Shown piece by piece: positions 1 to 64,000 of a stretch of 64,000 nucleotides of DNA; position 1 is the stretch's first letter, and each line of letters starts with the position of its first letter. The notes under the pieces are model-generated. The model was given only the letters and a program-made list of their open reading frames with translations, was not told the origin of the DNA and did not search any database. Made by a program: the position numbers and the translations under genes. The DNA comes from Chitinophaga caeni (GTDB lineage: Bacteria; Bacteroidota; Bacteroidia; Chitinophagales; Chitinophagaceae): assembly GCF_002557795.1 (NCBI RefSeq), contig NZ_CP023777.1:4349001-4413000 (forward strand), read 5' to 3'.

Positions 1-277
1 TGAAATTAAAATTTGATTGTTGTTTTGCATTGAATTTATCGATTACACTTTTAATTTTTTGGATTGTTTGTTTATCAAATCTTCTACACCAATCACTAAT
101 TGCTGTTAATTGAAATTTCGGATTTTTTTCTTGAGTATGAATTTGTCCTGTATAATGACAAACCAAGGTTAAAGCCATTTTAGTCGGAATGTCTTTAAGA
201 AGGTCTTTTACATCAACTGTTGCATAGTCAGAATAAATGTCGTCATAAGCAATATTAACAGAGTACTCAATTGGCAT
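1..277 (-). CDS. Hypothetical protein, 3' part cut off by window edge
   Basis: Reading the minus strand from an ATG at 277 gives an open frame of 92 codons that runs off the left edge without a stop. It begins MPIEYSVNIAYDD and contains a WCRRFDKQ segment. The product looks soluble, with no signal peptide or membrane segment. I do not recognise a family. It is AT-rich like the gene at 415-975 and unlike the GC-richer operon that starts at 1227, so both are probably recently acquired cargo. The start is the first ATG after an AT-rich, non-coding stretch; no strong ribosome binding site is visible. Confidence 0.5.
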   Translation of the reverse strand, partial: MPIEYSVNIAYDDIYSDYATVDVKDLLKDIPTKMALTLVCHYTGQIHTQEKNPKFQLTAISDWCRRFDKQTIQKIKSVIDKFNAKQQSNFNF

Positions 278-365
278 AATTTGTAATTAATTGTAAGCGT
301 GAATTTGTCAAGGCTCGAATTACTTGAGTGCTTGCGTTAGGGCTGGGAACAACGTTTTGCAGCTT

Positions 366-386
366 TCCGAAGGCGGTGTCTTCGGA
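366..386. terminator. Hairpin after the 415-975 gene
   Basis: A perfect 7-bp stem (TCCGAAG / CTTCGGA) with a 7-base loop lies about 30 bp past the stop of the minus-strand gene at 415-975. No T-run follows on either strand, so it may be an RNA-stabilising hairpin rather than a true intrinsic terminator. Confidence 0.25.
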
Positions 387-414
387 GTACCATCTGTCAA
401 GCTACGATCAATGT

Positions 415-975
415 TTATTCGGAGCCGAAAAGTTTCTGCCACCACGAACACCCCGCTTTTGACAAGGTGCTGTTAGTGGCTGGGCTTTCTTCTCGGTTCG
501 CGTTATATTCAAGTCTCTGTCTAATGAAGTCGTTTAATAACTTCTGTTCTTCAGGGTCAGTCGACTTTGATTTTAGTTCGTCAAAATAGTTCAACAGTTC
601 CTTTGCTTTTTGTTTTGAAATTGTCAGTCTGCCCGAACTAATTCCCGTGTCCATTGAGTGTGAAGCACCTCGAATATAGTCAAGCAAATATTTTGACCCA
701 CCACGCTTTAAAAGTTCGTCTGCGAATAAGTGAAAACTGTTGTAAACACCAAATGTCAATGGAGAAGTTTTACCAGTCTCACAGTAAAGGTCACGAATGA
801 GGTCTAGACTTACCGTGTCAATCTGAGGAACTACAAACTCACAAACTTGCATACGAAAGTCATAATTGTCGTCCATAAATTCTTGTCCGTACTTGCCGTT
901 CCACATGAGTTTAATACGGTTAAAGTCGGCCATTGTGTAATCGTCAATATATGTCTGCAATTCTTGATTTGTCAT
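415..975 (-). CDS. Hypothetical soluble protein (186 aa), cargo gene
   Basis: The 186-residue product has no signal peptide and no membrane segment. It is acidic in the N-terminal half, with a charged, probably helical region around residues 120-160 (KQKAKELLNYFDELKSKS). I do not recognise a family. It sits alone between the partial gene at 1-277 and the methyltransferase-helicase operon, on the same strand as both, with about 250 bp upstream that could hold its own promoter. Its low GC against the neighbouring operon suggests later insertion. A defence-type cargo function would fit the position, but nothing in the sequence shows it. Confidence 0.55.
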   Translation of the reverse strand: MTNQELQTYIDDYTMADFNRIKLMWNGKYGQEFMDDNYDFRMQVCEFVVPQIDTVSLDLIRDLYCETGKTSPLTFGVYNSFHLFADELLKRGGSKYLLDYIRGASHSMDTGISSGRLTISKQKAKELLNYFDELKSKSTDPEEQKLLNDFIRQRLEYNANREESPATNSTLSKAGCSWWQKLFGSE

Positions 976-1226
976 TTTGTTACGGTGTTCTCATTGCCCT
1001 GACACTAACCCGTAAATATACGTAAGTCCTATTTTTTACACAAAAAAATAATCGTGCATATAAGATATTAATCAACAGATCGTTACCTAAGCATAGCAAT
1101 TACCACTTCGGCTACTCAATTTTGGCAGATAGTATTCTATAATATAAAATACGCATCGCCATGATCATAATGACTTACATTTCTCACACGGAGAAGGTAT
1201 TAACGATAACTTTGATCGGCAACTAA

Positions 1227-4200
1227 TCACATAGCTTTCAGGCCCGTCGAAGTTTTTTTCTCGACATCATCGACAATGGTTTCCTGCTCCGTCGGCTTTG
1301 GTTGCTCTTCCGATGCGAGCGACAACTGCATTTTCCGGTCCAGAGCCGCCAGTTCGGTCCTCAAATCGGTGAGTACTTTTTCCTTCGGCCATACACCGTT
1401 CAAAACTTCCAGCAGGACAGGGATGTCCTTTTTCGTAGTGGCAATTCGGTTTTGCTCATACTCAATCAGCTTCGGGAGCTTTTCCAACGCATTGAGAAAA
1501 TTCTCACTCGCCAGTTTCGGATTGGCAGCCATCTGCCCGTTATTGAAGCTGTATTTGATCCCGCCCTCACCCTGAACAAAGAAGCGATTCTCTTTAACGT
1601 CCGCACCTTCCTTCAGGGAGATTTCCGTTTTTACCAGTAGGGTAAACCCATATAAGCTGCCGATCTCCTCATATTTACCACCGGTACGCGCCTTTTTGGA
1701 CAGCTCATTCAATTTAGCGCCGATCTGCTTCACATCCGCGCCCGGCGGCAAACTGGCAAGTTCTACCGGGTTCAACACGGTACCATCGTTTGCTTTCTGC
1801 AAGCGCTTTTGAAGGTTACTATAGTCCAGTTCCATACGCTCCAGGCGTGAAGAAGCCGCTTCCACCGTGGCCGTCGCATCCTCCAGCTTGTTGCGGGCGC
1901 TGTATTTGGCCCGGTTAAATGCCTGCCGTTCACTTTCCAGCGCGGCAACCTGCTTTTCGAGCTTGGCTATTTCCAACAGGGCGGTATTACCGGAGAGGAT
2001 GGCTACATATTCCTGGAAGCCCATACCGGATTTTTCATCCATGCTGCCCTCGTCTATAGTACGTCTGCCCAGGGTATTGGATTTTAGCTGGTCAATAAAG
2101 AGCTGCTTACTATAGAGCAGGTTAAACTTGTAGCTGTCCAGCGACCTTTCGACAGCATAAATAATCACATCCACTTTATTGTCCGCAAAGAATTTGGCGA
2201 TCTCATTGCCTTTGCGGATAGCCCTTCCATCGCGCTGGGCCAGGTCGCTCGGACGCCAGGGGGTATCCAGATGATGAATGGCAACAGCCCGTTTCTGTGC
2301 ATTCACTCCCGTTCCCAGCATACTGGTAGAACCGAACAGCACCCGTATGCGCCCTTCGTTCATGCCATCAATCAAGTCTTTGCGCTGCTTATCATTTTTG
2401 GCTTCCTGGATGAAGCGTACCTCATGGGCTGGAATGCCGTGGTCCTCCACCAGCTTGCGCTTGATCTCGGAATAAACGTTCCACTTCCCGGGTTTGTAGG
2501 TACCCAGGTCGGAGAAAACAAACTGTGTTCCTTTTTGCGCCTGGAATTGTTTATAGTATTTGGCAATGTTAGCGGCGCAATGAGAAGCCTTGTTGTCCGG
2601 GTGGTCTTCGTACTTCGCGCTGACCATCCGCATGTCCAGGGCCGCCTTACGAGCGTAGTCTGTCGCAATAAGCATTTTCCAGTCCTTCTCACGTTCCGAC
2701 AATGGCGGCATGCCAATTAGTGTTGCATCGCCCGTCTTGGCAAACTCCATCAGCTTTTGGAAAAAGTCGGCCTGCTGCGGGAAGGGGGGAATATGATGAA
2801 ATATCTCGTTCTTGTCCGGCCGGTCAATGCCTATACCCTTCGCTGTCCGGTAATCGGTGATCTCCGCGTAGAACTGCGCCAGCTCCGGTACTTTGATAAA
2901 ATACCGGAAACGTTCTTTCTGCACGATATTATTGGCTACCGAAAATTCATATTCGGTAGTTTTGCGGGTATAGATCGCCGCCCAGGCATCAAAGCAGCGG
3001 ATACCCTGCTTTTCCAGCGCCTTTGGCCGCAGGTATTTGAAGAGTAGGTACAGCTCCGTCAGCGAGTTACTGATCGTCGTTCCGGAAAGAAAAGTAGCTC
3101 CCATGTCCTTACCGCTACGCTCCTGGATGGTACGGATGGCAAAGAGCAGGTTAAGCGCCTTCTGGCTGCCGGCCGTATTACCCAGCCCGGCCACCCGCTC
3201 GTGCCTGGTGTTGAACATCAGGTTCTTGAACTGGTGGCTTTCATCTACCAGCAGGTGGTCGATGCCCATCATCTTGAAATCGACTACATCATCCTTTCGG
3301 TTGTCTATATCATACTGGATGGTTTTCAGCTTGGCGTCCAGGTTCTGTTTGCGCTTGATAACCCCTTTGAGCATGGCCCGGGAGACTTCCTTCCCCTGGC
3401 TTTTAAGCACTTCCAGGTTTTCCTCCACGCTGTCCATCTCTGTTTGCAGTATGTCCCGCTGCATTTCGGGGGATTGAGGGATCATCCCGAACTGGTCATG
3501 CGTCAGGATGATGCAATCCCAATCATTGTTCTTGATGTTACCGAAAATGCGCTGGCGTTTCTTAGGGGTAAAATCTTCCTTGCCGGGATAGAGTATCCGG
3601 GCATGCGGGTAGGCCGTTCGGTACGTCTCCGCGATCTCATGCACATTGGATTTCAGGCCAATGATCATGGGTTTATGGGCCAGCCCCAGACGTTTCATTT
3701 CCTGGGCGGCGGTACACATGATCAGTGTCTTTCCGGCGCCTACTTCGTGGTCACAGATAGCCCCTCCGTCCAGCTTGATCATCCAGACGGCATCCTTCTG
3801 GCTGGGGTATAGGTCTTCAATGCCCAGCGCCTTCCGGTCCAGCCCCGGGAAATCCTGGTGGCTGCCGTCATACTGCGGCCGGACAAAACAGTTGAACGTA
3901 TCGTTATATTGGTCGGTTAGCCGTTTTTTAAATTCGTCGCTTTGTCCGTGCAACCAATCCGTAAAGGCGTTACGGATCTCGTCGATCTTCGTATTGGCCA
4001 TCTGTATGGCCTCCACATCCCGCACCTTTATTTCCTTATCACCGACAGTAACGGTTTTGGTAATGTCAGGTGTGGTATTGAGCAAAGCATGCTTGAGCAG
4101 AGCAAGGCCGTCATAGCTGCGGTGCTCGGATTGGATGGCAAATTTTTCGGTGATGCGGATGTTCTTGCTGTCACTGTAGATCGAAAAGTCATCGGTATGT

Positions 4201-6617
4201 TCACTGTAGTGGATACGGACATCCTGGTCGAACAGGTGGGAGGCAAAGCGCTTGTAGATACCTGTGGGTATCCAGCGCTCCCCGAAATTGAAGTCCAGCT
4301 CTTCAAATGTAATGCGCCTGGGCCTCGCGTTCTGTAGGGCGGCAAGACTTTCCGCCGCTTCCCTGTCATCAGGATAGACGGAAACATAGGCATCCACTTT
4401 ACGGGCCTTTTCCACCACGTTACCCGAAACCCACACTTCGGCAATCTCATATTGCCGGTCCAGAGGATTATAATAGATACGGCCTTGTAAAGCTGTTTTC
4501 AGTTCCTCGGGGGAAAGGCTGCTGATACCGGACATATATTCCAGATCCACGTTACCGTACCGGTTAAGCGAAGCCGCCAATGCTTCTTCAGGATCATCGG
4601 TGATCAGCGTAACGGTAGAGAAACTGACCGGCTTCTGAAAAATATCGGCTTTGTGTACTACGCCGCCCACTACGCGCTCCAGGTAAGGAATTTCTTTACC
4701 TGCGGTATCGGTTTTAATGAGCTTGATATTCTCGGCGCTGTTCAGGTGGCCATAGCGTTTGGTAAAGGCGTCATATAGCCGGTTCAGTTGCTCTCTTTCT
4801 GCATGGTGCTCCCTTTGCAGCTCTGCTTCCCCACGGTACAATTGCTCATAGGCATCCCGGATAGCGATATAAGCCTCCGCCCTCGTTTTTTGCCCCGCAG
4901 GAAGGTCCAGCGGGTGGAACATGGCCTGCTGCTCTTCGGTATCTACCTGTTTGAGATAGCCGACCAACCCTTTGTCTGTTACCAGGCAATCCTCCCGGTG
5001 GAAGGATTGAAGGTTGCCGGCGAACTTAGCCGGTTCGGGGCGTACAGGGGCAGCCGGAGCCGGTGCTGGCTGTTCATTAAGGGTGGAGAACAGGTCGGCG
5101 GCGGGCCTACCGGTCAGCGCGGCCTTCCTGTCCTGAGCCGGACGGGATGCGGCCGAATGCATTTCGGTTTGTTGCCCGGCGCTGCTGAACAAGTCCGGTT
5201 GCCTGGTGACCCTGCGTTTTCTGCCGGAGCTGTATGGTTTTGCTGCCCTGGCTTTGCTCACCGGGGGCGTTACAACCTGTGTCTGCCGCTCAAACAGGTC
5301 AAAGAGGCTGAGCTGAGTTTGTTCCGCAGGAGTATCTACATTTTCGGGAAGGAGTGATTTTTTTAAAGGCTCCTGCGCGGTGCCTGCCGGCTGCTGTACG
5401 GGTGGCGGTGCTGGCAGCACCGGCGAAGAAATGACGGGTATATCCGATACCTCATTGTGCGGACTAAGATATAACGCGGTATCCAGCCTGGCAGTAAAAT
5501 CGGACTGCAGCATTTGCCGAAGATCACGGGCAATGCCTGCAACGCCACCTTCGTGCTCATATATCCAGGCAGGTTTACCGTACATATCTGTGTCCCGGTG
5601 CAGGGAGGTATGCACGATCCGGTCCAGGTGCTCAAAAAGGCCGTTACAGGGTATATTTTCCGATAAATTAAACGTCCGGCAAAAGTGTTCCTCCTTCTCC
5701 GACAGCCCTTGCTTGCTGCTGTTCTTTTGAAGAACAATTAAGTCGGTACCCACCTCCGTTCCGGCATAGTCCACAAAAAGATCGTTGGGCAGGCGGACAG
5801 CAGAAACAAGATTATTGTCCTGCATCAGCGCCCTGCGTATGGGTTCATTCTTCGGGCTGTTGAGTAGTCCCTGTGATGTAATAAAAGCCAGGATGCCGCC
5901 ATCGCGCAGCATATCGGCCCCTTTGAGGAAGAAATAATTGTGTATGCTCCTGGCCGCCTGTACCCGTGCCGCATCGCGGCTCCTGGAAAAAGAAAGGTCG
6001 AAAACGGATAGATCCCCGAAAGGGATATTGCTGGCAGCCACATCATAACTGCCTTTTTCCGCTTCCGGTATTTCTTCAAAGCCCTTTACCCGGATATGCT
6101 GATCCGGGTACAACTGCCGGAGTATCTTGCCGGTCAGCAATTCTTTTTCGTAGGCCGTAGTCCGGGCAGTAAGGTGGCCCGTGTTGTTAAGCGATTGTAT
6201 AAAAGCACCGATACCGGCAGAAGGCTCCAGGAAGTTTTTAATACCGATACCATGCTCCTGCAAGGCACCGAACAGGGTGTCCGTTATCGCCGGTGGCGTA
6301 TAGAAGGCCGTGAGCACGGAACTGCGCAGGCTGTCCACGTAACGGCGGTACTGTTTTTCATCGACACTATGATCGCGTAGAAGCTGGTGGAGTTCGTGCG
6401 TCTGGGAAAAGAATTCCTGTTCGGACTTGGCCCACTGCTTGATAGCATCGGGACTATCCACGGGGTTCAGTACGAATTTGAGCCCCCCGAACCCGCTGTA
6501 CTGCGACAGGATCGCTTTTTCCCCGGCTGTAGCACCCCGGTTCTCCTTTTCCAGTTGAAAGGTCAGGCGCAGGGCGTTGGTATTGGCCTGGAGCTGCCGG
6601 CGCTTATTGTAGGCCAT
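1227..6617 (-). CDS. Giant N6-adenine methyltransferase-SNF2 helicase of conjugative elements
   Basis: The 1796-residue protein fuses a DNA methyltransferase to a superfamily 2 helicase. The N-terminal part has TAFYTPP (about residue 103), the SAM-binding motif EPSAGIG (131-137) and a catalytic-type motif SNIPFG (196-201), a variant of the usual NPPF. A proline-rich linker and an uncharacterised middle follow. The helicase has Walker A EVGAGKT near 960, VDESH near 1122, and motif [12 protein letters not shown] near 1464. A charged, probably coiled-coil tail ends it. Such proteins are standard in Bacteroidota conjugative elements and resemble phage P1 DarB, an antirestriction protein. Its start overlaps the end of the DUF1896 gene by 14 bp, so the two are probably translationally coupled. 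A role in protecting transferred DNA is inferred from the DarB likeness. Confidence 0.88.
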
Positions 6618-7041
6618 TATCTTCGATCCAGATTTGGATGGCGCCGGTCAGCTCGGTATAAAGCAGCTCATACTCCGGGCCATCGGCAAAATCATCTGTC
6701 AGCCTGTAGCCGTCGAATACCGGGGCGCATACCGGCAGCATTTTCAGGGCAAAGAGCCGCAGTTCTTCGTCGGCCATCAGTGTATCGAACTCGTTACACA
6801 CAACCTGGAATACGGTATCGAAGCGGGAGAAATGAAGCTTTTCAAAAAGGATATAATTGGCAATATGCTCGCATTCTTCCACCGGGTTGCCCGCCAGGAA
6901 GGCGCCTTCGTAAGCGTTGGCCGCCCACTGAGAGCGCTGTTCAATAAACGCCCTGTCCCCGGCCAGATCGGGAAAGCTGGTATCCAGCAGTTCCTGCAAT
7001 CTTATTTTGAAATAGGAAAGGTCTTTTTGTGGCTTGCTCAT
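6604..7041 (-). CDS. DUF1896 family protein
   Basis: This 145-residue soluble protein matches the DUF1896 pattern as I remember it, with a conserved N-terminal stretch around [20 protein letters not shown] and a helical core ([18 protein letters not shown]). Function is unknown. The family occurs almost only in Bacteroidota conjugative elements, between topoisomerase III and the methyltransferase-helicase, exactly as here. It lies 71 bp downstream of topB and overlaps the next gene by 14 bp, so it belongs to the same leftward operon. Its constant position suggests a partner of one of these two DNA enzymes; that is inference. Confidence 0.8.
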
Positions 7042-7112
7042 AAATAGTCGTGTTTACGTTTTGTAGTTATTGGGTAGGGAGTACCCGGTCAGGATACTTT
7101 GCACCAGGACCG

Positions 7113-9203
7113 TTATTTCTTTTTCCCGTGGCGGGTACTATTATCAAATTGAAAAGAAGTATTTCCGTGATCGTCCAAAACAATAAAGGCATTGAATTTT
7201 TTACCGGAGCGGCTTTTCATGCCTTTGATCAGTGGAGACCTCCCTTTGCGGATCAGGCTTTCAATATCTGGTACGGCAAGCTGCACCCCGCAAACCGTAC
7301 GGAACTGCAGCCAGCCGCAACCCTCGTCGGGACATTTGACGACCTTATCCCGGATCAGGAGCCGAAGGGTCTTACATTTGGGGCAAAGCAGCTCCGGTTG
7401 GCTTTCCCCGGCAAGCGAACTATCCAGGAGTTCCCGAGTGATGGCCATGACATAGTTTTCCATATCCTGGTGAAAGGCCGTGGCATCAGACTGTCCGTAC
7501 TCGATCTGTTGCAGCGCCACCTCCCATTCAGCGGTCATAGCCACATCGGCAATTTTCCTATCCGCGATAAGTGCATAGACCTGCAAGCCCTTTTCGGTGG
7601 GTACCAGGGATTTTTTGTCCCGGCAGATATAATCTCTTTTAAACAGCGTCTCAATAATGGCCGCTCGTGTAGCAGGCGTACCGATCCCGATCCCCTGTAG
7701 CGCCTTGCGCTGTTCCGCTGTCTCAATATCCTTACCCGCTGTCTCCATTGCCGAAAGCAGCGTTGCCTCCGAATAAAGTGCCGGCGCTTTGGTTTTCTTT
7801 TCCAGGACCTTTGCCGCTTTGATCTTCAGCTCGTCACCGGTCTTCAGTTCCGGCAGCTCCTGGGCGGCATCTTCTCCCTCATCGGAAAAGATGCCTTTGA
7901 TCGCCCGCCAGCCCGGCTCCAGGAGTTTGTTACCGGTCAGGGAAAAGGGATGATGGGCGGCCTCTGCTGAAACATGGGTCAGTTCTTTAGTGCAGGCCTG
8001 CGCCACGGCTTCCGGCAGCCGGAGGGCGATCATATCATATACCGCACTTTCCCTGGCGGGCAGCGCAGAAGGTATCTTGCCGGTGATGAGCAGGCCGTGG
8101 TGATCGGTTACTTTCAGATCATTTACGATGCGCTTTTGGAAGTGCCCCCATTTTACCCTGGATACAGCATCCTTGCAGGAGGGCCGGTCCTCCAGTGCCC
8201 GGATCAGGGCAGGTACCTCCGCCCACATATCTTCCGGGATATACCGGCTCCCGGTACGGGGATAGGTGATGAACTGCTGCTCGTATAATCGTTGAGCGAT
8301 ACCGAGCGTTTCTTCTGCCGAAAGGTTCAGCTTTTTGTTGGCCTCTTTTTGCAGGCCCGTAAGGTCGAAGAGCAGCGGCGGTTGTTCAGTAACGGTCTTA
8401 CGCTCCACGGCGCCCACGACGGCGATACCCTGGCGCATGATAGTGCTCAAAGCCTCATCTGCGCTTTTTCGCTCTGTCCATTTGGTAATGGAAAGGCTTT
8501 TAAAATCCGTAAATTCTTTACGGTGCTCCAGGCTGATCTGCCAATAGGGTCGTACCACGAAATCTTTGTGCTCCCGGTAACGCTTGCAGATCAGGGCCAG
8601 TGTCGGCGTTTGTACCCTGCCCAGCGAATAGATGCCACTACCTGCCGCGATGCTGAGCGCCTGGGTGGCGTTGATGCCGACCAGCCAGTCGGCGCGGCTC
8701 CTGGCGCGGGCTGCCTGGTAAAGCCCCTCGAAGTCGCTGCCGGGACGGAGGCGCTCAAATCCCTGCCGGATCGCCTTTTCCGTCAGGGAGCTGATCCATA
8801 GCCGTTCAAACGGCAGGGAGCATTCCAGGTACTCATAGACATAGCGGAAGATCAGCTCTCCCTCGCGCCCGGCATCGGTGGCTACAATGATGCTGTTGCA
8901 GCGTTGCAATACTTGACCTATGATCTTTAATTGCTTCAGTGCGCCGGGATCGGCCTGGTGACCTTTTTCTTTTTTTACTTGCCGTACGGTCAGTAAAAAG
9001 GGTCTGGGCAGGATGGGCAGCGCCGCACGCTGAAATCCGTTCAGCCCGTAGGCTTCCGGCATAGCCGGCCCCGCCAGGTGACCCAGCGCCCAGGTGACCA
9101 GGTATCCGTTGCCGGCCAGGTATCCTTCTTTTTTTTCGGTAGCGCCCAGCAAGGTGGCGATCTCCCGCGCCACACTGGGCTTTTCTGCGATTACTGCTTT
9201 CAT
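7113..9203 (-). CDS. topB: DNA topoisomerase III (ICE-type, Exc-like)
   Basis: This type IA topoisomerase breaks and passes single DNA strands. The 696 residues begin with the Toprim domain (MKAVIAEKPSVA; acidic motif DAGREGE at 110-116). The active-site tyrosine is Y314 in ITYPRTGSRY, and GRVQTPTLA at about 196 is also family-typical. One C-terminal four-cysteine zinc ribbon (CPKCK, CPDEGC) is visible. Related topoisomerases (Exc) are encoded in the excision operon of CTnDOT under RteC control, and an rteC-like gene lies at 11358. Only 12 bp separate it from the upstream DUF3945 gene, so co-transcription is near certain. It is probably the mobile-element copy, separate from the housekeeping enzyme. 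Confidence 0.93.
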   Translation of the reverse strand: MKAVIAEKPSVAREIATLLGATEKKEGYLAGNGYLVTWALGHLAGPAMPEAYGLNGFQRAALPILPRPFLLTVRQVKKEKGHQADPGALKQLKIIGQVLQRCNSIIVATDAGREGELIFRYVYEYLECSLPFERLWISSLTEKAIRQGFERLRPGSDFEGLYQAARARSRADWLVGINATQALSIAAGSGIYSLGRVQTPTLALICKRYREHKDFVVRPYWQISLEHRKEFTDFKSLSITKWTERKSADEALSTIMRQGIAVVGAVERKTVTEQPPLLFDLTGLQKEANKKLNLSAEETLGIAQRLYEQQFITYPRTGSRYIPEDMWAEVPALIRALEDRPSCKDAVSRVKWGHFQKRIVNDLKVTDHHGLLITGKIPSALPARESAVYDMIALRLPEAVAQACTKELTHVSAEAAHHPFSLTGNKLLEPGWRAIKGIFSDEGEDAAQELPELKTGDELKIKAAKVLEKKTKAPALYSEATLLSAMETAGKDIETAEQRKALQGIGIGTPATRAAIIETLFKRDYICRDKKSLVPTEKGLQVYALIADRKIADVAMTAEWEVALQQIEYGQSDATAFHQDMENYVMAITRELLDSSLAGESQPELLCPKCKTLRLLIRDKVVKCPDEGCGWLQFRTVCGVQLAVPDIESLIRKGRSPLIKGMKSRSGKKFNAFIVLDDHGNTSFQFDNSTRHGKKK

Positions 9204-9215
9204 TTGTTGCTGTGT

Positions 9216-10652
9216 TTACAGTTTCGGTTTCTTTGCCCTGGGCGTTTTCGGCTTCTGCTCCTGCTGCTGTTTTTTGCTGTCGGGTTCCTTTTGGCCGGAC
9301 TTCAGCGGCTCTTTGATGTTTTTGGTGGCCTCGTTGGTTTTGCCTTCGGAGTTTACGGCGGTCTGCGTCTTATGGGCTTCCGCAGGTTTAGCTTGTTCCC
9401 TCAGCTTAGCGGGATTATCAAAGGAGAAGTCCACCTTTCCGGAATCAGCGTTATAAGTGATATAGCCCTGGTAAGACCTCCCTTTCTTATCGACCAACCC
9501 GCTGATATATACCGTTTGACCGTCCTTGAATTTCTGGTATTGTTCCTGGTCCAGCTCTTTGCCCCGGAAGGTTTTAGGGGCTTCCGTAAATTGCTGCTGA
9601 CCATTAGTCTGTACCTGCTGGGGAGCGTTGCGGTCAAATAGAAATTCCACGTATCGTTTGTCGGCATTGAATTGTAGCGTAGCATCGAAGGGTTTTCCCT
9701 TATTGGAGATCATACCGCTGAGCGGAAGGGGCTTTCCTTCCCGGAGATCCTGCCGTTGCTGCTCGTCCAGCTTTACCCCTTTTATTTCATCGGGGATCTT
9801 GATCTTATCCGTTCGCAGGGCCACCAATTCATTGGTCAGCCGGTCCACGCTGACAATAGAAGGAATGATCTCTCCGGTTTTGGGACTTTTTAAATCAACC
9901 ACCCTTCCCATATTACCAGTCTGCAGCAGATTCTCCTTATCCTCTTTGCTGAACTCATGCCCGAAGAAGGGATACTGCAGGTTAGGCTCTTTGCGGATAC
10001 CGTGAACGGCCACTATAGCATTGCCGTCCTCACCCGGCTGCAGGGACAGGCGGGCGTCGGTCCGGGTGATCACCGAACCCAGGTTCAGGCTGATAGGCAC
10101 CAGATCATTGGTCTTATAGCCTTTGAGCAAAGGATCAAGCAGGTTCCTCTTTTCCAGGTAGTCCCGGCTCAACCCCAGATTGCCCATTGTCTCCCAATCA
10201 ATCTGCTCTGGCTTGTAGCGGTACCCCTCCGCCTGCCCGGCGCCCTGGCTTTGGCTGCTTTGCTGTTCTTGCTTGCTATCGGCAGGCGTTGGCACCTCAT
10301 GCTGCTTTTCCAGCTCCTCCCCTTCTGGAGTGCGCTTATCCAGATTCTGTTGCATCTTTTGGGCGGTATCTACGGCTTGCCCTGCCGGCACTTTAAAAAA
10401 GGAAAAACCAGTCGGATTCCTTATCTGGCGAAAAAAGTTTAAAAAGAAATTGGAAAATATATCTCCATTTTTATCGACCCGCATGAATTGACCTTCGTTT
10501 TCTGTCGTAGGATCCACGGTTTTAAGTTGCCCATGCTCATCAACACCTGTCACCGCTTGAATTTGCTTCTTTGCTTTGTCTAGCACAAGCAGAATATCAG
10601 ATAATTGATCCGGGAGTGTTGACTTCCCGATTTCTTGTTCATTCATGATCAT
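9216..10652 (-). CDS. DUF4099/DUF3945 domain protein of conjugative elements
   Basis: The 478-residue protein has a DUF4099-like region (about 155-300, from YRYKPEQIDWETMGNLGL). Two DUF3945-type repeats follow, each with a DGQ/EGK-P-SGxxxxKG pattern and a hydrophobic strand before F-DN/F-DR. The tail is lysine-, proline- and glutamine-rich and probably disordered. Function is unknown; the family goes with topB and the large helicase in Bacteroidota ICEs and is often guessed to bind DNA. Two starts 6 bp apart (10652 and 10646) are possible. It is the first gene of the leftward operon, about 58 bp after the HTH gene, which may share the transcript. Confidence 0.8.
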   Translation of the reverse strand: MIMNEQEIGKSTLPDQLSDILLVLDKAKKQIQAVTGVDEHGQLKTVDPTTENEGQFMRVDKNGDIFSNFFLNFFRQIRNPTGFSFFKVPAGQAVDTAQKMQQNLDKRTPEGEELEKQHEVPTPADSKQEQQSSQSQGAGQAEGYRYKPEQIDWETMGNLGLSRDYLEKRNLLDPLLKGYKTNDLVPISLNLGSVITRTDARLSLQPGEDGNAIVAVHGIRKEPNLQYPFFGHEFSKEDKENLLQTGNMGRVVDLKSPKTGEIIPSIVSVDRLTNELVALRTDKIKIPDEIKGVKLDEQQRQDLREGKPLPLSGMISNKGKPFDATLQFNADKRYVEFLFDRNAPQQVQTNGQQQFTEAPKTFRGKELDQEQYQKFKDGQTVYISGLVDKKGRSYQGYITYNADSGKVDFSFDNPAKLREQAKPAEAHKTQTAVNSEGKTNEATKNIKEPLKSGQKEPDSKKQQQEQKPKTPRAKKPKL

Positions 10653-10710
10653 AATTTTACAGGGTTATTAATACAAGTTTTTTTGTTATAATGAGTTGTA
10701 CGCGTTGCAG

Positions 10711-11022
10711 CTACTTTCTTTCAAGGGGGGGCTTAACGATTCTTCCTTTAAAATTTTCCCTAATAAATTGATGTACATCCGATAACTTGTAGTAAAGCTT
10801 CCCGCTGATGGAGTAGTATGGTAGCTTGCCGGAAGAGCGGTACCGCTGTAATGAACGATAGCTAATTTTAAGCATTAGAAGAATATCCTGGTTATCTAGG
10901 AGTTCATCCCCGTCTATAGTACTTCGCTTATAGTGGAATTCATTAATTTTCTCGCAGACTAAGTCGAACCTAGTATTAATCCGCTCCATCCAAGCAAGAA
11001 ATTCAACCCGATCGATGTTCAT
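10711..11022 (-). CDS. Excisionase-like helix-turn-helix protein
   Basis: A 103-residue protein with a MerR/HTH_17-type domain in residues 40-90: LLDNQDILLMLKISYRSLQRYRSSGKLPYY, then a short beta wing (SGKLYYKLSDVHQFI). An N-terminal helical extension precedes it. Small proteins like this act as recombination directionality factors (Xis2c/Xis2d type) or local repressors in Bacteroidota ICEs. It lies between rteC and the topB operon, the place an Xis would take in a CTnDOT-like excision region. Excisionase rather than simple repressor is inference from context. The basic C-terminal tail (RIVKPPLERK) could add DNA contacts. Confidence 0.75.
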   Translation of the reverse strand: MNIDRVEFLAWMERINTRFDLVCEKINEFHYKRSTIDGDELLDNQDILLMLKISYRSLQRYRSSGKLPYYSISGKLYYKLSDVHQFIRENFKGRIVKPPLERK

Positions 11023-11357
11023 ACACTAGCAATTAGATTATATAATGGAGACACAAAAATGGTAAAGAAATGGAGACAATACCGGTAGTTCGTCGACATA
11101 GGGTATACATACTATTTTCTACTATATATGGGTGTTAACAAAGGCCTACATTCAATTTTGCTATCAAATTGTTTCAGTTAATTTCGTTTGGGGAATGATA
11201 TTTCTATTGCGCAAATAAACTTTCTTTTTATAAACCAAGACACTACCGCTAGAAAAAACATCTTCATTATATTCTCACATTAAATGGAAAATCAATCTGA
11301 AACTTTCTAGAGATCATATTCGGTTTATAATGAATTAAAATCAGAAACAAATTACTA
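11023..11357. other. Intergenic 335 bp between HTH gene and rteC
   Basis: This AT-rich stretch lies upstream of the HTH gene and downstream of rteC. It should contain the HTH/topB operon promoter, the expected RteC target. I see no exact TAnnTTTG -7 box and no clear inverted repeat, so the control site cannot be pointed to. No gene-like frame is present. Confidence 0.3.
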
Positions 11358-12182
11358 CTACTCGGAATCCACCATTCCTTCTTTGTACCTTTTTGAAAGG
11401 ACGTCTAAATAGGCACTAATATTCGTGCGGCCATAAAAGTCTTGTTTCGATTTATAAATATTCCCAGGAGAAATTCCAAAAAAAGTACAAAGTGCTTCAT
11501 ATAGCTTCTTAATCTCAACTTGTCCGTTGTTAAAACTACCCTTAAAATACCAAGCATAAGTTAGCTCTTCCAAAGCGGCACGACTATCTGTCCACCGAAT
11601 ACCGAATTCCCCGGGAAATGTAACGCCTTGCGCAACGCCCAGTAGAACATCAAGCTGCTTATTTAAATGTTTTTGTAATTGGTTATGGGCAATAATTTTG
11701 GCATAGACATAGCACACCGCCGGACAAAAATGAGGATCAAAGACACATGAGAAAGTTGATCTAATATTTCTTGCTCCCCGAATAAAATAGTACTTATCAA
11801 GATGGCTCGAATCAGCCCGATAATACTCATAATATTCTCTATGTTCCTCGAACCAAATAGTGATTTTGTCAAGTTCCTCTCTATAATACTGCACAAGCGT
11901 CTCTTTTGCCCCTTCAGGCTTTCTAAATTCTATACCAGCAAGAGACACATAGTAAATAAGTTTAGACTGGAGCCTCGGTAAATCTTTTTTAAAAAAAACA
12001 ATTTCATCTTCAGGATTGTCAAACTCAAAATCAACAAGGGGTCTGCGCAATGCGTATAACGATTGATTTATTATAGTAATTGCTTCTTCAATTTGTGTTA
12101 AATCAACGTCGGTGGCACTTCCGCATAAATCATTCAGCGCACCTTCGACTTGTTGGTGTAGTTCATTGAATAAGGTTTCCAT
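11358..12182 (-). CDS. rteC: RteC family regulator of element excision
   Basis: RteC is the DNA-binding activator of the excision operon in the tetracycline-inducible CTnDOT family. The C-terminal third carries the family signature WTDSRAALEELTYAWYFKGSF followed by NNGQVEIKKL and an FFGISPGNIYKSK segment. The first part is helical (four-helix type). I start it at ATG 12182, giving METLFNELHQQ; the in-frame ATG at 12218 would add 12 residues. No tet gene or RteA/RteB pair is visible nearby, so the inducer is unknown. Its neighbours downstream (HTH protein, topB) are the expected targets. The low GC relative to topB is typical of regulators in these elements. Confidence 0.82.
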   Translation of the reverse strand: METLFNELHQQVEGALNDLCGSATDVDLTQIEEAITIINQSLYALRRPLVDFEFDNPEDEIVFFKKDLPRLQSKLIYYVSLAGIEFRKPEGAKETLVQYYREELDKITIWFEEHREYYEYYRADSSHLDKYYFIRGARNIRSTFSCVFDPHFCPAVCYVYAKIIAHNQLQKHLNKQLDVLLGVAQGVTFPGEFGIRWTDSRAALEELTYAWYFKGSFNNGQVEIKKLYEALCTFFGISPGNIYKSKQDFYGRTNISAYLDVLSKRYKEGMVDSE

Positions 12183-12458
12183 AATGAGTCTAGGTTTTGT
12201 TGCGACACGAACGGGCAAGGTCGCAAAGTTCAGGCCTCAAAACTAAACTCTACAGCATAGGTTTCAAAACTTATAGTAGCTCAAATGACAGATAAACAGC
12301 GATTTAGGAATATGGAATGGTAAAATGCATCATGAAATGCCATGTGAAATGGATCATTTTCCTGAACAAAACACAAGTCGTACACTATATATTTTTTCTT
12401 GCCAACTTACAATTGAAGGAAAACTTGATTAAATTCTGATAAAATGGGTACAATAATC

Positions 12459-13325
12459 TTAGACAATTTCACCTATCCAAATCTTAAATTGACGGGCAAG
12501 TAATTTACTTACCGTGATATCCTCACGAAAGTTCGGATAAAGTGACAAACGCAATTTTCCATGCATCAACGGTTGAAAGTTCCTAATTGAATCTCTATGG
12601 GCAATAAGATGCCTTGCAACACGAAAAAAATATTTTTGATCAAGTTGGCTTGAAATAGCGTCTAGACTTTGTGCTAATAGATAATCTTGACCGGAAAACA
12701 ATCTTACGTATACTCTCACACCTACACGATAAAAATATGCAATTTCATCTTCGGGTATATGCATTGTTCGTGTAGGTGTTAAGGCCGTGAAAATGCGCCC
12801 CTCCAAGATATCCAACCGTCCCTTCTCCACAGCTTCGCCTGCACCCGATCTCTCCGATTTTTCTATTCCCTCTCTTAAATTCACGTTCTTATCTATCCTC
12901 CGTGTAACGAAAAAATATCGAATGCCATAATATAAATTGGCTAAAATTGTTACTACAAAAATAGAAAGCAATAAATCTGCTTTGGCGCTAGTTTCACTTG
13001 AATCGACTTCGAGCATATACAGAGAGGAAGCAAGCATAATTATTCCCAAAATAAATGGTACAACAACACCGAAAAAAATTTGAAGGAATGTCCGTCGGAA
13101 TATACTTGAATTCCAGCCGGATCGCTGATCAAGTTGGATCGTGGCTACATAAATCGTTTGAATTATGAAAAATAAAATAAAGAATATAAGCCCCAACTGC
13201 AAATAAACATTTTCTGGAGAATGAGATGCCAGAGGCCCCAGACTTCTAAAGAAAGTTAAGATACAGGCGAGGCCAAATACAACGATAATGCGAGTGAAGA
13301 ATGTTTCATAAATGGGTATTTTCAT
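12459..13325 (-). CDS. Membrane-bound LytTR transcriptional regulator
   Basis: The 288-residue protein has four predicted membrane helices in residues 10-165 (for example IIVVFGLACILTFF and LGLIFFILFFIIQTIYV) and a cytoplasmic LytTR DNA-binding domain at about 190-285 (MHIPEDEIAYFYRVGVRVYV, KYFFRVARHLIAH, LSLYPNFREDITVS). No receiver or kinase domain is present, so it is a one-component membrane regulator. It lies 380 bp downstream of an orphan FecR/sigma pair on the same strand. Membrane LytTR proteins without a receiver domain are common in Bacteroidota, but few have known signals. The target is unknown; LytTR sites (imperfect direct repeats of about 9 bp) were not recognised nearby. Confidence 0.82.
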   Translation of the reverse strand: MKIPIYETFFTRIIVVFGLACILTFFRSLGPLASHSPENVYLQLGLIFFILFFIIQTIYVATIQLDQRSGWNSSIFRRTFLQIFFGVVVPFILGIIMLASSLYMLEVDSSETSAKADLLLSIFVVTILANLYYGIRYFFVTRRIDKNVNLREGIEKSERSGAGEAVEKGRLDILEGRIFTALTPTRTMHIPEDEIAYFYRVGVRVYVRLFSGQDYLLAQSLDAISSQLDQKYFFRVARHLIAHRDSIRNFQPLMHGKLRLSLYPNFREDITVSKLLARQFKIWIGEIV

Positions 13326-13707
13326 GGATTCCGATTTGTTCTTACAGCAGTTAGGTGATAAAATAAAATTAAATAATAAATTACTTTATCGGAAATTCAT
13401 TTTTAATCTGGAGAACATTGAAAAATTATGAGGACACATAGAAAATAGATATTTTCTGGGTCACTTTCTATTGAATTCAAGTGCCTTATTTCATCCAAAA
13501 AGCTTCAAAAAACTTCCAGGGCATCCTCAAATTGTCAACTCTATTTTCATATTCAACAAATCTGAAATATAAAAAACTAAAATAATACTAGTTGTTTTAA
13601 ATATTATAGGACCTAGCTTTCTTATCCTATCCCCCTAACGTAAAGCCATTCATACTCACATGGACGGCTATAATTTACCGTCAACAAAATTTTATTTACA
13701 ACCCCCA
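13326..13707. other. Intergenic 382 bp, AT-rich
   Basis: The stretch lies between the FecR gene at 13708 and the LytTR gene. It could hold the LytTR promoter. No open frame, SusC remnant, hairpin with T-run or -7 consensus was recognised. Confidence 0.3.
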
Positions 13708-14856
13708 CTATTGAAGATGTAGCGCTCCTTCTTTGTAATAATACTTAACCCCCATAGTCATATTAATATTCTCAAGGAAAACTTTAACATCTTGGTTTCG
13801 GTCGATAGTTCCGCTGAAGATCATATTCCCGATGGAATTGTTATCCATCTCCACCTTTATGCCGTACCACCTGGGCAGTACCTTGCAAATTTCTTCCAGC
13901 CTGGCATTGTCAAAATAATATATGCCATCACGCCATCCCAATACTTTCTTTGCATCGAAGGGTTCTTGTTTTAAAGCGGCCTTTTCCCCGGGCATAACGG
14001 TTACTTGTTTGCCCGGCTGCAACACTATAGATGCATCGGCGGTATGCATTTTTACGGAACCGTTTACCAATGAGACGGCAACTTTATCCTTGTTATAATC
14101 ATTGACGTTAAACTCTGTACCTAATACTTCCACGCGCTTATCATCGAGATGTACTATGAATGGGTGTTTCGCATCCCGCGTTACTTTTAGGTAGGCTTCG
14201 CCGTGAATGGCTACCTCCCGTTGTTTGCTGTTAAATTTAAAGGGAAACTGCATGCGTGTCTGCGAATTGAGCCAAACTTCGGTTCCATCGCTGAGGGTGA
14301 TCTTGTAGTTTAAGCCTATAGGTACCATCAGGGTACTGATACCCGCGGGTAGATCTTCATTTACATGGTAGCTTAAAGTACGGTTTAAATTATTCATCTT
14401 GCTACTTCCCACAGCTACGAGGCCGGTATCCATACCGAGGTTAATGATATCGCCGTTGGATAATTTTAATTGCGTGAATGCGGCGCTGTCGTTCCAAGAT
14501 TCAGAACTGTTGAAAGCTATAGATCGACCGGAGTTATCCGGCCAAATAAAAAATGCAACGGCGATACAAGCCGCAATTGCAGCAGCGGTTACCAAAATAG
14601 GCTTTAGCGTGTTCCTCTTTTTAGGCATTCTTTCTTGAAGGATGCCAGAGAAGTTGGCCGGGTGATGCATGGCTTCGAACCTTTCAAAATGGTTGGATAT
14701 ATCTTCCCCATTGAATAGCTTGGTTATTTTTTCCCACTTCTCCCTGACTACAGCATCGTTTTCAATGAGATCATCAAGGAATTGCTCATCGATCGCACTT
14801 ATAATCCCAGCAGCTTTCTCGGTCATAAGCTGATGGATATGTTCTTTCTCAATCAT
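13708..14856 (-). CDS. FecR family anti-sigma factor (orphan pair)
   Basis: This 382-residue inner-membrane protein has a cytoplasmic sigma-binding N-terminus (residues 1-80, with NHFERFEAMHHP), one membrane helix (about 86-106, ILVTAAAIAACIAVAFFIW) and a periplasmic FecR domain (TLMVPIGLNYKITLSDGTEVWLNS, REVAIHGEAYLKV, HPFIVHLDDKRVEVLGTEFNVN). The C-terminal DUF4974-type domain (YFDNARLEEICKVLPRWYGI) would contact the STN domain of a SusC-type transducer. It starts 4 bp after the sigma gene, so the pair is one operon. No SusC gene follows on this strand, so the partner transducer is either the SusC at 18053 or lies elsewhere. Confidence 0.9.
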   Translation of the reverse strand: MIEKEHIHQLMTEKAAGIISAIDEQFLDDLIENDAVVREKWEKITKLFNGEDISNHFERFEAMHHPANFSGILQERMPKKRNTLKPILVTAAAIAACIAVAFFIWPDNSGRSIAFNSSESWNDSAAFTQLKLSNGDIINLGMDTGLVAVGSSKMNNLNRTLSYHVNEDLPAGISTLMVPIGLNYKITLSDGTEVWLNSQTRMQFPFKFNSKQREVAIHGEAYLKVTRDAKHPFIVHLDDKRVEVLGTEFNVNDYNKDKVAVSLVNGSVKMHTADASIVLQPGKQVTVMPGEKAALKQEPFDAKKVLGWRDGIYYFDNARLEEICKVLPRWYGIKVEMDNNSIGNMIFSGTIDRNQDVKVFLENINMTMGVKYYYKEGALHLQ

Positions 14857-14860
14857 AATA

Positions 14861-15427
14861 TTAGTAATCGTCTGTATTTGAATTAACTGAATTATTTAAT
14901 TTCTCACGAAGCTTCCGAACGGAAAATAATAATTGAGTCTTAACTGTATTTATGCTTACGTTCAATCTCGCAGCAATCTCCTTTCGGGTCAACTGATGAA
15001 AAAAAGCTAACTCGAAGGTAATTCGCTCTTTCGGCGATAAATAGTGCAAAGCACCTTCAATTTGCGATAATTTTAGATCGAAATCATTCGTCATAATAAT
15101 ATGATTTGCTGGAATCATTATCTCCTCCAACCGTTTACGACGGTAGATTTCACTTCGCAACTTATTAAAGGATAAATTCTTGACATACTTATATAGATAT
15201 CCTTTCAATTGTTCAAGCGAAGGGAATTCGCTTTGGCAGAAGATTTGTTCTTTCCATGCTTTCAAGAAAAAATCTTGAACAATCTCCTCTGCAACCATTT
15301 CATCTTTTAAGATAGTTATAGACACAACAACTAGCCATGCCCTATAGCGTACATATAACTCGTCAAAGGCAACGGGATTACCCTCACTCAACTTTCTTAA
15401 AAACTGTTGATTTTGTAATTCTTGCAT
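14861..15427 (-). CDS. ECF RNA polymerase sigma factor (orphan pair)
   Basis: The 188-residue sigma-70 family factor has region 2 at about 22-90 (FDELYVRYRAWLVVVSITIL, EEIVQDFFLKAWK) and region 4 at about 125-180 (LSPKERITFELAFFHQLTRKEIAARL, NVSINTVKTQLL). It is of the extracytoplasmic type that drives SusCD operons. It is translated just ahead of its FecR partner. It is transcribed away from a second sigma gene at 15788, with a 360-bp shared control region. A TAAATTTG -7 box lies at 15454-15461, about 27 bp before the start. Confidence 0.92.
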   Translation of the reverse strand: MQELQNQQFLRKLSEGNPVAFDELYVRYRAWLVVVSITILKDEMVAEEIVQDFFLKAWKEQIFCQSEFPSLEQLKGYLYKYVKNLSFNKLRSEIYRRKRLEEIMIPANHIIMTNDFDLKLSQIEGALHYLSPKERITFELAFFHQLTRKEIAARLNVSINTVKTQLLFSVRKLREKLNNSVNSNTDDY

Positions 15428-15787
15428 TTTATGATTTAAGGCTAACCGATTCGCAAATTTAGATTTGGAATAGCAATATAATAATTTAAAAGTAAATCTA
15501 TTGAGTCAAAATAAATATAAGTGAGAATTTAGAATGCTTCACATTAATGAAATTACATATTTCATATTTCAAAATCAAAACACGCAGTTTGTTAATCAAA
15601 TGTTAGCGAAATGACTTTTTTTTGCAATGACAAACTATTTTCTTTCTTTTACCGTACATACACCTTACAAGTCTAACCATTTTTCACAGCCAAGATCAAA
15701 CTCTCAGCTAGAGTTGCTGACTTCTACCTTTCTTTAAATGACTAGTGCCATTTAAATCCACAGACGCATGTGAACTATTTATAAACG
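15428..15787. promoter_or_regulatory. Divergent control region between two ECF sigma genes
   Basis: This 360-bp AT-rich region separates two sigma genes pointing away from each other. On the minus strand CAAATTTA at 15454-15461 reads TAAATTTG, matching the Bacteroidota -7 box TAnnTTTG and correctly placed for the sigma gene at 15427. A matching TTTG 19 bp upstream is absent, so promoter strength is uncertain. No clear -7 box was found for the rightward gene. Confidence 0.4.
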
Positions 15788-16357
15788 ATGGGAATATTAC
15801 AGCACAAAACAGATTTTGAACTCATGGAGCTTATTAAGGTGAGTAATAAAGACGCCTTTAATACGCTCTATGATCGTTTCTTTAAGCGCTTATACTATTT
15901 CACAATCAAACGAACGGCAAATAATCTAACAGAGGCGGAAGATATTGTACACGATGTATTTTTAAAGTTATGGGAATGTCGATTCAAAATTGAAAATGAA
16001 AATATTTCGTCCTTTCTATACCAATGCACGATAAATACACTGTTGAATAGAGTTAAAAAGCTGAAAACTAGAGACGCCTTTTACACAAAATTAGCTCTTT
16101 CATACCCGAAAGAGGAAAACCCGATTGATCATCAGATATTAGAAGATGAACTGAAAGCAAAGTTTGACGAGGCAATTAATTTAATTCCCCCCAAAACCAG
16201 GGAAGTCTTTAAGCTCAGGTATAATGCCGAGATGTCATACAAGGAGATTGCTATCACCCAGGGAGTAAGCATTGAAACCGTGAGAGGCCAAATAAAAAAA
16301 GGGTTGAAAACAATGCGTAAACATCTCCGGATATTCTTTATGTTATATTTTTTTTAA
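15788..16357 (+). CDS. ECF RNA polymerase sigma factor of the SusCD locus
   Basis: The 189-residue factor has sigma region 2 (FNTLYDRFFKRLYYFTI, EAEDIVHDVFLKLWEC) and region 4 (IPPKTREVFKLRYNAEMSYKE, then a helix-turn-helix ending SIETVRGQIKKGLK). It precedes a FecR gene, SusC, SusD and a thioredoxin-like gene on the same strand, the standard layout for a self-regulated SusCD system: ligand on SusC signals through STN and FecR to release sigma. The 211-bp gap to fecR is longer than usual, so fecR may have its own promoter. It is clearly different in sequence from the back-to-back sigma at 14861, so the two are not a recent duplication. Confidence 0.92.
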   Translation: MGILQHKTDFELMELIKVSNKDAFNTLYDRFFKRLYYFTIKRTANNLTEAEDIVHDVFLKLWECRFKIENENISSFLYQCTINTLLNRVKKLKTRDAFYTKLALSYPKEENPIDHQILEDELKAKFDEAINLIPPKTREVFKLRYNAEMSYKEIAITQGVSIETVRGQIKKGLKTMRKHLRIFFMLYFF

Positions 16358-16568
16358 GAAATTCCTACCCACGATAACCCTAAATAGACTCTCAGTTGTT
16401 TTACTTGTATACATATTAGGAAAGAGTAATGGTCCATCTCAATTAGTGAAAGTATGTGATCCTTTCAACGGTTTAAATTAGGTTAGACGTAATGTACGGG
16501 CCTATACTCTTGTAGGCCTAAATTAACTTACATTTAAAAATATCGGGTATTAATACCGAATTTTATAT

Positions 16569-17780
16569 ATGGATAAAGATCAGATTTTAAAAATATTAGA
16601 AGCTTACGAACAAGGAACCTTGTCCGCTGATGAACTTCTGGCATTGAAAAAGGCGCTCCTGAATTTAGAAATAATGGACGAACAAACGCTTCAGAATATC
16701 AATTTTCAAGAATCACAGGAACGGGTTAAAAAAAAATTGATGGCAAAGATCGAAAGTGAAGAACAGCAATATTCATCTGAAACGAGAAGACTATCCAGGA
16801 ACCGGGGCATCAGAATTCTTAGCGGAATTGCCATAGGAACGGCAGCCAGTGTTATTGTAGCAATTGGCATTATTTCAAAGTTTGAAAGTAGAAAAGCAAT
16901 ACCAGAAAGTCATCTAAATGAAATTGCGGATATAGAACCGGCGACATTTAAAGCGAAATTAAGCATTAACAGTTCACCTTCATCATATAAGCTAACTGGG
17001 AATATTGAAGATTCCATTGTTTTGATAAACGGTGCCTTAGTAAAGGCACCATCCCCTAATACTATTGTTTACCAATCCTATGAAAACCTTGTAGGAGATC
17101 AAATACCAAGCATAAATACCGTGTCGACACCGCGGGGAGGTACTTATAATGTTATATTGAGTGATGGTACTGAAGTAATGCTTAATGCAGCGTCTTCAAT
17201 CTCTTTTCCTGTGCCATTTGCAAAGGACAAACGGGAAGTGACCATTAAAGGCGAAGCATTCTTCAAAGTTAAACCGCAATTGCTTAGTAATAACTCCTTG
17301 GCTAAGCCTTTCATTGTTAAGGCACAAGTTGCCCCAAATCAAATTCAGATTATTAAGGTCCTGGGTACACATTTCAATGTGCATGCTCAGCCAAATTCTC
17401 CAATTATTACTTCATTAGTCGAGGGAAAAGTTCAAGTTACTACCCAGAAGGACACCAAAACGATCTTACCGGGAGAAAAAACGATTTTAGTTAATGGATT
17501 GTTATCAACAGGTCAAATGGATTCACAAGAAATCGCTTGGACAAAAAATCTATTTGAATTCCAAGATCAAACATTGGAGACAATTATGGCGGAAGCATCG
17601 AGATGGTACAATGTGGATATTGAATTTGGAAATGATGTGGATTTAAGCCAAAAATACACTATAACATTAGAAAGAAACAAAGGTCTAAAAACCTTTACCA
17701 GTATAATTGAAAGTTTAGGTTTTGAGTGTAGTCTCGAAAAAGATCAAGATGCAAATCGCCTCTTTGTAAAAAGTAAATAA
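16569..17780 (+). CDS. FecR family anti-sigma factor of the SusCD locus
   Basis: The 403-residue protein has a cytoplasmic N-terminus (1-80), one membrane helix near residues 82-103 (ILSGIAIGTAASVIVAIGII), a FecR domain (STPRGGTYNVILSDGTEVML, REVTIKGEAFFKV, VLGTHFNVHAQPN) and a C-terminal DUF4974-type domain (FEFQDQTLETIMAEASRWYNV). STPRG-Y is the usual signature of SusCD-linked FecR proteins. It transmits the signal from the STN domain of SusC (18053) to the sigma factor at 15788. An insertion of about 60 residues before the FecR motif (IEDSIVLINGALVKAPSP) is somewhat longer than usual. Confidence 0.92.
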   Translation: MDKDQILKILEAYEQGTLSADELLALKKALLNLEIMDEQTLQNINFQESQERVKKKLMAKIESEEQQYSSETRRLSRNRGIRILSGIAIGTAASVIVAIGIISKFESRKAIPESHLNEIADIEPATFKAKLSINSSPSSYKLTGNIEDSIVLINGALVKAPSPNTIVYQSYENLVGDQIPSINTVSTPRGGTYNVILSDGTEVMLNAASSISFPVPFAKDKREVTIKGEAFFKVKPQLLSNNSLAKPFIVKAQVAPNQIQIIKVLGTHFNVHAQPNSPIITSLVEGKVQVTTQKDTKTILPGEKTILVNGLLSTGQMDSQEIAWTKNLFEFQDQTLETIMAEASRWYNVDIEFGNDVDLSQKYTITLERNKGLKTFTSIIESLGFECSLEKDQDANRLFVKSK

Positions 17781-18052
17781 ACCGCAATCTGCCTATCTAA
17801 TTATATATATAATTAATAATCGTTTCGTCCATATTCTGAATTTGCCCCGTCGAAATTTCATTTAATAAACAAAAAAATCTAAAATTAGATTACCAGATCA
17901 ACCAAGGATAACAGTCAACCATGGTTATATCCTCGTGAATGCAAATGGTTTGATCCTAATTAAATTGAGTAGATGTGAATGTATCTAAGATATTTTTATT
18001 ATAAAATATCTAGAGAAACATCCCCCTATTATTAATTCATAAAGTCGAATGT

Positions 18053-21000
18053 ATGAATAACCTATTTTATGCCCGTTATCCAAGGATAACGCACAGGGGA
18101 AGTTATGCGTCTTTTTTAAACATTCCCAAATCAATGACTAAAATTGCAATCTTTATTTTTGTTTTCGTGAATTTTCCCTCTTTTGGGAATTCAACAGCCA
18201 GTGCACAACAGGTTAATTTAGAACTAAAAAATGCAAAGTTAACACAGGCATTTGCTTCAATAAGGGAGCAAACAGGCTACTTATTCTCCTATAAGAATGA
18301 TGAGGTGGATAAGTATAAGGTTACATTATCAATAAAGGACGGATCGATTGAACAAGCAATGGATGCATGTGTAAAAGGTATACCATTAGCATATGTCATA
18401 AAAGAAAAGTTGATAGTTGTTTACCCCAAAGCTAATAGAATTATGGAGACTATCAACCAACAACAGAAGCCAATTATAGGAAAAGTTGTAGACGAGGATG
18501 GTAATCCGATTATGGGAGCAAATATATGGGCGGAAGAAATAAGAAAGGGGACGATTACAGATGAAAAGGGGGCGTTCTCATTAGATGCTGGAACAATTAA
18601 AGAGCTTAAAATTAGAATTACCTTTATAGGCTATCGCCAAAGAACATCAATCGTCAACAATGAATCCGTTTCCAAAATAATTTTGGAAAAATCAAATGAA
18701 CAGCTAAAAGAAGTAATTATTTCGACGGGGTATCAGAATATCTCACCAGAACGTTTTGTCGGTGCTGCAAGTACAGTTGACAAAAACTTAATTGAAAGAA
18801 GCACTAGCACGGACATTATAAGTCGAATTGACGGAGTTACAAACGGACTATTAGTAAATAACGCCTCATCGTCTCCAGCAGAACGAATTTCAATTCGAGG
18901 GGTAAGTTCCATTCGTGGCGCGAGCGACATAACTACTGGAACCGCAACGAAGAATCCATTAATTATCCTTGACGATTTTCCTTTTTACGGTGACGTAAAT
19001 ACAATTAACCCCAATGATATTGAGAGCGTGTCGATTTTAAAAGATGCTGTAGCGACTTCAATCTGGGGCGCTAGGGCAGCAAATGGAGTAATTGTTCTTA
19101 CATCAAAAAAGGGTATGTTAAATTCTAAAACATCGATAAACATAAGCTCAAATTTTAATATTTCTTCGAAACCAGACTTAAACTATTTTCCAAAGATGTC
19201 GATTGATGAATTTGTAGAAGTTGAAAAATTCCTTTTTGACAAAGGCTATTACGATGTTTACCTAGCATATCCTTTCGTTAGTCCAATTACCCCAATTATC
19301 GAAACATTGAACAAAGAGCGGAACGGGGAACTATCTCATTCTGAAACTGAACAAATTGTAAAGGCATTAAAAGGCCATTCATTGAATGATGATTACGAGA
19401 AATATGTAATACGAAATAGATCAAACTTTCAAAATTTTATAAGCCTAAATGGCGGTAGTAGTCAAATTGGGTATAATATTTCATTTGGATCTGATAACGG
19501 GAAATCTAATATTAAAGGGCCGGGTGGACTAGACCGATACACATTAAATTCAAATATATCAATCAAGGTCAGACCGAAAATAAAGCTTGCAACAACAATA
19601 AATTACACAAATCAAACTATTGATGCAGATGGTCCAGGCTACCAAATTTCTCCTGGAGGAGGAAAAACAGAACTTTATCCATATGCAAAACTTGCAGATG
19701 AAAATGGAAAGCCATTATCAATTCCAAAAAATTATTCATTACCCTACATCGAATCTCTCGGAAATGAAGATCTTCTTGATTGGACGTATAAACCACTTGT
19801 AGAAAATGGAATTGCTGATTCAAAATTGAATACTCAAACCCTGTTACTCAACTTAGGGGTCCATTTGAACTTTACGCCGTGGTTAGATGGACAGATTAAG
19901 TATCAATATACGAAACAATCTACCACCGATGATAGAAACTATAGCTTAGAATCCTTCTATGCAAGGGACTTAATTAATCAGTTCACAAACAGTACGACTT
20001 CAGATCGAGCGATCCCTGTAGGAGGAGTTTATGATAATGGGATTCAGTCCATTTCATCTCATAACCTACGCGGTCAAATAAATTTTAGCAAATTAATAAA
20101 TGAAATACATGACATAAGAACAATGGTGGTTGGCGAAATCACTACAGCAAACAATATATCCAATTTTAATAGAATTTACGGTTATGACGACAAGAACCTA
20201 TCATCAGCATCTAATATAGATTATGCAACGACATTCACAACCTTTTTTGGAACAAGGATGAGAATTCCAACCATGCAACAACTTACAAATAGGTCTGATC
20301 GATTTGTTTCATTTTTAGCGAATGCATCCTATACCTACAACTCAAAATATAGTATTTACTTAAGTGCTAGAAAGGACGGATCAAACCTTTTAGGTGTAAA
20401 TACAAACAATAAATGGAAACCACTATGGTCTATAGGATTAAAATGGGATGTTTTAAATGAAGTATTCATGAAAAAAAACCTGTTCTCTCACTTAAATCTT
20501 AGGTCTACCATAGGATATTCTGGAAATGTAAACAATTCAATCAGTGCATTAACAACAATACTTACGTTAAATCCAAATCATTGGGGACAACGTGCAAGTG
20601 CTATTAAAAATACACCGAATCCAGATCTAAGGTGGGAGGAATCGAGGACTTTCAATCTTGGTGTTGATATTGGATTCTTAAGTGACAGAATTTCTGCTTC
20701 GTTTGATTATTATAGAAAACGTTCTTCTGACCTCATTTCTGATATCACTGTCGATCCAACTACTGGTATATCAACGGTGGTGAAAAATGCCGCGAACTTG
20801 AAAGGAAATGGATTTGAGTTGGCACTAAATTCAACAAACATCGACGGCAAATTCAAATGGAAAACGTCCTTAAACTCAAGTTATGCTAAGACAATCGTTA
20901 CCGAGTTTTTCGGATCAGATTTTAAAACACCAACAGGACCAACCATACGAGAAGGGAAAATCTATGGCGTATTATACGCGTATAAATGGGCGGGACTAGA

Positions 21001-21595
21001 TCCAGAAACAGGAGACCCAAGGGGTATATTTGATGGGGAAATTTCCAAGGATTATCGAACAATATTTAATGACTCTGCTTCAAATCAGCAATATATTGGC
21101 TCTTCAATCCCTTTGTTGTTCGGGAACTTATTAAATACAATTTCATTCAATAATATTCGGCTTTCTTTTAATATTACATACAAATTCAAATACTATTTCC
21201 GGAAACCTGTTCTACAGTATGATCAACTTTACTCAAGCTGGGTAACAAATTTGGAGTTTCGAGACAGATGGAAACAGAAAGGCGATGAATTAAGAACAAC
21301 GGTACCTTCAATGCCCTATCCGTTTGATAGTAACAGGGACAACTTTTATGAATTCGCGTCAATAAATTACGAAAAGGGTGATAATATTCGACTTAATGAT
21401 ATAAGATTATCCTATAATTGGATAAACACTAGAAAAAGCAAAATACCGATTGAGTCGCTTCAAATATTTGCATATGTAAATAATTTAAATCTATTTATTT
21501 ACAAATCAACAAGTACAGGCTATGATCCAGATTTTCCAACAAGGCAGATTCCAAACCCTAGATCATATTCAATAGGGTTAAAAATTAACCTTTAA
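18053..21595 (+). CDS. SusC/RagA TonB-dependent transporter with STN domain
   Basis: The 1180-residue outer-membrane transporter starts with a long leader; the secretion signal is at about residues 28-50 (IAIFIFVFVNFPSF, cleavage after ASA). Then come an STN signalling domain (52-125, VNLELKNAKLTQAFASIREQ), a carboxypeptidase-regulatory domain (about 140-225), the SusC-type TonB box/plug (ISIRGVSSIRG, PLIILDDFP, VESVSILKDA-type ESVSILKDAVATSIWGARAA) and the 22-strand barrel. The C-terminus ends IGLKINL, typical of Bacteroidota barrels. STN marks it as a signal transducer for the FecR/sigma pair upstream. ATG 18137 (MTKIAIF) is an alternative start that would give a more normal signal peptide. 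The substrate is unknown; no glycoside hydrolase or peptidase gene is adjacent. Confidence 0.93.
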   Translation: MNNLFYARYPRITHRGSYASFLNIPKSMTKIAIFIFVFVNFPSFGNSTASAQQVNLELKNAKLTQAFASIREQTGYLFSYKNDEVDKYKVTLSIKDGSIEQAMDACVKGIPLAYVIKEKLIVVYPKANRIMETINQQQKPIIGKVVDEDGNPIMGANIWAEEIRKGTITDEKGAFSLDAGTIKELKIRITFIGYRQRTSIVNNESVSKIILEKSNEQLKEVIISTGYQNISPERFVGAASTVDKNLIERSTSTDIISRIDGVTNGLLVNNASSSPAERISIRGVSSIRGASDITTGTATKNPLIILDDFPFYGDVNTINPNDIESVSILKDAVATSIWGARAANGVIVLTSKKGMLNSKTSINISSNFNISSKPDLNYFPKMSIDEFVEVEKFLFDKGYYDVYLAYPFVSPITPIIETLNKERNGELSHSETEQIVKALKGHSLNDDYEKYVIRNRSNFQNFISLNGGSSQIGYNISFGSDNGKSNIKGPGGLDRYTLNSNISIKVRPKIKLATTINYTNQTIDADGPGYQISPGGGKTELYPYAKLADENGKPLSIPKNYSLPYIESLGNEDLLDWTYKPLVENGIADSKLNTQTLLLNLGVHLNFTPWLDGQIKYQYTKQSTTDDRNYSLESFYARDLINQFTNSTTSDRAIPVGGVYDNGIQSISSHNLRGQINFSKLINEIHDIRTMVVGEITTANNISNFNRIYGYDDKNLSSASNIDYATTFTTFFGTRMRIPTMQQLTNRSDRFVSFLANASYTYNSKYSIYLSARKDGSNLLGVNTNNKWKPLWSIGLKWDVLNEVFMKKNLFSHLNLRSTIGYSGNVNNSISALTTILTLNPNHWGQRASAIKNTPNPDLRWEESRTFNLGVDIGFLSDRISASFDYYRKRSSDLISDITVDPTTGISTVVKNAANLKGNGFELALNSTNIDGKFKWKTSLNSSYAKTIVTEFFGSDFKTPTGPTIREGKIYGVLYAYKWAGLDPETGDPRGIFDGEISKDYRTIFNDSASNQQYIGSSIPLLFGNLLNTISFNNIRLSFNITYKFKYYFRKPVLQYDQLYSSWVTNLEFRDRWKQKGDELRTTVPSMPYPFDSNRDNFYEFASINYEKGDNIRLNDIRLSYNWINTRKSKIPIESLQIFAYVNNLNLFIYKSTSTGYDPDFPTRQIPNPRSYSIGLKINL

Positions 21596-21610
21596 CTAAA
21601 AAGATTCAAA

Positions 21611-22954
21611 ATGAGTTCTAAGATATTATCAATAACATTAAACCTGATTCTAGTATCCGTTATATTTCATGGCTGCAAAAAATTTTTGGATCTAAAGCCA
21701 GATAAAAGTCTTACCACAATCAATAATTTGGAGGACTTACAATCCCTGCTTGACAATGCTTCCTTAACAAAGACGACAAACCTGCAAGATATTATCGCAG
21801 ATGACTATTATTTAGCTACTGAGACCTTTCATACCCTTAATTCGGATGCAAGAGATGCATATATCTGGAGTCCAACTGCAGATGGAATTTTAAACTGGAA
21901 GTATAATTATCAAACCATCAGGGTTTGTAATGTGGTTCTAAGCGAATTGAAAAAATTAAATATAAGCAATCAAGAAGATTATAATAATATTAAGGGACAA
22001 GCGCTGATGAAAAGAGCATTTAGCTTCTTTCTCCTATCTCAAATATTTGCACCTCCATTGACAGATAGCACAAAAGGGCTTCCTTCAATTCCTTTAAGGC
22101 TGTTACCGGATATCGAAAAGACTTATCCAAGAAGTACGGTTGAAGAGACATACGAACAAATAATTAATGACCTTACGATGGCAATCCAACTTCTGCCAAA
22201 GAATGGTGAAGCGATGAACAGACCGGATAAAGCGAATACATCTGCTTTACTTGCAAGAATATTTCTCGCAATCGGTGATTATAAGAATGCCCTAACATAC
22301 TCAAATCAATATCTAGAAAAGAATGAAAAATTAATGGATTTTAATAATTTGGACCCAAACTTGACTTCACCTATTCCACCTTATAACGAAGAAATATGCT
22401 ACAATTTAATTACAGACGGTCCCCTATGGACTTTACGTGGGGCAAACATTGACAGTATTTTGATAGGTTCCTATGATTCAATGGACTTGCGAAAAAAAAT
22501 TTTTTTTGAAAGAAAAAATAACGGCGTTTATGCTTTCAGAGGAAATTACGGTTCTAGTGGCAATTACAACGCTTTCGCTGGAATAACTGTTAGCGAAATG
22601 ATGCTGATTAAGGCCGAGTGTCTTGCAAGAAAAGGTGATTCTATACTTGCGCTTGATGAATTAAATAAACTACTGATAAAGCGTTTCATTTCTGGAAAAT
22701 TTGAGCCAATTATACTACCAACAACAAGTGGGTTAGTAGATAGAATATTGCAAGAACGAAGAAAGGAATTGATATTCAGAAGTGTGCGTTGGTCAGATAT
22801 TCGAAGATTAAATCTAGAGGGGAAAAATATTATTATGACAAGGTCGGTCGACGATAGAATATACCAACTTCTTCCCAACGACCTAAGGTATACTTGGATT
22901 ATACCTAATGAAATAATGGCACTTAATCCCACTTGGGAACAAAATAAAAGATAA
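21611..22954 (+). CDS. SusD/RagB outer-membrane lipoprotein
   Basis: The 447-residue surface lipoprotein captures substrate and acts as the lid of the SusC pore. The lipobox is at the expected place (VIFHGC, Cys22). It has the SusD N-terminal region with FLDLKPDKSLTTINNLEDLQ, TPR-like helices (GQALMKRAFSFFLLSQIFA, ALLARIFLAIGDYKNAL) and the C-terminal RKELIFRSVRWSDIRRLNLEGK block typical of the family. It follows susC by 15 bp and the thioredoxin-like gene follows by 14 bp. At 447 residues it is slightly short for a SusD. The family of SusD that goes with STN-type SusC and TlpA genes is often peptide- rather than glycan-linked; that is inference here. Confidence 0.92.
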   Translation: MSSKILSITLNLILVSVIFHGCKKFLDLKPDKSLTTINNLEDLQSLLDNASLTKTTNLQDIIADDYYLATETFHTLNSDARDAYIWSPTADGILNWKYNYQTIRVCNVVLSELKKLNISNQEDYNNIKGQALMKRAFSFFLLSQIFAPPLTDSTKGLPSIPLRLLPDIEKTYPRSTVEETYEQIINDLTMAIQLLPKNGEAMNRPDKANTSALLARIFLAIGDYKNALTYSNQYLEKNEKLMDFNNLDPNLTSPIPPYNEEICYNLITDGPLWTLRGANIDSILIGSYDSMDLRKKIFFERKNNGVYAFRGNYGSSGNYNAFAGITVSEMMLIKAECLARKGDSILALDELNKLLIKRFISGKFEPIILPTTSGLVDRILQERRKELIFRSVRWSDIRRLNLEGKNIIMTRSVDDRIYQLLPNDLRYTWIIPNEIMALNPTWEQNKR

Positions 22955-22968
22955 TAAAAAATCTAAAG

Positions 22969-24381
22969 ATGCGTCGAAATAATTGGAATTTACACATTTT
23001 AACAATACTCCTTCTAGTTTCAATACAATCAACTGCTCAAAATAGGAAAAAATTAATAAAAGGAGAGATACAGCCTGGTCAATTTGTTCCTGATTTCAAA
23101 TTCGAAACAATAATTGACTTTCGAGGTAATAATGAAAATACAATTGAAGGGAATACAAAATTGTCCGAATTTAAGGGCAAATTGATCATATTCGATTTCT
23201 GGACAACCAATTGCACATCTTGTATTGAACATTTTCCAGAATTATCCGCATTACAATCAAAATTTGAAAAGGACATTATTATTTTACTAGTAAATACTTT
23301 ACAAGATGAACAGGAAATTAAGAACTGGATAAAGTCAAATATACAAAGAAACCCAGAAAAGAATATAATTCCAAAAAACTTGAAAATAATTGTAGATAAG
23401 GATCTGGCTAATTATTTCCCACTAAGAACATCAATTGGATATCATGTTTGGATTGGAAAGGATCAGAAAGTTATCTTAAGAGGTATTCCAGTAAATACAA
23501 ATGAAAGAAAAGTATTAGATTATCTTGATGGAAAAGATATCTTCTTTATTGAAGATCAAAAAACAAGAGAAATAAAATCGAATAGTTCCTTCTTTGCAAA
23601 AGATAATACGAATTTCGATTACTGCTCAACCATCGGAGGATTTCAAGAAAAAGATGCGAACCCCTATGGTGAGGTAATTGAAAATATAAAAAATAATCGA
23701 AATGCAACCATAAGGAGTACATATCTCAACAGATCAATTTCTGATCTGTACACTTTTGCTTTGCAGGACGAATTAAATTCAGACACGTCAATACTTTTCA
23801 CTGCATCCTTTCTACCGAACATAGTTCTACTTGTAAATGATACATCTCAGGTAACTATTAGAAAAAAATATCTGAATGCCGAGGAAATTACAGATAGATT
23901 ATATCGAAAATCACTTTTTTCTTATGAGCAGATATCCTCAATAAAATATAGTAGTCAATTAAGAAGGAAACTTATGTATAGTGATTTGAATAATTATTTT
24001 AGATTGAACTTTAAAATTGTAGGTTCTATTGTACCACAATTAATACCATGTTATAAAGTAGTTAAGTCAAACTCCGTCTTAATTCATAAATCTGATAGAA
24101 CAACAAGTAAGATTGAAATTAAGGAAAATATGATAGAATTTTCCGGAATGACATTACGAGAAATATTGCATGAATATTTTCTTGGTTGTAGGAAGATATT
24201 CAAAAATGAATCTGATGTAGTAATAATGGGGTTTAATGATTCAGAAAAGTATGATTTAAAACTCCCACTTCAGAGGCTGTTTGAAGATTTAACTCAGCTA
24301 AATGCGATTCTAGCTCAATTTGGCCTAAAAATTATTAAGAGCAATGATTTTGTAAATCAAATAACCATTCAAGATGCTTGA
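22969..24381 (+). CDS. TlpA-like thioredoxin-fold protein with long C-terminal domain
   Basis: The 470-residue exported protein has a signal peptide (1-23, HILTILLLVSIQSTAQ) and a TlpA/redoxin domain (about 35-175) with the active-site motif CTSC at Cys82/Cys85 in FDFWTTNCTSCIEHFP. The remaining 290 residues are not typical of TlpA; the last 60 (MTLREILHEYFLGC and following) look like a DUF3738-type or STN-like region, but I am unsure. It probably reduces or isomerises disulfides in the periplasm. It ends the SusCD operon and faces two small CX6C exported proteins and a MauE membrane protein, which together suggest a shared redox theme. Confidence 0.82.
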   Translation: MRRNNWNLHILTILLLVSIQSTAQNRKKLIKGEIQPGQFVPDFKFETIIDFRGNNENTIEGNTKLSEFKGKLIIFDFWTTNCTSCIEHFPELSALQSKFEKDIIILLVNTLQDEQEIKNWIKSNIQRNPEKNIIPKNLKIIVDKDLANYFPLRTSIGYHVWIGKDQKVILRGIPVNTNERKVLDYLDGKDIFFIEDQKTREIKSNSSFFAKDNTNFDYCSTIGGFQEKDANPYGEVIENIKNNRNATIRSTYLNRSISDLYTFALQDELNSDTSILFTASFLPNIVLLVNDTSQVTIRKKYLNAEEITDRLYRKSLFSYEQISSIKYSSQLRRKLMYSDLNNYFRLNFKIVGSIVPQLIPCYKVVKSNSVLIHKSDRTTSKIEIKENMIEFSGMTLREILHEYFLGCRKIFKNESDVVIMGFNDSEKYDLKLPLQRLFEDLTQLNAILAQFGLKIIKSNDFVNQITIQDA

Positions 24382-24410
24382 TAAAGAGGTGGGAATTTCC
24401 ACCTCTTTAT
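24381..24410. terminator. Bidirectional intrinsic terminator
   Basis: A perfect 12-bp stem (ATAAAGAGGTGG and its complement) with a 6-base loop GAATTT begins at the stop codon of the thioredoxin-like gene. It lies 15 bp past the end of the convergent DUF6520-like gene. A/T-rich ends on both arms let it work in both directions. Confidence 0.75.
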
Positions 24411-24424
24411 ATACTCAATTCAAA

Positions 24425-24823
24425 TTAATCCCTTTCATAGACAACTCTACCGTTACCGTCTGGTGTTAAGTTTTCACCAGGAGTACTCAATTCATTTTGA
24501 ATTTTGGCGCCTAAAGCACCTGTAGAAACGTCATCTACTTTAGGTTTACCAACCCAGCTCATAGGTTTACTTTGAGCAATCACTTCGGCTAAAGTGTAAA
24601 CATCATTATCTTCAATGATAAGAGCGCAAAGTGCACCATCATTAGGACAATCGGAATCATCAAATGAAACTTCTGTATAGAATGCAGGATCAGTGATATC
24701 TGTACCAGAAGTAGAATATACAAAACTATGACTAGCTCTGTTTTTCGCAGCATCAACTTGAGAAACACAAACTGTGGCAGTAGCGACTAGGATAGCGCAA
24801 ATGGCCAAAACATTAAATTTCAT
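24425..24823 (-). CDS. Small exported CX6C protein, DUF6520-like (copy 1)
   Basis: The 132-residue protein has a clear signal peptide (residues 1-26, LAICAILVATATVCV, cleavage near VDAA). The mature domain contains a cysteine pair, Cys59 and Cys66 (CPNDGALC), then ALIIEDNDVYT, WVGKPKVD and a final GRVVYERD. It aligns with the gene at 25511 through YT-S-D, C-G--CA, ED-D-YT, VGKPKVD, L--PG and GR-YE. The pattern fits the Bacteroidota-only DUF6520 family as I recall it; function unknown. It is convergent with the SusCD-TlpA operon and shares its terminator. The two cysteines could form a disulfide in the periplasm or on the cell surface, a natural client for the TlpA and MauE proteins nearby. 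Confidence 0.75.
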   Translation of the reverse strand: MKFNVLAICAILVATATVCVSQVDAAKNRASHSFVYSTSGTDITDPAFYTEVSFDDSDCPNDGALCALIIEDNDVYTLAEVIAQSKPMSWVGKPKVDDVSTGALGAKIQNELSTPGENLTPDGNGRVVYERD

Positions 24824-24853
24824 AAAATTAAATTTTAAAGGGTAAAAAATGAA

Positions 24854-24865
24854 TGTTACGTAACA
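24854..24865. promoter_or_regulatory. Perfect 12-bp palindrome before the DUF6520-like gene
   Basis: TGTTACGTAACA is a perfect palindrome about 30 bp upstream of the start at 24823. On the minus strand a near-consensus -7 box (TACCTTGT) overlaps its edge, the right place for an operator. Just upstream, at about 24888-24910, three tandem copies of AGTTTAA occur. Confidence 0.4.
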
Positions 24866-25510
24866 AGGTAAAATTCTATCATTAAAAAAAGTTTAAAGTT
24901 TAAAGTTTAAATTTTGAATTTTATTAATCCGTTCTTCGTTATATCCTATCATTTCTATCAGGAATAATATTTTCATTTAGGTTAAATAATTACTCTTTAG
25001 TCTTATGGATGCTCCAATTCATAGATATATAATCTTATTTTTGAATATTCTACCAACTTAATGATTTGTCATACTCAACAATTTTCGGGATTATATAATC
25101 TTCCTTGTTTTTTCGATATGAACACTTAATTCTCTATTTGTAAGGCAATGTTCAATTTAATTGTATTGCGCTCAAAAAAATTATTTTCGACTAAAGTATC
25201 TGTTACCAAAAATCATGAACTATATTTTAAACTAATTTGACATTTTGAAACGATAACTATTAAAATAATAGCATTGAAATTATAAATTTTAAAATGAGTA
25301 TCAATTGATATTTCAGAAAGATTTTTGTTGATATAGGAAACTCATCAATTATTGATAATAGTAGTCAGCAATAATATTTTTTTTAGTTGAGTGTCACATG
25401 TTAGTCTCCTTCCCAATATTTAAGACACCTCAACGATCTACCCTTATTCAAATTATTTCCGTTTGTAGGCACTAAAAATGCTTTATTAATTAATTCCTAA
25501 TTCTACTATA
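24866..25510. other. Intergenic 645 bp, very AT-rich
   Basis: Upstream of copy 1 and downstream of copy 2 of the DUF6520-like genes. Apart from the three AGTTTAA repeats at its left end I see no gene, hairpin with T-run or tRNA. It is longer than needed for a promoter and may be decayed sequence. Confidence 0.3.
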
Positions 25511-25891
25511 CTATTCCAATTCATAATAGATCCTTCCATAATAGGGATTTGAATCTGATCCCGGCTCATTAAGAGCTCGCGTAATTCCATACGAGAGACT
25601 GGATGGTGATGAAGAGTAAATATCTACTTTGGGTTTCCCAACGTAATCAATATATGGTGCATCCCAAGGTGTGTAAATATCTGTGTCTTCAACATAAATA
25701 GCACAAATATATCCAGCGCCATAACATTCTGGCTCGTCATATGATATTGTGTAGTTAGTTGGCACATAAGGATCACTATATGGAGCCAATACAAATAATA
25801 CCACTGAGTAATTATGAGTTTTTGAAAAAGAATTCCATGTCAGGAATGTCGTAGCTATTAATGTTATGGAATATATAATTGACTTAATCAT
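25511..25891 (-). CDS. Small exported CX6C protein, DUF6520-like (copy 2)
   Basis: I choose ATG 25891 (MIKSIIYSITLIATTF), which gives a normal signal peptide; the longer frame from 25933 would put 14 extra residues before it. The mature part has Cys56 and Cys63 (CYGAGYIC), then AIYVEDTDIYT, YVGKPKVD, and ends GRIYYELE. It is a paralog of the gene at 24425, with the same C-X6-C spacing but otherwise well diverged, so the duplication is not recent. It lacks the long N-terminal linker charge of copy 1 and is richer in Ser/Tyr/Pro. It is 69 bp downstream of the MauE gene on the same strand, probably co-transcribed. Confidence 0.72.
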   Translation of the reverse strand: MIKSIIYSITLIATTFLTWNSFSKTHNYSVVLFVLAPYSDPYVPTNYTISYDEPECYGAGYICAIYVEDTDIYTPWDAPYIDYVGKPKVDIYSSSPSSLSYGITRALNEPGSDSNPYYGRIYYELE

Positions 25892-25960
25892 AGCGAATAG
25901 TTTTAGAAATACTCTGCAATTCTGATTAACCATCCATTCATATTACTATTTTTCTAAATA

Positions 25961-26389
25961 TTAATTCTGAGTTACCTTTTTACTCTTGTTAGCTAACAAT
26001 GCTATAAGTCCAATTGCTATAAAAAACAGATTGAATACAATGTGTTGATCCCATGTAAATCTTGATATTATCCCGCCACAACTACATGGCACTTTATCTG
26101 CGAATGTGATCATGCCAATCAGGTACACAGTAAAAATTGTAATTAGTAAAAATGAGGCTTTAAGAGCTATTCTTCTTGATCGCTCAAAGACGAATAGTAA
26201 TGATATTATTAATTCTATCCCTGGTATTAAAATGGCCATATATTTCCCATAACCACCCAACAAAGGAGATTGATTAAGCTGGTATACGAAAGATTCAAAA
26301 TGAAAAAGTTTCGATAAAGCAGCGTATGTCCAAAGTATTATAAATGCCAAACTTATTCCGTCTACAATTCTTGAATTTTTCAGGGACAT
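25961..26389 (-). CDS. MauE/DoxX-type redox membrane protein
   Basis: From ATG 26389 the 142-residue protein has four membrane helices (GISLAFIILWTYAALSKLF, MAILIPGIELIISLLFVF, ASFLLITIFTVYLIGMITF, IVFNLFFIAIGLIALLA). It has a CSCGG motif (Cys102, Cys104) in a loop after helix 3, the hallmark of MauE-like proteins. MauE is needed for disulfide-rich methylamine dehydrogenase subunit maturation in methylotrophs, so the family is linked to periplasmic thiol oxidation. In Bacteroidota such genes are repeatedly found beside small DUF6520-type proteins, as here. A longer start at 26434 is possible but would add a hydrophobic, non-family leader. Confidence 0.8.
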   Translation of the reverse strand: MSLKNSRIVDGISLAFIILWTYAALSKLFHFESFVYQLNQSPLLGGYGKYMAILIPGIELIISLLFVFERSRRIALKASFLLITIFTVYLIGMITFADKVPCSCGGIISRFTWDQHIVFNLFFIAIGLIALLANKSKKVTQN

Positions 26390-26953
26390 TTTACTCACTT
26401 TAATAGTTAACCAAAGTACACTTTTGAGAACCAAGGCTTAATAAAACCTCGAATGCTCATCGATGACAACAATAACAAAGCTATTAACTAACACTTGAAG
26501 AAAAACCGCAGTCACTCAATTTTCTTTCAAAATTTGAATTAGAATATTAAAATCATTCACATCCATTTTCTTTAATAGTATTCTTCTTTCTGAAATTTGG
26601 AACGTTTAGTCTACTACAATGATTTAATTGAGATCCTTTTTAAATGTCCAGTTTGATAGAAATTGCTAGGAGTTATCGTTGTTTTGTTTCCATAAGAATT
26701 TAAAACCGCTAATTGTTTTTTCCTTAATCGATATAAGGTTTTGTATCTTTATTGATTTATCAATCAAATTGAAATATCGTTTATTTGCAATGGAATTAAC
26801 AACTAAAGTGATTATAAGTATATTCAATTTTGTGGTGTACTTGCCAGTTTATTGTAGGAAAATTTATATTTCTTAATATATCCGAACTATTTATCACCCT
26901 TTTTCCAACCTAATAACATATATATATGTATAATTAAGAAGATCATAAACATT

Positions 26954-27106
26954 ATCGCTCGTATTCTTGCGAGTGATTTCTTTACTGAAGTAAGACCGCA
27001 CTTAAATGATTTAAATTTGAGGTAGTAACAGTTCAAGGCTGAACTGTTTCTTAAAAATTTTCATGAAGAAGCAATGGGAGACTGACTTTTCAGTTTCCCT
27101 TTTTTT
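26954..27106 (+). ncRNA. Possible small RNA of three hairpins ending in a terminator
   Basis: Three successive hairpins (26954-26977, 27027-27048, 27076-27099) are followed by a T7 tract. The layout resembles a structured small RNA or a decayed leader. No known RNA family is recognised and no promoter match was found, so this is only a candidate. Confidence 0.2.
27076..27106 (+). terminator. Intrinsic terminator without an obvious gene
   Basis: Stem GGGAGACTGA / TCAGTTTCCC (9 of 10 pairs plus one G-T) with loop CTTT, followed by seven T. It is a textbook rho-independent terminator on the plus strand, yet no plus-strand protein gene lies in the 2.6 kb before it (the last ends at 24381). Confidence 0.65.
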
Positions 27107-27513
27107 ATTAGCTATTCATCGGTAATAATAACGTGTCAAATTTTGAGATTTTCCAAGGAAAAGACTTTTTCATGTTCAGACTGATATTCCTCAGCATCGT
27201 TTTTGGTTAATTTTATCTTGAGTCTAACAATGGTAATGTGTAATTACTGTTGATAAAATCATGAATCCTAAATGGTTGAGGGCTGTTTTTTCAGCCCTCT
27301 ATTCATTTCCGCTCCTATTTCTTCATTTGGGTTATTAAACAAAAGAATATTTGATAGTTACAACAAGTCATGTATATCATTAAAAATAAATATTTAATAA
27401 ATTAAAAAAATAAAAATATAAAAATACCTCGAAAATATTCTCACCCTTTTTATGCAAAAAACACATCTATAATAAAGTAAAGAAACTAATGTTCGTGACC
27501 TTTTATTATTAAA

Positions 27514-28242
27514 ATGCAGAAATCGTTTTTTATACTGTGTCTGGCAGTTTTATTTCCATTCTATTTATCAGCACAGAAATCGGGGAATTACTTCCAAGAA
27601 ATCTATTCGAGAATGTTCGATTCCCGGGGTGCTCTGTACAATGGGCCGGCGTATAATTCTTACTACGATCCCCAAATTTACGACAACAAGCACCCCTTCA
27701 TGGGAACGGGGGAATTCGTCTACGGTTGTGTCGTGTACGACGGCAGATCTTACGAGGATGTACTCATGCAGTACGACATGGTGCAGGACGAATGTATCGT
27801 GGCTTACAGGGATGAGCGGGCGAAAATCACGCTGCGTAAAAACTTGGTGAGCGAGTTCAACATCGATGGGAAACGCTTCGTAAACGTACCCGCAGCTCCC
27901 GGGTTAAAAGCAGGTTACTACCAGGAGATTTACAGCGGCAATTCCCGCATCCTGGCACGGTACCAGAAGAACTACCGCAGCAGGGTACCATACGGTAACA
28001 GGGTGTGGAGCTTTATCGATGATGTACCGGTAACCTACTTCCTCTATTACGGTGGCACGTACCGCTCTTTCGAAGATGAAATCACCTTGTTCCGCGCCTT
28101 GAAAGAACGGAAAAAGGATCTCCGCAAGTTTATAGATGACAGGGCTATTTCTATCAACCTTGACCCTATCTATTCCTTTATCTTGATCGGGAAATACCTC
28201 GACGGTTTTTTCGGGGATGCTGAAAATGTAAACGGGCAATAA
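27514..28242 (+). CDS. Secreted hypothetical protein ahead of TonB receptor
   Basis: The 242-residue protein has a signal peptide (FILCLAVLFPFYLSAQ, cleavage near residue 21) and a tyrosine-rich mature part (NYFQEIYSRMFDSRGALYNG, YYQEIYSGNSRILARYQKNY). I do not recognise a family. It is the first gene of a rightward set (47 bp before the TonB receptor at 28290) and shares its high GC content, so it probably belongs to that envelope system, perhaps as a periplasmic accessory. The C-terminal region (DEITLFRALKERKKDLRKFIDD) is basic and helical. No cysteine pair or catalytic motif stands out. Confidence 0.7.
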   Translation: MQKSFFILCLAVLFPFYLSAQKSGNYFQEIYSRMFDSRGALYNGPAYNSYYDPQIYDNKHPFMGTGEFVYGCVVYDGRSYEDVLMQYDMVQDECIVAYRDERAKITLRKNLVSEFNIDGKRFVNVPAAPGLKAGYYQEIYSGNSRILARYQKNYRSRVPYGNRVWSFIDDVPVTYFLYYGGTYRSFEDEITLFRALKERKKDLRKFIDDRAISINLDPIYSFILIGKYLDGFFGDAENVNGQ

Positions 28243-28289
28243 ACATTGTTTGTATGACTTATTATCCAAAATCTAATTGAACTTTTTCC

Positions 28290-31064
28290 ATGAAGTGTTT
28301 ATACACGGTATTACTTATCGTGGGCGGTAGCATTGCCGTTACTGCCCAATCGAAAAAATCGCTGGATGGCAAGGTCAGCCTGGAGCTCGACAGCGTGAAG
28401 ATCTCCGCCTTGGTGAATGCCATCGAGCGGCAACAACCCGTATTTTTTTATTACGATAGCGCCGGGTTATCCGGTATCAACCTCAGCGTTCACGTGAAGG
28501 ATAAACCCCTGGACGAAGCGCTTTCGATCGCTTTCGATACCCCGGGGCTCTTCTTTTCCGCCGATGACGACGGGCATATTTTTATCACGGTGGGCCAAGC
28601 TATCAGCATGAACCCCGGCACCACCACCCTGAAGCCGGGCGGGGCGGCAGCGACCTTACCGGGACGTGCCCTGCAAACGGCAAGCCCGCCTACCGCCGGT
28701 ACTTTCGTACCCCCGGCGAGGCTCTCTTCGGAAGACAATAAACTCTACACCATAGGCACCGCTTCCGACCATTACGGCGAAGGCAAGGCCACGCTCTCCG
28801 GCTATATACGCCATAATGAAACCGGGGAGGGTATCAGCGGCGCTTCCATCGCCGTGGAAGGCACACCGCTGCGCGTGATCAGTGACCAGTACGGTTATTA
28901 CGTGGTTACCCTGCCCAGGGGGGCGAGGGTACTGCACGTCAGCTACCTCGGCATGGCCGATACCCGCCGCAAGCTGCGCGTGTTCGGGGATGGCAAACTC
29001 AATGTCCGCATGGATAATTACGTCACCGCGCTCAAGGAAGTGCGGATCTCCGGCGAGAAATCTTCCAACGTGCGTTCCACCGTGGTCGGTATGCAGAAGG
29101 TCGATATCAAGACCGTCAAGGAATTGCCGCGGCTGATGGGCGAGGCCGACGTGGTGCGCGTGCTGCAAACCCTGCCCGGCGTAACCAGCGTGGGCGAAGG
29201 CAGCACGGGCATGAACGTGCGCGGCGGCGCCGTGGACCAGAACCTCGTCATGTTCGACGGTGCGACCATCTTTAGCCCCTCGCATTTCTTCGGTTTCTTC
29301 TCGGGATTCAACGCGGGGGTGGTCAAGGATGCCGAGCTTTACAAGAGCAGCATACCCGCGCGTTACGGCGGCAGGCTTTCCTCCGTGCTGGAGGTAGTGA
29401 CCCGCGAGGGCAACCGCGAGAAATTCTCCGGGAGCGGCGGCATCGGGCCACTCAGCGGCAACCTTACCCTGGAGGGACCTATCGGCAAAAAAACGACCTT
29501 CATCGCGGGGGGCCGGTCCACCTATTCCGACTGGGCACTCAACCTCCTCGATGACGATAGGTACAAGAACAGCAGCGCTGCCTTTTACGACCTCAATGCC
29601 AAGATCACGCACCGCTTCAACGACCGCAACACGCTGTACCTGTCCGGTTACTGGAGCAAGGACCGCTTCAAGCTGGACGGCGATACGCTCTACCGCTACG
29701 GCAACCGCAACGCCGTGCTGAAATGGAAACATTTCTTCAATGACCGTGCCTTCGGGCTGTTCAGCGCCGGTTACGATTACTATGACTTCGATATGGAAAG
29801 CGACCGCTCCACCGTGAACGATTTCCGCTTCCGTTTCAATATATCCCAACTGCATGCTAACTACGACCTCGTGTACACGCTGGATAATACGCACAAGCTC
29901 ACCGCCGGGCTATCGGCCACGCGCTACGAGCTGCAACCCGGCGAGTACCGCGCGGTGGGCAAGGGCCAGGCATTACCCCGCGGCGTGCAGGGCGAACGGG
30001 GACTGGATGCCGCCGCTTACATCGGGGACCTGGTCAAGGTGAGCGCCGACCTCTCCATCGACCTGGGGCTACGGTTCAACTATTACTCCTACCTGGGGCC
30101 ACACGATGTCTACAGCTACATCCCGGGCGCCCCGCGCGAAGTAAATAATATCACGGATACGGTTACACGTTCCGGCAACATCAAGGGTTACATGGGGCTG
30201 GAGCCGAGGGTAGCATTGCGCTATAGCCTTAACGGCAATACCAGCATCAAGCTGGCTTATAACCGTACCCGCCAGAACATCCACATGTTGAGCAATACCA
30301 CGGCGATCAGCCCGCTGGACACCTGGAAGCTCAGCGATGAATTTATCAAGCCGGGCACCGGGGATCAACTGGCGCTGGGGCTGTACAAAAATTTCAGGGA
30401 CAACAGCATCGAGACGAGCGTGGAAGTATATTACAAGCGCATACGCCACGCCGTTACCTACAAGAACAACGCGGAGCTATTCCTCAACGACCATATCGAG
30501 ACGGACATCGCCAACGCTAACGGCAGGGCCTACGGCATCGAGTTCCTGGTGAAGAAGACCTCCGGTAAACTCAACGGCTGGTTTGCCTACACCTATTCCC
30601 GCACGGAGTTGCAGATGGACGACCCGCTCGTGCCGGAGCCGATTAACGGCGGCGCGTATTTCCCCGCCGACTACGATAAACCGCACGTGGTGAACCTGGT
30701 GGCCAATTACAAGGTATCGCACCGTTTCAGCATGTCGCTGCTCGGCAATTACAGCACCGGCAGGCCCATCACGCTGCCGGTGGCAAGGTATTACTACGGC
30801 GGCTCCTACAGGGTGCTTTACAGCAACCGTAACGCGCACCGGGTGCCGGGGTATTTCAGGACGGACTTCAGCGTGAACATAGAGGGTAGCCACAAGCGGA
30901 AGAAATTGGCACACAGCAGCTTTACCCTCGGCGTATACAACCTCACGGGGCGCAGGAACCCGTACTCCGTTTACTATATCTCGGAGGAAGGTAAAGTTAA
31001 CGGGTACAAGCTCTCGATCTTCGGTAGCGCGATCCCCTTCGCAACGTATAACTTCAAATTTTAA
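28290..31064 (+). CDS. TonB-dependent receptor (non-SusC) with carboxypeptidase-like domain
   Basis: The 924-residue outer-membrane receptor has a signal peptide (1-19), an STN-like region (about 25-110, VSLELDSVKISALVNAIER), a carboxypeptidase-regulatory domain (about 165-250, GYIRHNETGEGISGASIAV), a plug (MNVRGGAVDQNLVMFDGATI, SSIPARYGGRLSSVLEV) and a barrel ending AIPFATYNFKF. It belongs to the kind paired with DUF4249 lipoproteins rather than SusD, and that gene follows by 5 bp. The substrate is unknown; siderophore, peptide or oligosaccharide are all possible. Codon use is strikingly GC-rich compared with everything from 10.7 to 27 kb and from 32.25 kb on. Long antisense frames here are a by-product of that GC content. 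Confidence 0.9.
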   Translation: MKCLYTVLLIVGGSIAVTAQSKKSLDGKVSLELDSVKISALVNAIERQQPVFFYYDSAGLSGINLSVHVKDKPLDEALSIAFDTPGLFFSADDDGHIFITVGQAISMNPGTTTLKPGGAAATLPGRALQTASPPTAGTFVPPARLSSEDNKLYTIGTASDHYGEGKATLSGYIRHNETGEGISGASIAVEGTPLRVISDQYGYYVVTLPRGARVLHVSYLGMADTRRKLRVFGDGKLNVRMDNYVTALKEVRISGEKSSNVRSTVVGMQKVDIKTVKELPRLMGEADVVRVLQTLPGVTSVGEGSTGMNVRGGAVDQNLVMFDGATIFSPSHFFGFFSGFNAGVVKDAELYKSSIPARYGGRLSSVLEVVTREGNREKFSGSGGIGPLSGNLTLEGPIGKKTTFIAGGRSTYSDWALNLLDDDRYKNSSAAFYDLNAKITHRFNDRNTLYLSGYWSKDRFKLDGDTLYRYGNRNAVLKWKHFFNDRAFGLFSAGYDYYDFDMESDRSTVNDFRFRFNISQLHANYDLVYTLDNTHKLTAGLSATRYELQPGEYRAVGKGQALPRGVQGERGLDAAAYIGDLVKVSADLSIDLGLRFNYYSYLGPHDVYSYIPGAPREVNNITDTVTRSGNIKGYMGLEPRVALRYSLNGNTSIKLAYNRTRQNIHMLSNTTAISPLDTWKLSDEFIKPGTGDQLALGLYKNFRDNSIETSVEVYYKRIRHAVTYKNNAELFLNDHIETDIANANGRAYGIEFLVKKTSGKLNGWFAYTYSRTELQMDDPLVPEPINGGAYFPADYDKPHVVNLVANYKVSHRFSMSLLGNYSTGRPITLPVARYYYGGSYRVLYSNRNAHRVPGYFRTDFSVNIEGSHKRKKLAHSSFTLGVYNLTGRRNPYSVYYISEEGKVNGYKLSIFGSAIPFATYNFKF

Positions 31065-31069
31065 GCACC

Positions 31070-32242
31070 ATGGATAGGAAGCACCTACATAAGAACTGGA
31101 AAATGTATATAGCCGCGGTAGCGGCAACGGTTTGGTTACTGGCATACTGCCGCGATCCTTACGACCCCGGTATCAAGGGGCAAGACCTCGATTACCTGGT
31201 GGTGGATGGCATCATTACAACGGGGGAAGACACCACGGTCATCAAGCTATCGCGCAGCGTGCCGCTTTCCGAGGAGGTAAAAACGGTGCCCGAGAAGGGC
31301 GCCGCGGTGAGCATCGAGATCGAGGGCGCCGAAACTTACGGCTTGGCGGAGACGGCGCCGGGCGAGTATAAAGGTATTGCCACGAAACTGGCCGCCGGTC
31401 AAAATTGCCGCCTGGTCATCGCCACGGCAAATGGTAAGCATTACAAGTCGGCATCCGTGCCGGTACGGCGTACCCCGCCGATCGACAGCATCGGCATCTA
31501 CCGCTACCACGATGGTATGCAAACCTACGTGGATGCGAGCGATCCCTCGGGCGAAACCAGGTATTACCGCTGGAGCTACGAAGGCACTTACGAGTACCGT
31601 TCCCAGTACATCGCCTATATTTATTTCGACCGGACCGACAGCCTCATCAAGCAGAACGGCTACGATTATTACATCGAGCTGTACCGCTGCTGGCAGGAAG
31701 ATCCCAGCACGCAGCTTTTCGTGGCCACCTCCGAACAACTCGGCCAGGACGAAATCTACCATACCCCGCTGAAACTTTTCACCCACAACGATCCGCGTTT
31801 GGCTTGGGGCTATAGCATGCTGTTAAAACAGTATGCCCTCACGCCGCAAGCATATGACTATTACAAGAACTTGCGCGCCGTAACCGAGCAGCTCGGGGAC
31901 ATCTTCGGGCAATTGCCCAGCGAGCTGCGGGGAAATATCAGCTGCGATGAAGATCCCTCGGAAACGGTGATCGGTTTCATGTCGGCCGCCACGCTTAGCA
32001 AGAAAAGACAATTTTTTGGGCGGCCGGGCAACTGGACCTACCGGGAAGTTTGCGAGACGGCGGACACCGTAACAACTACTACAAAATTGGGGCGCTACCA
32101 GCACTTCTCAACCAGTAACGTGTTCCCCGTTTATATCAATAACGATGAACAGAAGAAAGAGCTCGGCAAGATCAGGAATTTCAATTGTATCGACTGCCGG
32201 AGCCAGGGCGGCACGAACGTAATGCCGGAGTTTTGGCCATAA
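31070..32242 (+). CDS. DUF4249 outer-membrane lipoprotein
   Basis: The 390-residue protein has a lipoprotein signal with Cys27 (VWLLAYCRDPYDP) and the DUF4249 pattern: YLVVDGIITTGEDTTVIKLSRS, a beta-rich domain with AGQNCRLVIATANGKHY, and C-terminal NFNCIDCRSQGG. DUF4249 proteins accompany TonB receptors in Bacteroidota in the way SusD accompanies SusC; they are thought to sit on the cell surface and help uptake. It starts 5 bp after the receptor stop and shares its GC-rich codon use. Function beyond this pairing is not known. Confidence 0.88.
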   Translation: MDRKHLHKNWKMYIAAVAATVWLLAYCRDPYDPGIKGQDLDYLVVDGIITTGEDTTVIKLSRSVPLSEEVKTVPEKGAAVSIEIEGAETYGLAETAPGEYKGIATKLAAGQNCRLVIATANGKHYKSASVPVRRTPPIDSIGIYRYHDGMQTYVDASDPSGETRYYRWSYEGTYEYRSQYIAYIYFDRTDSLIKQNGYDYYIELYRCWQEDPSTQLFVATSEQLGQDEIYHTPLKLFTHNDPRLAWGYSMLLKQYALTPQAYDYYKNLRAVTEQLGDIFGQLPSELRGNISCDEDPSETVIGFMSAATLSKKRQFFGRPGNWTYREVCETADTVTTTTKLGRYQHFSTSNVFPVYINNDEQKKELGKIRNFNCIDCRSQGGTNVMPEFWP

Positions 32243-32254
32243 TAATTTAATGCT

Positions 32255-33952
32255 ATGAATAAATTAATTATAATCATACTTACATTGATTCAATTTTCTA
32301 CGTTACAAGCCCTAGGACAAATAAGCGGCGGAAACGAAAAAATAAAATGCACCGAGGAAATAAAACTGACTACAGATCGGGAGGTATATCTTTCCGGGGA
32401 AACACTTTGGTTTAAAGTTTACCTTATATACACGAACTCAGACAACGCAGTAAAGAGCAAAATCGCCTATTTAGAAATACTAGATTCAAACTTAACCCCA
32501 ATAAAACAATTAAAAGTCAAAATTGAAGATGATATCGGCTACGGTGCAATTTATCTTCCACTAGATGTTCAAACGGGTCAATATACTATATCAGTATATA
32601 CCTCATGGATGAAGAATTTTGGTCATAATAGCTTTTGCAATAAAAAAATAGCAGTAATTAACTCTTTTAACAAAATTGATAGTTTGCCAACCGTATCCAA
32701 TAACCATACTGTTAACTATGCAAATAGCACTGAAATAATTTGCGACAAAAGCAGATACAACCAACGAGATGGCGTGGTAGTCAAAATCAAAAATAATAAT
32801 GGAGATACATTGAATTCACCCGCCACATATTCATTGAAGGTATACCGAGTAGATGCCTTAGATACAACAGGGAGTCTATATTTGGATGTAGCCGGTAAAA
32901 GTAGCCAGTACACAGTAAATAATAAATCTATATTATATCCTCCGGAAATTTATGCCCCTATTCTTATGGGCAAAGTCGTAAGCAAATCAACGGGAATACC
33001 ATTGGCAAATCAAGATATATATATTTCTGTGCCGGGTCGAATCCCAAGATTTTATGTAACGAGAAGCAATCGGAATGGCCAAATTTTCGCTGAAATGACA
33101 AAATACTACGGGGATGGTGAGATTATTATTCAACCAGCTACTGGCAATCCAGATGTCGTCATCAATATCAATTCACCCTTTTATTCTAGGCACCAAGAGT
33201 TTGATAGAGCACCATGGACACCTACAAATGCACGTTTAATAAATACATTAAAAGCCAGGCATAGAAATCTACAGATTTCAAAAGCCTATTCCCCTATGGG
33301 CCCGGAAAAAGTGAATATTCCGAAGGAGGCACTTGATAGTCTCCCATTTTTTGGCACTTATGACGAACAATTTAACTTGGATGACTACACGAGGTTTACT
33401 ACCATGGAAGAAGTGTTTAGGGAATATGTAAGAACCGTTATGGTACGAAATTGGAAGGATACGCTTCACCTATTAGCACTCAACAATGCTAAGGCCTCAC
33501 CCGGTTTTTTTAATTCAGATCCCTTGGTATTGATTGATGGTGTACCGATTAAAAACAACAAGAAATTCTTCGCCTTCGATCCGCTAAAATTAAGGAAAGG
33601 AACGGTGATGGCAAGACCCTATTTCTACAATACTTCCGTATCGATGGGCGTGGTTTACCTGCAAACATACAAGGGAGACCTGGCAGGATTCCCTTTGGAC
33701 AATTATGTTACAATCATGGACTATAACGGCATACAATACCCGAAGAAATTTTATTCACCCGATTATAGTATGCAAAATAATATAAGAATCCCCGACAATC
33801 GCGAACTTCTTTATTGGAACGCAATTGTAAAGGATGGACAGGATGTAGAATTTTATACAAGCGATCTAAAAGGAGAATATAAAATAATAGTTGAAGGCTA
33901 TTCTAAAAACGGTGATTATACAAAATCCATTAAATCTATCTATGTTAACTAG
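32255..33952 (+). CDS. Exported MG2-like (macroglobulin domain) protein
   Basis: The 565-residue protein has a signal peptide (1-22) and an N-terminal macroglobulin-like domain (about 32-120: EIKLTTDREVYLSGETLWFK, TGQYTISVYTSWMKNFG). Near residues 420-430 is LVLIDGVP, resembling the TonB-plug signature. Proteins of this type often follow TonB-receptor/DUF4249 genes in Bacteroidota, with no proven role. It is only 12 bp downstream of the DUF4249 gene, so an operon is likely, but its base composition is far more AT-rich than the three genes before it. The operon is closed by the terminator at 33999. Confidence 0.72.
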   Translation: MNKLIIIILTLIQFSTLQALGQISGGNEKIKCTEEIKLTTDREVYLSGETLWFKVYLIYTNSDNAVKSKIAYLEILDSNLTPIKQLKVKIEDDIGYGAIYLPLDVQTGQYTISVYTSWMKNFGHNSFCNKKIAVINSFNKIDSLPTVSNNHTVNYANSTEIICDKSRYNQRDGVVVKIKNNNGDTLNSPATYSLKVYRVDALDTTGSLYLDVAGKSSQYTVNNKSILYPPEIYAPILMGKVVSKSTGIPLANQDIYISVPGRIPRFYVTRSNRNGQIFAEMTKYYGDGEIIIQPATGNPDVVININSPFYSRHQEFDRAPWTPTNARLINTLKARHRNLQISKAYSPMGPEKVNIPKEALDSLPFFGTYDEQFNLDDYTRFTTMEEVFREYVRTVMVRNWKDTLHLLALNNAKASPGFFNSDPLVLIDGVPIKNNKKFFAFDPLKLRKGTVMARPYFYNTSVSMGVVYLQTYKGDLAGFPLDNYVTIMDYNGIQYPKKFYSPDYSMQNNIRIPDNRELLYWNAIVKDGQDVEFYTSDLKGEYKIIVEGYSKNGDYTKSIKSIYVN

Positions 33953-33998
33953 TAGTGAAGATTGGTAATTATGTTCTTTCAGCGGAGCATAAATTTTG

Positions 33999-34031
33999 GC
34001 ACCTTGCACAAGGCAGGGTGCTATTTTTTTT
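33999..34031 (+). terminator. Intrinsic terminator of the TonB/DUF4249/MG2 operon
   Basis: Stem GCACCTTGC / GCAGGGTGC (8 of 9 pairs plus one G-T), 5-base loop, followed by TATTTTTTTT. It lies 47 bp after the stop at 33952. Confidence 0.8.
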
Positions 34032-34107
34032 GCTAGATAAATCTACCAAAATATATGTAATTTCATTAAGTTCATTTTATTTTAAAATCATCTCATTGTA
34101 TTAACCC

Positions 34108-34923
34108 ATGAAATACGCACTAGTTAACAATGCAAAATTAGAAGCAACTAAAGGCTCTAGAGGTATATGCCCATATTGTAGGGCTGAATTAATTGCGAAA
34201 TGTGGAGAATATAAAATACACCATTGGGCACATACATCAAAAGGAAATTGTGATCCTTGGTGGGAAAGGGAAACCGATTGGCATCGGTTATGGAAAGGTA
34301 ATTATCCGGAAAAATGGCAAGAAATAGTTTTTCGCGATTCTACATCCGGAGAAAAGCATATTGCGGACGTACAAACCGACCATGGACTAACAATTGAATT
34401 TCAACATTCGAATATTAATTCAGAAGAACGAAAGGCCAGGGAACAGTTTTACAAAAACTTGGTTTGGATTGTCGATGGGACTAGATTGAATTCAGATTTT
34501 CCACGTTTTTTACTTGGTAGTAAAAAATTCAAAAGTAGCGGAAAACAGGGATTATATTTTGTTGATCTATTAGATAAGAATTTCCCAATTAATTGGAAGG
34601 ATTGCGCTGTGCCGGTTATATTTGATTTTAAGGTGTTGAATGAATTAACTGGTAATGATAAATTTCGAGATAATTTGTATTGTTTATTTCCTGACAAAGT
34701 TAAACACTATAACATACTTGCAATCATCTCCCGTACAACTTTTATAGATTCAACCAAGAATGGAACATGGCTAAAGTGGTATTTAAATTTTGTTGGCAAA
34801 TCAAATGCTGGTTTAAAGGCAGATGAGCTAAGTCAAGAGAAACAGACGCCAAAGAAGGCCGTAAGGCCCCGTACAGCTGATATAATTGTAAAAGGTCGCT
34901 TTAAAAGACGAAGTAGGTTATAA
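34108..34923 (+). CDS. CoiA-like competence/nuclease family protein
   Basis: The 271-residue protein has a zinc-finger-like start (GICPYCRAELIAKCG, then HHWAH) and a PD-(D/E)XK nuclease-like core (HIADVQTDHGLTIEFQHS, in which D, E and Q are the expected catalytic positions, then ERKAREQFYKNLVWIVDG). This is the domain order of CoiA, a competence-induced protein of Gram-positive bacteria thought to act on incoming DNA. Stand-alone CoiA-like genes are scattered in Bacteroidota and on mobile elements. It is followed convergently by a histidine kinase after 48 bp; no link between them is evident. The C-terminus is lysine/arginine-rich (VKGRFKRRSRL), which would suit nucleic-acid binding. Confidence 0.78.
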   Translation: MKYALVNNAKLEATKGSRGICPYCRAELIAKCGEYKIHHWAHTSKGNCDPWWERETDWHRLWKGNYPEKWQEIVFRDSTSGEKHIADVQTDHGLTIEFQHSNINSEERKAREQFYKNLVWIVDGTRLNSDFPRFLLGSKKFKSSGKQGLYFVDLLDKNFPINWKDCAVPVIFDFKVLNELTGNDKFRDNLYCLFPDKVKHYNILAIISRTTFIDSTKNGTWLKWYLNFVGKSNAGLKADELSQEKQTPKKAVRPRTADIIVKGRFKRRSRL

Positions 34924-34971
34924 TTTGGAAAAATTAATTTAAAATAATATTATACATTTTTTACAAAAATA

Positions 34972-36633
34972 CTAGGCGGACGCTCTTTTCCCACGTAACT
35001 CATTATTGCAATATAATAAAATCAAATTTTCAACGTCTGATTTTAGGAACCCCTTCGTTAATATTTCAACTATACCATATTTCTTATAGTTTTTTAGTTG
35101 CAGATTTGAACCCGTTGTTATTACAATTGGAATGTTAGGGCACTTACTATGAAGGATTGAAAAATGCATGTCTGGCACTTCATCTGGCAAATGAAAATCC
35201 GAAAAAATTACATCAGGTGCAAAGTATTTAAGACTTTCCAATGCTTCTCGGCTAAGGTGGCATACTTTAACATTAAAACCTATATCTGTTAAAAATCTCT
35301 TTAGTAGGGCGGCATTCATAAAATCGTCATCTATTACCATTGCTTTCAAATCATTACTCATAGACATCTCAAGTGTATTTCCTAGATCAAACTGAGGAGG
35401 TTCGTTGGTCGAAGTTTTAATTGGCAGATTGATTAAAAAAGTTGTTCCGAAGCCCTCAACAGAGTTAACTTTAATCGAGCCACCCAATTGCTCTACGAAT
35501 TTCTTTGCTATTGTTAGGCCCAATCCAGTACCAGAAACTTGCGAGCCAATAGATTTATTGTAGGGTTCAAAGAGCTCGTTAATTTTCCGAAATGGAATCC
35601 CGATGCCCTGATCACTAACCTTAATAATCAGCTCAACACCTGTTATATTAATGATTAATTTAATAGCTTTATAAGGCTCGGTAAATTTTATAGCATTAAA
35701 TATTAAATTCTCAAGGATTGATGTAACCCTGTAAGTATCGATTTGTATTTGAACATCATTTGATCCAGTAATTTGGAAATTAAATTCAATTCCCTTTGCT
35801 TGGCAAGTTGAATGACTAATTTGATGAATTGTATTAAAATATGCAGTGCTTTCAACCCACGTTTTTTCATCTGCTTCAGGGATCCTATCACCGGGAATAT
35901 TGTTTACTAATAAATTGTCAATGTCCCTCTCAACTCGCCTTGTTAAATTTTCAATGTTATCAAATTCTTGATCGAATCCTGCAATTTGGTCCTTCAAAAT
36001 TTTTGAATACCCCCTGATCGAATGCATAGGCGCTCGGAGATCATGAACAAATTGCGATACAAGAAAATCTCGCTCCCTTTGAGCTAATTCAATACTCTTT
36101 CGTTGATTCAGCATAATTTTATGGAAATAAGCGAAAATAGGTAAATTTAAAAGTATAATTGTTGCTAAGGTAACCCAGCGGACAATGATAATACCAATTT
36201 CACTTTCGATAATTACAGGTTCAATAATTACATGGTTATTCCTATTAAATTCTATGAAAAAGAAGGCTATTCCTGCTAAAACAAAACTATAGATCCTAAA
36301 CCGGCGACTCGAACTTACTAATAATGATAATGTTAGTAGAAACAAGAACATTCCACTGAAGTCGATAACTTTTTCCATAACGATACCTAGATATGCGAAT
36401 GAAAGTGAATGAAGTGATTGTGAAAGATAAGCGCTTATAAGGTGTTTCCCATTTTCATTCAAAACTATAACTCCAACAAGAGCTAGCACTAAAAAGTATA
36501 GGAATACAAACTTGTGAGATCCGGTTGCTAAATAGAGGAATGTTCCATTAGACAAACACAACGCTATTGTAATGGCACTCATCGTTGTATTAAATGATGA
36601 TTCCTGGGATTCGTTGATCTGGGGCTTACACAT
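34972..36633 (-). CDS. Hybrid histidine kinase with receiver domain
   Basis: The 553-residue sensor has six or seven membrane helices in residues 15-175. A HisKA domain has its phosphorylatable His197 in FVHDLRAPMHS. The HATPase domain (NLIFNAIKFTEPYK, DQGIGIPF, GTGLGLTIAKKFVEQLGG) spans about 300-410. A C-terminal receiver domain has DDD near 432 and its phospho-acceptor Asp near 475 in IFSDFHLP. There is no periplasmic sensor domain, so the membrane bundle itself is the likely sensor. No output regulator gene is adjacent, so phosphate may pass to a distant partner. In CTnDOT the two-component pair RteA/RteB controls rteC; this kinase lacks a DNA-binding partner, so equating it with RteA would be speculation. 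Confidence 0.88.
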   Translation of the reverse strand: MCKPQINESQESSFNTTMSAITIALCLSNGTFLYLATGSHKFVFLYFLVLALVGVIVLNENGKHLISAYLSQSLHSLSFAYLGIVMEKVIDFSGMFLFLLTLSLLVSSSRRFRIYSFVLAGIAFFFIEFNRNNHVIIEPVIIESEIGIIIVRWVTLATIILLNLPIFAYFHKIMLNQRKSIELAQRERDFLVSQFVHDLRAPMHSIRGYSKILKDQIAGFDQEFDNIENLTRRVERDIDNLLVNNIPGDRIPEADEKTWVESTAYFNTIHQISHSTCQAKGIEFNFQITGSNDVQIQIDTYRVTSILENLIFNAIKFTEPYKAIKLIINITGVELIIKVSDQGIGIPFRKINELFEPYNKSIGSQVSGTGLGLTIAKKFVEQLGGSIKVNSVEGFGTTFLINLPIKTSTNEPPQFDLGNTLEMSMSNDLKAMVIDDDFMNAALLKRFLTDIGFNVKVCHLSREALESLKYFAPDVIFSDFHLPDEVPDMHFSILHSKCPNIPIVITTGSNLQLKNYKKYGIVEILTKGFLKSDVENLILLYCNNELRGKRASA

Positions 36634-37174
36634 ATACGCTTATTCTACATTAAGAAAATGGCTCAACATCCATTTAGAATGGAGCATATAACATATTCAA
36701 AATCGATTAGTACAGTACCTTCAAATTTCCAAGGAAACCCATACGAGAATCAGTTCCAGAAGAGTATTATGCTTTTGGACTGAACGCAAAAGGAACTCTA
36801 TACGAAAGTTGTTCGTACCGTTAACTAGGTTAGCCATGTAATGTGTAAGCGCTTTGGTATAGTGCTTGGCGAGAAAGAATAATTCAAATTCAGACGATAA
36901 TGCAATATTAAGATATTTCCCTGAAAACAAGCTTGTTTAATCTACGTTTTTTGAAAGTACATCCCATAATATACTGATAGAGGTAATTAAATAGAGTTAA
37001 CGACGAAATTTATTTTACCCCATTAAGTTGGCTATTGCTAGAAAGTGATATATACATCTAAGAAGGTTCCAATTCAATTATCACATGAAACAGTAGATAG
37101 TCAATAGTAAAGAGATATGTCTCATTAAATTAATTGTTTTATAACTTGATATATCGGGTTTATTTTACCGTATT
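36634..37174. other. Intergenic 540 bp, AT-rich
   Basis: Left part of the 800-bp gap between the kinase and the RepA-like gene. It should contain the kinase promoter. A 69-codon minus-strand frame at 36721-36930 shows only a faint resemblance to an IS66 transposase end and is not called a gene. Confidence 0.3.
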
Positions 37175-37390
37175 GTTCCGTTTGTTCCAATCATTGTTCC
37201 ACTTTTTGATCATACATTGTTGATTATTAGCCCTTTAGTGCCTTTTTATGTTCCGCCGCATTTTTGTGCGTTCCGTTTTTGTTCCATTTTCAGATTTTTT
37301 GTTCCGCTTTCCCGGATTGATTGATTGGCTTCCAGGGAGATAGCTTACTTTTTTGTTCCACTTTCGGCAGGAATGAAAATGGAACGGAAC
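37175..37390. repeat. Iteron-like array of GTTCC repeats next to RepA-like gene
   Basis: Eight direct copies of GTTCC begin at 37175, 37184, 37196, 37250, 37270, 37281, 37301 and 37355. Two inverted copies (GGAAC) lie at 37381 and 37386. Most fit the longer consensus TTGTTCCRYTTTC. Spacing is irregular. The array lies 44 bp past the end of the RepA-like ATPase gene. Iterated sites beside a Rep gene are the hallmark of plasmid and ICE replication origins, so this may be the element's oriV; a protein-binding control region is the alternative. Confidence 0.6.
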
Positions 37391-37433
37391 AGTATTTTTT
37401 TACCTCGGGGGAGACTTATCCCTGGCATCTACC

Positions 37434-38408
37434 TCATCTACCTTCAGCCAACTTCAGCCAACGGTGGATCGTGCTCTTGCCTTTACCCATGATATGGGCA
37501 ATCTCGTCCAGGGGCTTACCCTGGAGCCGCAGCGCCCGTGCAAAATCCTTTTGCTCGTCCTTATCCCGGAGCGCCCGGATGCCGACATGTTCCGCTTCGT
37601 TGACCTGTTCCTCCACCAATTCAAACCAGCAACTTCCAGGATGCATACGCAGCAGCTTCGCACCTTCAGCTTCCTCGAAGTGCCGGGACTTACCGCGTTT
37701 GAGAATGCGGAACTGCTTATCCTGCCCACTCTTTCGCAGGAAGAAATCACCGTCCGCCAGGTCGGTCTTGATGCCGGAACCGGCCTGTAGGTCGCTGTCG
37801 CTGAGTAGGGAGCCGCTGTGTTTCCTGAAATGATCGGTGATCAACACAGAGGTTTGGGTGCCTTCACAAAGCGCCAGTAGCGTGAACATGAGCCGGGTAA
37901 TGTCCTTGTTGTTATTGGTATCCACATCCGTGAATGCCATACGTAAGTTGTCGATGATGATAAGCACCGGTTTCAGTTTCTCCACGATGGCAACAATGTT
38001 GTGTAGCTCTTCAAGCAGGTTGCGGCGCGTGGAATATACCATCGCTTTATATTGTTCTCCTACCGGGAAGGGAACACTGTCCATCAACCGCTTGGAACGG
38101 CGCCGGATGATCTTTTCGCTCAACTCACTATTGATATACAAAGTATTTCCATGCATATTAATAGATTCCCCCAGGAAATCGGGCCACTCCCCGGCGATGG
38201 CAATACAGAGTTGCATACAGAACCAGGATTTTCCCACACCCCTGGGCGAAGGGAAATGGATGAGGCTGCCTTCCGGGATGTAATGGCCGAAAAGCTGCCG
38301 TAGCTCTTGCAGGTCGGCGCCTTCAAGGGCCAACTTGCGCATGCTCTTCAGGCTGGAACGGGAGTAAAATGAAACCTGGTCGGATAATTTGTACGTTGTA
38401 CCTGCCAT
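37434..38408 (-). CDS. RepA-like AAA ATPase with C-terminal HTH
   Basis: From ATG 38408 the protein has 324 residues, starting MAGTTYKLSDQ. The longer frame from 38486 adds a proline- and histidine-containing leader unlikely to be real. It is a RecA/RepA-fold ATPase: Walker A PSPRGVGKSW, Walker B LIIIDNLRMAF, then sensor-like LITDHFRKHSGS. A helix-turn-helix at the C-terminus (LDEIAHIMGKGKSTIHRWLK) resembles a resolvase-type HTH. Plasmid RepA of the RSF1010 type is a hexameric helicase with this core. Bacteroidota mobile elements usually carry such a gene behind an HTH gene, as here, often with a primase, which is not seen. It stands 5 bp after the small gene at 38414. Confidence 0.82.
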   Translation of the reverse strand: MAGTTYKLSDQVSFYSRSSLKSMRKLALEGADLQELRQLFGHYIPEGSLIHFPSPRGVGKSWFCMQLCIAIAGEWPDFLGESINMHGNTLYINSELSEKIIRRRSKRLMDSVPFPVGEQYKAMVYSTRRNLLEELHNIVAIVEKLKPVLIIIDNLRMAFTDVDTNNNKDITRLMFTLLALCEGTQTSVLITDHFRKHSGSLLSDSDLQAGSGIKTDLADGDFFLRKSGQDKQFRILKRGKSRHFEEAEGAKLLRMHPGSCWFELVEEQVNEAEHVGIRALRDKDEQKDFARALRLQGKPLDEIAHIMGKGKSTIHRWLKLAEGR

Positions 38409-38413
38409 TACTA

Positions 38414-38686
38414 TTATTGATGATTGGGAAATTGCAACCGTACCTTGATGTCGATGGACATCGGGCGTTGTTGCTGGTGGAGCCAAATCCAGTTAGTGGC
38501 GGCTACTTTCCAGTTACGTACAGGACATCCCTTTTCCGTTTTCCATTTGCGGGCCTGGTAGTAGCGAAAGAACCCTTCGGCTGCTTTCTCCGGAAGGCCT
38601 TTTTGGTCGAAGTAGATCTTTACATGCTGCAAGGATGGTGGCACGGTGCCGCCGCAGCCGTCATCCGATTTGATGGGCTTCTTCAT
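38414..38686 (-). CDS. Small element-borne protein upstream of RepA-like gene
   Basis: The 90-residue protein has a conserved-looking core, FFRYYQARKWKTEKGCPVRNW, followed by KVAATNWIW. This pattern (Y-A-GWK-GK--V-NWK-A---W) occurs in small proteins and protein tails of phages and Bacteroidota mobile elements and is thought to go with replication genes. Its ATG overlaps the TGA of the HTH gene (ATGA), and its stop lies 5 bp before the RepA-like start, so the three genes form a tight operon. The function is unknown. Confidence 0.68.
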   Translation of the reverse strand: MKKPIKSDDGCGGTVPPSLQHVKIYFDQKGLPEKAAEGFFRYYQARKWKTEKGCPVRNWKVAATNWIWLHQQQRPMSIDIKVRLQFPNHQ

Positions 38687-39021
38687 TTTTTATAGCTTTT
38701 GTGTTGGGAAAACTGATCCGGGGCGAGCATTTTGCTGATCTGTTCGTAGTCGTAGTACACGATGCCCCCGATCTTTTTATGAGGGAGGGTACCATCATTT
38801 CGCAGCCGCTGCAAGGTGCCTGGTGAGGCGTCCAGTAACTTACGGACCTCGCTGGTCTTCAACCATTTTTTTCCCGGCTGCCCTTGCTGCTCCCGGAGCA
38901 ACTTCCTGATCTCTTCCAGGAGTTCTAATTTAAGGTCTTGCAGATCGGCTAAGGTTACTATCTGGTTTGTATAGATATGATCTCTTTGGGTGAGATTGGA
39001 ACCCGCTGGTGGCGCTTTCAT
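38683..39021 (-). CDS. Helix-turn-helix protein of the Rep operon
   Basis: The 112-residue protein has a coiled-coil-like start (LADLQDLKLELLEEIRKLLREQ) and an HTH_17/MerR-type domain at about 52-98 (WLKTSEVRKLLDASPGTLQRL, then IGGIVYYDYEQI). Such genes open the replication/mobilisation operon of many Bacteroidota integrative elements and act as repressor or Xis. It is the second HTH protein of this type in the window (the other is at 10711). Upstream, at 39040-39136, lies one copy of a diverged direct repeat that could include its operator or promoter. Confidence 0.78.
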   Translation of the reverse strand: MKAPPAGSNLTQRDHIYTNQIVTLADLQDLKLELLEEIRKLLREQQGQPGKKWLKTSEVRKLLDASPGTLQRLRNDGTLPHKKIGGIVYYDYEQISKMLAPDQFSQHKSYKK

Positions 39022-39039
39022 ATAACACTCGATTTGTTA

Positions 39040-39136
39040 AGAGTGCAATTTGAAATGTTTGAAACGGGTTAAAGGGTAGGTGGACGTAATGGGGTCGAAA
39101 AAGCAAGTATTCTAATTCGTAAGAACTAGAATGAAG
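39040..39136 (+). repeat. Diverged direct repeat, left copy
   Basis: About 97 bp here align with 45844-45938 in the same orientation. Exact shared blocks are TGTTTGAAACGGGTTAAAG, TATTCTAATT and AAGAACTAGAATGAAG; the parts between are similar but changed. The copy lies between the HTH gene and the end of the XRE-S24 gene. The two copies bracket the repressor-imuA-imuB-dnaE2 cassette. Confidence 0.65.
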
Positions 39137-39198
39137 TTAACTATGGTTACTTTAATTCGACGACGGATTAATATCAACCCTATCGTTGACACATAAGT

Positions 39199-40002
39199 TT
39201 ACCTCCTCCCTTTGATCACCTTGATTTCCGCCTGCACCTCCCGGATAAGTGTTGCAATACTTTGCATATCCTGCGCCTCCGGCACTTCCACGGTATGATA
39301 GCTATGGAAGCGCCACAGTTCCAGTACCTCGGAGAAAGGAACGGTGTAGGGCTGGTAGCTTTTATTCATGGATTCCATTAGTAAACCATCTCCTTTTAGC
39401 GTTACCTGCTTGAATACAAAATCCTGCTCACCCTTCAGGATAGCCACGCAGAGGGTTTGAGGTTTGATATCCCGCCAGTCTTCCAGGTACTGGCCGATCA
39501 CATCACAGCCATCCGGGAAAGGCAACATGGAATCTCCTGTTATCGTGAACATCCGGTACGTTTTCCCTTTCGGCAGTGAAGGAAAACTGAAGCGCGGTAA
39601 ACCGGCGATAAACTCCGGGTCGCGGTGACCGGCTATATAGCCGGCCTTGGCCTTTACCGGCACATATTCCAGGTTTTCCTTGCTCGTCTTATCCACTGTC
39701 ATCGCCAGCACCCGCATATTGCTGCCCGTGATATACACATCATTGCCTGCCTCCAGTTGCCGCAGGCTCAGCTCTGAGAGGCTGGAAAGGTCAATTTTAA
39801 ACAGCGAGTCCACGCTGATCTTGAAATATTCCGAGATATTCAAAAAATCTTCCGGCAAGGGTGATTTAGTCTGGCCGCTTTCCAGGGCGGCCAGCTTGGA
39901 GCGTTTGATGCCCAATATATTAGCCAGCTCTTCCTGGCTTTTATGCTTGCGCTCCCGGAGGAATTTCAGGTTCCCGCAGAAAAATATTTTTTGTGTCTTC
40001 AT
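39199..40002 (-). CDS. XRE-S24 (LexA-like) self-cleaving repressor
   Basis: The 267-residue protein joins an N-terminal XRE helix-turn-helix (10-65, LKFLRERKHKSQEELANILG) to an S24 peptidase domain. The cleavage site looks like Ala120-Gly121 (KAKAGYIAG), the nucleophile Ser158 (GDSM) and the general base Lys198 (VFKQV). It is therefore a LexA/CI-like protein that should cleave itself when RecA is activated by DNA damage, releasing its operators. It is transcribed away from imuA with 68 bp between, holding two palindromes it probably binds. At 267 residues it is longer than E. coli LexA (202); it is closer to phage-type repressors. The C-terminal 40 residues form a charged helical tail. Confidence 0.87.
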   Translation of the reverse strand: MKTQKIFFCGNLKFLRERKHKSQEELANILGIKRSKLAALESGQTKSPLPEDFLNISEYFKISVDSLFKIDLSSLSELSLRQLEAGNDVYITGSNMRVLAMTVDKTSKENLEYVPVKAKAGYIAGHRDPEFIAGLPRFSFPSLPKGKTYRMFTITGDSMLPFPDGCDVIGQYLEDWRDIKPQTLCVAILKGEQDFVFKQVTLKGDGLLMESMNKSYQPYTVPFSEVLELWRFHSYHTVEVPEAQDMQSIATLIREVQAEIKVIKGRR

Positions 40003-40008
40003 TTTTCG

Positions 40009-40027
40009 TTGCTATTATTGATAACAA
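40009..40027. promoter_or_regulatory. Operator-like palindrome O1 (imperfect)
   Basis: Half-sites TTGCTATTA and TGATAACAA match as inverted repeats at 7 of 9 positions around a central T. The site resembles O2, with centres 23 bp apart (about two helical turns), and lies immediately upstream of the repressor start codon. Confidence 0.6.
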
Positions 40028-40030
40028 TAC

Positions 40031-40051
40031 TTTGTCATTATTAATGACAAA
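40031..40051. promoter_or_regulatory. Operator-like palindrome O2 (perfect)
   Basis: Half-site TTTGTCATTA, one central T, then its exact complement: a perfect 21-bp inverted repeat. It overlaps a TATATTTG box on the minus strand (40048-40055) that fits the Bacteroidota -7 consensus for the repressor gene. On the plus strand a TACTTTG sequence (40028-40034) is placed for imuA. Binding here would repress both directions. Confidence 0.75.
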
Positions 40052-40070
40052 TATAAACCAATAAATTGAA

Positions 40071-40808
40071 GTGGCGATGGAAATAGCGGAGACAAAAAAA
40101 TCAATTATAGAAAAGCTGCAGCGGCAGATACTGGAGCTGCAAGGCATACGCGATACCGGGACTTCTAAAGTTAAGGGCCTGGGCGAAGTGGAAAAAGCGT
40201 TCCCAAACGGTACTTTTCCCACCGGGGTCATCCACGAATTTACCAGCAATGAATACGGGGGTTACGTGGCCACCCACGGCTTTATCGCCGCACTGCTGGG
40301 CAAGCTGATGGCGCAAGGCGGCCCCTGCCTTTGGGTAAGCCGCAATCGCCGGGCCGCACCAGGGGGATTGGCGGCCTTCGGTATCCCGCCTGAGCGGGTC
40401 ATTTTTATCGATCTCGACCGTGACAAAGACCTCCTCTGGACCATAGAGGAGGCGCTTAAATGTCCCGGTTTATCCGCTGTCGTCGGAGAGGTCGGCAACC
40501 TCGACTTCAATGCCTCCCGCCGGCTACAACTGGCCGTGGAGGAAAGCCGCGTGACGGGCTTTATCCATTGCTGCCGCCCGGCCTACCTGCAGCAGACCAC
40601 CAGTGTCGCCCGTTGGCGGATAGCTCCCCTGCCTAGCTGGCTGCCGGATGGTATGCCCGGTATTGGACATCCTTGCTGGCGGGTGGAACTACTCAAGGTC
40701 CGAAGTGGCAAACCTGGTACCTGGGATATCCAATATGCCGCCGGGCAACTACGACACCTGGACCGACAATCGGTAACAGCAGCAACATACCTTGAAAACG
40801 CGGGATAA
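40071..40808 (+). CDS. imuA: ImuA, RecA-like component of mutasome
   Basis: The 245-residue protein (or 243 from ATG 40077; GTG 40071 is the longer start) has a RecA/SulA-like fold: FPTGVIHEFTSNEYGGYVATHGFIAALLGKLM, LWVSRNRRAAPGGLAAFG, and VVGEVGNLDFNASRRLQLA. ImuA works with ImuB and the polymerase DnaE2 (ImuC) in error-prone lesion bypass after DNA damage, possibly modulating RecA. There is no strict Walker A motif, as often in ImuA. It is the first gene of the cassette, right behind the S24 operators; imuB starts 1 bp after its stop. The C-terminus is short. Confidence 0.87.
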   Translation: MAMEIAETKKSIIEKLQRQILELQGIRDTGTSKVKGLGEVEKAFPNGTFPTGVIHEFTSNEYGGYVATHGFIAALLGKLMAQGGPCLWVSRNRRAAPGGLAAFGIPPERVIFIDLDRDKDLLWTIEEALKCPGLSAVVGEVGNLDFNASRRLQLAVEESRVTGFIHCCRPAYLQQTTSVARWRIAPLPSWLPDGMPGIGHPCWRVELLKVRSGKPGTWDIQYAAGQLRHLDRQSVTAATYLENAG

Positions 40809-40809
40809 G

Positions 40810-42306
40810 ATGGAACGCTACCTATCTATATGGTTTCCCCGACTTTTGACAGACTGGAAGGAGAGGCACGAGCCGAACCTGAAGGGGAAGGCTTTCGTTT
40901 TGGCCGAACTGGAACGCGGTCGCAAGGTCATCCGGGCAGTCAGCGCAGCAGCACAACCATATGGCATCCGTTACGGCACTGTCGTCGCAGATGCCCGGGC
41001 AGCCTATCCCTCCCTGTTGGTTTATGACTACGATCCCGACCAATCCTTAATCCTGCTAGGCAACATTGCCGAATGGTGTATCCATTATAGCCCTGTAGTT
41101 GGGGTTGACAGCCCAGATGGCCTGGTACTGGATATAAGTGGTTGCACCCATCTCTGGGGCGGGGAAATACCTTACCTGGAAAAGATCACGGGCAAGTTCA
41201 AAACCACCGGTTACAGCGTCCAGGGAGCTATAGCCGATACCATAGGGGCTGCCTGGGCACAGGCCCGGTACGGAAACAGCCCGTTCATCATCCCTCCGGG
41301 CAGGCAGCGGGAAGCGCTTTTAGCCCTGCCACCGGCAGCATTGCGCCTGGAGCCGGGACTCCTGAACCGGATGCGGAAGCTGGGCTTTTACCAGGTGGGC
41401 AATTTTATATCCATCCCCAGGGGCACACTTCGGCGCCGTTTCGGCCAACAGCTACTGGATCGCCTGGCACAAGCCCTGGGGGAAGCCCGCGAAGCCTTGA
41501 CCCCTGTAATACCAGTGGCACCATACCAGGAGCACCTGCCGAGCCTGGAGCCGATCCAAAGCGCCGCTGGTATTGAAATTGCTCTGCAACGTCTTCTGGA
41601 AACCCTGTGCCGACGACTGTTCCGCGAGGGGGTAGGCCTGCGCAAAGCCGTGCTGACCGTTTACAGGATCGATGGAAAAAAGCAACAGTTAGAGATCGGT
41701 ACCAACAGGCCGTCTCGCCATACAGCGCACCTCCTGAAGCTTTTCAAGCTAAAGACCCAGGCCATCGCCCCCGGCCTGGGCATCGAGTTGTTCGTGCTGG
41801 AAGCGCCGGTAGTGGAAGAACTCACCCAGACCACCGAAACCCTCTGGAAATGCCATGACCCGGCGGATGAAGAGGCGGTAGCCGACTTGCTCGACCGCAT
41901 GGCGGGGCGGTTGGGCGCGTCGGCAATCCGGCGCTACCTGCCCCAGGAACACTACTGGCCAGAACGGGCAACCCGGCCGGCAGCTTCCCTTTCCGAGCCC
42001 TGTACTACCGGTTGGCGGAGCCATGTGCCCAGGCCGGTATGTCTCCTGGCGGTGCCCCTGGCAATAGAGGTCATGGTGCCGCTGCCGGACTACCCACCCA
42101 TACAGTTCCGCTACCGGGGAACCTGGCACAAGGTAAAGAAGGCGGATGGGCCTGAACGGATTGAACAGGAATGGTGGATGCAACAAGGCGACCACCGGGA
42201 CTATTACTGCGTGGAAGATGAACCAGGGCGGCGCTACTGGATCTTCCGGTTGGGACTTTACGGGAAAGACACTCCGGAATGGTTCCTGCACGGATTTTTT
42301 GCATGA
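40810..42306 (+). CDS. imuB: ImuB, inactive Y-family polymerase of mutasome
   Basis: From ATG 40810 the protein (498 residues, MERYLSIWFPRLL) starts 1 bp after the imuA stop; a TTG start at 40792 is less likely. The fold is that of Y-family polymerases, but the first catalytic aspartate is missing: the usual IDMDAF region reads LSIWFPRLLTD. The second metal site (normally S-x-D-E) reads VLDISGCTHLWGG. This is typical of ImuB, which does not polymerise but bridges DnaE2 and the sliding clamp. Helix-hairpin-helix (LGFYQVGNFISIPRGTL) and little-finger regions follow. A GC-rich sequence like its neighbours shows one source for the cassette. Confidence 0.88.
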   Translation: MERYLSIWFPRLLTDWKERHEPNLKGKAFVLAELERGRKVIRAVSAAAQPYGIRYGTVVADARAAYPSLLVYDYDPDQSLILLGNIAEWCIHYSPVVGVDSPDGLVLDISGCTHLWGGEIPYLEKITGKFKTTGYSVQGAIADTIGAAWAQARYGNSPFIIPPGRQREALLALPPAALRLEPGLLNRMRKLGFYQVGNFISIPRGTLRRRFGQQLLDRLAQALGEAREALTPVIPVAPYQEHLPSLEPIQSAAGIEIALQRLLETLCRRLFREGVGLRKAVLTVYRIDGKKQQLEIGTNRPSRHTAHLLKLFKLKTQAIAPGLGIELFVLEAPVVEELTQTTETLWKCHDPADEEAVADLLDRMAGRLGASAIRRYLPQEHYWPERATRPAASLSEPCTTGWRSHVPRPVCLLAVPLAIEVMVPLPDYPPIQFRYRGTWHKVKKADGPERIEQEWWMQQGDHRDYYCVEDEPGRRYWIFRLGLYGKDTPEWFLHGFFA

Positions 42307-42321
42307 ATAAAGACAATACTG

Positions 42322-45300
42322 ATGCACTATACGGAATTACAAGTAACGACGAATTTCAGCTTTCTGCGTGGCGGCTCACACCCGGAGGAACTGGTGGCTC
42401 AAGCCGCGGAATTAGGATATGATGCCCTAGCCATAACGGACCATAATACCCTTGCCGGCATCGTGCGGGCGCATGCCGCCGCCAGGGAGAAGAATATCAG
42501 GATTATTCCCGGCTGTAGGCTTGATCTGCAGGACGGCCCTTCCCTGCTGGCATACCCGACCGACAAAGCCGCCTACGCCCGCCTTTCAGGCCTGCTCACA
42601 GTAGGCAACTTCCGCACTGAAAAGGGCAACTGTCTGCTTTACAAATCCGATGTGTATCGGTACCGCGAAGGCCTGCTTTTCATCGTTATTCCCCCGGACA
42701 GCTTGAACCTGTACTTTGATTTTGAAGAAACATTTAAGGCGGCTTTGCGTGAGTACCGGCAGGTGCTGGGTCAGTGCCTTTACCTGGGGATGATGCGCTC
42801 TTACCAGGCCGATGACACGAAACGCTTGTTCCGCCTCTCCCAACTGGCAAAGGACCTGGATGTCCCCCTGATAGCGACCAACGATATTCACTATCATGAA
42901 CGGGAGCGCCGGGAGTTGCAGGATATTTTAACCTGCATCCGCGAGAAATGCACGATATACAATGCCGGCTTCCGATTGTTTCAGAATGCAGAACGCTATA
43001 TGAAACCGGAGCCTGAAATGCTGCGCCTGTTCCGCCAAAACCCGGATGCCATTGCCCGTACCGGGGAAATTGCAGCGGCCTGCCGCTTCTCCCTGGATAG
43101 CCTGGAATATGTTTATCCCGAAGAGATCACCGGCGGCGACAGGACGCCCCAGGAGGAGCTGGCTTTGCTGACCTGGCAAGGTGCGCGGGAGCGCTATGGC
43201 GGGCAGGTGCCGGAAGCGGTATGCAAGGCGATCGATGAAGAGCTCGCTTTTATAAGCAAGAAGAATTATGCAGCTTATTTCCTGACGGTTCATGACCTCG
43301 TGTGTTTCGCCCGCTCCCGGCAAATTCTTTGCCAGGGACGTGGCTCGGCGGCGAACTCTGCGGTCTGTTACTGTTTGGGGATTACATCCGTAGATCCGGT
43401 AAAATTCAAGCTACTTTTTGCCCGTTTCATGAGTGATGCCCGGGATGAGCCGCCAGACATCGACGTGGACTTCGAGCATGAGCGGCGCGAAGAAGTCATG
43501 CAATATATCTACGGCAAGTACGGCCGTGACCGAGCTGGTATAGTGGCCACCGTAACTCGGGTACATTGGAAGGGAGCAATTCGGGATGTGGGTAAGGCTA
43601 TGGGTCTTTCCGTTGATGCGGTAGACAGACTTTCAAAGTCCGGCTACGAACTTACCACCGAATGGCTGGAAGGGAAAGCCTCCTCCTCGGAAGGCTTTGA
43701 CCCGGGCGACCCGCACCTGCTTAAAGTATTGGAACTAACACAGCAGTACATCGGATTTCCCCGGCAGCTAGGTCAACATACTGGTGGCTTTGTGATCACC
43801 CAGGGCAAGCTCTCCGACCTCTGCCCGGTGCTCAATGCCCGTATGGAAAACCGGAGCAATATCGAATGGAACAAAGATGATATAGAAGCCCTCGGTTTCC
43901 TGAAGGTAGATGTGCTGGCCCTAGGAATGCTGACCTGCATCCGCAAGGCCTTTGACCTGGCCCAGCAGCATTACGGGCTGGAATTGACGCTGGCCAGTAT
44001 CCCGCAGGATGATCCGGCAGTGTATACCATGATCAGCCATGCCGATACCCTGGGTGTTTTTCAGATTGAGAGCCGGGCCCAGATGTCGATGCTGCCCCGG
44101 TTGCGCCCAAAATGCTTTTACGACCTGGTAATAGAAGTTGCTATCGTAAGGCCCGGCCCCATCCAGGGTGATATGGTACATCCTTACCTGCGCCGCCGTA
44201 ATGGTGAGGAACCGGTGGAATATCCTTCAAAGGAACTGGAGGACATCCTGGGCCGAACACTCGGTGTCCCGCTCTTCCAGGAACAGGCCATGGAGATCGC
44301 TATTGTAGCCGCAGGCTTTACCCCGGCGGAGGCAGACGGGCTGCGCCGGAGCATGGCCACTTTTAAGGCTAAAGGAAAGGTGAGCGATTGGGAGAAGAAG
44401 CTAGTAGAGGGTATGATTGCCAAAGGATACAAAGAAGATTTTGCCCGACGTGTGTTCCGGCAACTGGAAGGCTTCGGCAGCTACGGCTTCCCGGAAAGCC
44501 ATGCGGCTAGCTTCGCCTTGCTGGTCTATGTCTCTTCCTGGCTGAAGTGCTATTACCCTGATGTTTTCGCGGCGGCGCTGCTTAACAGCATGCCGATGGG
44601 TTTTTACCAGCCGGCCCAGATCGTCATAGATGCGCAGAAGCACGGCGTTAGCGTGCTGCCGGTGGACGTGAACCTGTCCACATGGGATCATAGATTGGAT
44701 GAGCGTAAGGGAAAGTATTACCCGCTGCGCCTCGGCCTGCGCCAGGTCAAAGGCCTAAAGGAAGAAGAAATGCAGTTGCTGGTCTCCAAAAGACAAAGCC
44801 CTTACCACAGCATCAATGAGCTTTGCGATGCCGGAGTCGGGATGGCCGCCCTGGAGAAACTGGCTGATGCAGATGCTTTCCGATCCCTGGGGCTGGACCG
44901 CCGGCAGGCCTTATGGGATGTTACAGCACTCTGCGATCATCCTACAGGCTTATTTGAAGGGCAGCCTTCCGGCAGTTCTCACGAAAAAGCAACCCTGCTG
45001 CCTGCAATGTCGGCGCCGGAGCATGTCCTACAGGATTATAGTGCTTTATCCTTATCACTGAAAGCCCATCCCGTCAGCTTCGTACGTAGGCAGCTTTATC
45101 ACCAGGGTATATTACCAACAAATGAACTGAATCTCTGGCCGGACGGTACCATGGTAAAAGTTGCGGGATTGGTATTGGTCCGGCAACGCCCGGCGACCGC
45201 TACGGGCGTATGTTTTATCACTATAGAAGATGAAACCGGTACCAGTAATCTTGTGATCTTTCAAAAACTATTCGATAAATACCGCAAGGAGATTGTCCGT

Positions 45301-45552
45301 TCTACTTTGCTGATGGTTGAAGGTAAGCTGCAACGGGCAGGGGAAGTGACACATGTAATCGTCAAGAGTTGCCATGACCTATCAGGGTTGCTCAGCGAAC
45401 TCAATATTCCGACCCTTGCTATACCGGATGTTCAAACCTTATCCCGCGCTGATGAAGGCAAGGATACTGATTATGAAGGTAGTGATAAGCATGTGAAGAA
45501 ACCAGCGGTGGTGCAAGGAGAGATATTTCCAGGGGGAAGAAACTTCAAATAA
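42322..45552 (+). CDS. dnaE2: DnaE2 (ImuC) error-prone DNA polymerase III alpha subunit
   Basis: The 1076-residue C-family polymerase has the PHP domain (YTELQVTTNFSFLRGGSHPE, ALAITDHNTLAG), the palm with catalytic PPDIDVDFEHERRE (about 375-390), the DnaE2 hallmark GVFQIESRAQMSMLPRL, helix-hairpin-helix (PESHAASFALLVYVSSWLKCYYP) and a C-terminal OB fold (MVKVAGLVLVRQRPATATGVCF). It lacks the tau-binding tail of replicative DnaE1, as expected for DnaE2. It is the SOS polymerase of the ImuA-ImuB-DnaE2 mutasome, which bypasses lesions at the cost of mutations. It follows imuB by 15 bp. The last 40 residues are acidic and then lysine-rich (HVKKPAVVQGEIFPGGRNFK). Confidence 0.95.
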   Translation: MHYTELQVTTNFSFLRGGSHPEELVAQAAELGYDALAITDHNTLAGIVRAHAAAREKNIRIIPGCRLDLQDGPSLLAYPTDKAAYARLSGLLTVGNFRTEKGNCLLYKSDVYRYREGLLFIVIPPDSLNLYFDFEETFKAALREYRQVLGQCLYLGMMRSYQADDTKRLFRLSQLAKDLDVPLIATNDIHYHERERRELQDILTCIREKCTIYNAGFRLFQNAERYMKPEPEMLRLFRQNPDAIARTGEIAAACRFSLDSLEYVYPEEITGGDRTPQEELALLTWQGARERYGGQVPEAVCKAIDEELAFISKKNYAAYFLTVHDLVCFARSRQILCQGRGSAANSAVCYCLGITSVDPVKFKLLFARFMSDARDEPPDIDVDFEHERREEVMQYIYGKYGRDRAGIVATVTRVHWKGAIRDVGKAMGLSVDAVDRLSKSGYELTTEWLEGKASSSEGFDPGDPHLLKVLELTQQYIGFPRQLGQHTGGFVITQGKLSDLCPVLNARMENRSNIEWNKDDIEALGFLKVDVLALGMLTCIRKAFDLAQQHYGLELTLASIPQDDPAVYTMISHADTLGVFQIESRAQMSMLPRLRPKCFYDLVIEVAIVRPGPIQGDMVHPYLRRRNGEEPVEYPSKELEDILGRTLGVPLFQEQAMEIAIVAAGFTPAEADGLRRSMATFKAKGKVSDWEKKLVEGMIAKGYKEDFARRVFRQLEGFGSYGFPESHAASFALLVYVSSWLKCYYPDVFAAALLNSMPMGFYQPAQIVIDAQKHGVSVLPVDVNLSTWDHRLDERKGKYYPLRLGLRQVKGLKEEEMQLLVSKRQSPYHSINELCDAGVGMAALEKLADADAFRSLGLDRRQALWDVTALCDHPTGLFEGQPSGSSHEKATLLPAMSAPEHVLQDYSALSLSLKAHPVSFVRRQLYHQGILPTNELNLWPDGTMVKVAGLVLVRQRPATATGVCFITIEDETGTSNLVIFQKLFDKYRKEIVRSTLLMVEGKLQRAGEVTHVIVKSCHDLSGLLSELNIPTLAIPDVQTLSRADEGKDTDYEGSDKHVKKPAVVQGEIFPGGRNFK

Positions 45553-46134
45553 TGATTGTTGAGGCTTAATTAACAGTACAAAATAGAACAAACTCCCTAT
45601 AAATCTACCCAAGGAATGGCAATTACACTTTCAATATTTTTGAATTCTGGATAAGCGGTTGGTTGACAGTTACCACCAGTTTGTTGATTGCTGAACTATT
45701 CTCTTTTGAGGTTCCCTATATCCCCGCTAAACTTGGCAGCTACTATATCAGCATAAATTTGGGTTATAGATATGTTGGTATGTCTCATTATTTTACAAGA
45801 AATTCTTTCGGCATACCATTGGAAAGCTTAACAGTTCTCTCAAAAGTGCTATTCGAATTGTTTGAAACGGGTTAAAGTAATGGTAGAAGTATTGGGGGTT
45901 GGAAAAGTGTATTCTAATTTAGAAGAACTAGAATGAAGCCAATGGGCAAATTCAGGTTAAAGTTTAATTTCTGGACCTTATTATTTCGAGAAATAATAAT
46001 CAGTAATGAAGGTGATTTACAACCCAAACAACTATGCCTTATTGAGTTAACCCAAAGAAGTGAATATTGGATATAAATACGAGTAAAGCCAATTTAAGTT
46101 CTTCAAGTAAACGGGAAATGGCTCCCAACCATTC
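45553..46134. other. Intergenic 582 bp between dnaE2 and integrase
   Basis: Contains the right copy of the diverged direct repeat (45844-45938). A 70-codon plus-strand frame at 45663-45875 overlaps the repeat and matches nothing I know. No transcription terminator with T-run is seen after dnaE2. Confidence 0.35.
45844..45938 (+). repeat. Diverged direct repeat, right copy
   Basis: About 95 bp matching 39040-39136 in the same orientation, with exact blocks TGTTTGAAACGGGTTAAAG, TATTCTAATT and AGAACTAGAATGAAG. It follows dnaE2 and closes the bracket around the mutasome cassette. Confidence 0.65.
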
Positions 46135-47406
46135 TTACACCGCTGGTATTCTAAGCTTTCCTCCTTCATCGAAAAGCTCATCCTTAAGTCCATTCATTTC
46201 CCTGGCCATTCTCTTCTTTTTGATTCTGGCGTAGCGCTGAGTAGTCCTGATGGACCTGTGGCCGAGCATGGTCTGTACCACCTCCAGGGAAATACCTTGT
46301 TCCAAAGCTATAGTAGTAGCGAAAGTGTGACGGAAAACATGGGTCGTCAATTTCTTTTTGATACCGCACAAATCGGCTATTTCTTTCAGGTAGCCATTAT
46401 ACCGGGAGTTGCTGTTGATCGGCAGTAATGTGCCTCGTTGCCGGCAGTAGGGGTGATCGGTATATTTTTCGATCAGGGCGGCGGCAATGGGCAGCACAGG
46501 CAGCAACTCTTTCTCACCGGTCTTGCCCCTGGGCTTCTTCAGCCATTTTTCTCCGTTTACAGTGATATAATGCTCCGGCCCCAGGGCATAAATGTCCTGG
46601 TAGGCAAAGCCGGTAAAGCATTGGAATATGGAAGCGTCCCTTACCTCTACCAGCCTGTCAATCGTCAGCTCTTTATTGTAGATAGCCAGCACTTCATCCA
46701 TTTCTAGCTCTTCTATGCCCGGGTCCTCGTAGGTGCAAACAAATTCTTCCATAGGATTATTAAGAAGCCAGCCTTTACGCTTGGCCATCTTCAGTACCTG
46801 CTTCGTGTCTTTTACTAGTTTCATGGCGGTATTGTTGGCTAAATCCTGTTCGATCATTAAAAAATCCAACAGGTCGTCAGCAACCGAAACAGGAAGTTGC
46901 CGCAGCAGGACATTCTCTTTTTTGAACTGATGTTTTATAAACACCTTGATCTTATTTCTGTTGCTGTTCCACTTACGCAAAGTTTCGCCAGAACGTTTCT
47001 TTATCTTTACAAGTTTCTCAAAACGGGTGATAAAATAGTCGAAGGCTTCCAGGAAGGAAACTTCCTCTATGGGGTCAACTGGGATGGCAGGCCGCCCTTC
47101 GTAAAGGTTCTTCACCATTTCCGGGGTGACGTATTGATATTGGGCTTGTAAAGCGGTGAAATGCCGGTCAAGATCGACTTCTGCCTGGCTGATCTTCCTG
47201 TTAATGATCTTTACCTCCGGGTCTTTTCCTAATACCTGTTTGTTTTTTTCATCCCAATTATCGGGATGCACTTTGCGGCTTAACGATATTTCTGCCTTTC
47301 TACCGTCAATGGTTACACGAATATAGATCGGGGCTTTGCCGTCTTCGGATCTTCTGGCAACGCTTCGTTTAAGCCAAAACAGGATGGAGATATCTTGCTT
47401 GCTCAT
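46135..47406 (-). CDS. int: Tyrosine recombinase (integrase) of the element
   Basis: The 423-residue integrase has an N-terminal arm-binding region (LFWLKRSVARRSEDGKAPIY), a SAM-like core-binding domain (about 110-215) and a catalytic domain. Visible catalytic residues are Lys in KPRGKTGEKELLPV, the HxxR pair in HVFRHTFATT (near 355), His in MLGHRSIRTTQ and nucleophile Tyr near 392 (TTQRYARI). The first arginine of the family box is absent: the box reads CFTGFAYQDIYAL where most recombinases have TGLR. This loss is known in CTnDOT-type and many other Bacteroidota integrases. It lies 237 bp from tRNA-Lys, facing away from it, a standard arrangement for elements that use a tRNA 3' end as attachment site. 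Confidence 0.92.
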   Translation of the reverse strand: MSKQDISILFWLKRSVARRSEDGKAPIYIRVTIDGRKAEISLSRKVHPDNWDEKNKQVLGKDPEVKIINRKISQAEVDLDRHFTALQAQYQYVTPEMVKNLYEGRPAIPVDPIEEVSFLEAFDYFITRFEKLVKIKKRSGETLRKWNSNRNKIKVFIKHQFKKENVLLRQLPVSVADDLLDFLMIEQDLANNTAMKLVKDTKQVLKMAKRKGWLLNNPMEEFVCTYEDPGIEELEMDEVLAIYNKELTIDRLVEVRDASIFQCFTGFAYQDIYALGPEHYITVNGEKWLKKPRGKTGEKELLPVLPIAAALIEKYTDHPYCRQRGTLLPINSNSRYNGYLKEIADLCGIKKKLTTHVFRHTFATTIALEQGISLEVVQTMLGHRSIRTTQRYARIKKKRMAREMNGLKDELFDEGGKLRIPAV

Positions 47407-47490
47407 AGCTACTTGTTTTTATGATGGTTAAGAATGAAATCATTTGAAATTCTTTGTGTTTTTTCAAGTGTTTCAAACTGCCATCACACA

Positions 47491-47544
47491 TTCGGTTACC
47501 TAAAGTTGAGGTTTTTGCGTGGTAACCGAACAGGTAACCGAACA
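47491..47544. repeat. Integrase arm-type site candidates (GGTAACCGAA)
   Basis: Two tandem copies of the 12-mer GGTAACCGAACA (47521-47532 and 47533-47544) and one inverted 10-bp copy (TTCGGTTACC, 47491-47500) lie just upstream of the integrase start. Short direct and inverted repeats at an attachment end are typical binding sites for the integrase arm domain. They could also be an operator for int. Confidence 0.5.
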
Positions 47545-47611
47545 GGTAGCTATAAACTGATTTTCTTTGATATGCAATTTTTCGCAAAGCCGCTACAGCG
47601 GCATATATAAA

Positions 47612-47641
47612 CGAAAAAAGGCATTCCTTAGAATGCCTTTC
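47612..47641 (-). terminator. Intrinsic terminator of tRNA-Lys
   Basis: On the minus strand, 2 bases after the tRNA end, a perfect 10-bp stem (AAAGGCATTC and complement) with a 4-base loop is followed by six T. The tRNA transcript therefore ends before the integrase region. Confidence 0.85.
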
Positions 47642-47642
47642 G

Positions 47643-47715
47643 TGATCCCGCTGGGACTCGAACCCAGGGCCCATACATTAAAAGTGTATTGCTCTACCAA
47701 CTGAGCTACGGAATC
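47643..47715 (-). tRNA. tRNA-Lys (anticodon TTT)
   Basis: The cloverleaf is complete: acceptor GATTCCG / CGGGATC, D arm GCTC...GAGC, anticodon stem ATACA / TGTAT with loop CTTTTAA (anticodon TTT), T arm CTGGG-TTCGAGT-CCCAG, discriminator A. CCA is not encoded. Its 3' end faces the integrase, so it is the likely attachment site of the element. Confidence 0.95.
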
Positions 47716-47761
47716 AACCTCTTAATTTTCTCACCGTTACATCTCTGTTTCGATGGGAGTG

Positions 47762-47792
47762 CAAAAGTAGGAAAAAAATAATTCCTTCCAAA
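47762..47792 (-). promoter_or_regulatory. Bacteroidota consensus promoter of tRNA-Lys
   Basis: On the minus strand, TTTG (47789-47792), exactly 19 bp, then TACTTTTG (47762-47769), matching TTTG-N19-TAnnTTTG. It lies 46 bp upstream of the tRNA 5' end. Confidence 0.8.
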
Positions 47793-47880
47793 TTTTTTGA
47801 ATATTTTTTTGAATCGAAGTAATCCACATCTTCTGAAACACCCTACTACACAGCATTACAACCTTGTTGATAAATTCTTC

Positions 47881-47911
47881 TTTAGATAACGGTACGCCTC
47901 TACTATTTTTG
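47881..47911 (+). promoter_or_regulatory. Probable promoter of the SDR gene
   Basis: TTTA (47881-47884), 19 bp, then TATTTTTG (47904-47911): the -7 box is a full match, the -33 box 3 of 4. It lies 22 bp before the ATG at 47933, supporting that start. Confidence 0.55.
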
Positions 47912-47932
47912 CATCACATTTATCATATAGCA

Positions 47933-48745
47933 ATGAATCAATTTTTTCAACATAAAGTTGTCGTCGTTACCGGGGGTACTTCCGGCATCGGTAAAGCAAT
48001 TGCTGAAGAAGCGTTGAAGCTCGGCGCTGCCGTCGCGGTTTGCGGACGTAAGCAAGAGGCTTTAGATCAGTTGCAGGCAAGTTTACAATCCAATCGATTA
48101 CTTACCTGCGTTGCTGATGTGAGCAAGGAGGAAGATTGTAAACGTTTTATCGAGCAAACTTTACAGCGTTTCGGCCGGCTGGATATACTCGTCAACAATG
48201 CGGGCATCTCGATGAGGGCCTTGTTCAAGGATGCCGAAGTGAAGGTGTTGCAGCAATTGATGGATATCAACTTCTGGGGAACGGTGTATTGTTCCAAGTT
48301 CGCCTTGCCCGAGATCATCAAGCAAAAAGGCACCATCGTAGGCGTCTCTTCCATAGCGGGTTACCGCGGCTTGCCCGGCAGGACGGGTTACTCCGCTTCC
48401 AAGTTCGCGATGCAGGGTTTCCTGGAAGCCTTGAGAACGGAGAACCTCCATACCGGCGTGAACGTGATGTGGGTTTGCCCGGGCTTCACAGCTTCGAATA
48501 TCCGCAACACCGCTTTGAACCAACACGGCGCGGCACAAGGTGATACGCCGCTCGATGAAGGTAAGTTGATGAGCTCGGAAGAAGTGGCGCAACATACGCT
48601 GAAGGCCATCGCCAAACGCAAACGCACGCTCGTGCTGACGGGACAAGGTAAATTGACCGTTTTCATGAGCCGCATGTTCGCTTCCCTGGCCGATAAGTTG
48701 GTGTTTAACCACTTTAAAAAAGAACCCGGTTCTCCTTTACAATAA
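47933..48745 (+). CDS. Short-chain dehydrogenase/reductase
   Basis: I start it at ATG 47933 (MNQFFQHKVVVVTGG), because the frame's earlier start at 47864 overlaps the promoter. The 270-residue Rossmann enzyme has the cofactor motif GGTSGIGKA (about 15-23), NNAG near 90, and the catalytic Ser (GVSSIAG) and YSASK near 160. Residues after the second strand (CGRKQE) suit NADP(H). The substrate is not known; it may act on a lipid or sugar carbonyl. The C-terminal 30 residues (MSRMFASLADKLVFNHF) are hydrophobic enough to touch the membrane. Confidence 0.88.
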   Translation: MNQFFQHKVVVVTGGTSGIGKAIAEEALKLGAAVAVCGRKQEALDQLQASLQSNRLLTCVADVSKEEDCKRFIEQTLQRFGRLDILVNNAGISMRALFKDAEVKVLQQLMDINFWGTVYCSKFALPEIIKQKGTIVGVSSIAGYRGLPGRTGYSASKFAMQGFLEALRTENLHTGVNVMWVCPGFTASNIRNTALNQHGAAQGDTPLDEGKLMSSEEVAQHTLKAIAKRKRTLVLTGQGKLTVFMSRMFASLADKLVFNHFKKEPGSPLQ

Positions 48746-48922
48746 ATTTTTATTAAGATTCTTGCCAAAAATTATGCTGCATAACCTGTTATGTATGTAT
48801 ATTTTGACTTTATTTGCACTTATATTTCTATCCGAAAAACCTAACCCATCCCCAAAAGTGATGCGATAGGCTACCCGGAAGAGAACCACATTTGAAACTA
48901 GAGATTGGAACGGGACTGACAA

Positions 48923-49750
48923 ATGGCAATAATTACGCTTACATCTGATATCGGGTTACAAGATTACCTGGTGGGTGCTATCAAGGGGCAACTCTTGCAG
49001 TACTGCCCGGGGCATCATGTAATGGATATCTCGCACCAGGTCTCCCCTTTCAATTTGCCGCAAGCGGCCTATATCTGTAAAAGCGCTTTCCGCCACTTCC
49101 CTGCCGGTACTTTCCACTTGGTATTGATCAACTTGTTCGATAAAAAACCGGAACATATGTTGATCGTGCCTTACGATGATCAGTTCCTCGTTTGTGCCGA
49201 CAATGGTCTCATCACGATGTTGATGGGTGAGAAGCCGAAGGAAGTTTACAAGATCCCCTTGGCGGACAACAGCCCCAGGAACACGATCCAGATCATCCGC
49301 ATACTGGCCGCCACCCTGCAACAGCTTATAGATGGCAAATCATTGGAAGCCGTCGGCAGCAAGGATGACAACATCATCGAAAAAAAAAATCTGCAACCGC
49401 TTACAGGTGAAGACTATATAGAAGGACAAATCATCCACATCGACAATTTTGAAAACGTGGTGGTCAACATCACGCGCGAACAGTTCGAACAGCACAGGCA
49501 AGGTCGTAAGTTCGCGATTTATTTCAGGAGGGATGAGGTGATCAACAATATCAGCGAATCCTACCCGGATGTGCCGGAAGGGCACAAACTGGCGCTTTTC
49601 AACGCGGCGGGCTACCTGGAGATCGCCGTCAACAAGGGGAATGCTGCCGGGCTGTTCGGGCTGCAAGGCTTTGATCGCGGGCAATTGATTCAACCCACGC
49701 CATACACCCAACTATCTTTTTATCAAACGGTAAGAATTATTTTCGAATGA
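48923..49750 (+). CDS. SAM hydroxide adenosyltransferase (DUF62 family)
   Basis: The 275-residue protein has the DUF62 signature: ITLTSDIGLQDYLVGAIKG at the N-terminus, HVMDISHQVSPFNLPQAAY, and VCADNGLITML. The C-terminal domain contains YIEGQIIHIDNFENVVVNI. Members hydrolyse S-adenosylmethionine to adenosine and methionine, or in rare cases halogenate it. The fluorinase/chlorinase loop is not evident, so the hydrolase is likely. Its stop overlaps the next ATG by 4 bp, so the two are translationally coupled. Confidence 0.88.
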   Translation: MAIITLTSDIGLQDYLVGAIKGQLLQYCPGHHVMDISHQVSPFNLPQAAYICKSAFRHFPAGTFHLVLINLFDKKPEHMLIVPYDDQFLVCADNGLITMLMGEKPKEVYKIPLADNSPRNTIQIIRILAATLQQLIDGKSLEAVGSKDDNIIEKKNLQPLTGEDYIEGQIIHIDNFENVVVNITREQFEQHRQGRKFAIYFRRDEVINNISESYPDVPEGHKLALFNAAGYLEIAVNKGNAAGLFGLQGFDRGQLIQPTPYTQLSFYQTVRIIFE

Positions 49751-50064
49751 TTTTACGCATCGTTAAAATGATCTTCGACCCCGGTAAAACGGGCGAATTT
49801 GAAGCTTTATTTGCCAGGCAAAAAGAGGCGATCCGCAATTTTCCCGGCTGTACCCACCTGGAATTATGGCGGGAGTCGCCCGGCGGTAATATTTACTTTA
49901 CCTACAGCCACTGGAACAGTCCTGCCGACTTGGAATCTTACCGCCACTCCGAACTTTTCAGGGAAACTTGGGCTGCCACCAAGATCCTCTTCGCGGGCAA
50001 ACCGGAGGCATGGTCGCTCAACCGCGTGGCCGGGCCGGTGGCAGGAGCTACAACTCCCCTTTAA
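49747..50064 (+). CDS. ABM-fold (antibiotic biosynthesis monooxygenase-like) protein
   Basis: The 105-residue ferredoxin-like protein has the ABM pattern: ILRIVKMIFDPGKTGEFEALFARQ, GCTHLELWRESPGGNIYF, and HWNSPADLESYRHSELFRETW. Such small dimers are monooxygenases, haem-degrading enzymes or structural helpers. It overlaps the SAM hydrolase stop (ATGA) and is followed by a 123-bp gap. No haem-binding pair is recognised. A likely role is a quinol or aldehyde oxygenase, but this is only from family likeness. Confidence 0.78.
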   Translation: MILRIVKMIFDPGKTGEFEALFARQKEAIRNFPGCTHLELWRESPGGNIYFTYSHWNSPADLESYRHSELFRETWAATKILFAGKPEAWSLNRVAGPVAGATTPL

Positions 50065-50158
50065 GATAAATCCTTGAACTATAAGGAATTTGAAATAAAT
50101 TAGATATTTATAAAACGTTAAAACTATTGTAGATACTAGCTTAATTAGTTAGATTTTC

Positions 50159-50166
50159 TATTTTTG
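50159..50166 (+). promoter_or_regulatory. -7 box of the DUF2723 gene
   Basis: TATTTTTG matches TAnnTTTG 21 bp before ATG 50188. A matching -33 element is not seen. Confidence 0.45.
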
Positions 50167-50187
50167 TCCGAATCTTAAAACGACCTT

Positions 50188-53100
50188 ATGAATTTTAACA
50201 GGATCAATAACATCGTGGGCTGGTTGGTTTGCATCTTCGCTTGCGTTGTTTATTTAATGACCATGGAGGCTACCGGCAGCTTATGGGATTGTGGGGAATT
50301 TATTTCGGCTGCTTATAAAGTGCAGGTGCCACACCCGCCCGGCGCTCCCCTGTTCGTATTGATCGGTAGGATGTTCACACTGCCTTTTAAGCCAACTGAA
50401 GCATCCCTGGGGATCAATATCATGTCGGCTTTATCGAGTGGTTTCACGATCTTATTCTTGTTTTGGACGATTACCCACTTTGCCCGCCGCATCGTACAAA
50501 AAGCGGGACAAACGCTTACCGGTAACCAGGTTACGGCTATCATGGGTGCGGGAATCGTGGGGGCAGCGGCTTATACCTTCAGTGATTCGTTCTGGTTTTC
50601 TGCTGTTGAGGGCGAGGTGTACGCGATGTCTTCCCTGTTCACTGCCGTTGTTTTCTGGGCCATGCTCAAATGGGAGCATGAGGCCGATCAAAAATACGCG
50701 GATCGCTGGATCATCCTGATCGCTTACCTGATGGGGCTTTCCATCGGTGTGCATTTATTGAACCTGTTAACGATCCCGGCCATGGTCATGATTTACTACT
50801 TCAAGAAGAACAAGGGCGCTACCAAGAACTGGGGCATCTTCTGGGCTTTCATGGTAGGTTGCTTGTTGACCGGCTTAGTTCAAAAATTCATCATTCAAGA
50901 TACTATTACCGTTTCCGGCATCATGGACGTATTTTTCGTGAATACGTTGGGATTGCCTTTCTTCAGCGGTTTCACCTTCTACTTCTTAGCGATTTTCGCC
51001 GTGATGATCACCGGGTATTTCAAACCGAAGTTCGGTTTGTATGCGCCGTTAATCCTGGTGGCTTCGGTATTCTTTATCCCGGTATTGGATCCGGGTGGCA
51101 GCGGTGGTGCCAAGATGTTAAAAGTTATCTTAGGTGCATTGACCCTGACTTTGCCAACGATCTTGAAGAAATTTGATATCGATTTATCTATCCATAAAAT
51201 CAAGCATTTCGTTCAATTGACAACTGCTTGTATCATCTTCTTGCTCTTGGGTTATTCTACTTACGTAACTACCTTGATCCGCTCTTCTGCGAATCCAAGC
51301 GTAGATATGTATAACGTGGACAACCCCGTTTCCCTGGTGGGTTACCTCGGCCGTGAGCAATACGGTGATTTCCCTTTGATCTACGGTCAAGTGTTTACTG
51401 CCAGTCCAACAGATTACAAAGAAACCGGCAACGTGTATATGAGGGGTAAAGATCGCTATGAAATTGCCGGTAAAAAGATGAAACCTGTTTATGATTCCAA
51501 GGATATGATGCTGTTCCCGCGTGTTTGGGATGCCAGCAACGAGCAAGGCCACGCGGATTATTACCGCTCCTTCCTGAACCTCGGCAAGGATGAGAAGCCT
51601 AATTTCGTTGATAATATCAAGTTCTTCCTGGGTTACCAGGTGAACTTCATGTACATCCGTTATTTCCTCTGGAACTTCGCGGGTAAACAGAACGATACGC
51701 AATGGAGTGGCAACGTGAGGGATGGTAACTGGATCTCCGGTATTGCCCCGATTGATAATGTTCTTTACGGTGATCAATCCGAAATGCCTGATAGCTTAAA
51801 GAACAACAAGGCGCACAACAAATACTATTTCCTTCCATTGATATTGGGACTGGTAGGATTTTTCTACCAATACAAACGTCATAAGAAAGATTCTTTAATC
51901 GTATCACTCTTATTCTTCTTTACGGGCCTGGCGATCGTATTATACCTTAACCAAGCCGGTAACCAACCGCGTGAACGGGATTATGCCTACGTAGGCTCTT
52001 TCTATGCCTTCGCGATTTGGATCGGCTTAGGTGTATTGTCGATTTCCGAATTTATAGAGAAGAAATCGAAATTTAAGATGTCGGCAGTATTAGCTACCGT
52101 GCTGTGTTTCGTGGCTGTGCCCTTGCTGATGGGCTTCCAAAACTGGGATGATCATGATCGTTCGCAAAAATTATTAGCCCGCGACGTGGCAAAAGATTAC
52201 CTCGAATCCTGTGCCCCGAACGCGATATTATTTACCGTTGGTGACAATGATACGTACCCGCTCTGGTATGCTCAAGAAGTGGAAGGCATCCGTCCTGATG
52301 TGCGTGTCATCAACCTCAGCTTGCTGGGTGTAGATTGGTACATCGATCAACAACGCAGGATGGTAAACCAAAGTCCTGCCATACCGATGACCTGGTCAGC
52401 CGCAACTTACCGGGGCGATAACAGGAACTATGTGCAGTATGTCGATGCAGGGGTATTCCCGCAGGATCGCTTCTACAACCTCAAGGAAGTAATGCAATTC
52501 ATCGCTTCCGACGATAATAGGGCCAAGCTTAGCACCAGCAGGGGCGATAAGATGAACTACTTGCCAACTCAAAAGCTGTTCATCCCCGTGAACGTGGAAG
52601 AAGTGATTAAGAACGGTACCGTTAGTATCGAGGACAGCGCTAATATTACGCCGCAAGTAACTTTCCAATTGACGAAGAACTTCTTGTATAAAAATGATTT
52701 GGCATTATTGGATATCATTGCTGCCAATGACTGGAAACGCCCGATCTACTTTACCGGTCCTACCGGGTTAGGTTTAGAAGATTATCTGCGCGTGGATGGC
52801 TTGACTTACAGGCTGGTACCGATCCGCCGCCCGCAAAGCGACGAGATCTTACCGGGCTTGCAAGACAACATCAACATCCCGGTAATGGAGAAAAACTTGA
52901 TGACTAAGTTCGACTTCGGTGGTGCACAAACGCCGGGTACTTACTTCGATGAGCCTAACCGCCGCATGTTGCAAGTTATCCGCAACGCTTACACCAAGGC
53001 AGGTGTTGCTTTATCTAAAGTTGATGAGAAAGAACGTGCATTGAAGCTCCTGAACCGCATGGATACTAACATCCTGGATCAGAACTTCCCTTACGCGATG

Positions 53101-53409
53101 ACATCACCGGGGAACATGCACAACCTTTATTCAATGGAGGTAGTTTATGCTTACTACTTAGCAGGTGATTTCAAAAAAGGCAACGAGATCAGCGATAAGA
53201 TCATCCGTGATTTATCACAGCAACTGAATTATTACCAAAATCTGCCGAACAGCAAGATGACGGGCGACCTGCGCGATGATGCAATGCGCGCGGAAAGATT
53301 CAAGCAGATGCTCGAACAGATGAAGCAAGAATTTGCTAAAACACCAACAACATCGCCAACTTCAGTTGATGGTCATCAACAGATCAATACGATGGATTCT
53401 TCGAAATAG
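50188..53409 (+). CDS. DUF2723 membrane protein (protein O-mannosyltransferase-like)
   Basis: The 1073-residue inner-membrane protein begins with MNFNRINNIVGWLVCIFACVVY and has about 12 membrane helices in the first 630 residues. The family motif GSLWDCGEFISAAYKVQVPH lies near residue 32, and NQPRERDYAYVGSFYAFAIW near 590. A large soluble C-terminal half (ILFTVGDNDTYPLWYAQEVEG, then TPR-like helices) follows. It resembles GT-C glycosyltransferases; the DCGE motif near the first loop is the expected catalytic position. In Bacteroidota it is thought to start O-glycosylation of exported proteins, which is inference. A strong terminator follows at 53425. Confidence 0.9.
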   Translation: MNFNRINNIVGWLVCIFACVVYLMTMEATGSLWDCGEFISAAYKVQVPHPPGAPLFVLIGRMFTLPFKPTEASLGINIMSALSSGFTILFLFWTITHFARRIVQKAGQTLTGNQVTAIMGAGIVGAAAYTFSDSFWFSAVEGEVYAMSSLFTAVVFWAMLKWEHEADQKYADRWIILIAYLMGLSIGVHLLNLLTIPAMVMIYYFKKNKGATKNWGIFWAFMVGCLLTGLVQKFIIQDTITVSGIMDVFFVNTLGLPFFSGFTFYFLAIFAVMITGYFKPKFGLYAPLILVASVFFIPVLDPGGSGGAKMLKVILGALTLTLPTILKKFDIDLSIHKIKHFVQLTTACIIFLLLGYSTYVTTLIRSSANPSVDMYNVDNPVSLVGYLGREQYGDFPLIYGQVFTASPTDYKETGNVYMRGKDRYEIAGKKMKPVYDSKDMMLFPRVWDASNEQGHADYYRSFLNLGKDEKPNFVDNIKFFLGYQVNFMYIRYFLWNFAGKQNDTQWSGNVRDGNWISGIAPIDNVLYGDQSEMPDSLKNNKAHNKYYFLPLILGLVGFFYQYKRHKKDSLIVSLLFFFTGLAIVLYLNQAGNQPRERDYAYVGSFYAFAIWIGLGVLSISEFIEKKSKFKMSAVLATVLCFVAVPLLMGFQNWDDHDRSQKLLARDVAKDYLESCAPNAILFTVGDNDTYPLWYAQEVEGIRPDVRVINLSLLGVDWYIDQQRRMVNQSPAIPMTWSAATYRGDNRNYVQYVDAGVFPQDRFYNLKEVMQFIASDDNRAKLSTSRGDKMNYLPTQKLFIPVNVEEVIKNGTVSIEDSANITPQVTFQLTKNFLYKNDLALLDIIAANDWKRPIYFTGPTGLGLEDYLRVDGLTYRLVPIRRPQSDEILPGLQDNINIPVMEKNLMTKFDFGGAQTPGTYFDEPNRRMLQVIRNAYTKAGVALSKVDEKERALKLLNRMDTNILDQNFPYAMTSPGNMHNLYSMEVVYAYYLAGDFKKGNEISDKIIRDLSQQLNYYQNLPNSKMTGDLRDDAMRAERFKQMLEQMKQEFAKTPTTSPTSVDGHQQINTMDSSK

Positions 53410-53424
53410 AATCGTCTAAATAAT

Positions 53425-53471
53425 AAAAGCAAATCCCGCTTGAGATTTTTACTTAAGCGGGATTTGCTTTT
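53425..53471. terminator. Strong intrinsic terminator of the DUF2723 gene
   Basis: A perfect 17-bp inverted repeat (arms 53425-53441 and 53455-53471) with a 13-base loop, 16 bp after the stop codon, ending in TTTT on the plus strand and AAAA-flanked on the other, so probably bidirectional. Confidence 0.85.
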
Positions 53472-53511
53472 GTCGGTTTTTGAATGGTCACTCCGATCCC
53501 GAGAATCTTTG

Positions 53512-53713
53512 CTGGTTCGAGCTTCAAAGCTCGGACCCACGCACAATTGTCAACATTTACAATTGTACCGGAAACCAAACAGTACGTACTCATTGCACGA
53601 CGAGCCTCCTGGCTGGTTCGAGCTTCCAAGCTCGGACCCACGCACAATTGTCGACATTTACAATTGTACCGGAAACCAAATGGTACGTACTCATCGCACT
53701 GCGAACCGCCAAT
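53512..53713. repeat. Tandem 101-bp repeat (two units)
   Basis: Unit 1 (53512-53612) and unit 2 (53613-53713) are about 90% identical. Each begins CTGGTTCGAGCTT and holds a small palindrome (GAGCTTCCAAGCTC in unit 2), two ACAATTGT palindromes and a GTACGTAC. The structure resembles REP/BIME-type intergenic repeats. It lies between convergent genes. Confidence 0.8.
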
Positions 53714-53761
53714 TGTTGGATTCCTAATACTGTAGATCAAGATCTTTTACCAGTAGAACGT

Positions 53762-53800
53762 TCTCCCGGCCGGGAGTCCGAGCTTGGAAGCTCGAACCAG
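53762..53800. repeat. Palindrome plus inverted copy of the 101-bp repeat head
   Basis: CTCCCGGCCGGGAG (53762-53775) is a perfect 14-bp palindrome. Right after it, 53776-53800 is the exact reverse complement of the first 25 bases of unit 2 (53613-53637). The whole can fold as one large hairpin. Confidence 0.75.
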
Positions 53801-53894
53801 TTATCATTCCAGGTAATTCAAAATAATCAGAAAAATGGCAATGCCCTATTACAAGGCATTGCCGAACACATATTTCAACTGTTCAATGAAATAT

Positions 53895-55088
53895 CTACTG
53901 GAAAATTTCCGCGGTACTTTTCGCGGTAAAGCCGATGCTTGCCGTCATCCCCTTCCCGCCGATGGCAGTACGGATATGAATACGTTGGCCCAAATCGGCG
54001 TGGAAAATATTGTCCTTGTGTTGCGGATAATATCCGGCCCAGGTTTGCGCTATTTGTTTAACATCAAAATCCACGATCCTTGCAGCCTCCATTAGCATCA
54101 GTTCATTGATGTATTGATTCAATTTAAAACCCAGGTCATCCGCTTCGAAGGCTGCGGCATATTCATGCGAATCCCCGATGATAATGCTACCATCTGCCGC
54201 TTTCTTAAACAAAATATGAATACCCCAACGTTTCAATTCATGGTAATGATCGGGGATAGAAATTTTATGAAAAGACGGGCAATGTGTTTCAAAGCTCTCG
54301 TACCGGCGGATCGTTAAGCCGGTCAGGATATTCCCTTCCAATGCAACTTCCGGCATCGGGACGGTACGCATCATCTGCAATTTGCTTACTACTATACCAC
54401 TTTCCCGGAATACGCCCGGGAATAACAATTTAAATTCATTGCCGCTGCAAATCACCACCTGTCCTGCCGTGTACATTCCCCTGCCCGCGGTCAGTACTTT
54501 CACATCACTACCTTTATCTTCGCAATCTACAACAGGTACATTGTAATGAATTTCAAAATTTTCAAAGCGTTCCTTCATCCATGATTGGATCTTATAAATC
54601 AAAACATCGGGCTCCACGGAAACCTCTTGCGGGAAGAATAGCGCTTCTTTTGCATAAGAAGATTTAATAGCAGGATATTTTTGTAAGATTTGATCCTTGG
54701 TTAATAATTGCGAGGTATAATTCTTAGCATCGAAATGAGCTTTCAATTCATGCAATAATAGTTGTTCATCATCATCAGAAGCAATATAAACGCTTCCGTT
54801 GTTACGGATCGAAATATCCATCTCTTCCTGGATCGATTTATATACTTCCAAACCCTGCCTGCCGTATTCAAACCATTCATTGGCCATTCCCGAAGGTACC
54901 ACCTGCCCAAAATTGCGTACCGTAGCTCCAACCGGATAATTATCCCTTTCAAATAACAACACCTTCTTTCCCATCATCAAAGCATGGTAAGCATGGAATG
55001 TTCCCATGATCCCACCACCAACAACTATTAAATCAAATTTATTCACCAATTGTAATTTATTTACAAATATTAAAATTTTATTGAGCAA
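53895..55088 (-). CDS. FAD-dependent oxidoreductase, TIGR03364-like
   Basis: The 397-residue protein has the FAD-binding GGGIMGTFHAYHALMMGKKVLLFE motif at about residues 23-46 and the DAO fold, with GQVVPSG, GGKGMTASIGF near the C-terminus (second FAD contact). It resembles the TIGR03364 family, which in proteobacteria sits in aminoethylphosphonate-degradation clusters; no phosphonate genes lie nearby here. The likely reaction is oxidation of an amine or amino acid. The N-terminus (MLNKILIFVNKLQLVNKFDLIVV) may be about 14 residues too long; no good alternative ATG exists. Confidence 0.78.
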   Translation of the reverse strand: MLNKILIFVNKLQLVNKFDLIVVGGGIMGTFHAYHALMMGKKVLLFERDNYPVGATVRNFGQVVPSGMANEWFEYGRQGLEVYKSIQEEMDISIRNNGSVYIASDDDEQLLLHELKAHFDAKNYTSQLLTKDQILQKYPAIKSSYAKEALFFPQEVSVEPDVLIYKIQSWMKERFENFEIHYNVPVVDCEDKGSDVKVLTAGRGMYTAGQVVICSGNEFKLLFPGVFRESGIVVSKLQMMRTVPMPEVALEGNILTGLTIRRYESFETHCPSFHKISIPDHYHELKRWGIHILFKKAADGSIIIGDSHEYAAAFEADDLGFKLNQYINELMLMEAARIVDFDVKQIAQTWAGYYPQHKDNIFHADLGQRIHIRTAIGGKGMTASIGFTAKSTAEIFQ

Positions 55089-55210
55089 TATTAAACACTT
55101 GAATGAAAATTACCGGGAAATCCAGGTTAACAATATATTAAATTAAAAGGAGCTCGATGATGTATCATCCTTATTAAACCCTTGTATTGGTCATGTCAAG
55201 ATGCAGAATT

Positions 55211-55239
55211 AAAAAAGGCGACAATGTAAATTGCCGCCT
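55211..55239 (-). terminator. Intrinsic terminator of the sugar isomerase-like gene
   Basis: On the minus strand GGCGGCAAT / ATTGTCGCC (8 of 9 pairs plus a G-T) with a 4-base loop is followed by TTTTTT. It lies 31 bp past the stop at 55271. Confidence 0.75.
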
Positions 55240-55270
55240 CTATAAAATCAATAATTTATAATAGAATCAA

Positions 55271-56101
55271 CTACAATAACGACCTGAAATTTGCTACACT
55301 TTGTTTTACTTCCGGCACGCTATTGTCCCAATGGTATTCATATTCCGCTGAGATTGGCCCCTTGAAACCTATTTCTTTCATCGTGGCCATGATGGCAGGG
55401 ATATTGCTGGTCCCTGTATTCCAGATAACATCATGCGCCCTGCGGGATTTTTCGTTCAAATCCTTGAAGTGCATACTGAACACATGGCCTTTCAATTTTT
55501 TCAAACACTCGATCGGATCTAAACCGGAACGTACCCAGTGACCGATATCTGCACAAGATCCCATGTATTGGCTGCGCCCTTTTATCGCTACCAAAACGCT
55601 ATCGGGATGCCAATAATGGCTGGGTTTGGGATGATCGTGCATGGCCAGGTGGATTTTAAATTCATCGCAAAGCGAAGAAACGAGATCTAAATCGCTATCC
55701 TTCGGTTCAGAGTTAATTACTTCGATACCCATCGCCTTGGCAAATTCAAACAATTTGCGCCAATCGGCCGGGCTGCTGGGAACAACCACGCCATAGGCTA
55801 CCAAAGTAAGACCTTTACTTTTAATCAAACCGAGCACCTTGGCGCGGGTTGCAGCGTCCATCTTAAAATCCATCGTCCCTTCAATACCGCCGCCAATTTT
55901 TTGACCGGGATAACATTCCACGTACTTCAAGCCGCAGGAATCGATCTTGTCCAATGCTTCCGCCAAGGTAAACCTGTTGAAGGTATATGCCTGGGCGCCG
56001 AGTTTCCAGCCCAGTTGTTCCGCCTTATCTTGCGCCATCGCCATGCTGCCCATCAAAAGGAAGCAGATGAGAAACAAGCTATTTGCTAGTTTTTTAGTCA
56101 T
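55271..56101 (-). CDS. Exported sugar phosphate isomerase/epimerase-like protein
   Basis: The 276-residue protein has a signal peptide (LANSLFLICFLLMGSMAMAQ, cleavage after residue 23) and an AP_endonuc_2 TIM barrel: KLGAQAYTFNRFTLAEALDKI, LKYVECYPGQ, IHLAMHDHPK, GSCADIGHWVRSG, HVFSMHFKDLNE, ISAEYEY. The His, Asp and Glu side chains in these motifs are the expected metal ligands. It is periplasmic. Similar enzymes accompany Gfo/Idh/MocA dehydrogenases and DUF1080 hydrolases in 3-keto-sugar pathways; both are present at 59026 and 60384, though not adjacent. Confidence 0.85.
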   Translation of the reverse strand: MTKKLANSLFLICFLLMGSMAMAQDKAEQLGWKLGAQAYTFNRFTLAEALDKIDSCGLKYVECYPGQKIGGGIEGTMDFKMDAATRAKVLGLIKSKGLTLVAYGVVVPSSPADWRKLFEFAKAMGIEVINSEPKDSDLDLVSSLCDEFKIHLAMHDHPKPSHYWHPDSVLVAIKGRSQYMGSCADIGHWVRSGLDPIECLKKLKGHVFSMHFKDLNEKSRRAHDVIWNTGTSNIPAIMATMKEIGFKGPISAEYEYHWDNSVPEVKQSVANFRSLL

Positions 56102-56259
56102 AACATGAGAATTTTGTATGGTAATTGGCAGAAAATTAATGGTATTATCCTAATAAAGCAAGATTCGAGGTTAAAATATGTTCAAACATTTAACCGAAAC
56201 CTGGCCTATGGCTGAATTGTTTTCCTTAATTTAGGTGTAGATAATTTAGATTAAGGGTT

Positions 56260-57354
56260 ATGAGAGGAATAGTTTTTTCACGGTTCGATCCGAACGAAAA
56301 TGCCCGCTCCCCATTTGACAGGTTGCTCAGTTTCTTCACTCAATTACTCACTTATACGAGCGGTGATTTTAATGAAGCCTTGCAATGGCTCATGGAGCTT
56401 GACAAACAGTATCAATTAACCGATAAAAATTATGGAATCGGTGATTTTTTAAACGATTTAAAAGAAAAGGGGTACATACAGGAAAATGAACTTTCGGGGG
56501 AAATAACCATCACCCCAAAAACAGAACAAACCATCCGCCAAGGTGCTTTAGAGGAAATTTTCGGTAAACTGAAAAAATCGACACAAGGCAACCATACCAC
56601 CCGCAAACCGGGTTTAGGCGATGAAATTAATGCCGAAACGCGCCCTTACAACTTCGGTGACCCGCTGGAAAATATCGATATGACGGCTTCGATCCGCAAC
56701 GCGCAAATCAATCACGGCGTGAATATCTTCGATATGCAGCAGGATGATCTCGAAGTGAGGGAGACCGACTTCAAAACGCAAACATCCACCGTGCTGATGA
56801 TCGACATCTCGCACAGTATGATCCTTTACGGCGAAGACCGCATCACACCGGCCAAGAAAGTAGCAATGGCTTTAGGGGAACTCATTACCACGAGGTATCC
56901 CAAGGATACGCTCGATATCATCGTTTTCGGGAATGATGCCTGGCAAATCCAGATCAAGGATCTGCCTTATTTGCAGGTCGGGCCTTTCCATACGAATACC
57001 GTGGCCGGATTGGAATTGGCAATGGACATTCTCAGGAGGAGAAGAAACCCTAACAAGCAGATCTTCATGATCACCGATGGGAAACCTACCTGCCTGAAAA
57101 TCGGTTCGCAATATTATAAAAACAGTTTCGGGTTGGACAGGAAGATACTCAACCGTACTTTGAACCTCGCCGCGCAATGCAAGAAGCTCAAAATACCGAT
57201 CACCACTTTCATGGTGGCTACCGATCCTTACTTGCAGGAGTTCGTTAATGAATTTACCGAAACTAACAGCGGGAAAGCCTTTTACAGCGGCACCGACAAC
57301 CTGGGCAAGTTCCTCTTCCGCGATTTCCAAAGCGGGAAAAGGAAATTTTATTGA
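56260..57354 (+). CDS. VWA domain protein partnering MoxR-like ATPase
   Basis: The 364-residue cytoplasmic protein has an N-terminal helical domain and a von Willebrand A domain from about 172. Its metal-binding MIDAS is DISHSM at about 181-186, with the further threonine and aspartate positions in HTNTVAG and MITDGKP. The pair VWA plus MoxR/BchI ATPase (57383, 28 bp downstream) works as a metal-insertion or protein-remodelling chaperone, as in magnesium chelatase. The client is unknown. The first 100 residues match nothing I recognise. Confidence 0.88.
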   Translation: MRGIVFSRFDPNENARSPFDRLLSFFTQLLTYTSGDFNEALQWLMELDKQYQLTDKNYGIGDFLNDLKEKGYIQENELSGEITITPKTEQTIRQGALEEIFGKLKKSTQGNHTTRKPGLGDEINAETRPYNFGDPLENIDMTASIRNAQINHGVNIFDMQQDDLEVRETDFKTQTSTVLMIDISHSMILYGEDRITPAKKVAMALGELITTRYPKDTLDIIVFGNDAWQIQIKDLPYLQVGPFHTNTVAGLELAMDILRRRRNPNKQIFMITDGKPTCLKIGSQYYKNSFGLDRKILNRTLNLAAQCKKLKIPITTFMVATDPYLQEFVNEFTETNSGKAFYSGTDNLGKFLFRDFQSGKRKFY

Positions 57355-57382
57355 TTCATTTTAAAATCGGAAACAGAACCGG

Positions 57383-58894
57383 ATGCAACATATAAAAACG
57401 TTAGGAGAATTGAAGAAAAGCGGTTACAAAAGCCGCTCCGTAAAAGAGGAAATCAGGGAAAATCTTATCACCCATTTAAAAAGCAAAACACCTACCTTCC
57501 CGGGTATTATCGGCTATGAAGATACCGTGATACCGGAAACTGAAACCGCTTTATTATCGAGGCACAATATATTATTCCTCGGTTTGCGCGGGCAAGCTAA
57601 AACCCGCATGGCCCGCCAAATGATCGACTTCCTCGATGAATTTATCCCGGTAGTGGCCGGTAGCGAGGTGAATGATGATCCTTTTGCACCATTATCGAGA
57701 TATGCGAAAGATCTCATTGCCGAAATGGGCGACAAAACGCCCATCGAATGGCTTTCCAGGGAAGAAAGGTACGGCGAGAAACTGGCTACGCCGGATGTTT
57801 CCGTTGCTGATCTCATCGGTGATATCGATCCTATTAAAGCGGCTCACCAGAAGTTGAGCTATGCAGATGAAAGGGCGATCCACTTCGGGATCATACCGAG
57901 ATCGAACCGCGGCATTTTCGTCATCAATGAATTACCCGACTTACAAGCCAGGATCCAAGTGGCTTTGTTTAATATTTTACAGGAAGGCGATATCCAGATC
58001 CGTGGCTTCAAATTGAGAATGCCGCTGGATATTTTATTCGTATTTACAGCGAACCCGGAAGATTATACCAACCGTGGCTCGATCGTTACGCCTTTAAAAG
58101 ATCGTATCGAAAGCCAGATAATTACCCACTATCCCAAGGACGTGGAAAGCTCGCTACTCATTACGGAGCAAGAGGCGAACCTTTTACCGGCACAGGAAAA
58201 AGTGGTGCATGTTCCCGACATTCTCAAGCGCTTGATCGAACAAGTTGCCTTCGAAGCAAGGAACAGTGAACTGGTGGATAAAAAAAGCGGCGTATCCGCC
58301 CGTTTAACGATCGCCGCATACGAAAACCTGGTAAGCGCCGCGGAAAGAAGAAGCTTGATCAACAAGGAAAAAACGACGATGACGCGGATATCGGACTTAC
58401 ACGGCATCATCCCGGCAATTACCGGGAAAATAGAATTATTGTACGAAGGTGAACAAGAAGGTGCGGCACAAGTAGCCTACAACCTCTTGGAAAAAGCCAT
58501 CCGCAATTTATTCGCCCAGTACTTCCCCAACCCGGATTCGTTCAAGAAGCGCAAACAACCAATCGATCCTGCTTCCAACCCTTACCGCCCGATTATTCAA
58601 TGGTTTGACCAAGGTAATAGTTTACAGGTATTACAACATTGTAGCGACAAACAATGGGAAACCAACCTGAAGAAAGTAAACGGTTTGAAAGAGTTGATCG
58701 ATGCGCGGTTTTCCGCCGCCAATAACAATGAGAAATTATTGATGATGGAATTTGTATTGCATGGCTTGGCCGCTTATTCCTTGATCAGCAAGAAATCTAT
58801 GGATAATAGCACTACCTTCTCCGATCTGCTGGGCACGATCATGAACTTCGGCAGCGATATTGAAGAAGATGAAGATGATCCGTATAACATTTAA
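57383..58894 (+). CDS. MoxR/BchI-type AAA+ ATPase
   Basis: The 503-residue ATPase has Walker A GLRGQAKT (67-74), a Walker B-like FVINELPDL near 180, the MoxR-type helix insert IQVALFNILQEGDIQIRGFKLRMP and sensor FVFTANPEDYTNRGSI. These are the features of the magnesium chelatase I subunit/MoxR family. It probably powers remodelling of a client delivered by the VWA protein encoded just upstream. The C-terminal 150 residues are helical and end in an acidic tail (EEDEDDPYNI). A terminator follows at 58923. Confidence 0.9.
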   Translation: MQHIKTLGELKKSGYKSRSVKEEIRENLITHLKSKTPTFPGIIGYEDTVIPETETALLSRHNILFLGLRGQAKTRMARQMIDFLDEFIPVVAGSEVNDDPFAPLSRYAKDLIAEMGDKTPIEWLSREERYGEKLATPDVSVADLIGDIDPIKAAHQKLSYADERAIHFGIIPRSNRGIFVINELPDLQARIQVALFNILQEGDIQIRGFKLRMPLDILFVFTANPEDYTNRGSIVTPLKDRIESQIITHYPKDVESSLLITEQEANLLPAQEKVVHVPDILKRLIEQVAFEARNSELVDKKSGVSARLTIAAYENLVSAAERRSLINKEKTTMTRISDLHGIIPAITGKIELLYEGEQEGAAQVAYNLLEKAIRNLFAQYFPNPDSFKKRKQPIDPASNPYRPIIQWFDQGNSLQVLQHCSDKQWETNLKKVNGLKELIDARFSAANNNEKLLMMEFVLHGLAAYSLISKKSMDNSTTFSDLLGTIMNFGSDIEEDEDDPYNI

Positions 58895-58922
58895 AACTTG
58901 CCAAATTGTTTATATACCCTGG

Positions 58923-58956
58923 CCCACCATTCATAAAAAATGGTGGGTATTTTTTT
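58923..58956 (+). terminator. Intrinsic terminator of the VWA-MoxR operon
   Basis: A perfect 9-bp stem (CCCACCATT and complement) with a 7-base loop is followed by TATTTTTTT, 29 bp after the stop codon. It also argues against the long upstream extension of the next gene. Confidence 0.85.
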
Positions 58957-59025
58957 ATATTGGAACATAATTTTGTTTATCTTGTTAGCCACTGTCTTTT
59001 TTTCCACGTAATAAATCTTTTCATT

Positions 59026-60330
59026 ATGACAGGCTTTTCTCGAAGAAACTTCATTCGATCGGCATCGACGATTCTTGCCGGCACAGCACTTCCCGGAGCA
59101 TTACATGCAATACCCAGGATCAGCGCCAATGACAAAATCAATGTTGCAGCTATCGGCATCAACGGTATGGGCTGGACGGATCTAAGCGCCATGCTGAAAC
59201 ATCCCGAAGCACAATGCGTAGCTTTATGTGACGTTGACAAAAATGTATTGGACAAGCGGGTCGCGGAATTAGCAACAAAAGGAATCAAGGTTAAAGCTTA
59301 CCACGATTACCGCGACTTATTATCCAACAAGGATATCGATGCAGTTATCATCGGCACACCGGATCATTGGCATTGTTTGCAAATGACGGATGCTTGTGCC
59401 GCCGGGAAGTCCGTGTACGTTGAAAAACCTATCGGTAACTCGATCGTTGAATGTCGCACGATGGAAGCTGCACAACAGAAATACAACTCCGTAGTGCAGG
59501 TTGGGCAATGGCAACGCAGCCAGCAACATTTTGCGGATGCCATCGACTTTGTACATTCCGGTAAACTCGGCCAGATCAGGCTGGTCAAAGCTTGGGCTTA
59601 CATGGGCTGGATGAAATCGATACCGGTAGTAGCTGACGCTGCCGCACCGGCGGGGGTAGATTATACAACATGGCTGGGCCCGGCCACCAAGCGACCATTC
59701 AATGCCAACCGTTTCCATTTTAACTTCCGCTGGTATTGGGATTACGCAGGTGGGCTCATGACGGATTGGGGTGTACATTTACTCGATTATGCCCTTTATG
59801 GCATGAAAGCACAATTCCCTAAGTCGATCATGGCCGCAGGTGGAAAATTCGCTTATCCCGATGATGCCGCCGAAACACCGGATACGCTAACAACCGTTTA
59901 CGAATTCGATGGCTTCAATTTGCAATGGGAACATGCAACCGGAATTGACGGTGGACCATACGGACGGGATCACGGAATTGCATTTATCGGGAATAAGGGC
60001 ACCCTGGTGCTGGATAGAGGCGGTTGGGAAGTGATACCCGAAGGCAACAAGATGGAAGCCGTACCGCGCCAAAAGAAAATGGATGACGGCGTATTTTTAC
60101 ATACTAAAAACTTCCTGGATGTAATAAAATCTAAAAACCTGGGGCAACTGCATGCACCTATACAAGTTGGGGCACATGTTGCTGTAAATGCTCAAATGGG
60201 AAACATCGCCTTTAAAACGAACCAGAAAATTCATTGGGATGCCGCGAATGATCGTTTCCAGGAACAGGCAGCCAATGAATACCTTGCAGCTAAGTATCAT
60301 AATGGTTATAGCATTCCCAGAATTTCATAA
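59026..60330 (+). CDS. Gfo/Idh/MocA family oxidoreductase with Tat signal
   Basis: I start it at ATG 59026 (MTGFSRRNFIRSAS), because this gives a Tat signal (SRRNFIR then STILAGTALPGALHA) and the longer frame from 58906 would run through the terminator. The 434-residue enzyme has an NAD(P) motif VAAIGINGMG at about 41-50, the family lysine in VEKPIGNS (EKP near 144) and DWGVHLLDYALYG. It probably works in the periplasm with tightly bound cofactor, oxidising or epimerising a sugar. The DUF1080 gene follows after 53 bp. Confidence 0.88.
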   Translation: MTGFSRRNFIRSASTILAGTALPGALHAIPRISANDKINVAAIGINGMGWTDLSAMLKHPEAQCVALCDVDKNVLDKRVAELATKGIKVKAYHDYRDLLSNKDIDAVIIGTPDHWHCLQMTDACAAGKSVYVEKPIGNSIVECRTMEAAQQKYNSVVQVGQWQRSQQHFADAIDFVHSGKLGQIRLVKAWAYMGWMKSIPVVADAAAPAGVDYTTWLGPATKRPFNANRFHFNFRWYWDYAGGLMTDWGVHLLDYALYGMKAQFPKSIMAAGGKFAYPDDAAETPDTLTTVYEFDGFNLQWEHATGIDGGPYGRDHGIAFIGNKGTLVLDRGGWEVIPEGNKMEAVPRQKKMDDGVFLHTKNFLDVIKSKNLGQLHAPIQVGAHVAVNAQMGNIAFKTNQKIHWDAANDRFQEQAANEYLAAKYHNGYSIPRIS

Positions 60331-60383
60331 CAAAGGATAAGTTAATAATATCAAATTTTAACATACAAATATTCGATACAAAC

Positions 60384-61112
60384 ATGCGTAAAATCACTTT
60401 TACAGCAGCGCTTGCCCTGGTAACATTCATGGTGCAAGCCCAGGACAAACCGGAAGATACCGAAGTTTGGAAGCCTGTTCCGAAAGTTATCCAACCGGGC
60501 ACTTCAACGAACACGGCTCCATCTGATGCGATCATTTTATTTGATGGTAAAAACTTAAATCATTGGGAATCTGAAAAAGGCGGCCCTGCCCAATGGACAA
60601 TTTCCGGCGGCGCCATGACCGTTAAAAAAGGAACCGGCGTTATCAAATCGAAAGAGAAGTTTGAAGATTTTCAATTGCATATAGAATTCCGCACCCCTGA
60701 AAAAGTGGTAGGTGAAGGGCAAGGCCGTGGTAATTCCGGCATCTTCATGCAAAGTTATTACGAGCTACAAGTATTAGACAACTACAATAATGTAACCTAT
60801 TCAAACGGCCAAGCCGGTAGTTTCTATAAACAAAGAATCCCCTTGGTAAACGCCTGTAAAAAACCGGGAGAATGGCAAACTTATGACGTGATTTGGACTG
60901 CTCCGCGTTTCAATGAAGACGGCAGCCTGAAATCTCCGGCGAGAGCCACCGTATTACAAAACGGCGTACTAGTACAAAACAACGTATCATTGGATGGCGA
61001 AACCCTTTACATCGGTAAACCATCCTATAAAGCCCATGGCGCCATGCCCTTCATCTTGCAAGATCATGGCAACCCGGTAAGCTACCGGAACATATGGGTA
61101 AGAAGACTTTAA
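60384..61112 (+). CDS. DUF1080 (3-keto-disaccharide hydrolase-type) protein
   Basis: The 242-residue exported protein has a signal peptide (ITFTAALALVTFMVQAQ, cleavage after residue 19) and the DUF1080 jelly-roll: IILFDGKNLNHWE, GVIKSKEKFEDFQLHIEFRTP, GRGNSGIFMQ, YELQVLDNYNN, FILQDHGNPVSYRNIWVR. Members of this family include 3-keto-glycoside hydrolases. With the Gfo/Idh/MocA dehydrogenase upstream it could make and then hydrolyse 3-keto-sugars. Confidence 0.88.
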   Translation: MRKITFTAALALVTFMVQAQDKPEDTEVWKPVPKVIQPGTSTNTAPSDAIILFDGKNLNHWESEKGGPAQWTISGGAMTVKKGTGVIKSKEKFEDFQLHIEFRTPEKVVGEGQGRGNSGIFMQSYYELQVLDNYNNVTYSNGQAGSFYKQRIPLVNACKKPGEWQTYDVIWTAPRFNEDGSLKSPARATVLQNGVLVQNNVSLDGETLYIGKPSYKAHGAMPFILQDHGNPVSYRNIWVRRL

Positions 61113-61136
61113 GTCAATGTGCATTTTAAAAACGAG

Positions 61137-61168
61137 AAAGGGGTTCGCTGTTATGGGCGGCCCCTTTT
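61137..61168 (+). terminator. Intrinsic terminator of the DUF1080 gene
   Basis: Stem AAAGGGG / CCCCTTT with a 17-base loop that contains further pairing, followed by T-rich sequence, 25 bp after the stop. Confidence 0.6.
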
Positions 61169-61209
61169 ATCTTTATAAAAGATGATGATAAAAAGACATT
61201 ATTGTCCGA

Positions 61210-61450
61210 CTAAATTTTCAATGAAAAAATTATCATCGCCACAATAGTTCGATTCAATGTCCACCTGCACATTTCTTTGTACTTATTAGCTTGCCCAAAA
61301 AATGTACCCAAAAAGGACATAAATTGGCCATCACGGCCGCCAATTTGATCGCTCGATCCAGCTTTTGTGCTACTGTATGGCTTCGCTATCAAAGGTGCGA
61401 AGCGCCACCGTTTTCTTGGCGGGGCTGAATAGATCATCCTTCGTTCATGT
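61210..61450. repeat. Probable dispersed intergenic element
   Basis: About 240 bp between convergent genes. It includes TTTCTTTGTAC, GCCCAAAAAATGTACCCAAA and AAGGTGCGAAGCGCCACC. From memory, similar blocks recur between genes in many Bacteroidota genomes and are mis-called as short hypothetical genes. The 75-codon minus-strand frame here (61210-61437) is therefore not annotated as protein-coding. Confidence 0.4.
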
Positions 61451-61620
61451 CCTTGACCAGGTAAGGGATCCGAGTAAATTTAATGCAATTTTAGCCGGGC
61501 AAGAACGATAAAAAGACATTAAAATGTAAATTAAAAAAGAGTATCAATACCCCAACAACACACTACCCTCCGCAACCAACCGTGAAATCCATAAATCCTT
61601 CTAAAAATCCGTGAACGTAG

Positions 61621-61848
61621 TTAGGATTTATTACGTTCCTTCATCTTAATACCCGCGATCAGCCCGATAAAAGCCAGCAAAACGAAAGCCGAGCCCAACA
61701 AGTAATACACGTTACTACTACGCATGGCGCCACCATCGGTCATTTTCTCAGGCGAAGTATTAAAACCCGCGATCAGGAAACCCGCTCCCGCGAAAAAGAA
61801 AACGATCAAACCGATGTAATACGAAGGCTTTGGGCGACTATTTTTCAT
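61621..61848 (-). CDS. Small two-helix membrane protein
   Basis: The 75-residue protein has two membrane helices (YIGLIVFFFAGAGFLIAGF and NVYYLLGSAFVLLAFIGLIAGI), a short loop with positive residues at both ends (MKNSRPKPS and KMKERNKS). No family is recognised. Its start lies 151 bp before the tRNA-Cys 3' end on the same strand. Confidence 0.6.
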   Translation of the reverse strand: MKNSRPKPSYYIGLIVFFFAGAGFLIAGFNTSPEKMTDGGAMRSSNVYYLLGSAFVLLAFIGLIAGIKMKERNKS

Positions 61849-61995
61849 GTATGGAAATTACGATGAAAGTATGATATCAATATAATTGTGGTGAGGATTT
61901 TACAAATGGATGGGAAAAGAATCAATATGAAAATTATGTAGTAGCTTCGAAACTTCCATGAACAAAAAAGCCGCGACATGATCGCAGCTTTCTCT

Positions 61996-62069
61996 TGGAG
62001 GTCCCGAGCGGATTCGAACCGCTGTAGGAGGTTTTGCAGACCTCTGCCTAGCCACTCGGCCACGGAACC
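61996..62069 (-). tRNA. tRNA-Cys (anticodon GCA)
   Basis: Acceptor GGTTCCG / CGGGACC, anticodon stem GAGGT / ACCTC with loop CTGCAAA (anticodon GCA), T arm AGCGG-TTCGAAT-CCGCT, discriminator U as required for tRNA-Cys. CCA is encoded (61996-61998). Confidence 0.95.
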
Positions 62070-62089
62070 ATTTTTGTTCGTTGGGATTG

Positions 62090-62120
62090 CAAAAGTAGTA
62101 AATTTTGGATATTTGCCAAA
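62090..62120 (-). promoter_or_regulatory. Bacteroidota consensus promoter of tRNA-Cys
   Basis: On the minus strand TTTG (62117-62120), exactly 19 bp, then TACTTTTG (62090-62097), identical in both boxes and spacing to the tRNA-Lys promoter. It lies 20 bp upstream of the tRNA 5' end. Confidence 0.8.
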
Positions 62121-62179
62121 TCTATTTTCATTTTATATTTAAAAAATAAAAATAATTATAAATCGATAACCTATTGATT

Positions 62180-63058
62180 ATGGATAGAATAGCTGAATCT
62201 GAACTCATTCTCAACAGCCGTGGCGCTATTTATCATCTCGACCTCAAACCGGGCGAATTAGCGGATACGGTTATCACCGTGGGCGACCCCGATCGCGTCG
62301 CGAATGTCAGCAAACATTTCGATAAACTGGAAGGTAAATTCCAACACCGCGAGTTCGTTACCCATACCGGTTACGTGGGCGACAAAAGAATCTCGGTTGT
62401 GTCTACCGGTATAGGAACTGATAATATTGATATCGTGCTGAACGAGCTGGATGCCTTGGTGAATATCGATTTTGATAGTCGCACCATCAAGCAAGCATTA
62501 CAGTCTTTAAAAATTATCAGGTTGGGTACAGCAGGCGCTTTGCAGGCTGATATCCCGGTGGATGAATGCGTCGTTTCCGCTTTCGGCCTGGGTTTAGATA
62601 ACTTGTTACCGTTTTACAGCTTGGAAAACTCCGCAACGGAACAACAGGTATTGGCTGATTTTAAGCTCCAGGTACCGTTGAAAGACGGCACTGCCAATCC
62701 TTATATTGCCGGTGCCAATACCGGTTTGCAAAACCATTTTAAAAATGGGTTTCACCAAGGTATTACCGTGACTTGCCCGGGATTTTATGGCCCGCAAGGC
62801 AGGATTTTACGCGGGGCGCTCTCCCATCCTGAGCTGATCGACCAACTGACGGGTTTCCAATCCGGGGAACACCGCATCACCAATTTCGAGATGGAAACAG
62901 CCGGGATTTATGGCCTGGGTAAAGTACTGGGACACCAGTGCTTGTCCATCAGCGCTATCGTGGCTAACAGGGTCAGTAAACAATTCAGTAAAGACGGGGC
63001 AGCAGCCGTAGAACAATTGATTCAAAAAGCGTTGACTGTCATCGAAAAAATAAATTAA
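62180..63058 (+). CDS. Nucleoside phosphorylase (uridine phosphorylase-like)
   Basis: ATG 62180 (MDRIAESELIL) is preferred over a TTG start 6 bp earlier. The 292-residue enzyme has the family motifs VITVGDPDRVANVS (phosphate-binding), ISVVSTGIGTDNIDIVLNEL, IIRLGTAGALQ and FEMETAGIYGLG (nucleoside-binding Glu-Met-Glu). It phosphorolyses a nucleoside to base and ribose-1-phosphate; Bacteroidota members of this type are usually annotated as uridine phosphorylases, but specificity is not certain. Confidence 0.88.
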   Translation: MDRIAESELILNSRGAIYHLDLKPGELADTVITVGDPDRVANVSKHFDKLEGKFQHREFVTHTGYVGDKRISVVSTGIGTDNIDIVLNELDALVNIDFDSRTIKQALQSLKIIRLGTAGALQADIPVDECVVSAFGLGLDNLLPFYSLENSATEQQVLADFKLQVPLKDGTANPYIAGANTGLQNHFKNGFHQGITVTCPGFYGPQGRILRGALSHPELIDQLTGFQSGEHRITNFEMETAGIYGLGKVLGHQCLSISAIVANRVSKQFSKDGAAAVEQLIQKALTVIEKIN

Positions 63059-63084
63059 AGTTGCAGTCTATACAATTTGTTGAC

Positions 63085-63092
63085 TAATTTTG
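63085..63092 (+). promoter_or_regulatory. -7 box of dapF
   Basis: TAATTTTG matches TAnnTTTG 19 bp before ATG 63112. A TTG lies at 63061-63063, 21 bp upstream, a weak -33 candidate. Confidence 0.5.
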
Positions 63093-63111
63093 CAGCGTTA
63101 AACATTGATAC

Positions 63112-63891
63112 ATGCAATTACATTTCCATAAATATCAAGGTACGGGCAACGATTTTGTAATCATTGATAACAGGCAAGGAATTTATAACGAACTCTCCCA
63201 GCCTACCGTTGAAAAGCTCTGCGACCGCAGGTTCGGCATCGGTGGCGATGGTTTGATGCTATTGAACGGGAGCAAGGATTACGATTTCGAGATGATCTAT
63301 TACAATGCCGATGGCCGGCCGGGTAGTATGTGTGGAAATGGCGGCAGGTGCTTATCCGCCTTCGCAAAAAAATTGGGCATCCAACAAAATGCAGCTAAAT
63401 TTATTGCCAGCGATGGGCCCCATGAAGTTGTATATGCCGAGAATGGCTGGGTGCAATTAAAGATGCAGGATGTCGACTACGTGGAAATTGGGCCGGGTTA
63501 TTTCTTCCTGGATACCGGTTCACCGCATTTCGTACGTTATGTAACCGGGATAGAAGAGATGGATGTTTATACAGAAGGCAGCAATATCCGCTACAACGAG
63601 CGTTTCGCAGAAGAGGGAACCAATGTGAATTTCGTACAGGAAACAGATAACGGCATTTTCGTGAGAACTTACGAAAGAGGTGTTGAAGATGAAACCTATT
63701 CTTGCGGTACCGGTGTTACTGCCGCATCGCTCACCTTCGCGAAGGGCGCCCCGGGAGCATATACCGTCCCGGTACAAACCCTCGGCGGCCCGCTTGAAGT
63801 GCGTTTTACGAAGGTGGATGATCGAACTTACAATAATATCTGGCTTTGTGGCCCAGCAGAATGGGTTTTCGAAGGTGATATTAAAATATAA
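63112..63891 (+). CDS. dapF: Diaminopimelate epimerase
   Basis: The 259-residue enzyme interconverts LL- and meso-diaminopimelate in lysine and peptidoglycan synthesis. It begins MQLHFHKYQGTGNDFVIID, with the first catalytic Cys74 in MCGNGGRC and the second near 198 in SCGTGVTA. NADGRPGS is also conserved. Length is normal for the family. It has its own -7 box and is followed by 55 bp to the next gene start. Confidence 0.96.
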   Translation: MQLHFHKYQGTGNDFVIIDNRQGIYNELSQPTVEKLCDRRFGIGGDGLMLLNGSKDYDFEMIYYNADGRPGSMCGNGGRCLSAFAKKLGIQQNAAKFIASDGPHEVVYAENGWVQLKMQDVDYVEIGPGYFFLDTGSPHFVRYVTGIEEMDVYTEGSNIRYNERFAEEGTNVNFVQETDNGIFVRTYERGVEDETYSCGTGVTAASLTFAKGAPGAYTVPVQTLGGPLEVRFTKVDDRTYNNIWLCGPAEWVFEGDIKI

Positions 63892-63931
63892 TTAATTATT
63901 TGGCCTAATATCAATCCTGCATTGATTTAAC

Positions 63932-63939
63932 TACCTTTG
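63932..63939 (+). promoter_or_regulatory. -7 box of the partial gene at the right end
   Basis: TACCTTTG matches TAnnTTTG, 7 bp before ATG 63947. The short distance would give a very short or leaderless mRNA if this is the real start. No good -33 box is seen. Confidence 0.4.
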
Positions 63940-63946
63940 CGCCCGG

Positions 63947-64000
63947 ATGATTCAATTTTTCAAAAATATCGATGCTGCCACGGTAGAAATCAATAGCCCC
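63947..64000 (+). CDS. Partial CDS, possibly magnesium transporter CorA
   Basis: The last 18 codons of the window read MIQFFKNIDAATVEINSP without a stop. This resembles the N-terminus of Bacteroidota CorA proteins (M-I-x-F/Y-F/Y-K-N-x-D/N), but 18 residues are too few to be sure. The rest lies outside the window. Confidence 0.4.
   Translation, partial: MIQFFKNIDAATVEINSP

Follow-up and report, generated by a model that had tools for sequence, protein, structure and literature searches.

An error-prone polymerase cassette in the soil bacterium Chitinophaga caeni appears to be a self-contained mutasome, triggered via the host's RecA and carried as cargo in the slot between the integrase and HTH_17 genes of a CTnDOT-type conjugative element; we put the probability of this reading at roughly 0.72. 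In the window, by which we mean the whole 64,000-nucleotide stretch that was analysed, the genes imuA-imuB-dnaE2 (40071-45552) face a divergent repressor gene (39199-40002), and the repressor is, judging from sequence, very probably the private switch of the cassette. The pairing of repressor and cassette is already common in Bacteroidota; what is new is the wiring, in which an own repressor goes with a private dyad and without the host box.

Organisation of the locus

The features around the cassette are as follows.

37434-38486, minus strand: AAA_25 (RepA-like) ATPase
38683-39021, minus strand: HTH_17 protein (domain match), putatively excisionase-like from its position
39039-39136: direct repeat, copy 1, upstream of the HTH_17 gene
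39199-40002, minus strand: XRE-S24 (CI-like) repressor, 267 aa, with cleavage site A120-G121 and S158/K198 dyad (profiles, alignment, model)
40071-40808, plus strand: imuA-like gene (position and a homologue annotated ImuA); no Walker A motif found in it
40810-42306, plus strand: imuB, Y-family protein lacking the acidic residues of the catalytic site (Pfam IMS, alignment)
42322-45552, plus strand: dnaE2, error-prone C-family polymerase (NCBIfam match)
45842-45938: direct repeat, copy 2, between dnaE2 and the integrase gene
46135-47406, minus strand: tyrosine integrase with Arm-DNA-bind_5, SAM_5 and Phage_integrase (domain matches)
47642-47715, minus strand: tRNA-Lys (TTT), the attachment site

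All the parts named in an earlier note on this DNA (repressor, imuA-imuB-dnaE2, integrase and tRNA-Lys) are found at these coordinates; of the flanks that it described, the integrase and tRNA-Lys stand as given, and its "Rep-type operon" is the HTH_17 protein plus the AAA_25 ATPase. The latter has one weak match in plasmids and none in viral contigs. The DnaE2 product scores 1370.9 bits against the NCBIfam model for error-prone DNA polymerase (PRK05672), for which the cut-off is 939. In ImuB, aligned with the DinB of the same genome, the N-terminal Asp residues are absent and a Gly replaces the Glu of the Asp-Glu pair; ATG 40810 is its more likely start, favoured over TTG 40792. The top NCBIfam model for the ImuA product is ImuA (58.6 bits, below the cut-off of 150) and the product has no Pfam match, its name being based on gene position and an annotated plasmid homologue.

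The two direct repeats, which enclose the repressor-cassette block, are imperfect (80% over 99 columns). We considered them as the ends of a known unit and set this aside: there is no further full copy anywhere in the genome, and no repeats bracket the cargo of the sister element described below. In a related element, L149, a 70-bp repeat pair of unrelated sequence surrounds the cargo just after the integrase.

The repressor and its predicted private operator

The repressor matches HTH_19, HTH_3 and Peptidase_S24, all above their cut-offs; its fold resembles lambda repressor and LexA, and its HTH is CI-like, not winged. The earlier note had described the A120-G121 site and the Ser158/Lys198 dyad as intact, and both are borne out as near-invariant, A120 being present in 40 of 42 aligned repressors and G121, S158 and K198 in all 42. 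The recognition helix spans residues 34-42 in the predicted model, which also places an extra C-terminal helix at 246-266 (mean pLDDT 75), as in published models of Bacteroidetes regulators. Among phages there is one partial match to the repressor; it comes from an Elizabethkingia phage that also encodes proteins like MuA and MuB.

Two predicted operator-like dyads sit in the 68-bp divergent promoter (40003-40070), while a CTAA-N5-TTAG box, the SOS box of the phylum, is absent upstream of imuA.

40032-40050: primary private operator-like dyad, TTGTCAT-TATTA-ATGACAA
40009-40027: second, weaker operator-like dyad, TTGCTAT-TATTG-ATAACAA

The private dyad is 19 bp long with an N5 spacer and keeps a constant position in the divergent intergenic region. 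At a tolerance of one mismatch or fewer, the primary operator is the only site in the genome outside long reading frames; the element holds one other such site (window 143-161) and the genome a third (C1:84503), each within a long frame. With this single site and no multi-gene SOS regulon in view, the repressor would act as LexA does but at a single promoter pair, and we class it as a relative of the Bacteroidetes SOS regulators, not as the SOS regulator of this genome. Sites with three mismatches number seven in the element, about as many as expected from the genome-wide count; one of them, in the conjugation region, precedes a 209-aa frame by ~120 bp.

Elsewhere in the genome, the resident S24 regulator gene and dinB-dnaE carry two CTAA boxes each. 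The whole element has no CTAA box, which is weak evidence, as about one is expected; genome-wide, such boxes are not above a reversed control (63 versus 120). Another S24 gene, an orphan at C1:4010 kb whose product shares 46% identity with the repressor, was considered as a left-behind private repressor and rejected, having no dyad upstream.

Surveys of Bacteroidota and Chitinophaga

Across Bacteroidota, the repressor gene lies beside imuA in 41 of 70 readable loci; since CI-like XRE-S24 proteins are, according to PMC8565304, the LexA equivalents of the phylum, the pairing itself is not odd. The CTAA-N5-TTAG box upstream of imuA is found in none of the 41 self-repressed loci versus 12 of the 29 others (Fisher 5e-6). 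Eight of these 29 are boxless and have a dyad score of at least 7, and nine have neither box nor dyad; thus the split between own repressor and host box is clean only in the genus. There, among 40 cassettes read besides that of the window, all 32 without an own repressor have the CTAA-N5-TTAG box, while the eight with an own repressor all lack it and all have a private 19-bp dyad (Fisher 1.3e-8, or 1.7e-5 after removing four that were already in the phylum set). Some host-wired genus promoters also score high (2 of 32 reach 8 and 13 reach 7), because the dyad score rewards any dyad.

Among self-repressed promoters, 35 of 42 reach a private dyad score of 7 (shuffled sequences: mean 1.8, at most 5) and 29 reach 8 (shuffled mean 0.15). 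Across the phylum, the operator covaries with the recognition helix, with a partial Mantel r of 0.45 (permutation p 2e-4) in a distance test that removes shared ancestry only in part; none of 1000 random sets of C-terminal sites was equally correlated. Repressors that share the five helix residues TVAAR show different half-sites. The earlier claim of a private damage switch is thus supported for the wiring (no host box, a rare operator, helix covariation), and its damage response is a prediction.

Two other assignments of the repressor were weighed here. First, it may be an immunity and transfer switch of the element, as SetR of SXT/R391 and ImmR of ICEBs1 are, with the mutasome a mere neighbour and damage mainly triggering excision or transfer. 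Repressor and integrase do lie in one element, 6 kb apart, and the HTH profile of the repressor matches ICEBs1's regulator among others. We nevertheless regard this as unlikely, as no operator-like site with one mismatch or fewer lies near the integrase, HTH_17 or tra genes, integrase-type genes were found by profile search near only 4 of 80 loci as against the frequent pairing with imuA, and the distances of repressor and DnaE2 are correlated (r 0.63). Coupling of damage through the same repressor to excision, as suggested earlier, or to transfer accordingly finds no support in a scan of the whole element, in which the one further close match falls inside a long frame.

Second, the cassette may be under the host SOS regulator or another factor, the neighbouring repressor not being its controller. 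The presence of a resident S24 regulator and of the orphan S24 gene, as well as the cassettes that have neither box nor dyad, would fit this proposal; it is improbable in view of the missing CTAA box upstream of the cassette and of a dyad that keeps its intergenic place and covaries with the recognition helix of the adjacent repressor.

The conjugative element

1-47664: the window's share of an 82.9-kb conjugative element, of which ~35 kb more lies to the left

A 23-bp att core at 47642-47664 is matched by another at C1:4313784, outside the window and 82.9 kb away, and in relatives without an integrase there, the left flank lies directly beyond the same tRNA-Lys, giving an empty site. The element encodes TraJ, TraK, TraM and TraN of the Bacteroidetes type, above NCBIfam cut-offs, as well as TraG, a relaxase and a coupling protein. 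The claim that the cassette sits on a mobile element is thus upheld by att cores, transfer genes and empty site; we take the element to be of the CTnDOT type, integrated in the tRNA-Lys gene and transferable-looking, with its mobility predicted from gene content. The block occupies a slot flanked by the integrase gene on one side and by the HTH_17 and AAA ATPase genes on the other, and a sister element carries a different polymerase module in the same slot, behind two SOS boxes. The scenario named as counter-evidence, a cassette conserved at this site without the integrase, did not turn up: dnaE2 and the gene neighbouring this tRNA-Lys lie at least ~197 kb apart in each of the 10 single-contig genus genomes where both are present. 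Base composition was rejected as a sign of recent arrival, as the GC3 of dnaE2 equals that of the flanking host genes.

The least probable explanation is that the element has stopped moving, so that the block amounts to decayed or stationary DNA of the chromosome, with a cassette ordinary for the genus: a DnaE2 relative in 43 of 60 genus genomes, a traG frame apparently shortened beside a group II intron frame and the host-like GC3 speak for it, but the cassette is enclosed by the att cores and the empty site, its nearest DnaE2 relatives are in Sphingobacteriaceae and not in the genus (modest support, SH-aLRT 88), there is a sister element whose slot is empty, Dyadobacter psychrotolerans has a second self-repressed cassette adjoining tra genes, and present-day immobility would leave the switch unchanged.

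Discussion

We propose that the self-contained mutasome works as follows. In the undamaged cell, the repressor would occupy its private 19-bp operator and the weaker second one, thus silencing both its own gene and imuA-imuB-dnaE2. Upon DNA damage, the host RecA filament would stimulate self-cleavage of the repressor at A120-G121; as its level drops, ImuA, ImuB and DnaE2 would be made, and lesions copied with errors. Because the switch and the host SOS regulator have no box in common, the module should need RecA and the sliding clamp from its host, and not an SOS motif.

The closest known regulators are the non-canonical LexA of Bacteroidetes and its diverged paralogues, which likewise combine a CI-like HTH with S24, an Ala-Gly site and a Ser-Lys dyad and have N5-spaced dyads in their own promoters (PMC8565304); the own-promoter dyad is present here as a diverged N5 dyad, not as a CTAA box. 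Elizabethkingia anophelis has a regulator of this kind opposite the gene of an error-prone polymerase; it binds its diverged palindrome there, and mitomycin C induces both genes (PMC8565304). Those regulators are tied to chromosomal regulons, whereas ours is element-borne, and the available parts of that paper describe no conjugative carriage, host-box exclusion at imuABC or operator-helix covariation. LexA-type repressors that accompany a mutagenesis cassette also occur in lexA2-imuA-imuB-imuC of Pseudomonas and lexA-imuY-imuC of Deinococcus deserti (PMC3901139); there the repressor gene opens the operon, whereas the one described here is CI-like and divergent, and its cassette lies in an integrated element.

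Mobile imuABC genes have precedents. The integrative conjugative element ICEPni2 of Pseudomonas nitroreducens likewise carries imuABC near one end; it is gammaproteobacterial, and the portions of PMC7466150 at hand cite SOS control generally and do not mention an own repressor. The imuA2B2C2 of plasmid pRalta raises the mutant frequency of recipients ~15 times, but has a LexA box of the recipient's type and is LexA-dependent, with no own repressor described in the part of PMC4151985 that was available. An effect of carriage on the recipient's mutation rate, which the earlier note had put forward, is thus established for that plasmid and would be a prediction for the element described here. Our searches of the openly licensed PMC literature did not turn up an imuABC cassette with its own repressor on a conjugative element from Bacteroidota. 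The conjugative SXT/R391 elements also carry damage-inducible polymerase genes, rumAB; these are of the Pol V type and under host LexA control, and SXT/R391 has a separate CI-like transfer repressor.

A broader reading, which we offer tentatively and as a whole, goes beyond this locus. Self-repressed imuABC may be an autonomous mutator that needs only RecA and the clamp from a Bacteroidota host, and, equipped with an operator code of its own, it could cross between hosts with differing SOS motifs. Since the operator changes along with the recognition helix, modules that share a cell might become insulated from the host and from one another. Cassettes may have switched many times between host and private wiring, and the integrase-HTH_17 slot of this element family may carry unrelated damage-inducible polymerases.

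The question behind these findings is whether transferred mutator genes depend on the SOS wiring of the recipient or arrive with their own, and the answer matters for the extent to which mobile elements can make new hosts mutate faster. The rule seen here, that the host box is lost where the cassette has its own repressor and that the operator follows the helix, makes the portability of the wiring directly testable, and the genus Chitinophaga offers the 32 host-wired and eight self-wired cassettes, besides that of the window, for comparison. Such a module could equip a new host with a mutation programme that is already complete.

The cassette and its carrier

The genome of Chitinophaga caeni is a single contig of 5.28 Mb (C1), in which the window occupies C1:4349001-4413000. 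The positions reported in the earlier note for the repressor, imuA, imuB and dnaE2 are all confirmed, and the block is laid out as follows (window coordinates):

39039-39136, direct repeat, left copy
39199..40002, minus strand, XRE-S24 repressor
40071..45552, divergent from the repressor, imuA-imuB-dnaE2 cassette
45842-45938, direct repeat, right copy

The repeats flanking this block may be traces of insertion; no further full copy of them was found in the genome. In another element, L149, repeats at 4318-4387 and 6776-6845 likewise bracket cargo adjoining an integrase; the two repeat pairs are unrelated in sequence, and both have an inner palindrome (by eye in L149).

A second dnaE2 elsewhere in the genome had been named as a check, and the DnaE2 of the cassette proved to be the only one of its kind; the genome also encodes DnaE1, at 4.426 Mb, and a separate dinB-dnaE operon near 159-163 kb. 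A 121-bp piece at L096:9594-9714 (C1 about 3399.6 kb), 88% identical to dnaE2 (window 44807-44922) and adjoining a broken integrase frame, is a remnant of another cassette. The structure predicted for the repressor (mean pLDDT 75) has a fold like those of lambda repressor and LexA; its match to the C-terminal domain of LexA is about 2.7-2.9 A across some 90 columns. An orphan XRE-S24 gene (L095:2317-3054) is 46% identical to the repressor, with neither cassette nor dyad nearby.

The 20-mer at the 3' end of tRNA-Lys has four copies in the genome, three of them inside whole tRNA-Lys genes; the fourth, at C1:4313788, carries one mismatch and consists of a bare 23-bp core, separated by 82.9 kb from the tRNA-Lys of the window. 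Between the two cores lie TraJ, TraK, TraM and TraN, all exceeding the NCBIfam cut-offs, together with TraG, a relaxase, a YWFCY coupling protein, a ParA-like gene, a group II intron frame, a topoisomerase, DUF4099/DUF3945 and a large methylase-helicase. The traG frame (696 aa; L093:256-4704, C1:4329256-4333704) appears cut short next to the maturase frame of a group II intron. GC content within the element is strongly mosaic (about 0.30-0.58 over window 1-37000), and the low-GC part holds SusC/D, FecR and sigma-factor sets. A second integrase of the same kind (45% identical; L144:13986-15236, C1:4856.9 kb) lies beside another tRNA-Lys of this genome.

The SDR gene to the right of the window's tRNA-Lys is present in 55 of 60 genus genomes, including this one; a tRNA-Lys adjoins it in 22 of the 29 loci read from relatives, and an integrase like that of the element lies within about 1.3 kb of it in 5/29. 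The sequence left of attL is found directly past the corresponding tRNA-Lys in seven relatives, none of which has an integrase there (best matches 89% over 141 bp in L219 and 82% over 161 bp in L214; two cover only 51 bp); this junction is the empty site. In the 10 genus genomes that are single contigs and carry both genes, the distance between dnaE2 and the SDR gene is never below about 197 kb.

Three related elements with AAA_25 and HTH_17 genes were read at the slot between HTH_17 and the integrase. At a tRNA-Pro, L235 has an empty slot (gap 187 bp). At a tRNA-Arg, L233 (genome G291) carries dinB, a 978-aa dnaE and an exonuclease/GIY-YIG gene (L233:5051-10577), and the only two CTAA-N5-TTAG boxes in this 19-kb locus both precede dinB. 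In L236 (genome G030), whose contig stops before any integrase, an IrrE-type peptidase, a sigma-like frame and multiubiquitin and DUF6791/ThiF proteins adjoin HTH_17 (L236:7443-11374); these look like a ubiquitin-like defence set. AAA_25 relatives are rare, at 6/294 family genomes (E 1e-25) and 2/395 class genomes (E 1e-40), both counts including this genome.

A predicted private operator in place of the SOS box

A scan of genome contigs with DnaE2 gave at least 531 relatives, of which the 80 top-ranking ones were analysed. A divergent XRE-S24 gene adjoins imuA in 41 of the 70 loci with readable imuA surroundings; thus, the pairing is ordinary in Bacteroidota. Tyrosine recombinases (by profile) lie near 4 of these best 80 loci, and one or more genes resembling those of the element near 6. 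TraK, TraM and TraN adjoin a self-repressed cassette of Dyadobacter psychrotolerans (L030), and the whole repressor-cassette set is also found on a Dyadobacter plasmid.

CTAA-N5-TTAG is described as the widely used SOS box of Bacteroidota, including Chitinophagaceae (PMC8565304). In this phylum-wide set, it lies within 250 bp upstream of imuA in 0/41 self-repressed loci versus 12/29 others (Fisher 5e-6; 10/29 within 90 bp). Among 40 genus cassettes, of which the first set is known to include 4, those without their own repressor have the box in 32/32 cases within 250 bp and 29/32 within 90 bp, and those with one have the box in 0/8 and a private dyad in 8/8. The resident S24 regulator and dinB-dnaE of C. 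caeni have two boxes each. The whole element has none, but only about 1 is expected, and the genome-wide count is no higher than in a reversed control (63 vs 120); the evidence is the placement of the box before imuA, not the number of boxes.

The predicted operator, TTG-N4-N5-N4-CAA, scores at least 7 in 35/42 self-repressed promoters (shuffles: mean 1.8, most 5) and at least 8 in 29/42 (mean 0.15, most 2), with an offset of 39-40 for 29 of the 35. Its inner bases vary by group, tracking repressor residues 33, 35, 38 and 44. TTGTTGC left halves go with residues SNQSK (7/7), TTGGCAT with TTKTA (4/4) and TTGTCAT with KSASQ (2/2); as a counter-example, several half-sites go with TVAAR. Given C-terminal distance, the operator-helix partial correlation is 0.45 (permutation p 2e-4; 40 primary operators), and 0/1000 random seven-residue sets from the C-terminal domain correlate equally well. 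In the structural model, the recognition helix spans residues 34-42. Among the 29 unaccompanied first-set cassettes, 8 lack the box and have a dyad of score at least 7, and 9 have neither. Private-type dyads occur without an adjacent repressor in the cassettes at L068, L072, L073, L080, L081, L086, L018 and L028, whose repressor, if any, must be located elsewhere.

Discussion

S24 regulators with diverged palindromes facing an error-prone polymerase are described in Elizabethkingia, with binding and mitomycin C induction (PMC8565304), and imu cassettes with their own repressor in Pseudomonas and Deinococcus (PMC3901139). An imuABC set carried on an ICE is reported for P. nitroreducens (PMC7466150), and plasmid-borne DnaE2 was noted earlier (PMC3919608). 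The mobile imuABC of pRalta, which sits behind a LexA box, raises recipient mutation (PMC4151985). Our search of the open-access literature found no report of an element-borne self-repressed imuABC, or of an own repressor excluding the host box.

The self-repressed cassette on the element is real and well bounded, and the proposed private damage switch is the likely mechanism. Two self-repressed cassettes in one genome have clearly different operators in two genomes (L030/L049 and L036/L082), and alike or similar ones in two others (L060/L074 and L054/L055). The odds that such cassettes form a portable SOS system, independent of the host motif, are slightly lower because of these like operators and because the absence of the box from the element is not significant.

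A phylogeny of 82 DnaE2 proteins places the DnaE2 of the window in a group with four sequences from Sphingobacteriaceae, each of them self-repressed (SH-aLRT 88, branch not starred), and not with other Chitinophaga sequences. The repressor state (own or none) requires 10 changes, 8 of them forced by starred branches, versus 22.7 in shuffles, and the distances of repressor and DnaE2 correlate (r 0.63; 0/2000 permutations as high). Therefore, the repressor tends to move with its cassette, and private and host wiring have repeatedly replaced one another.
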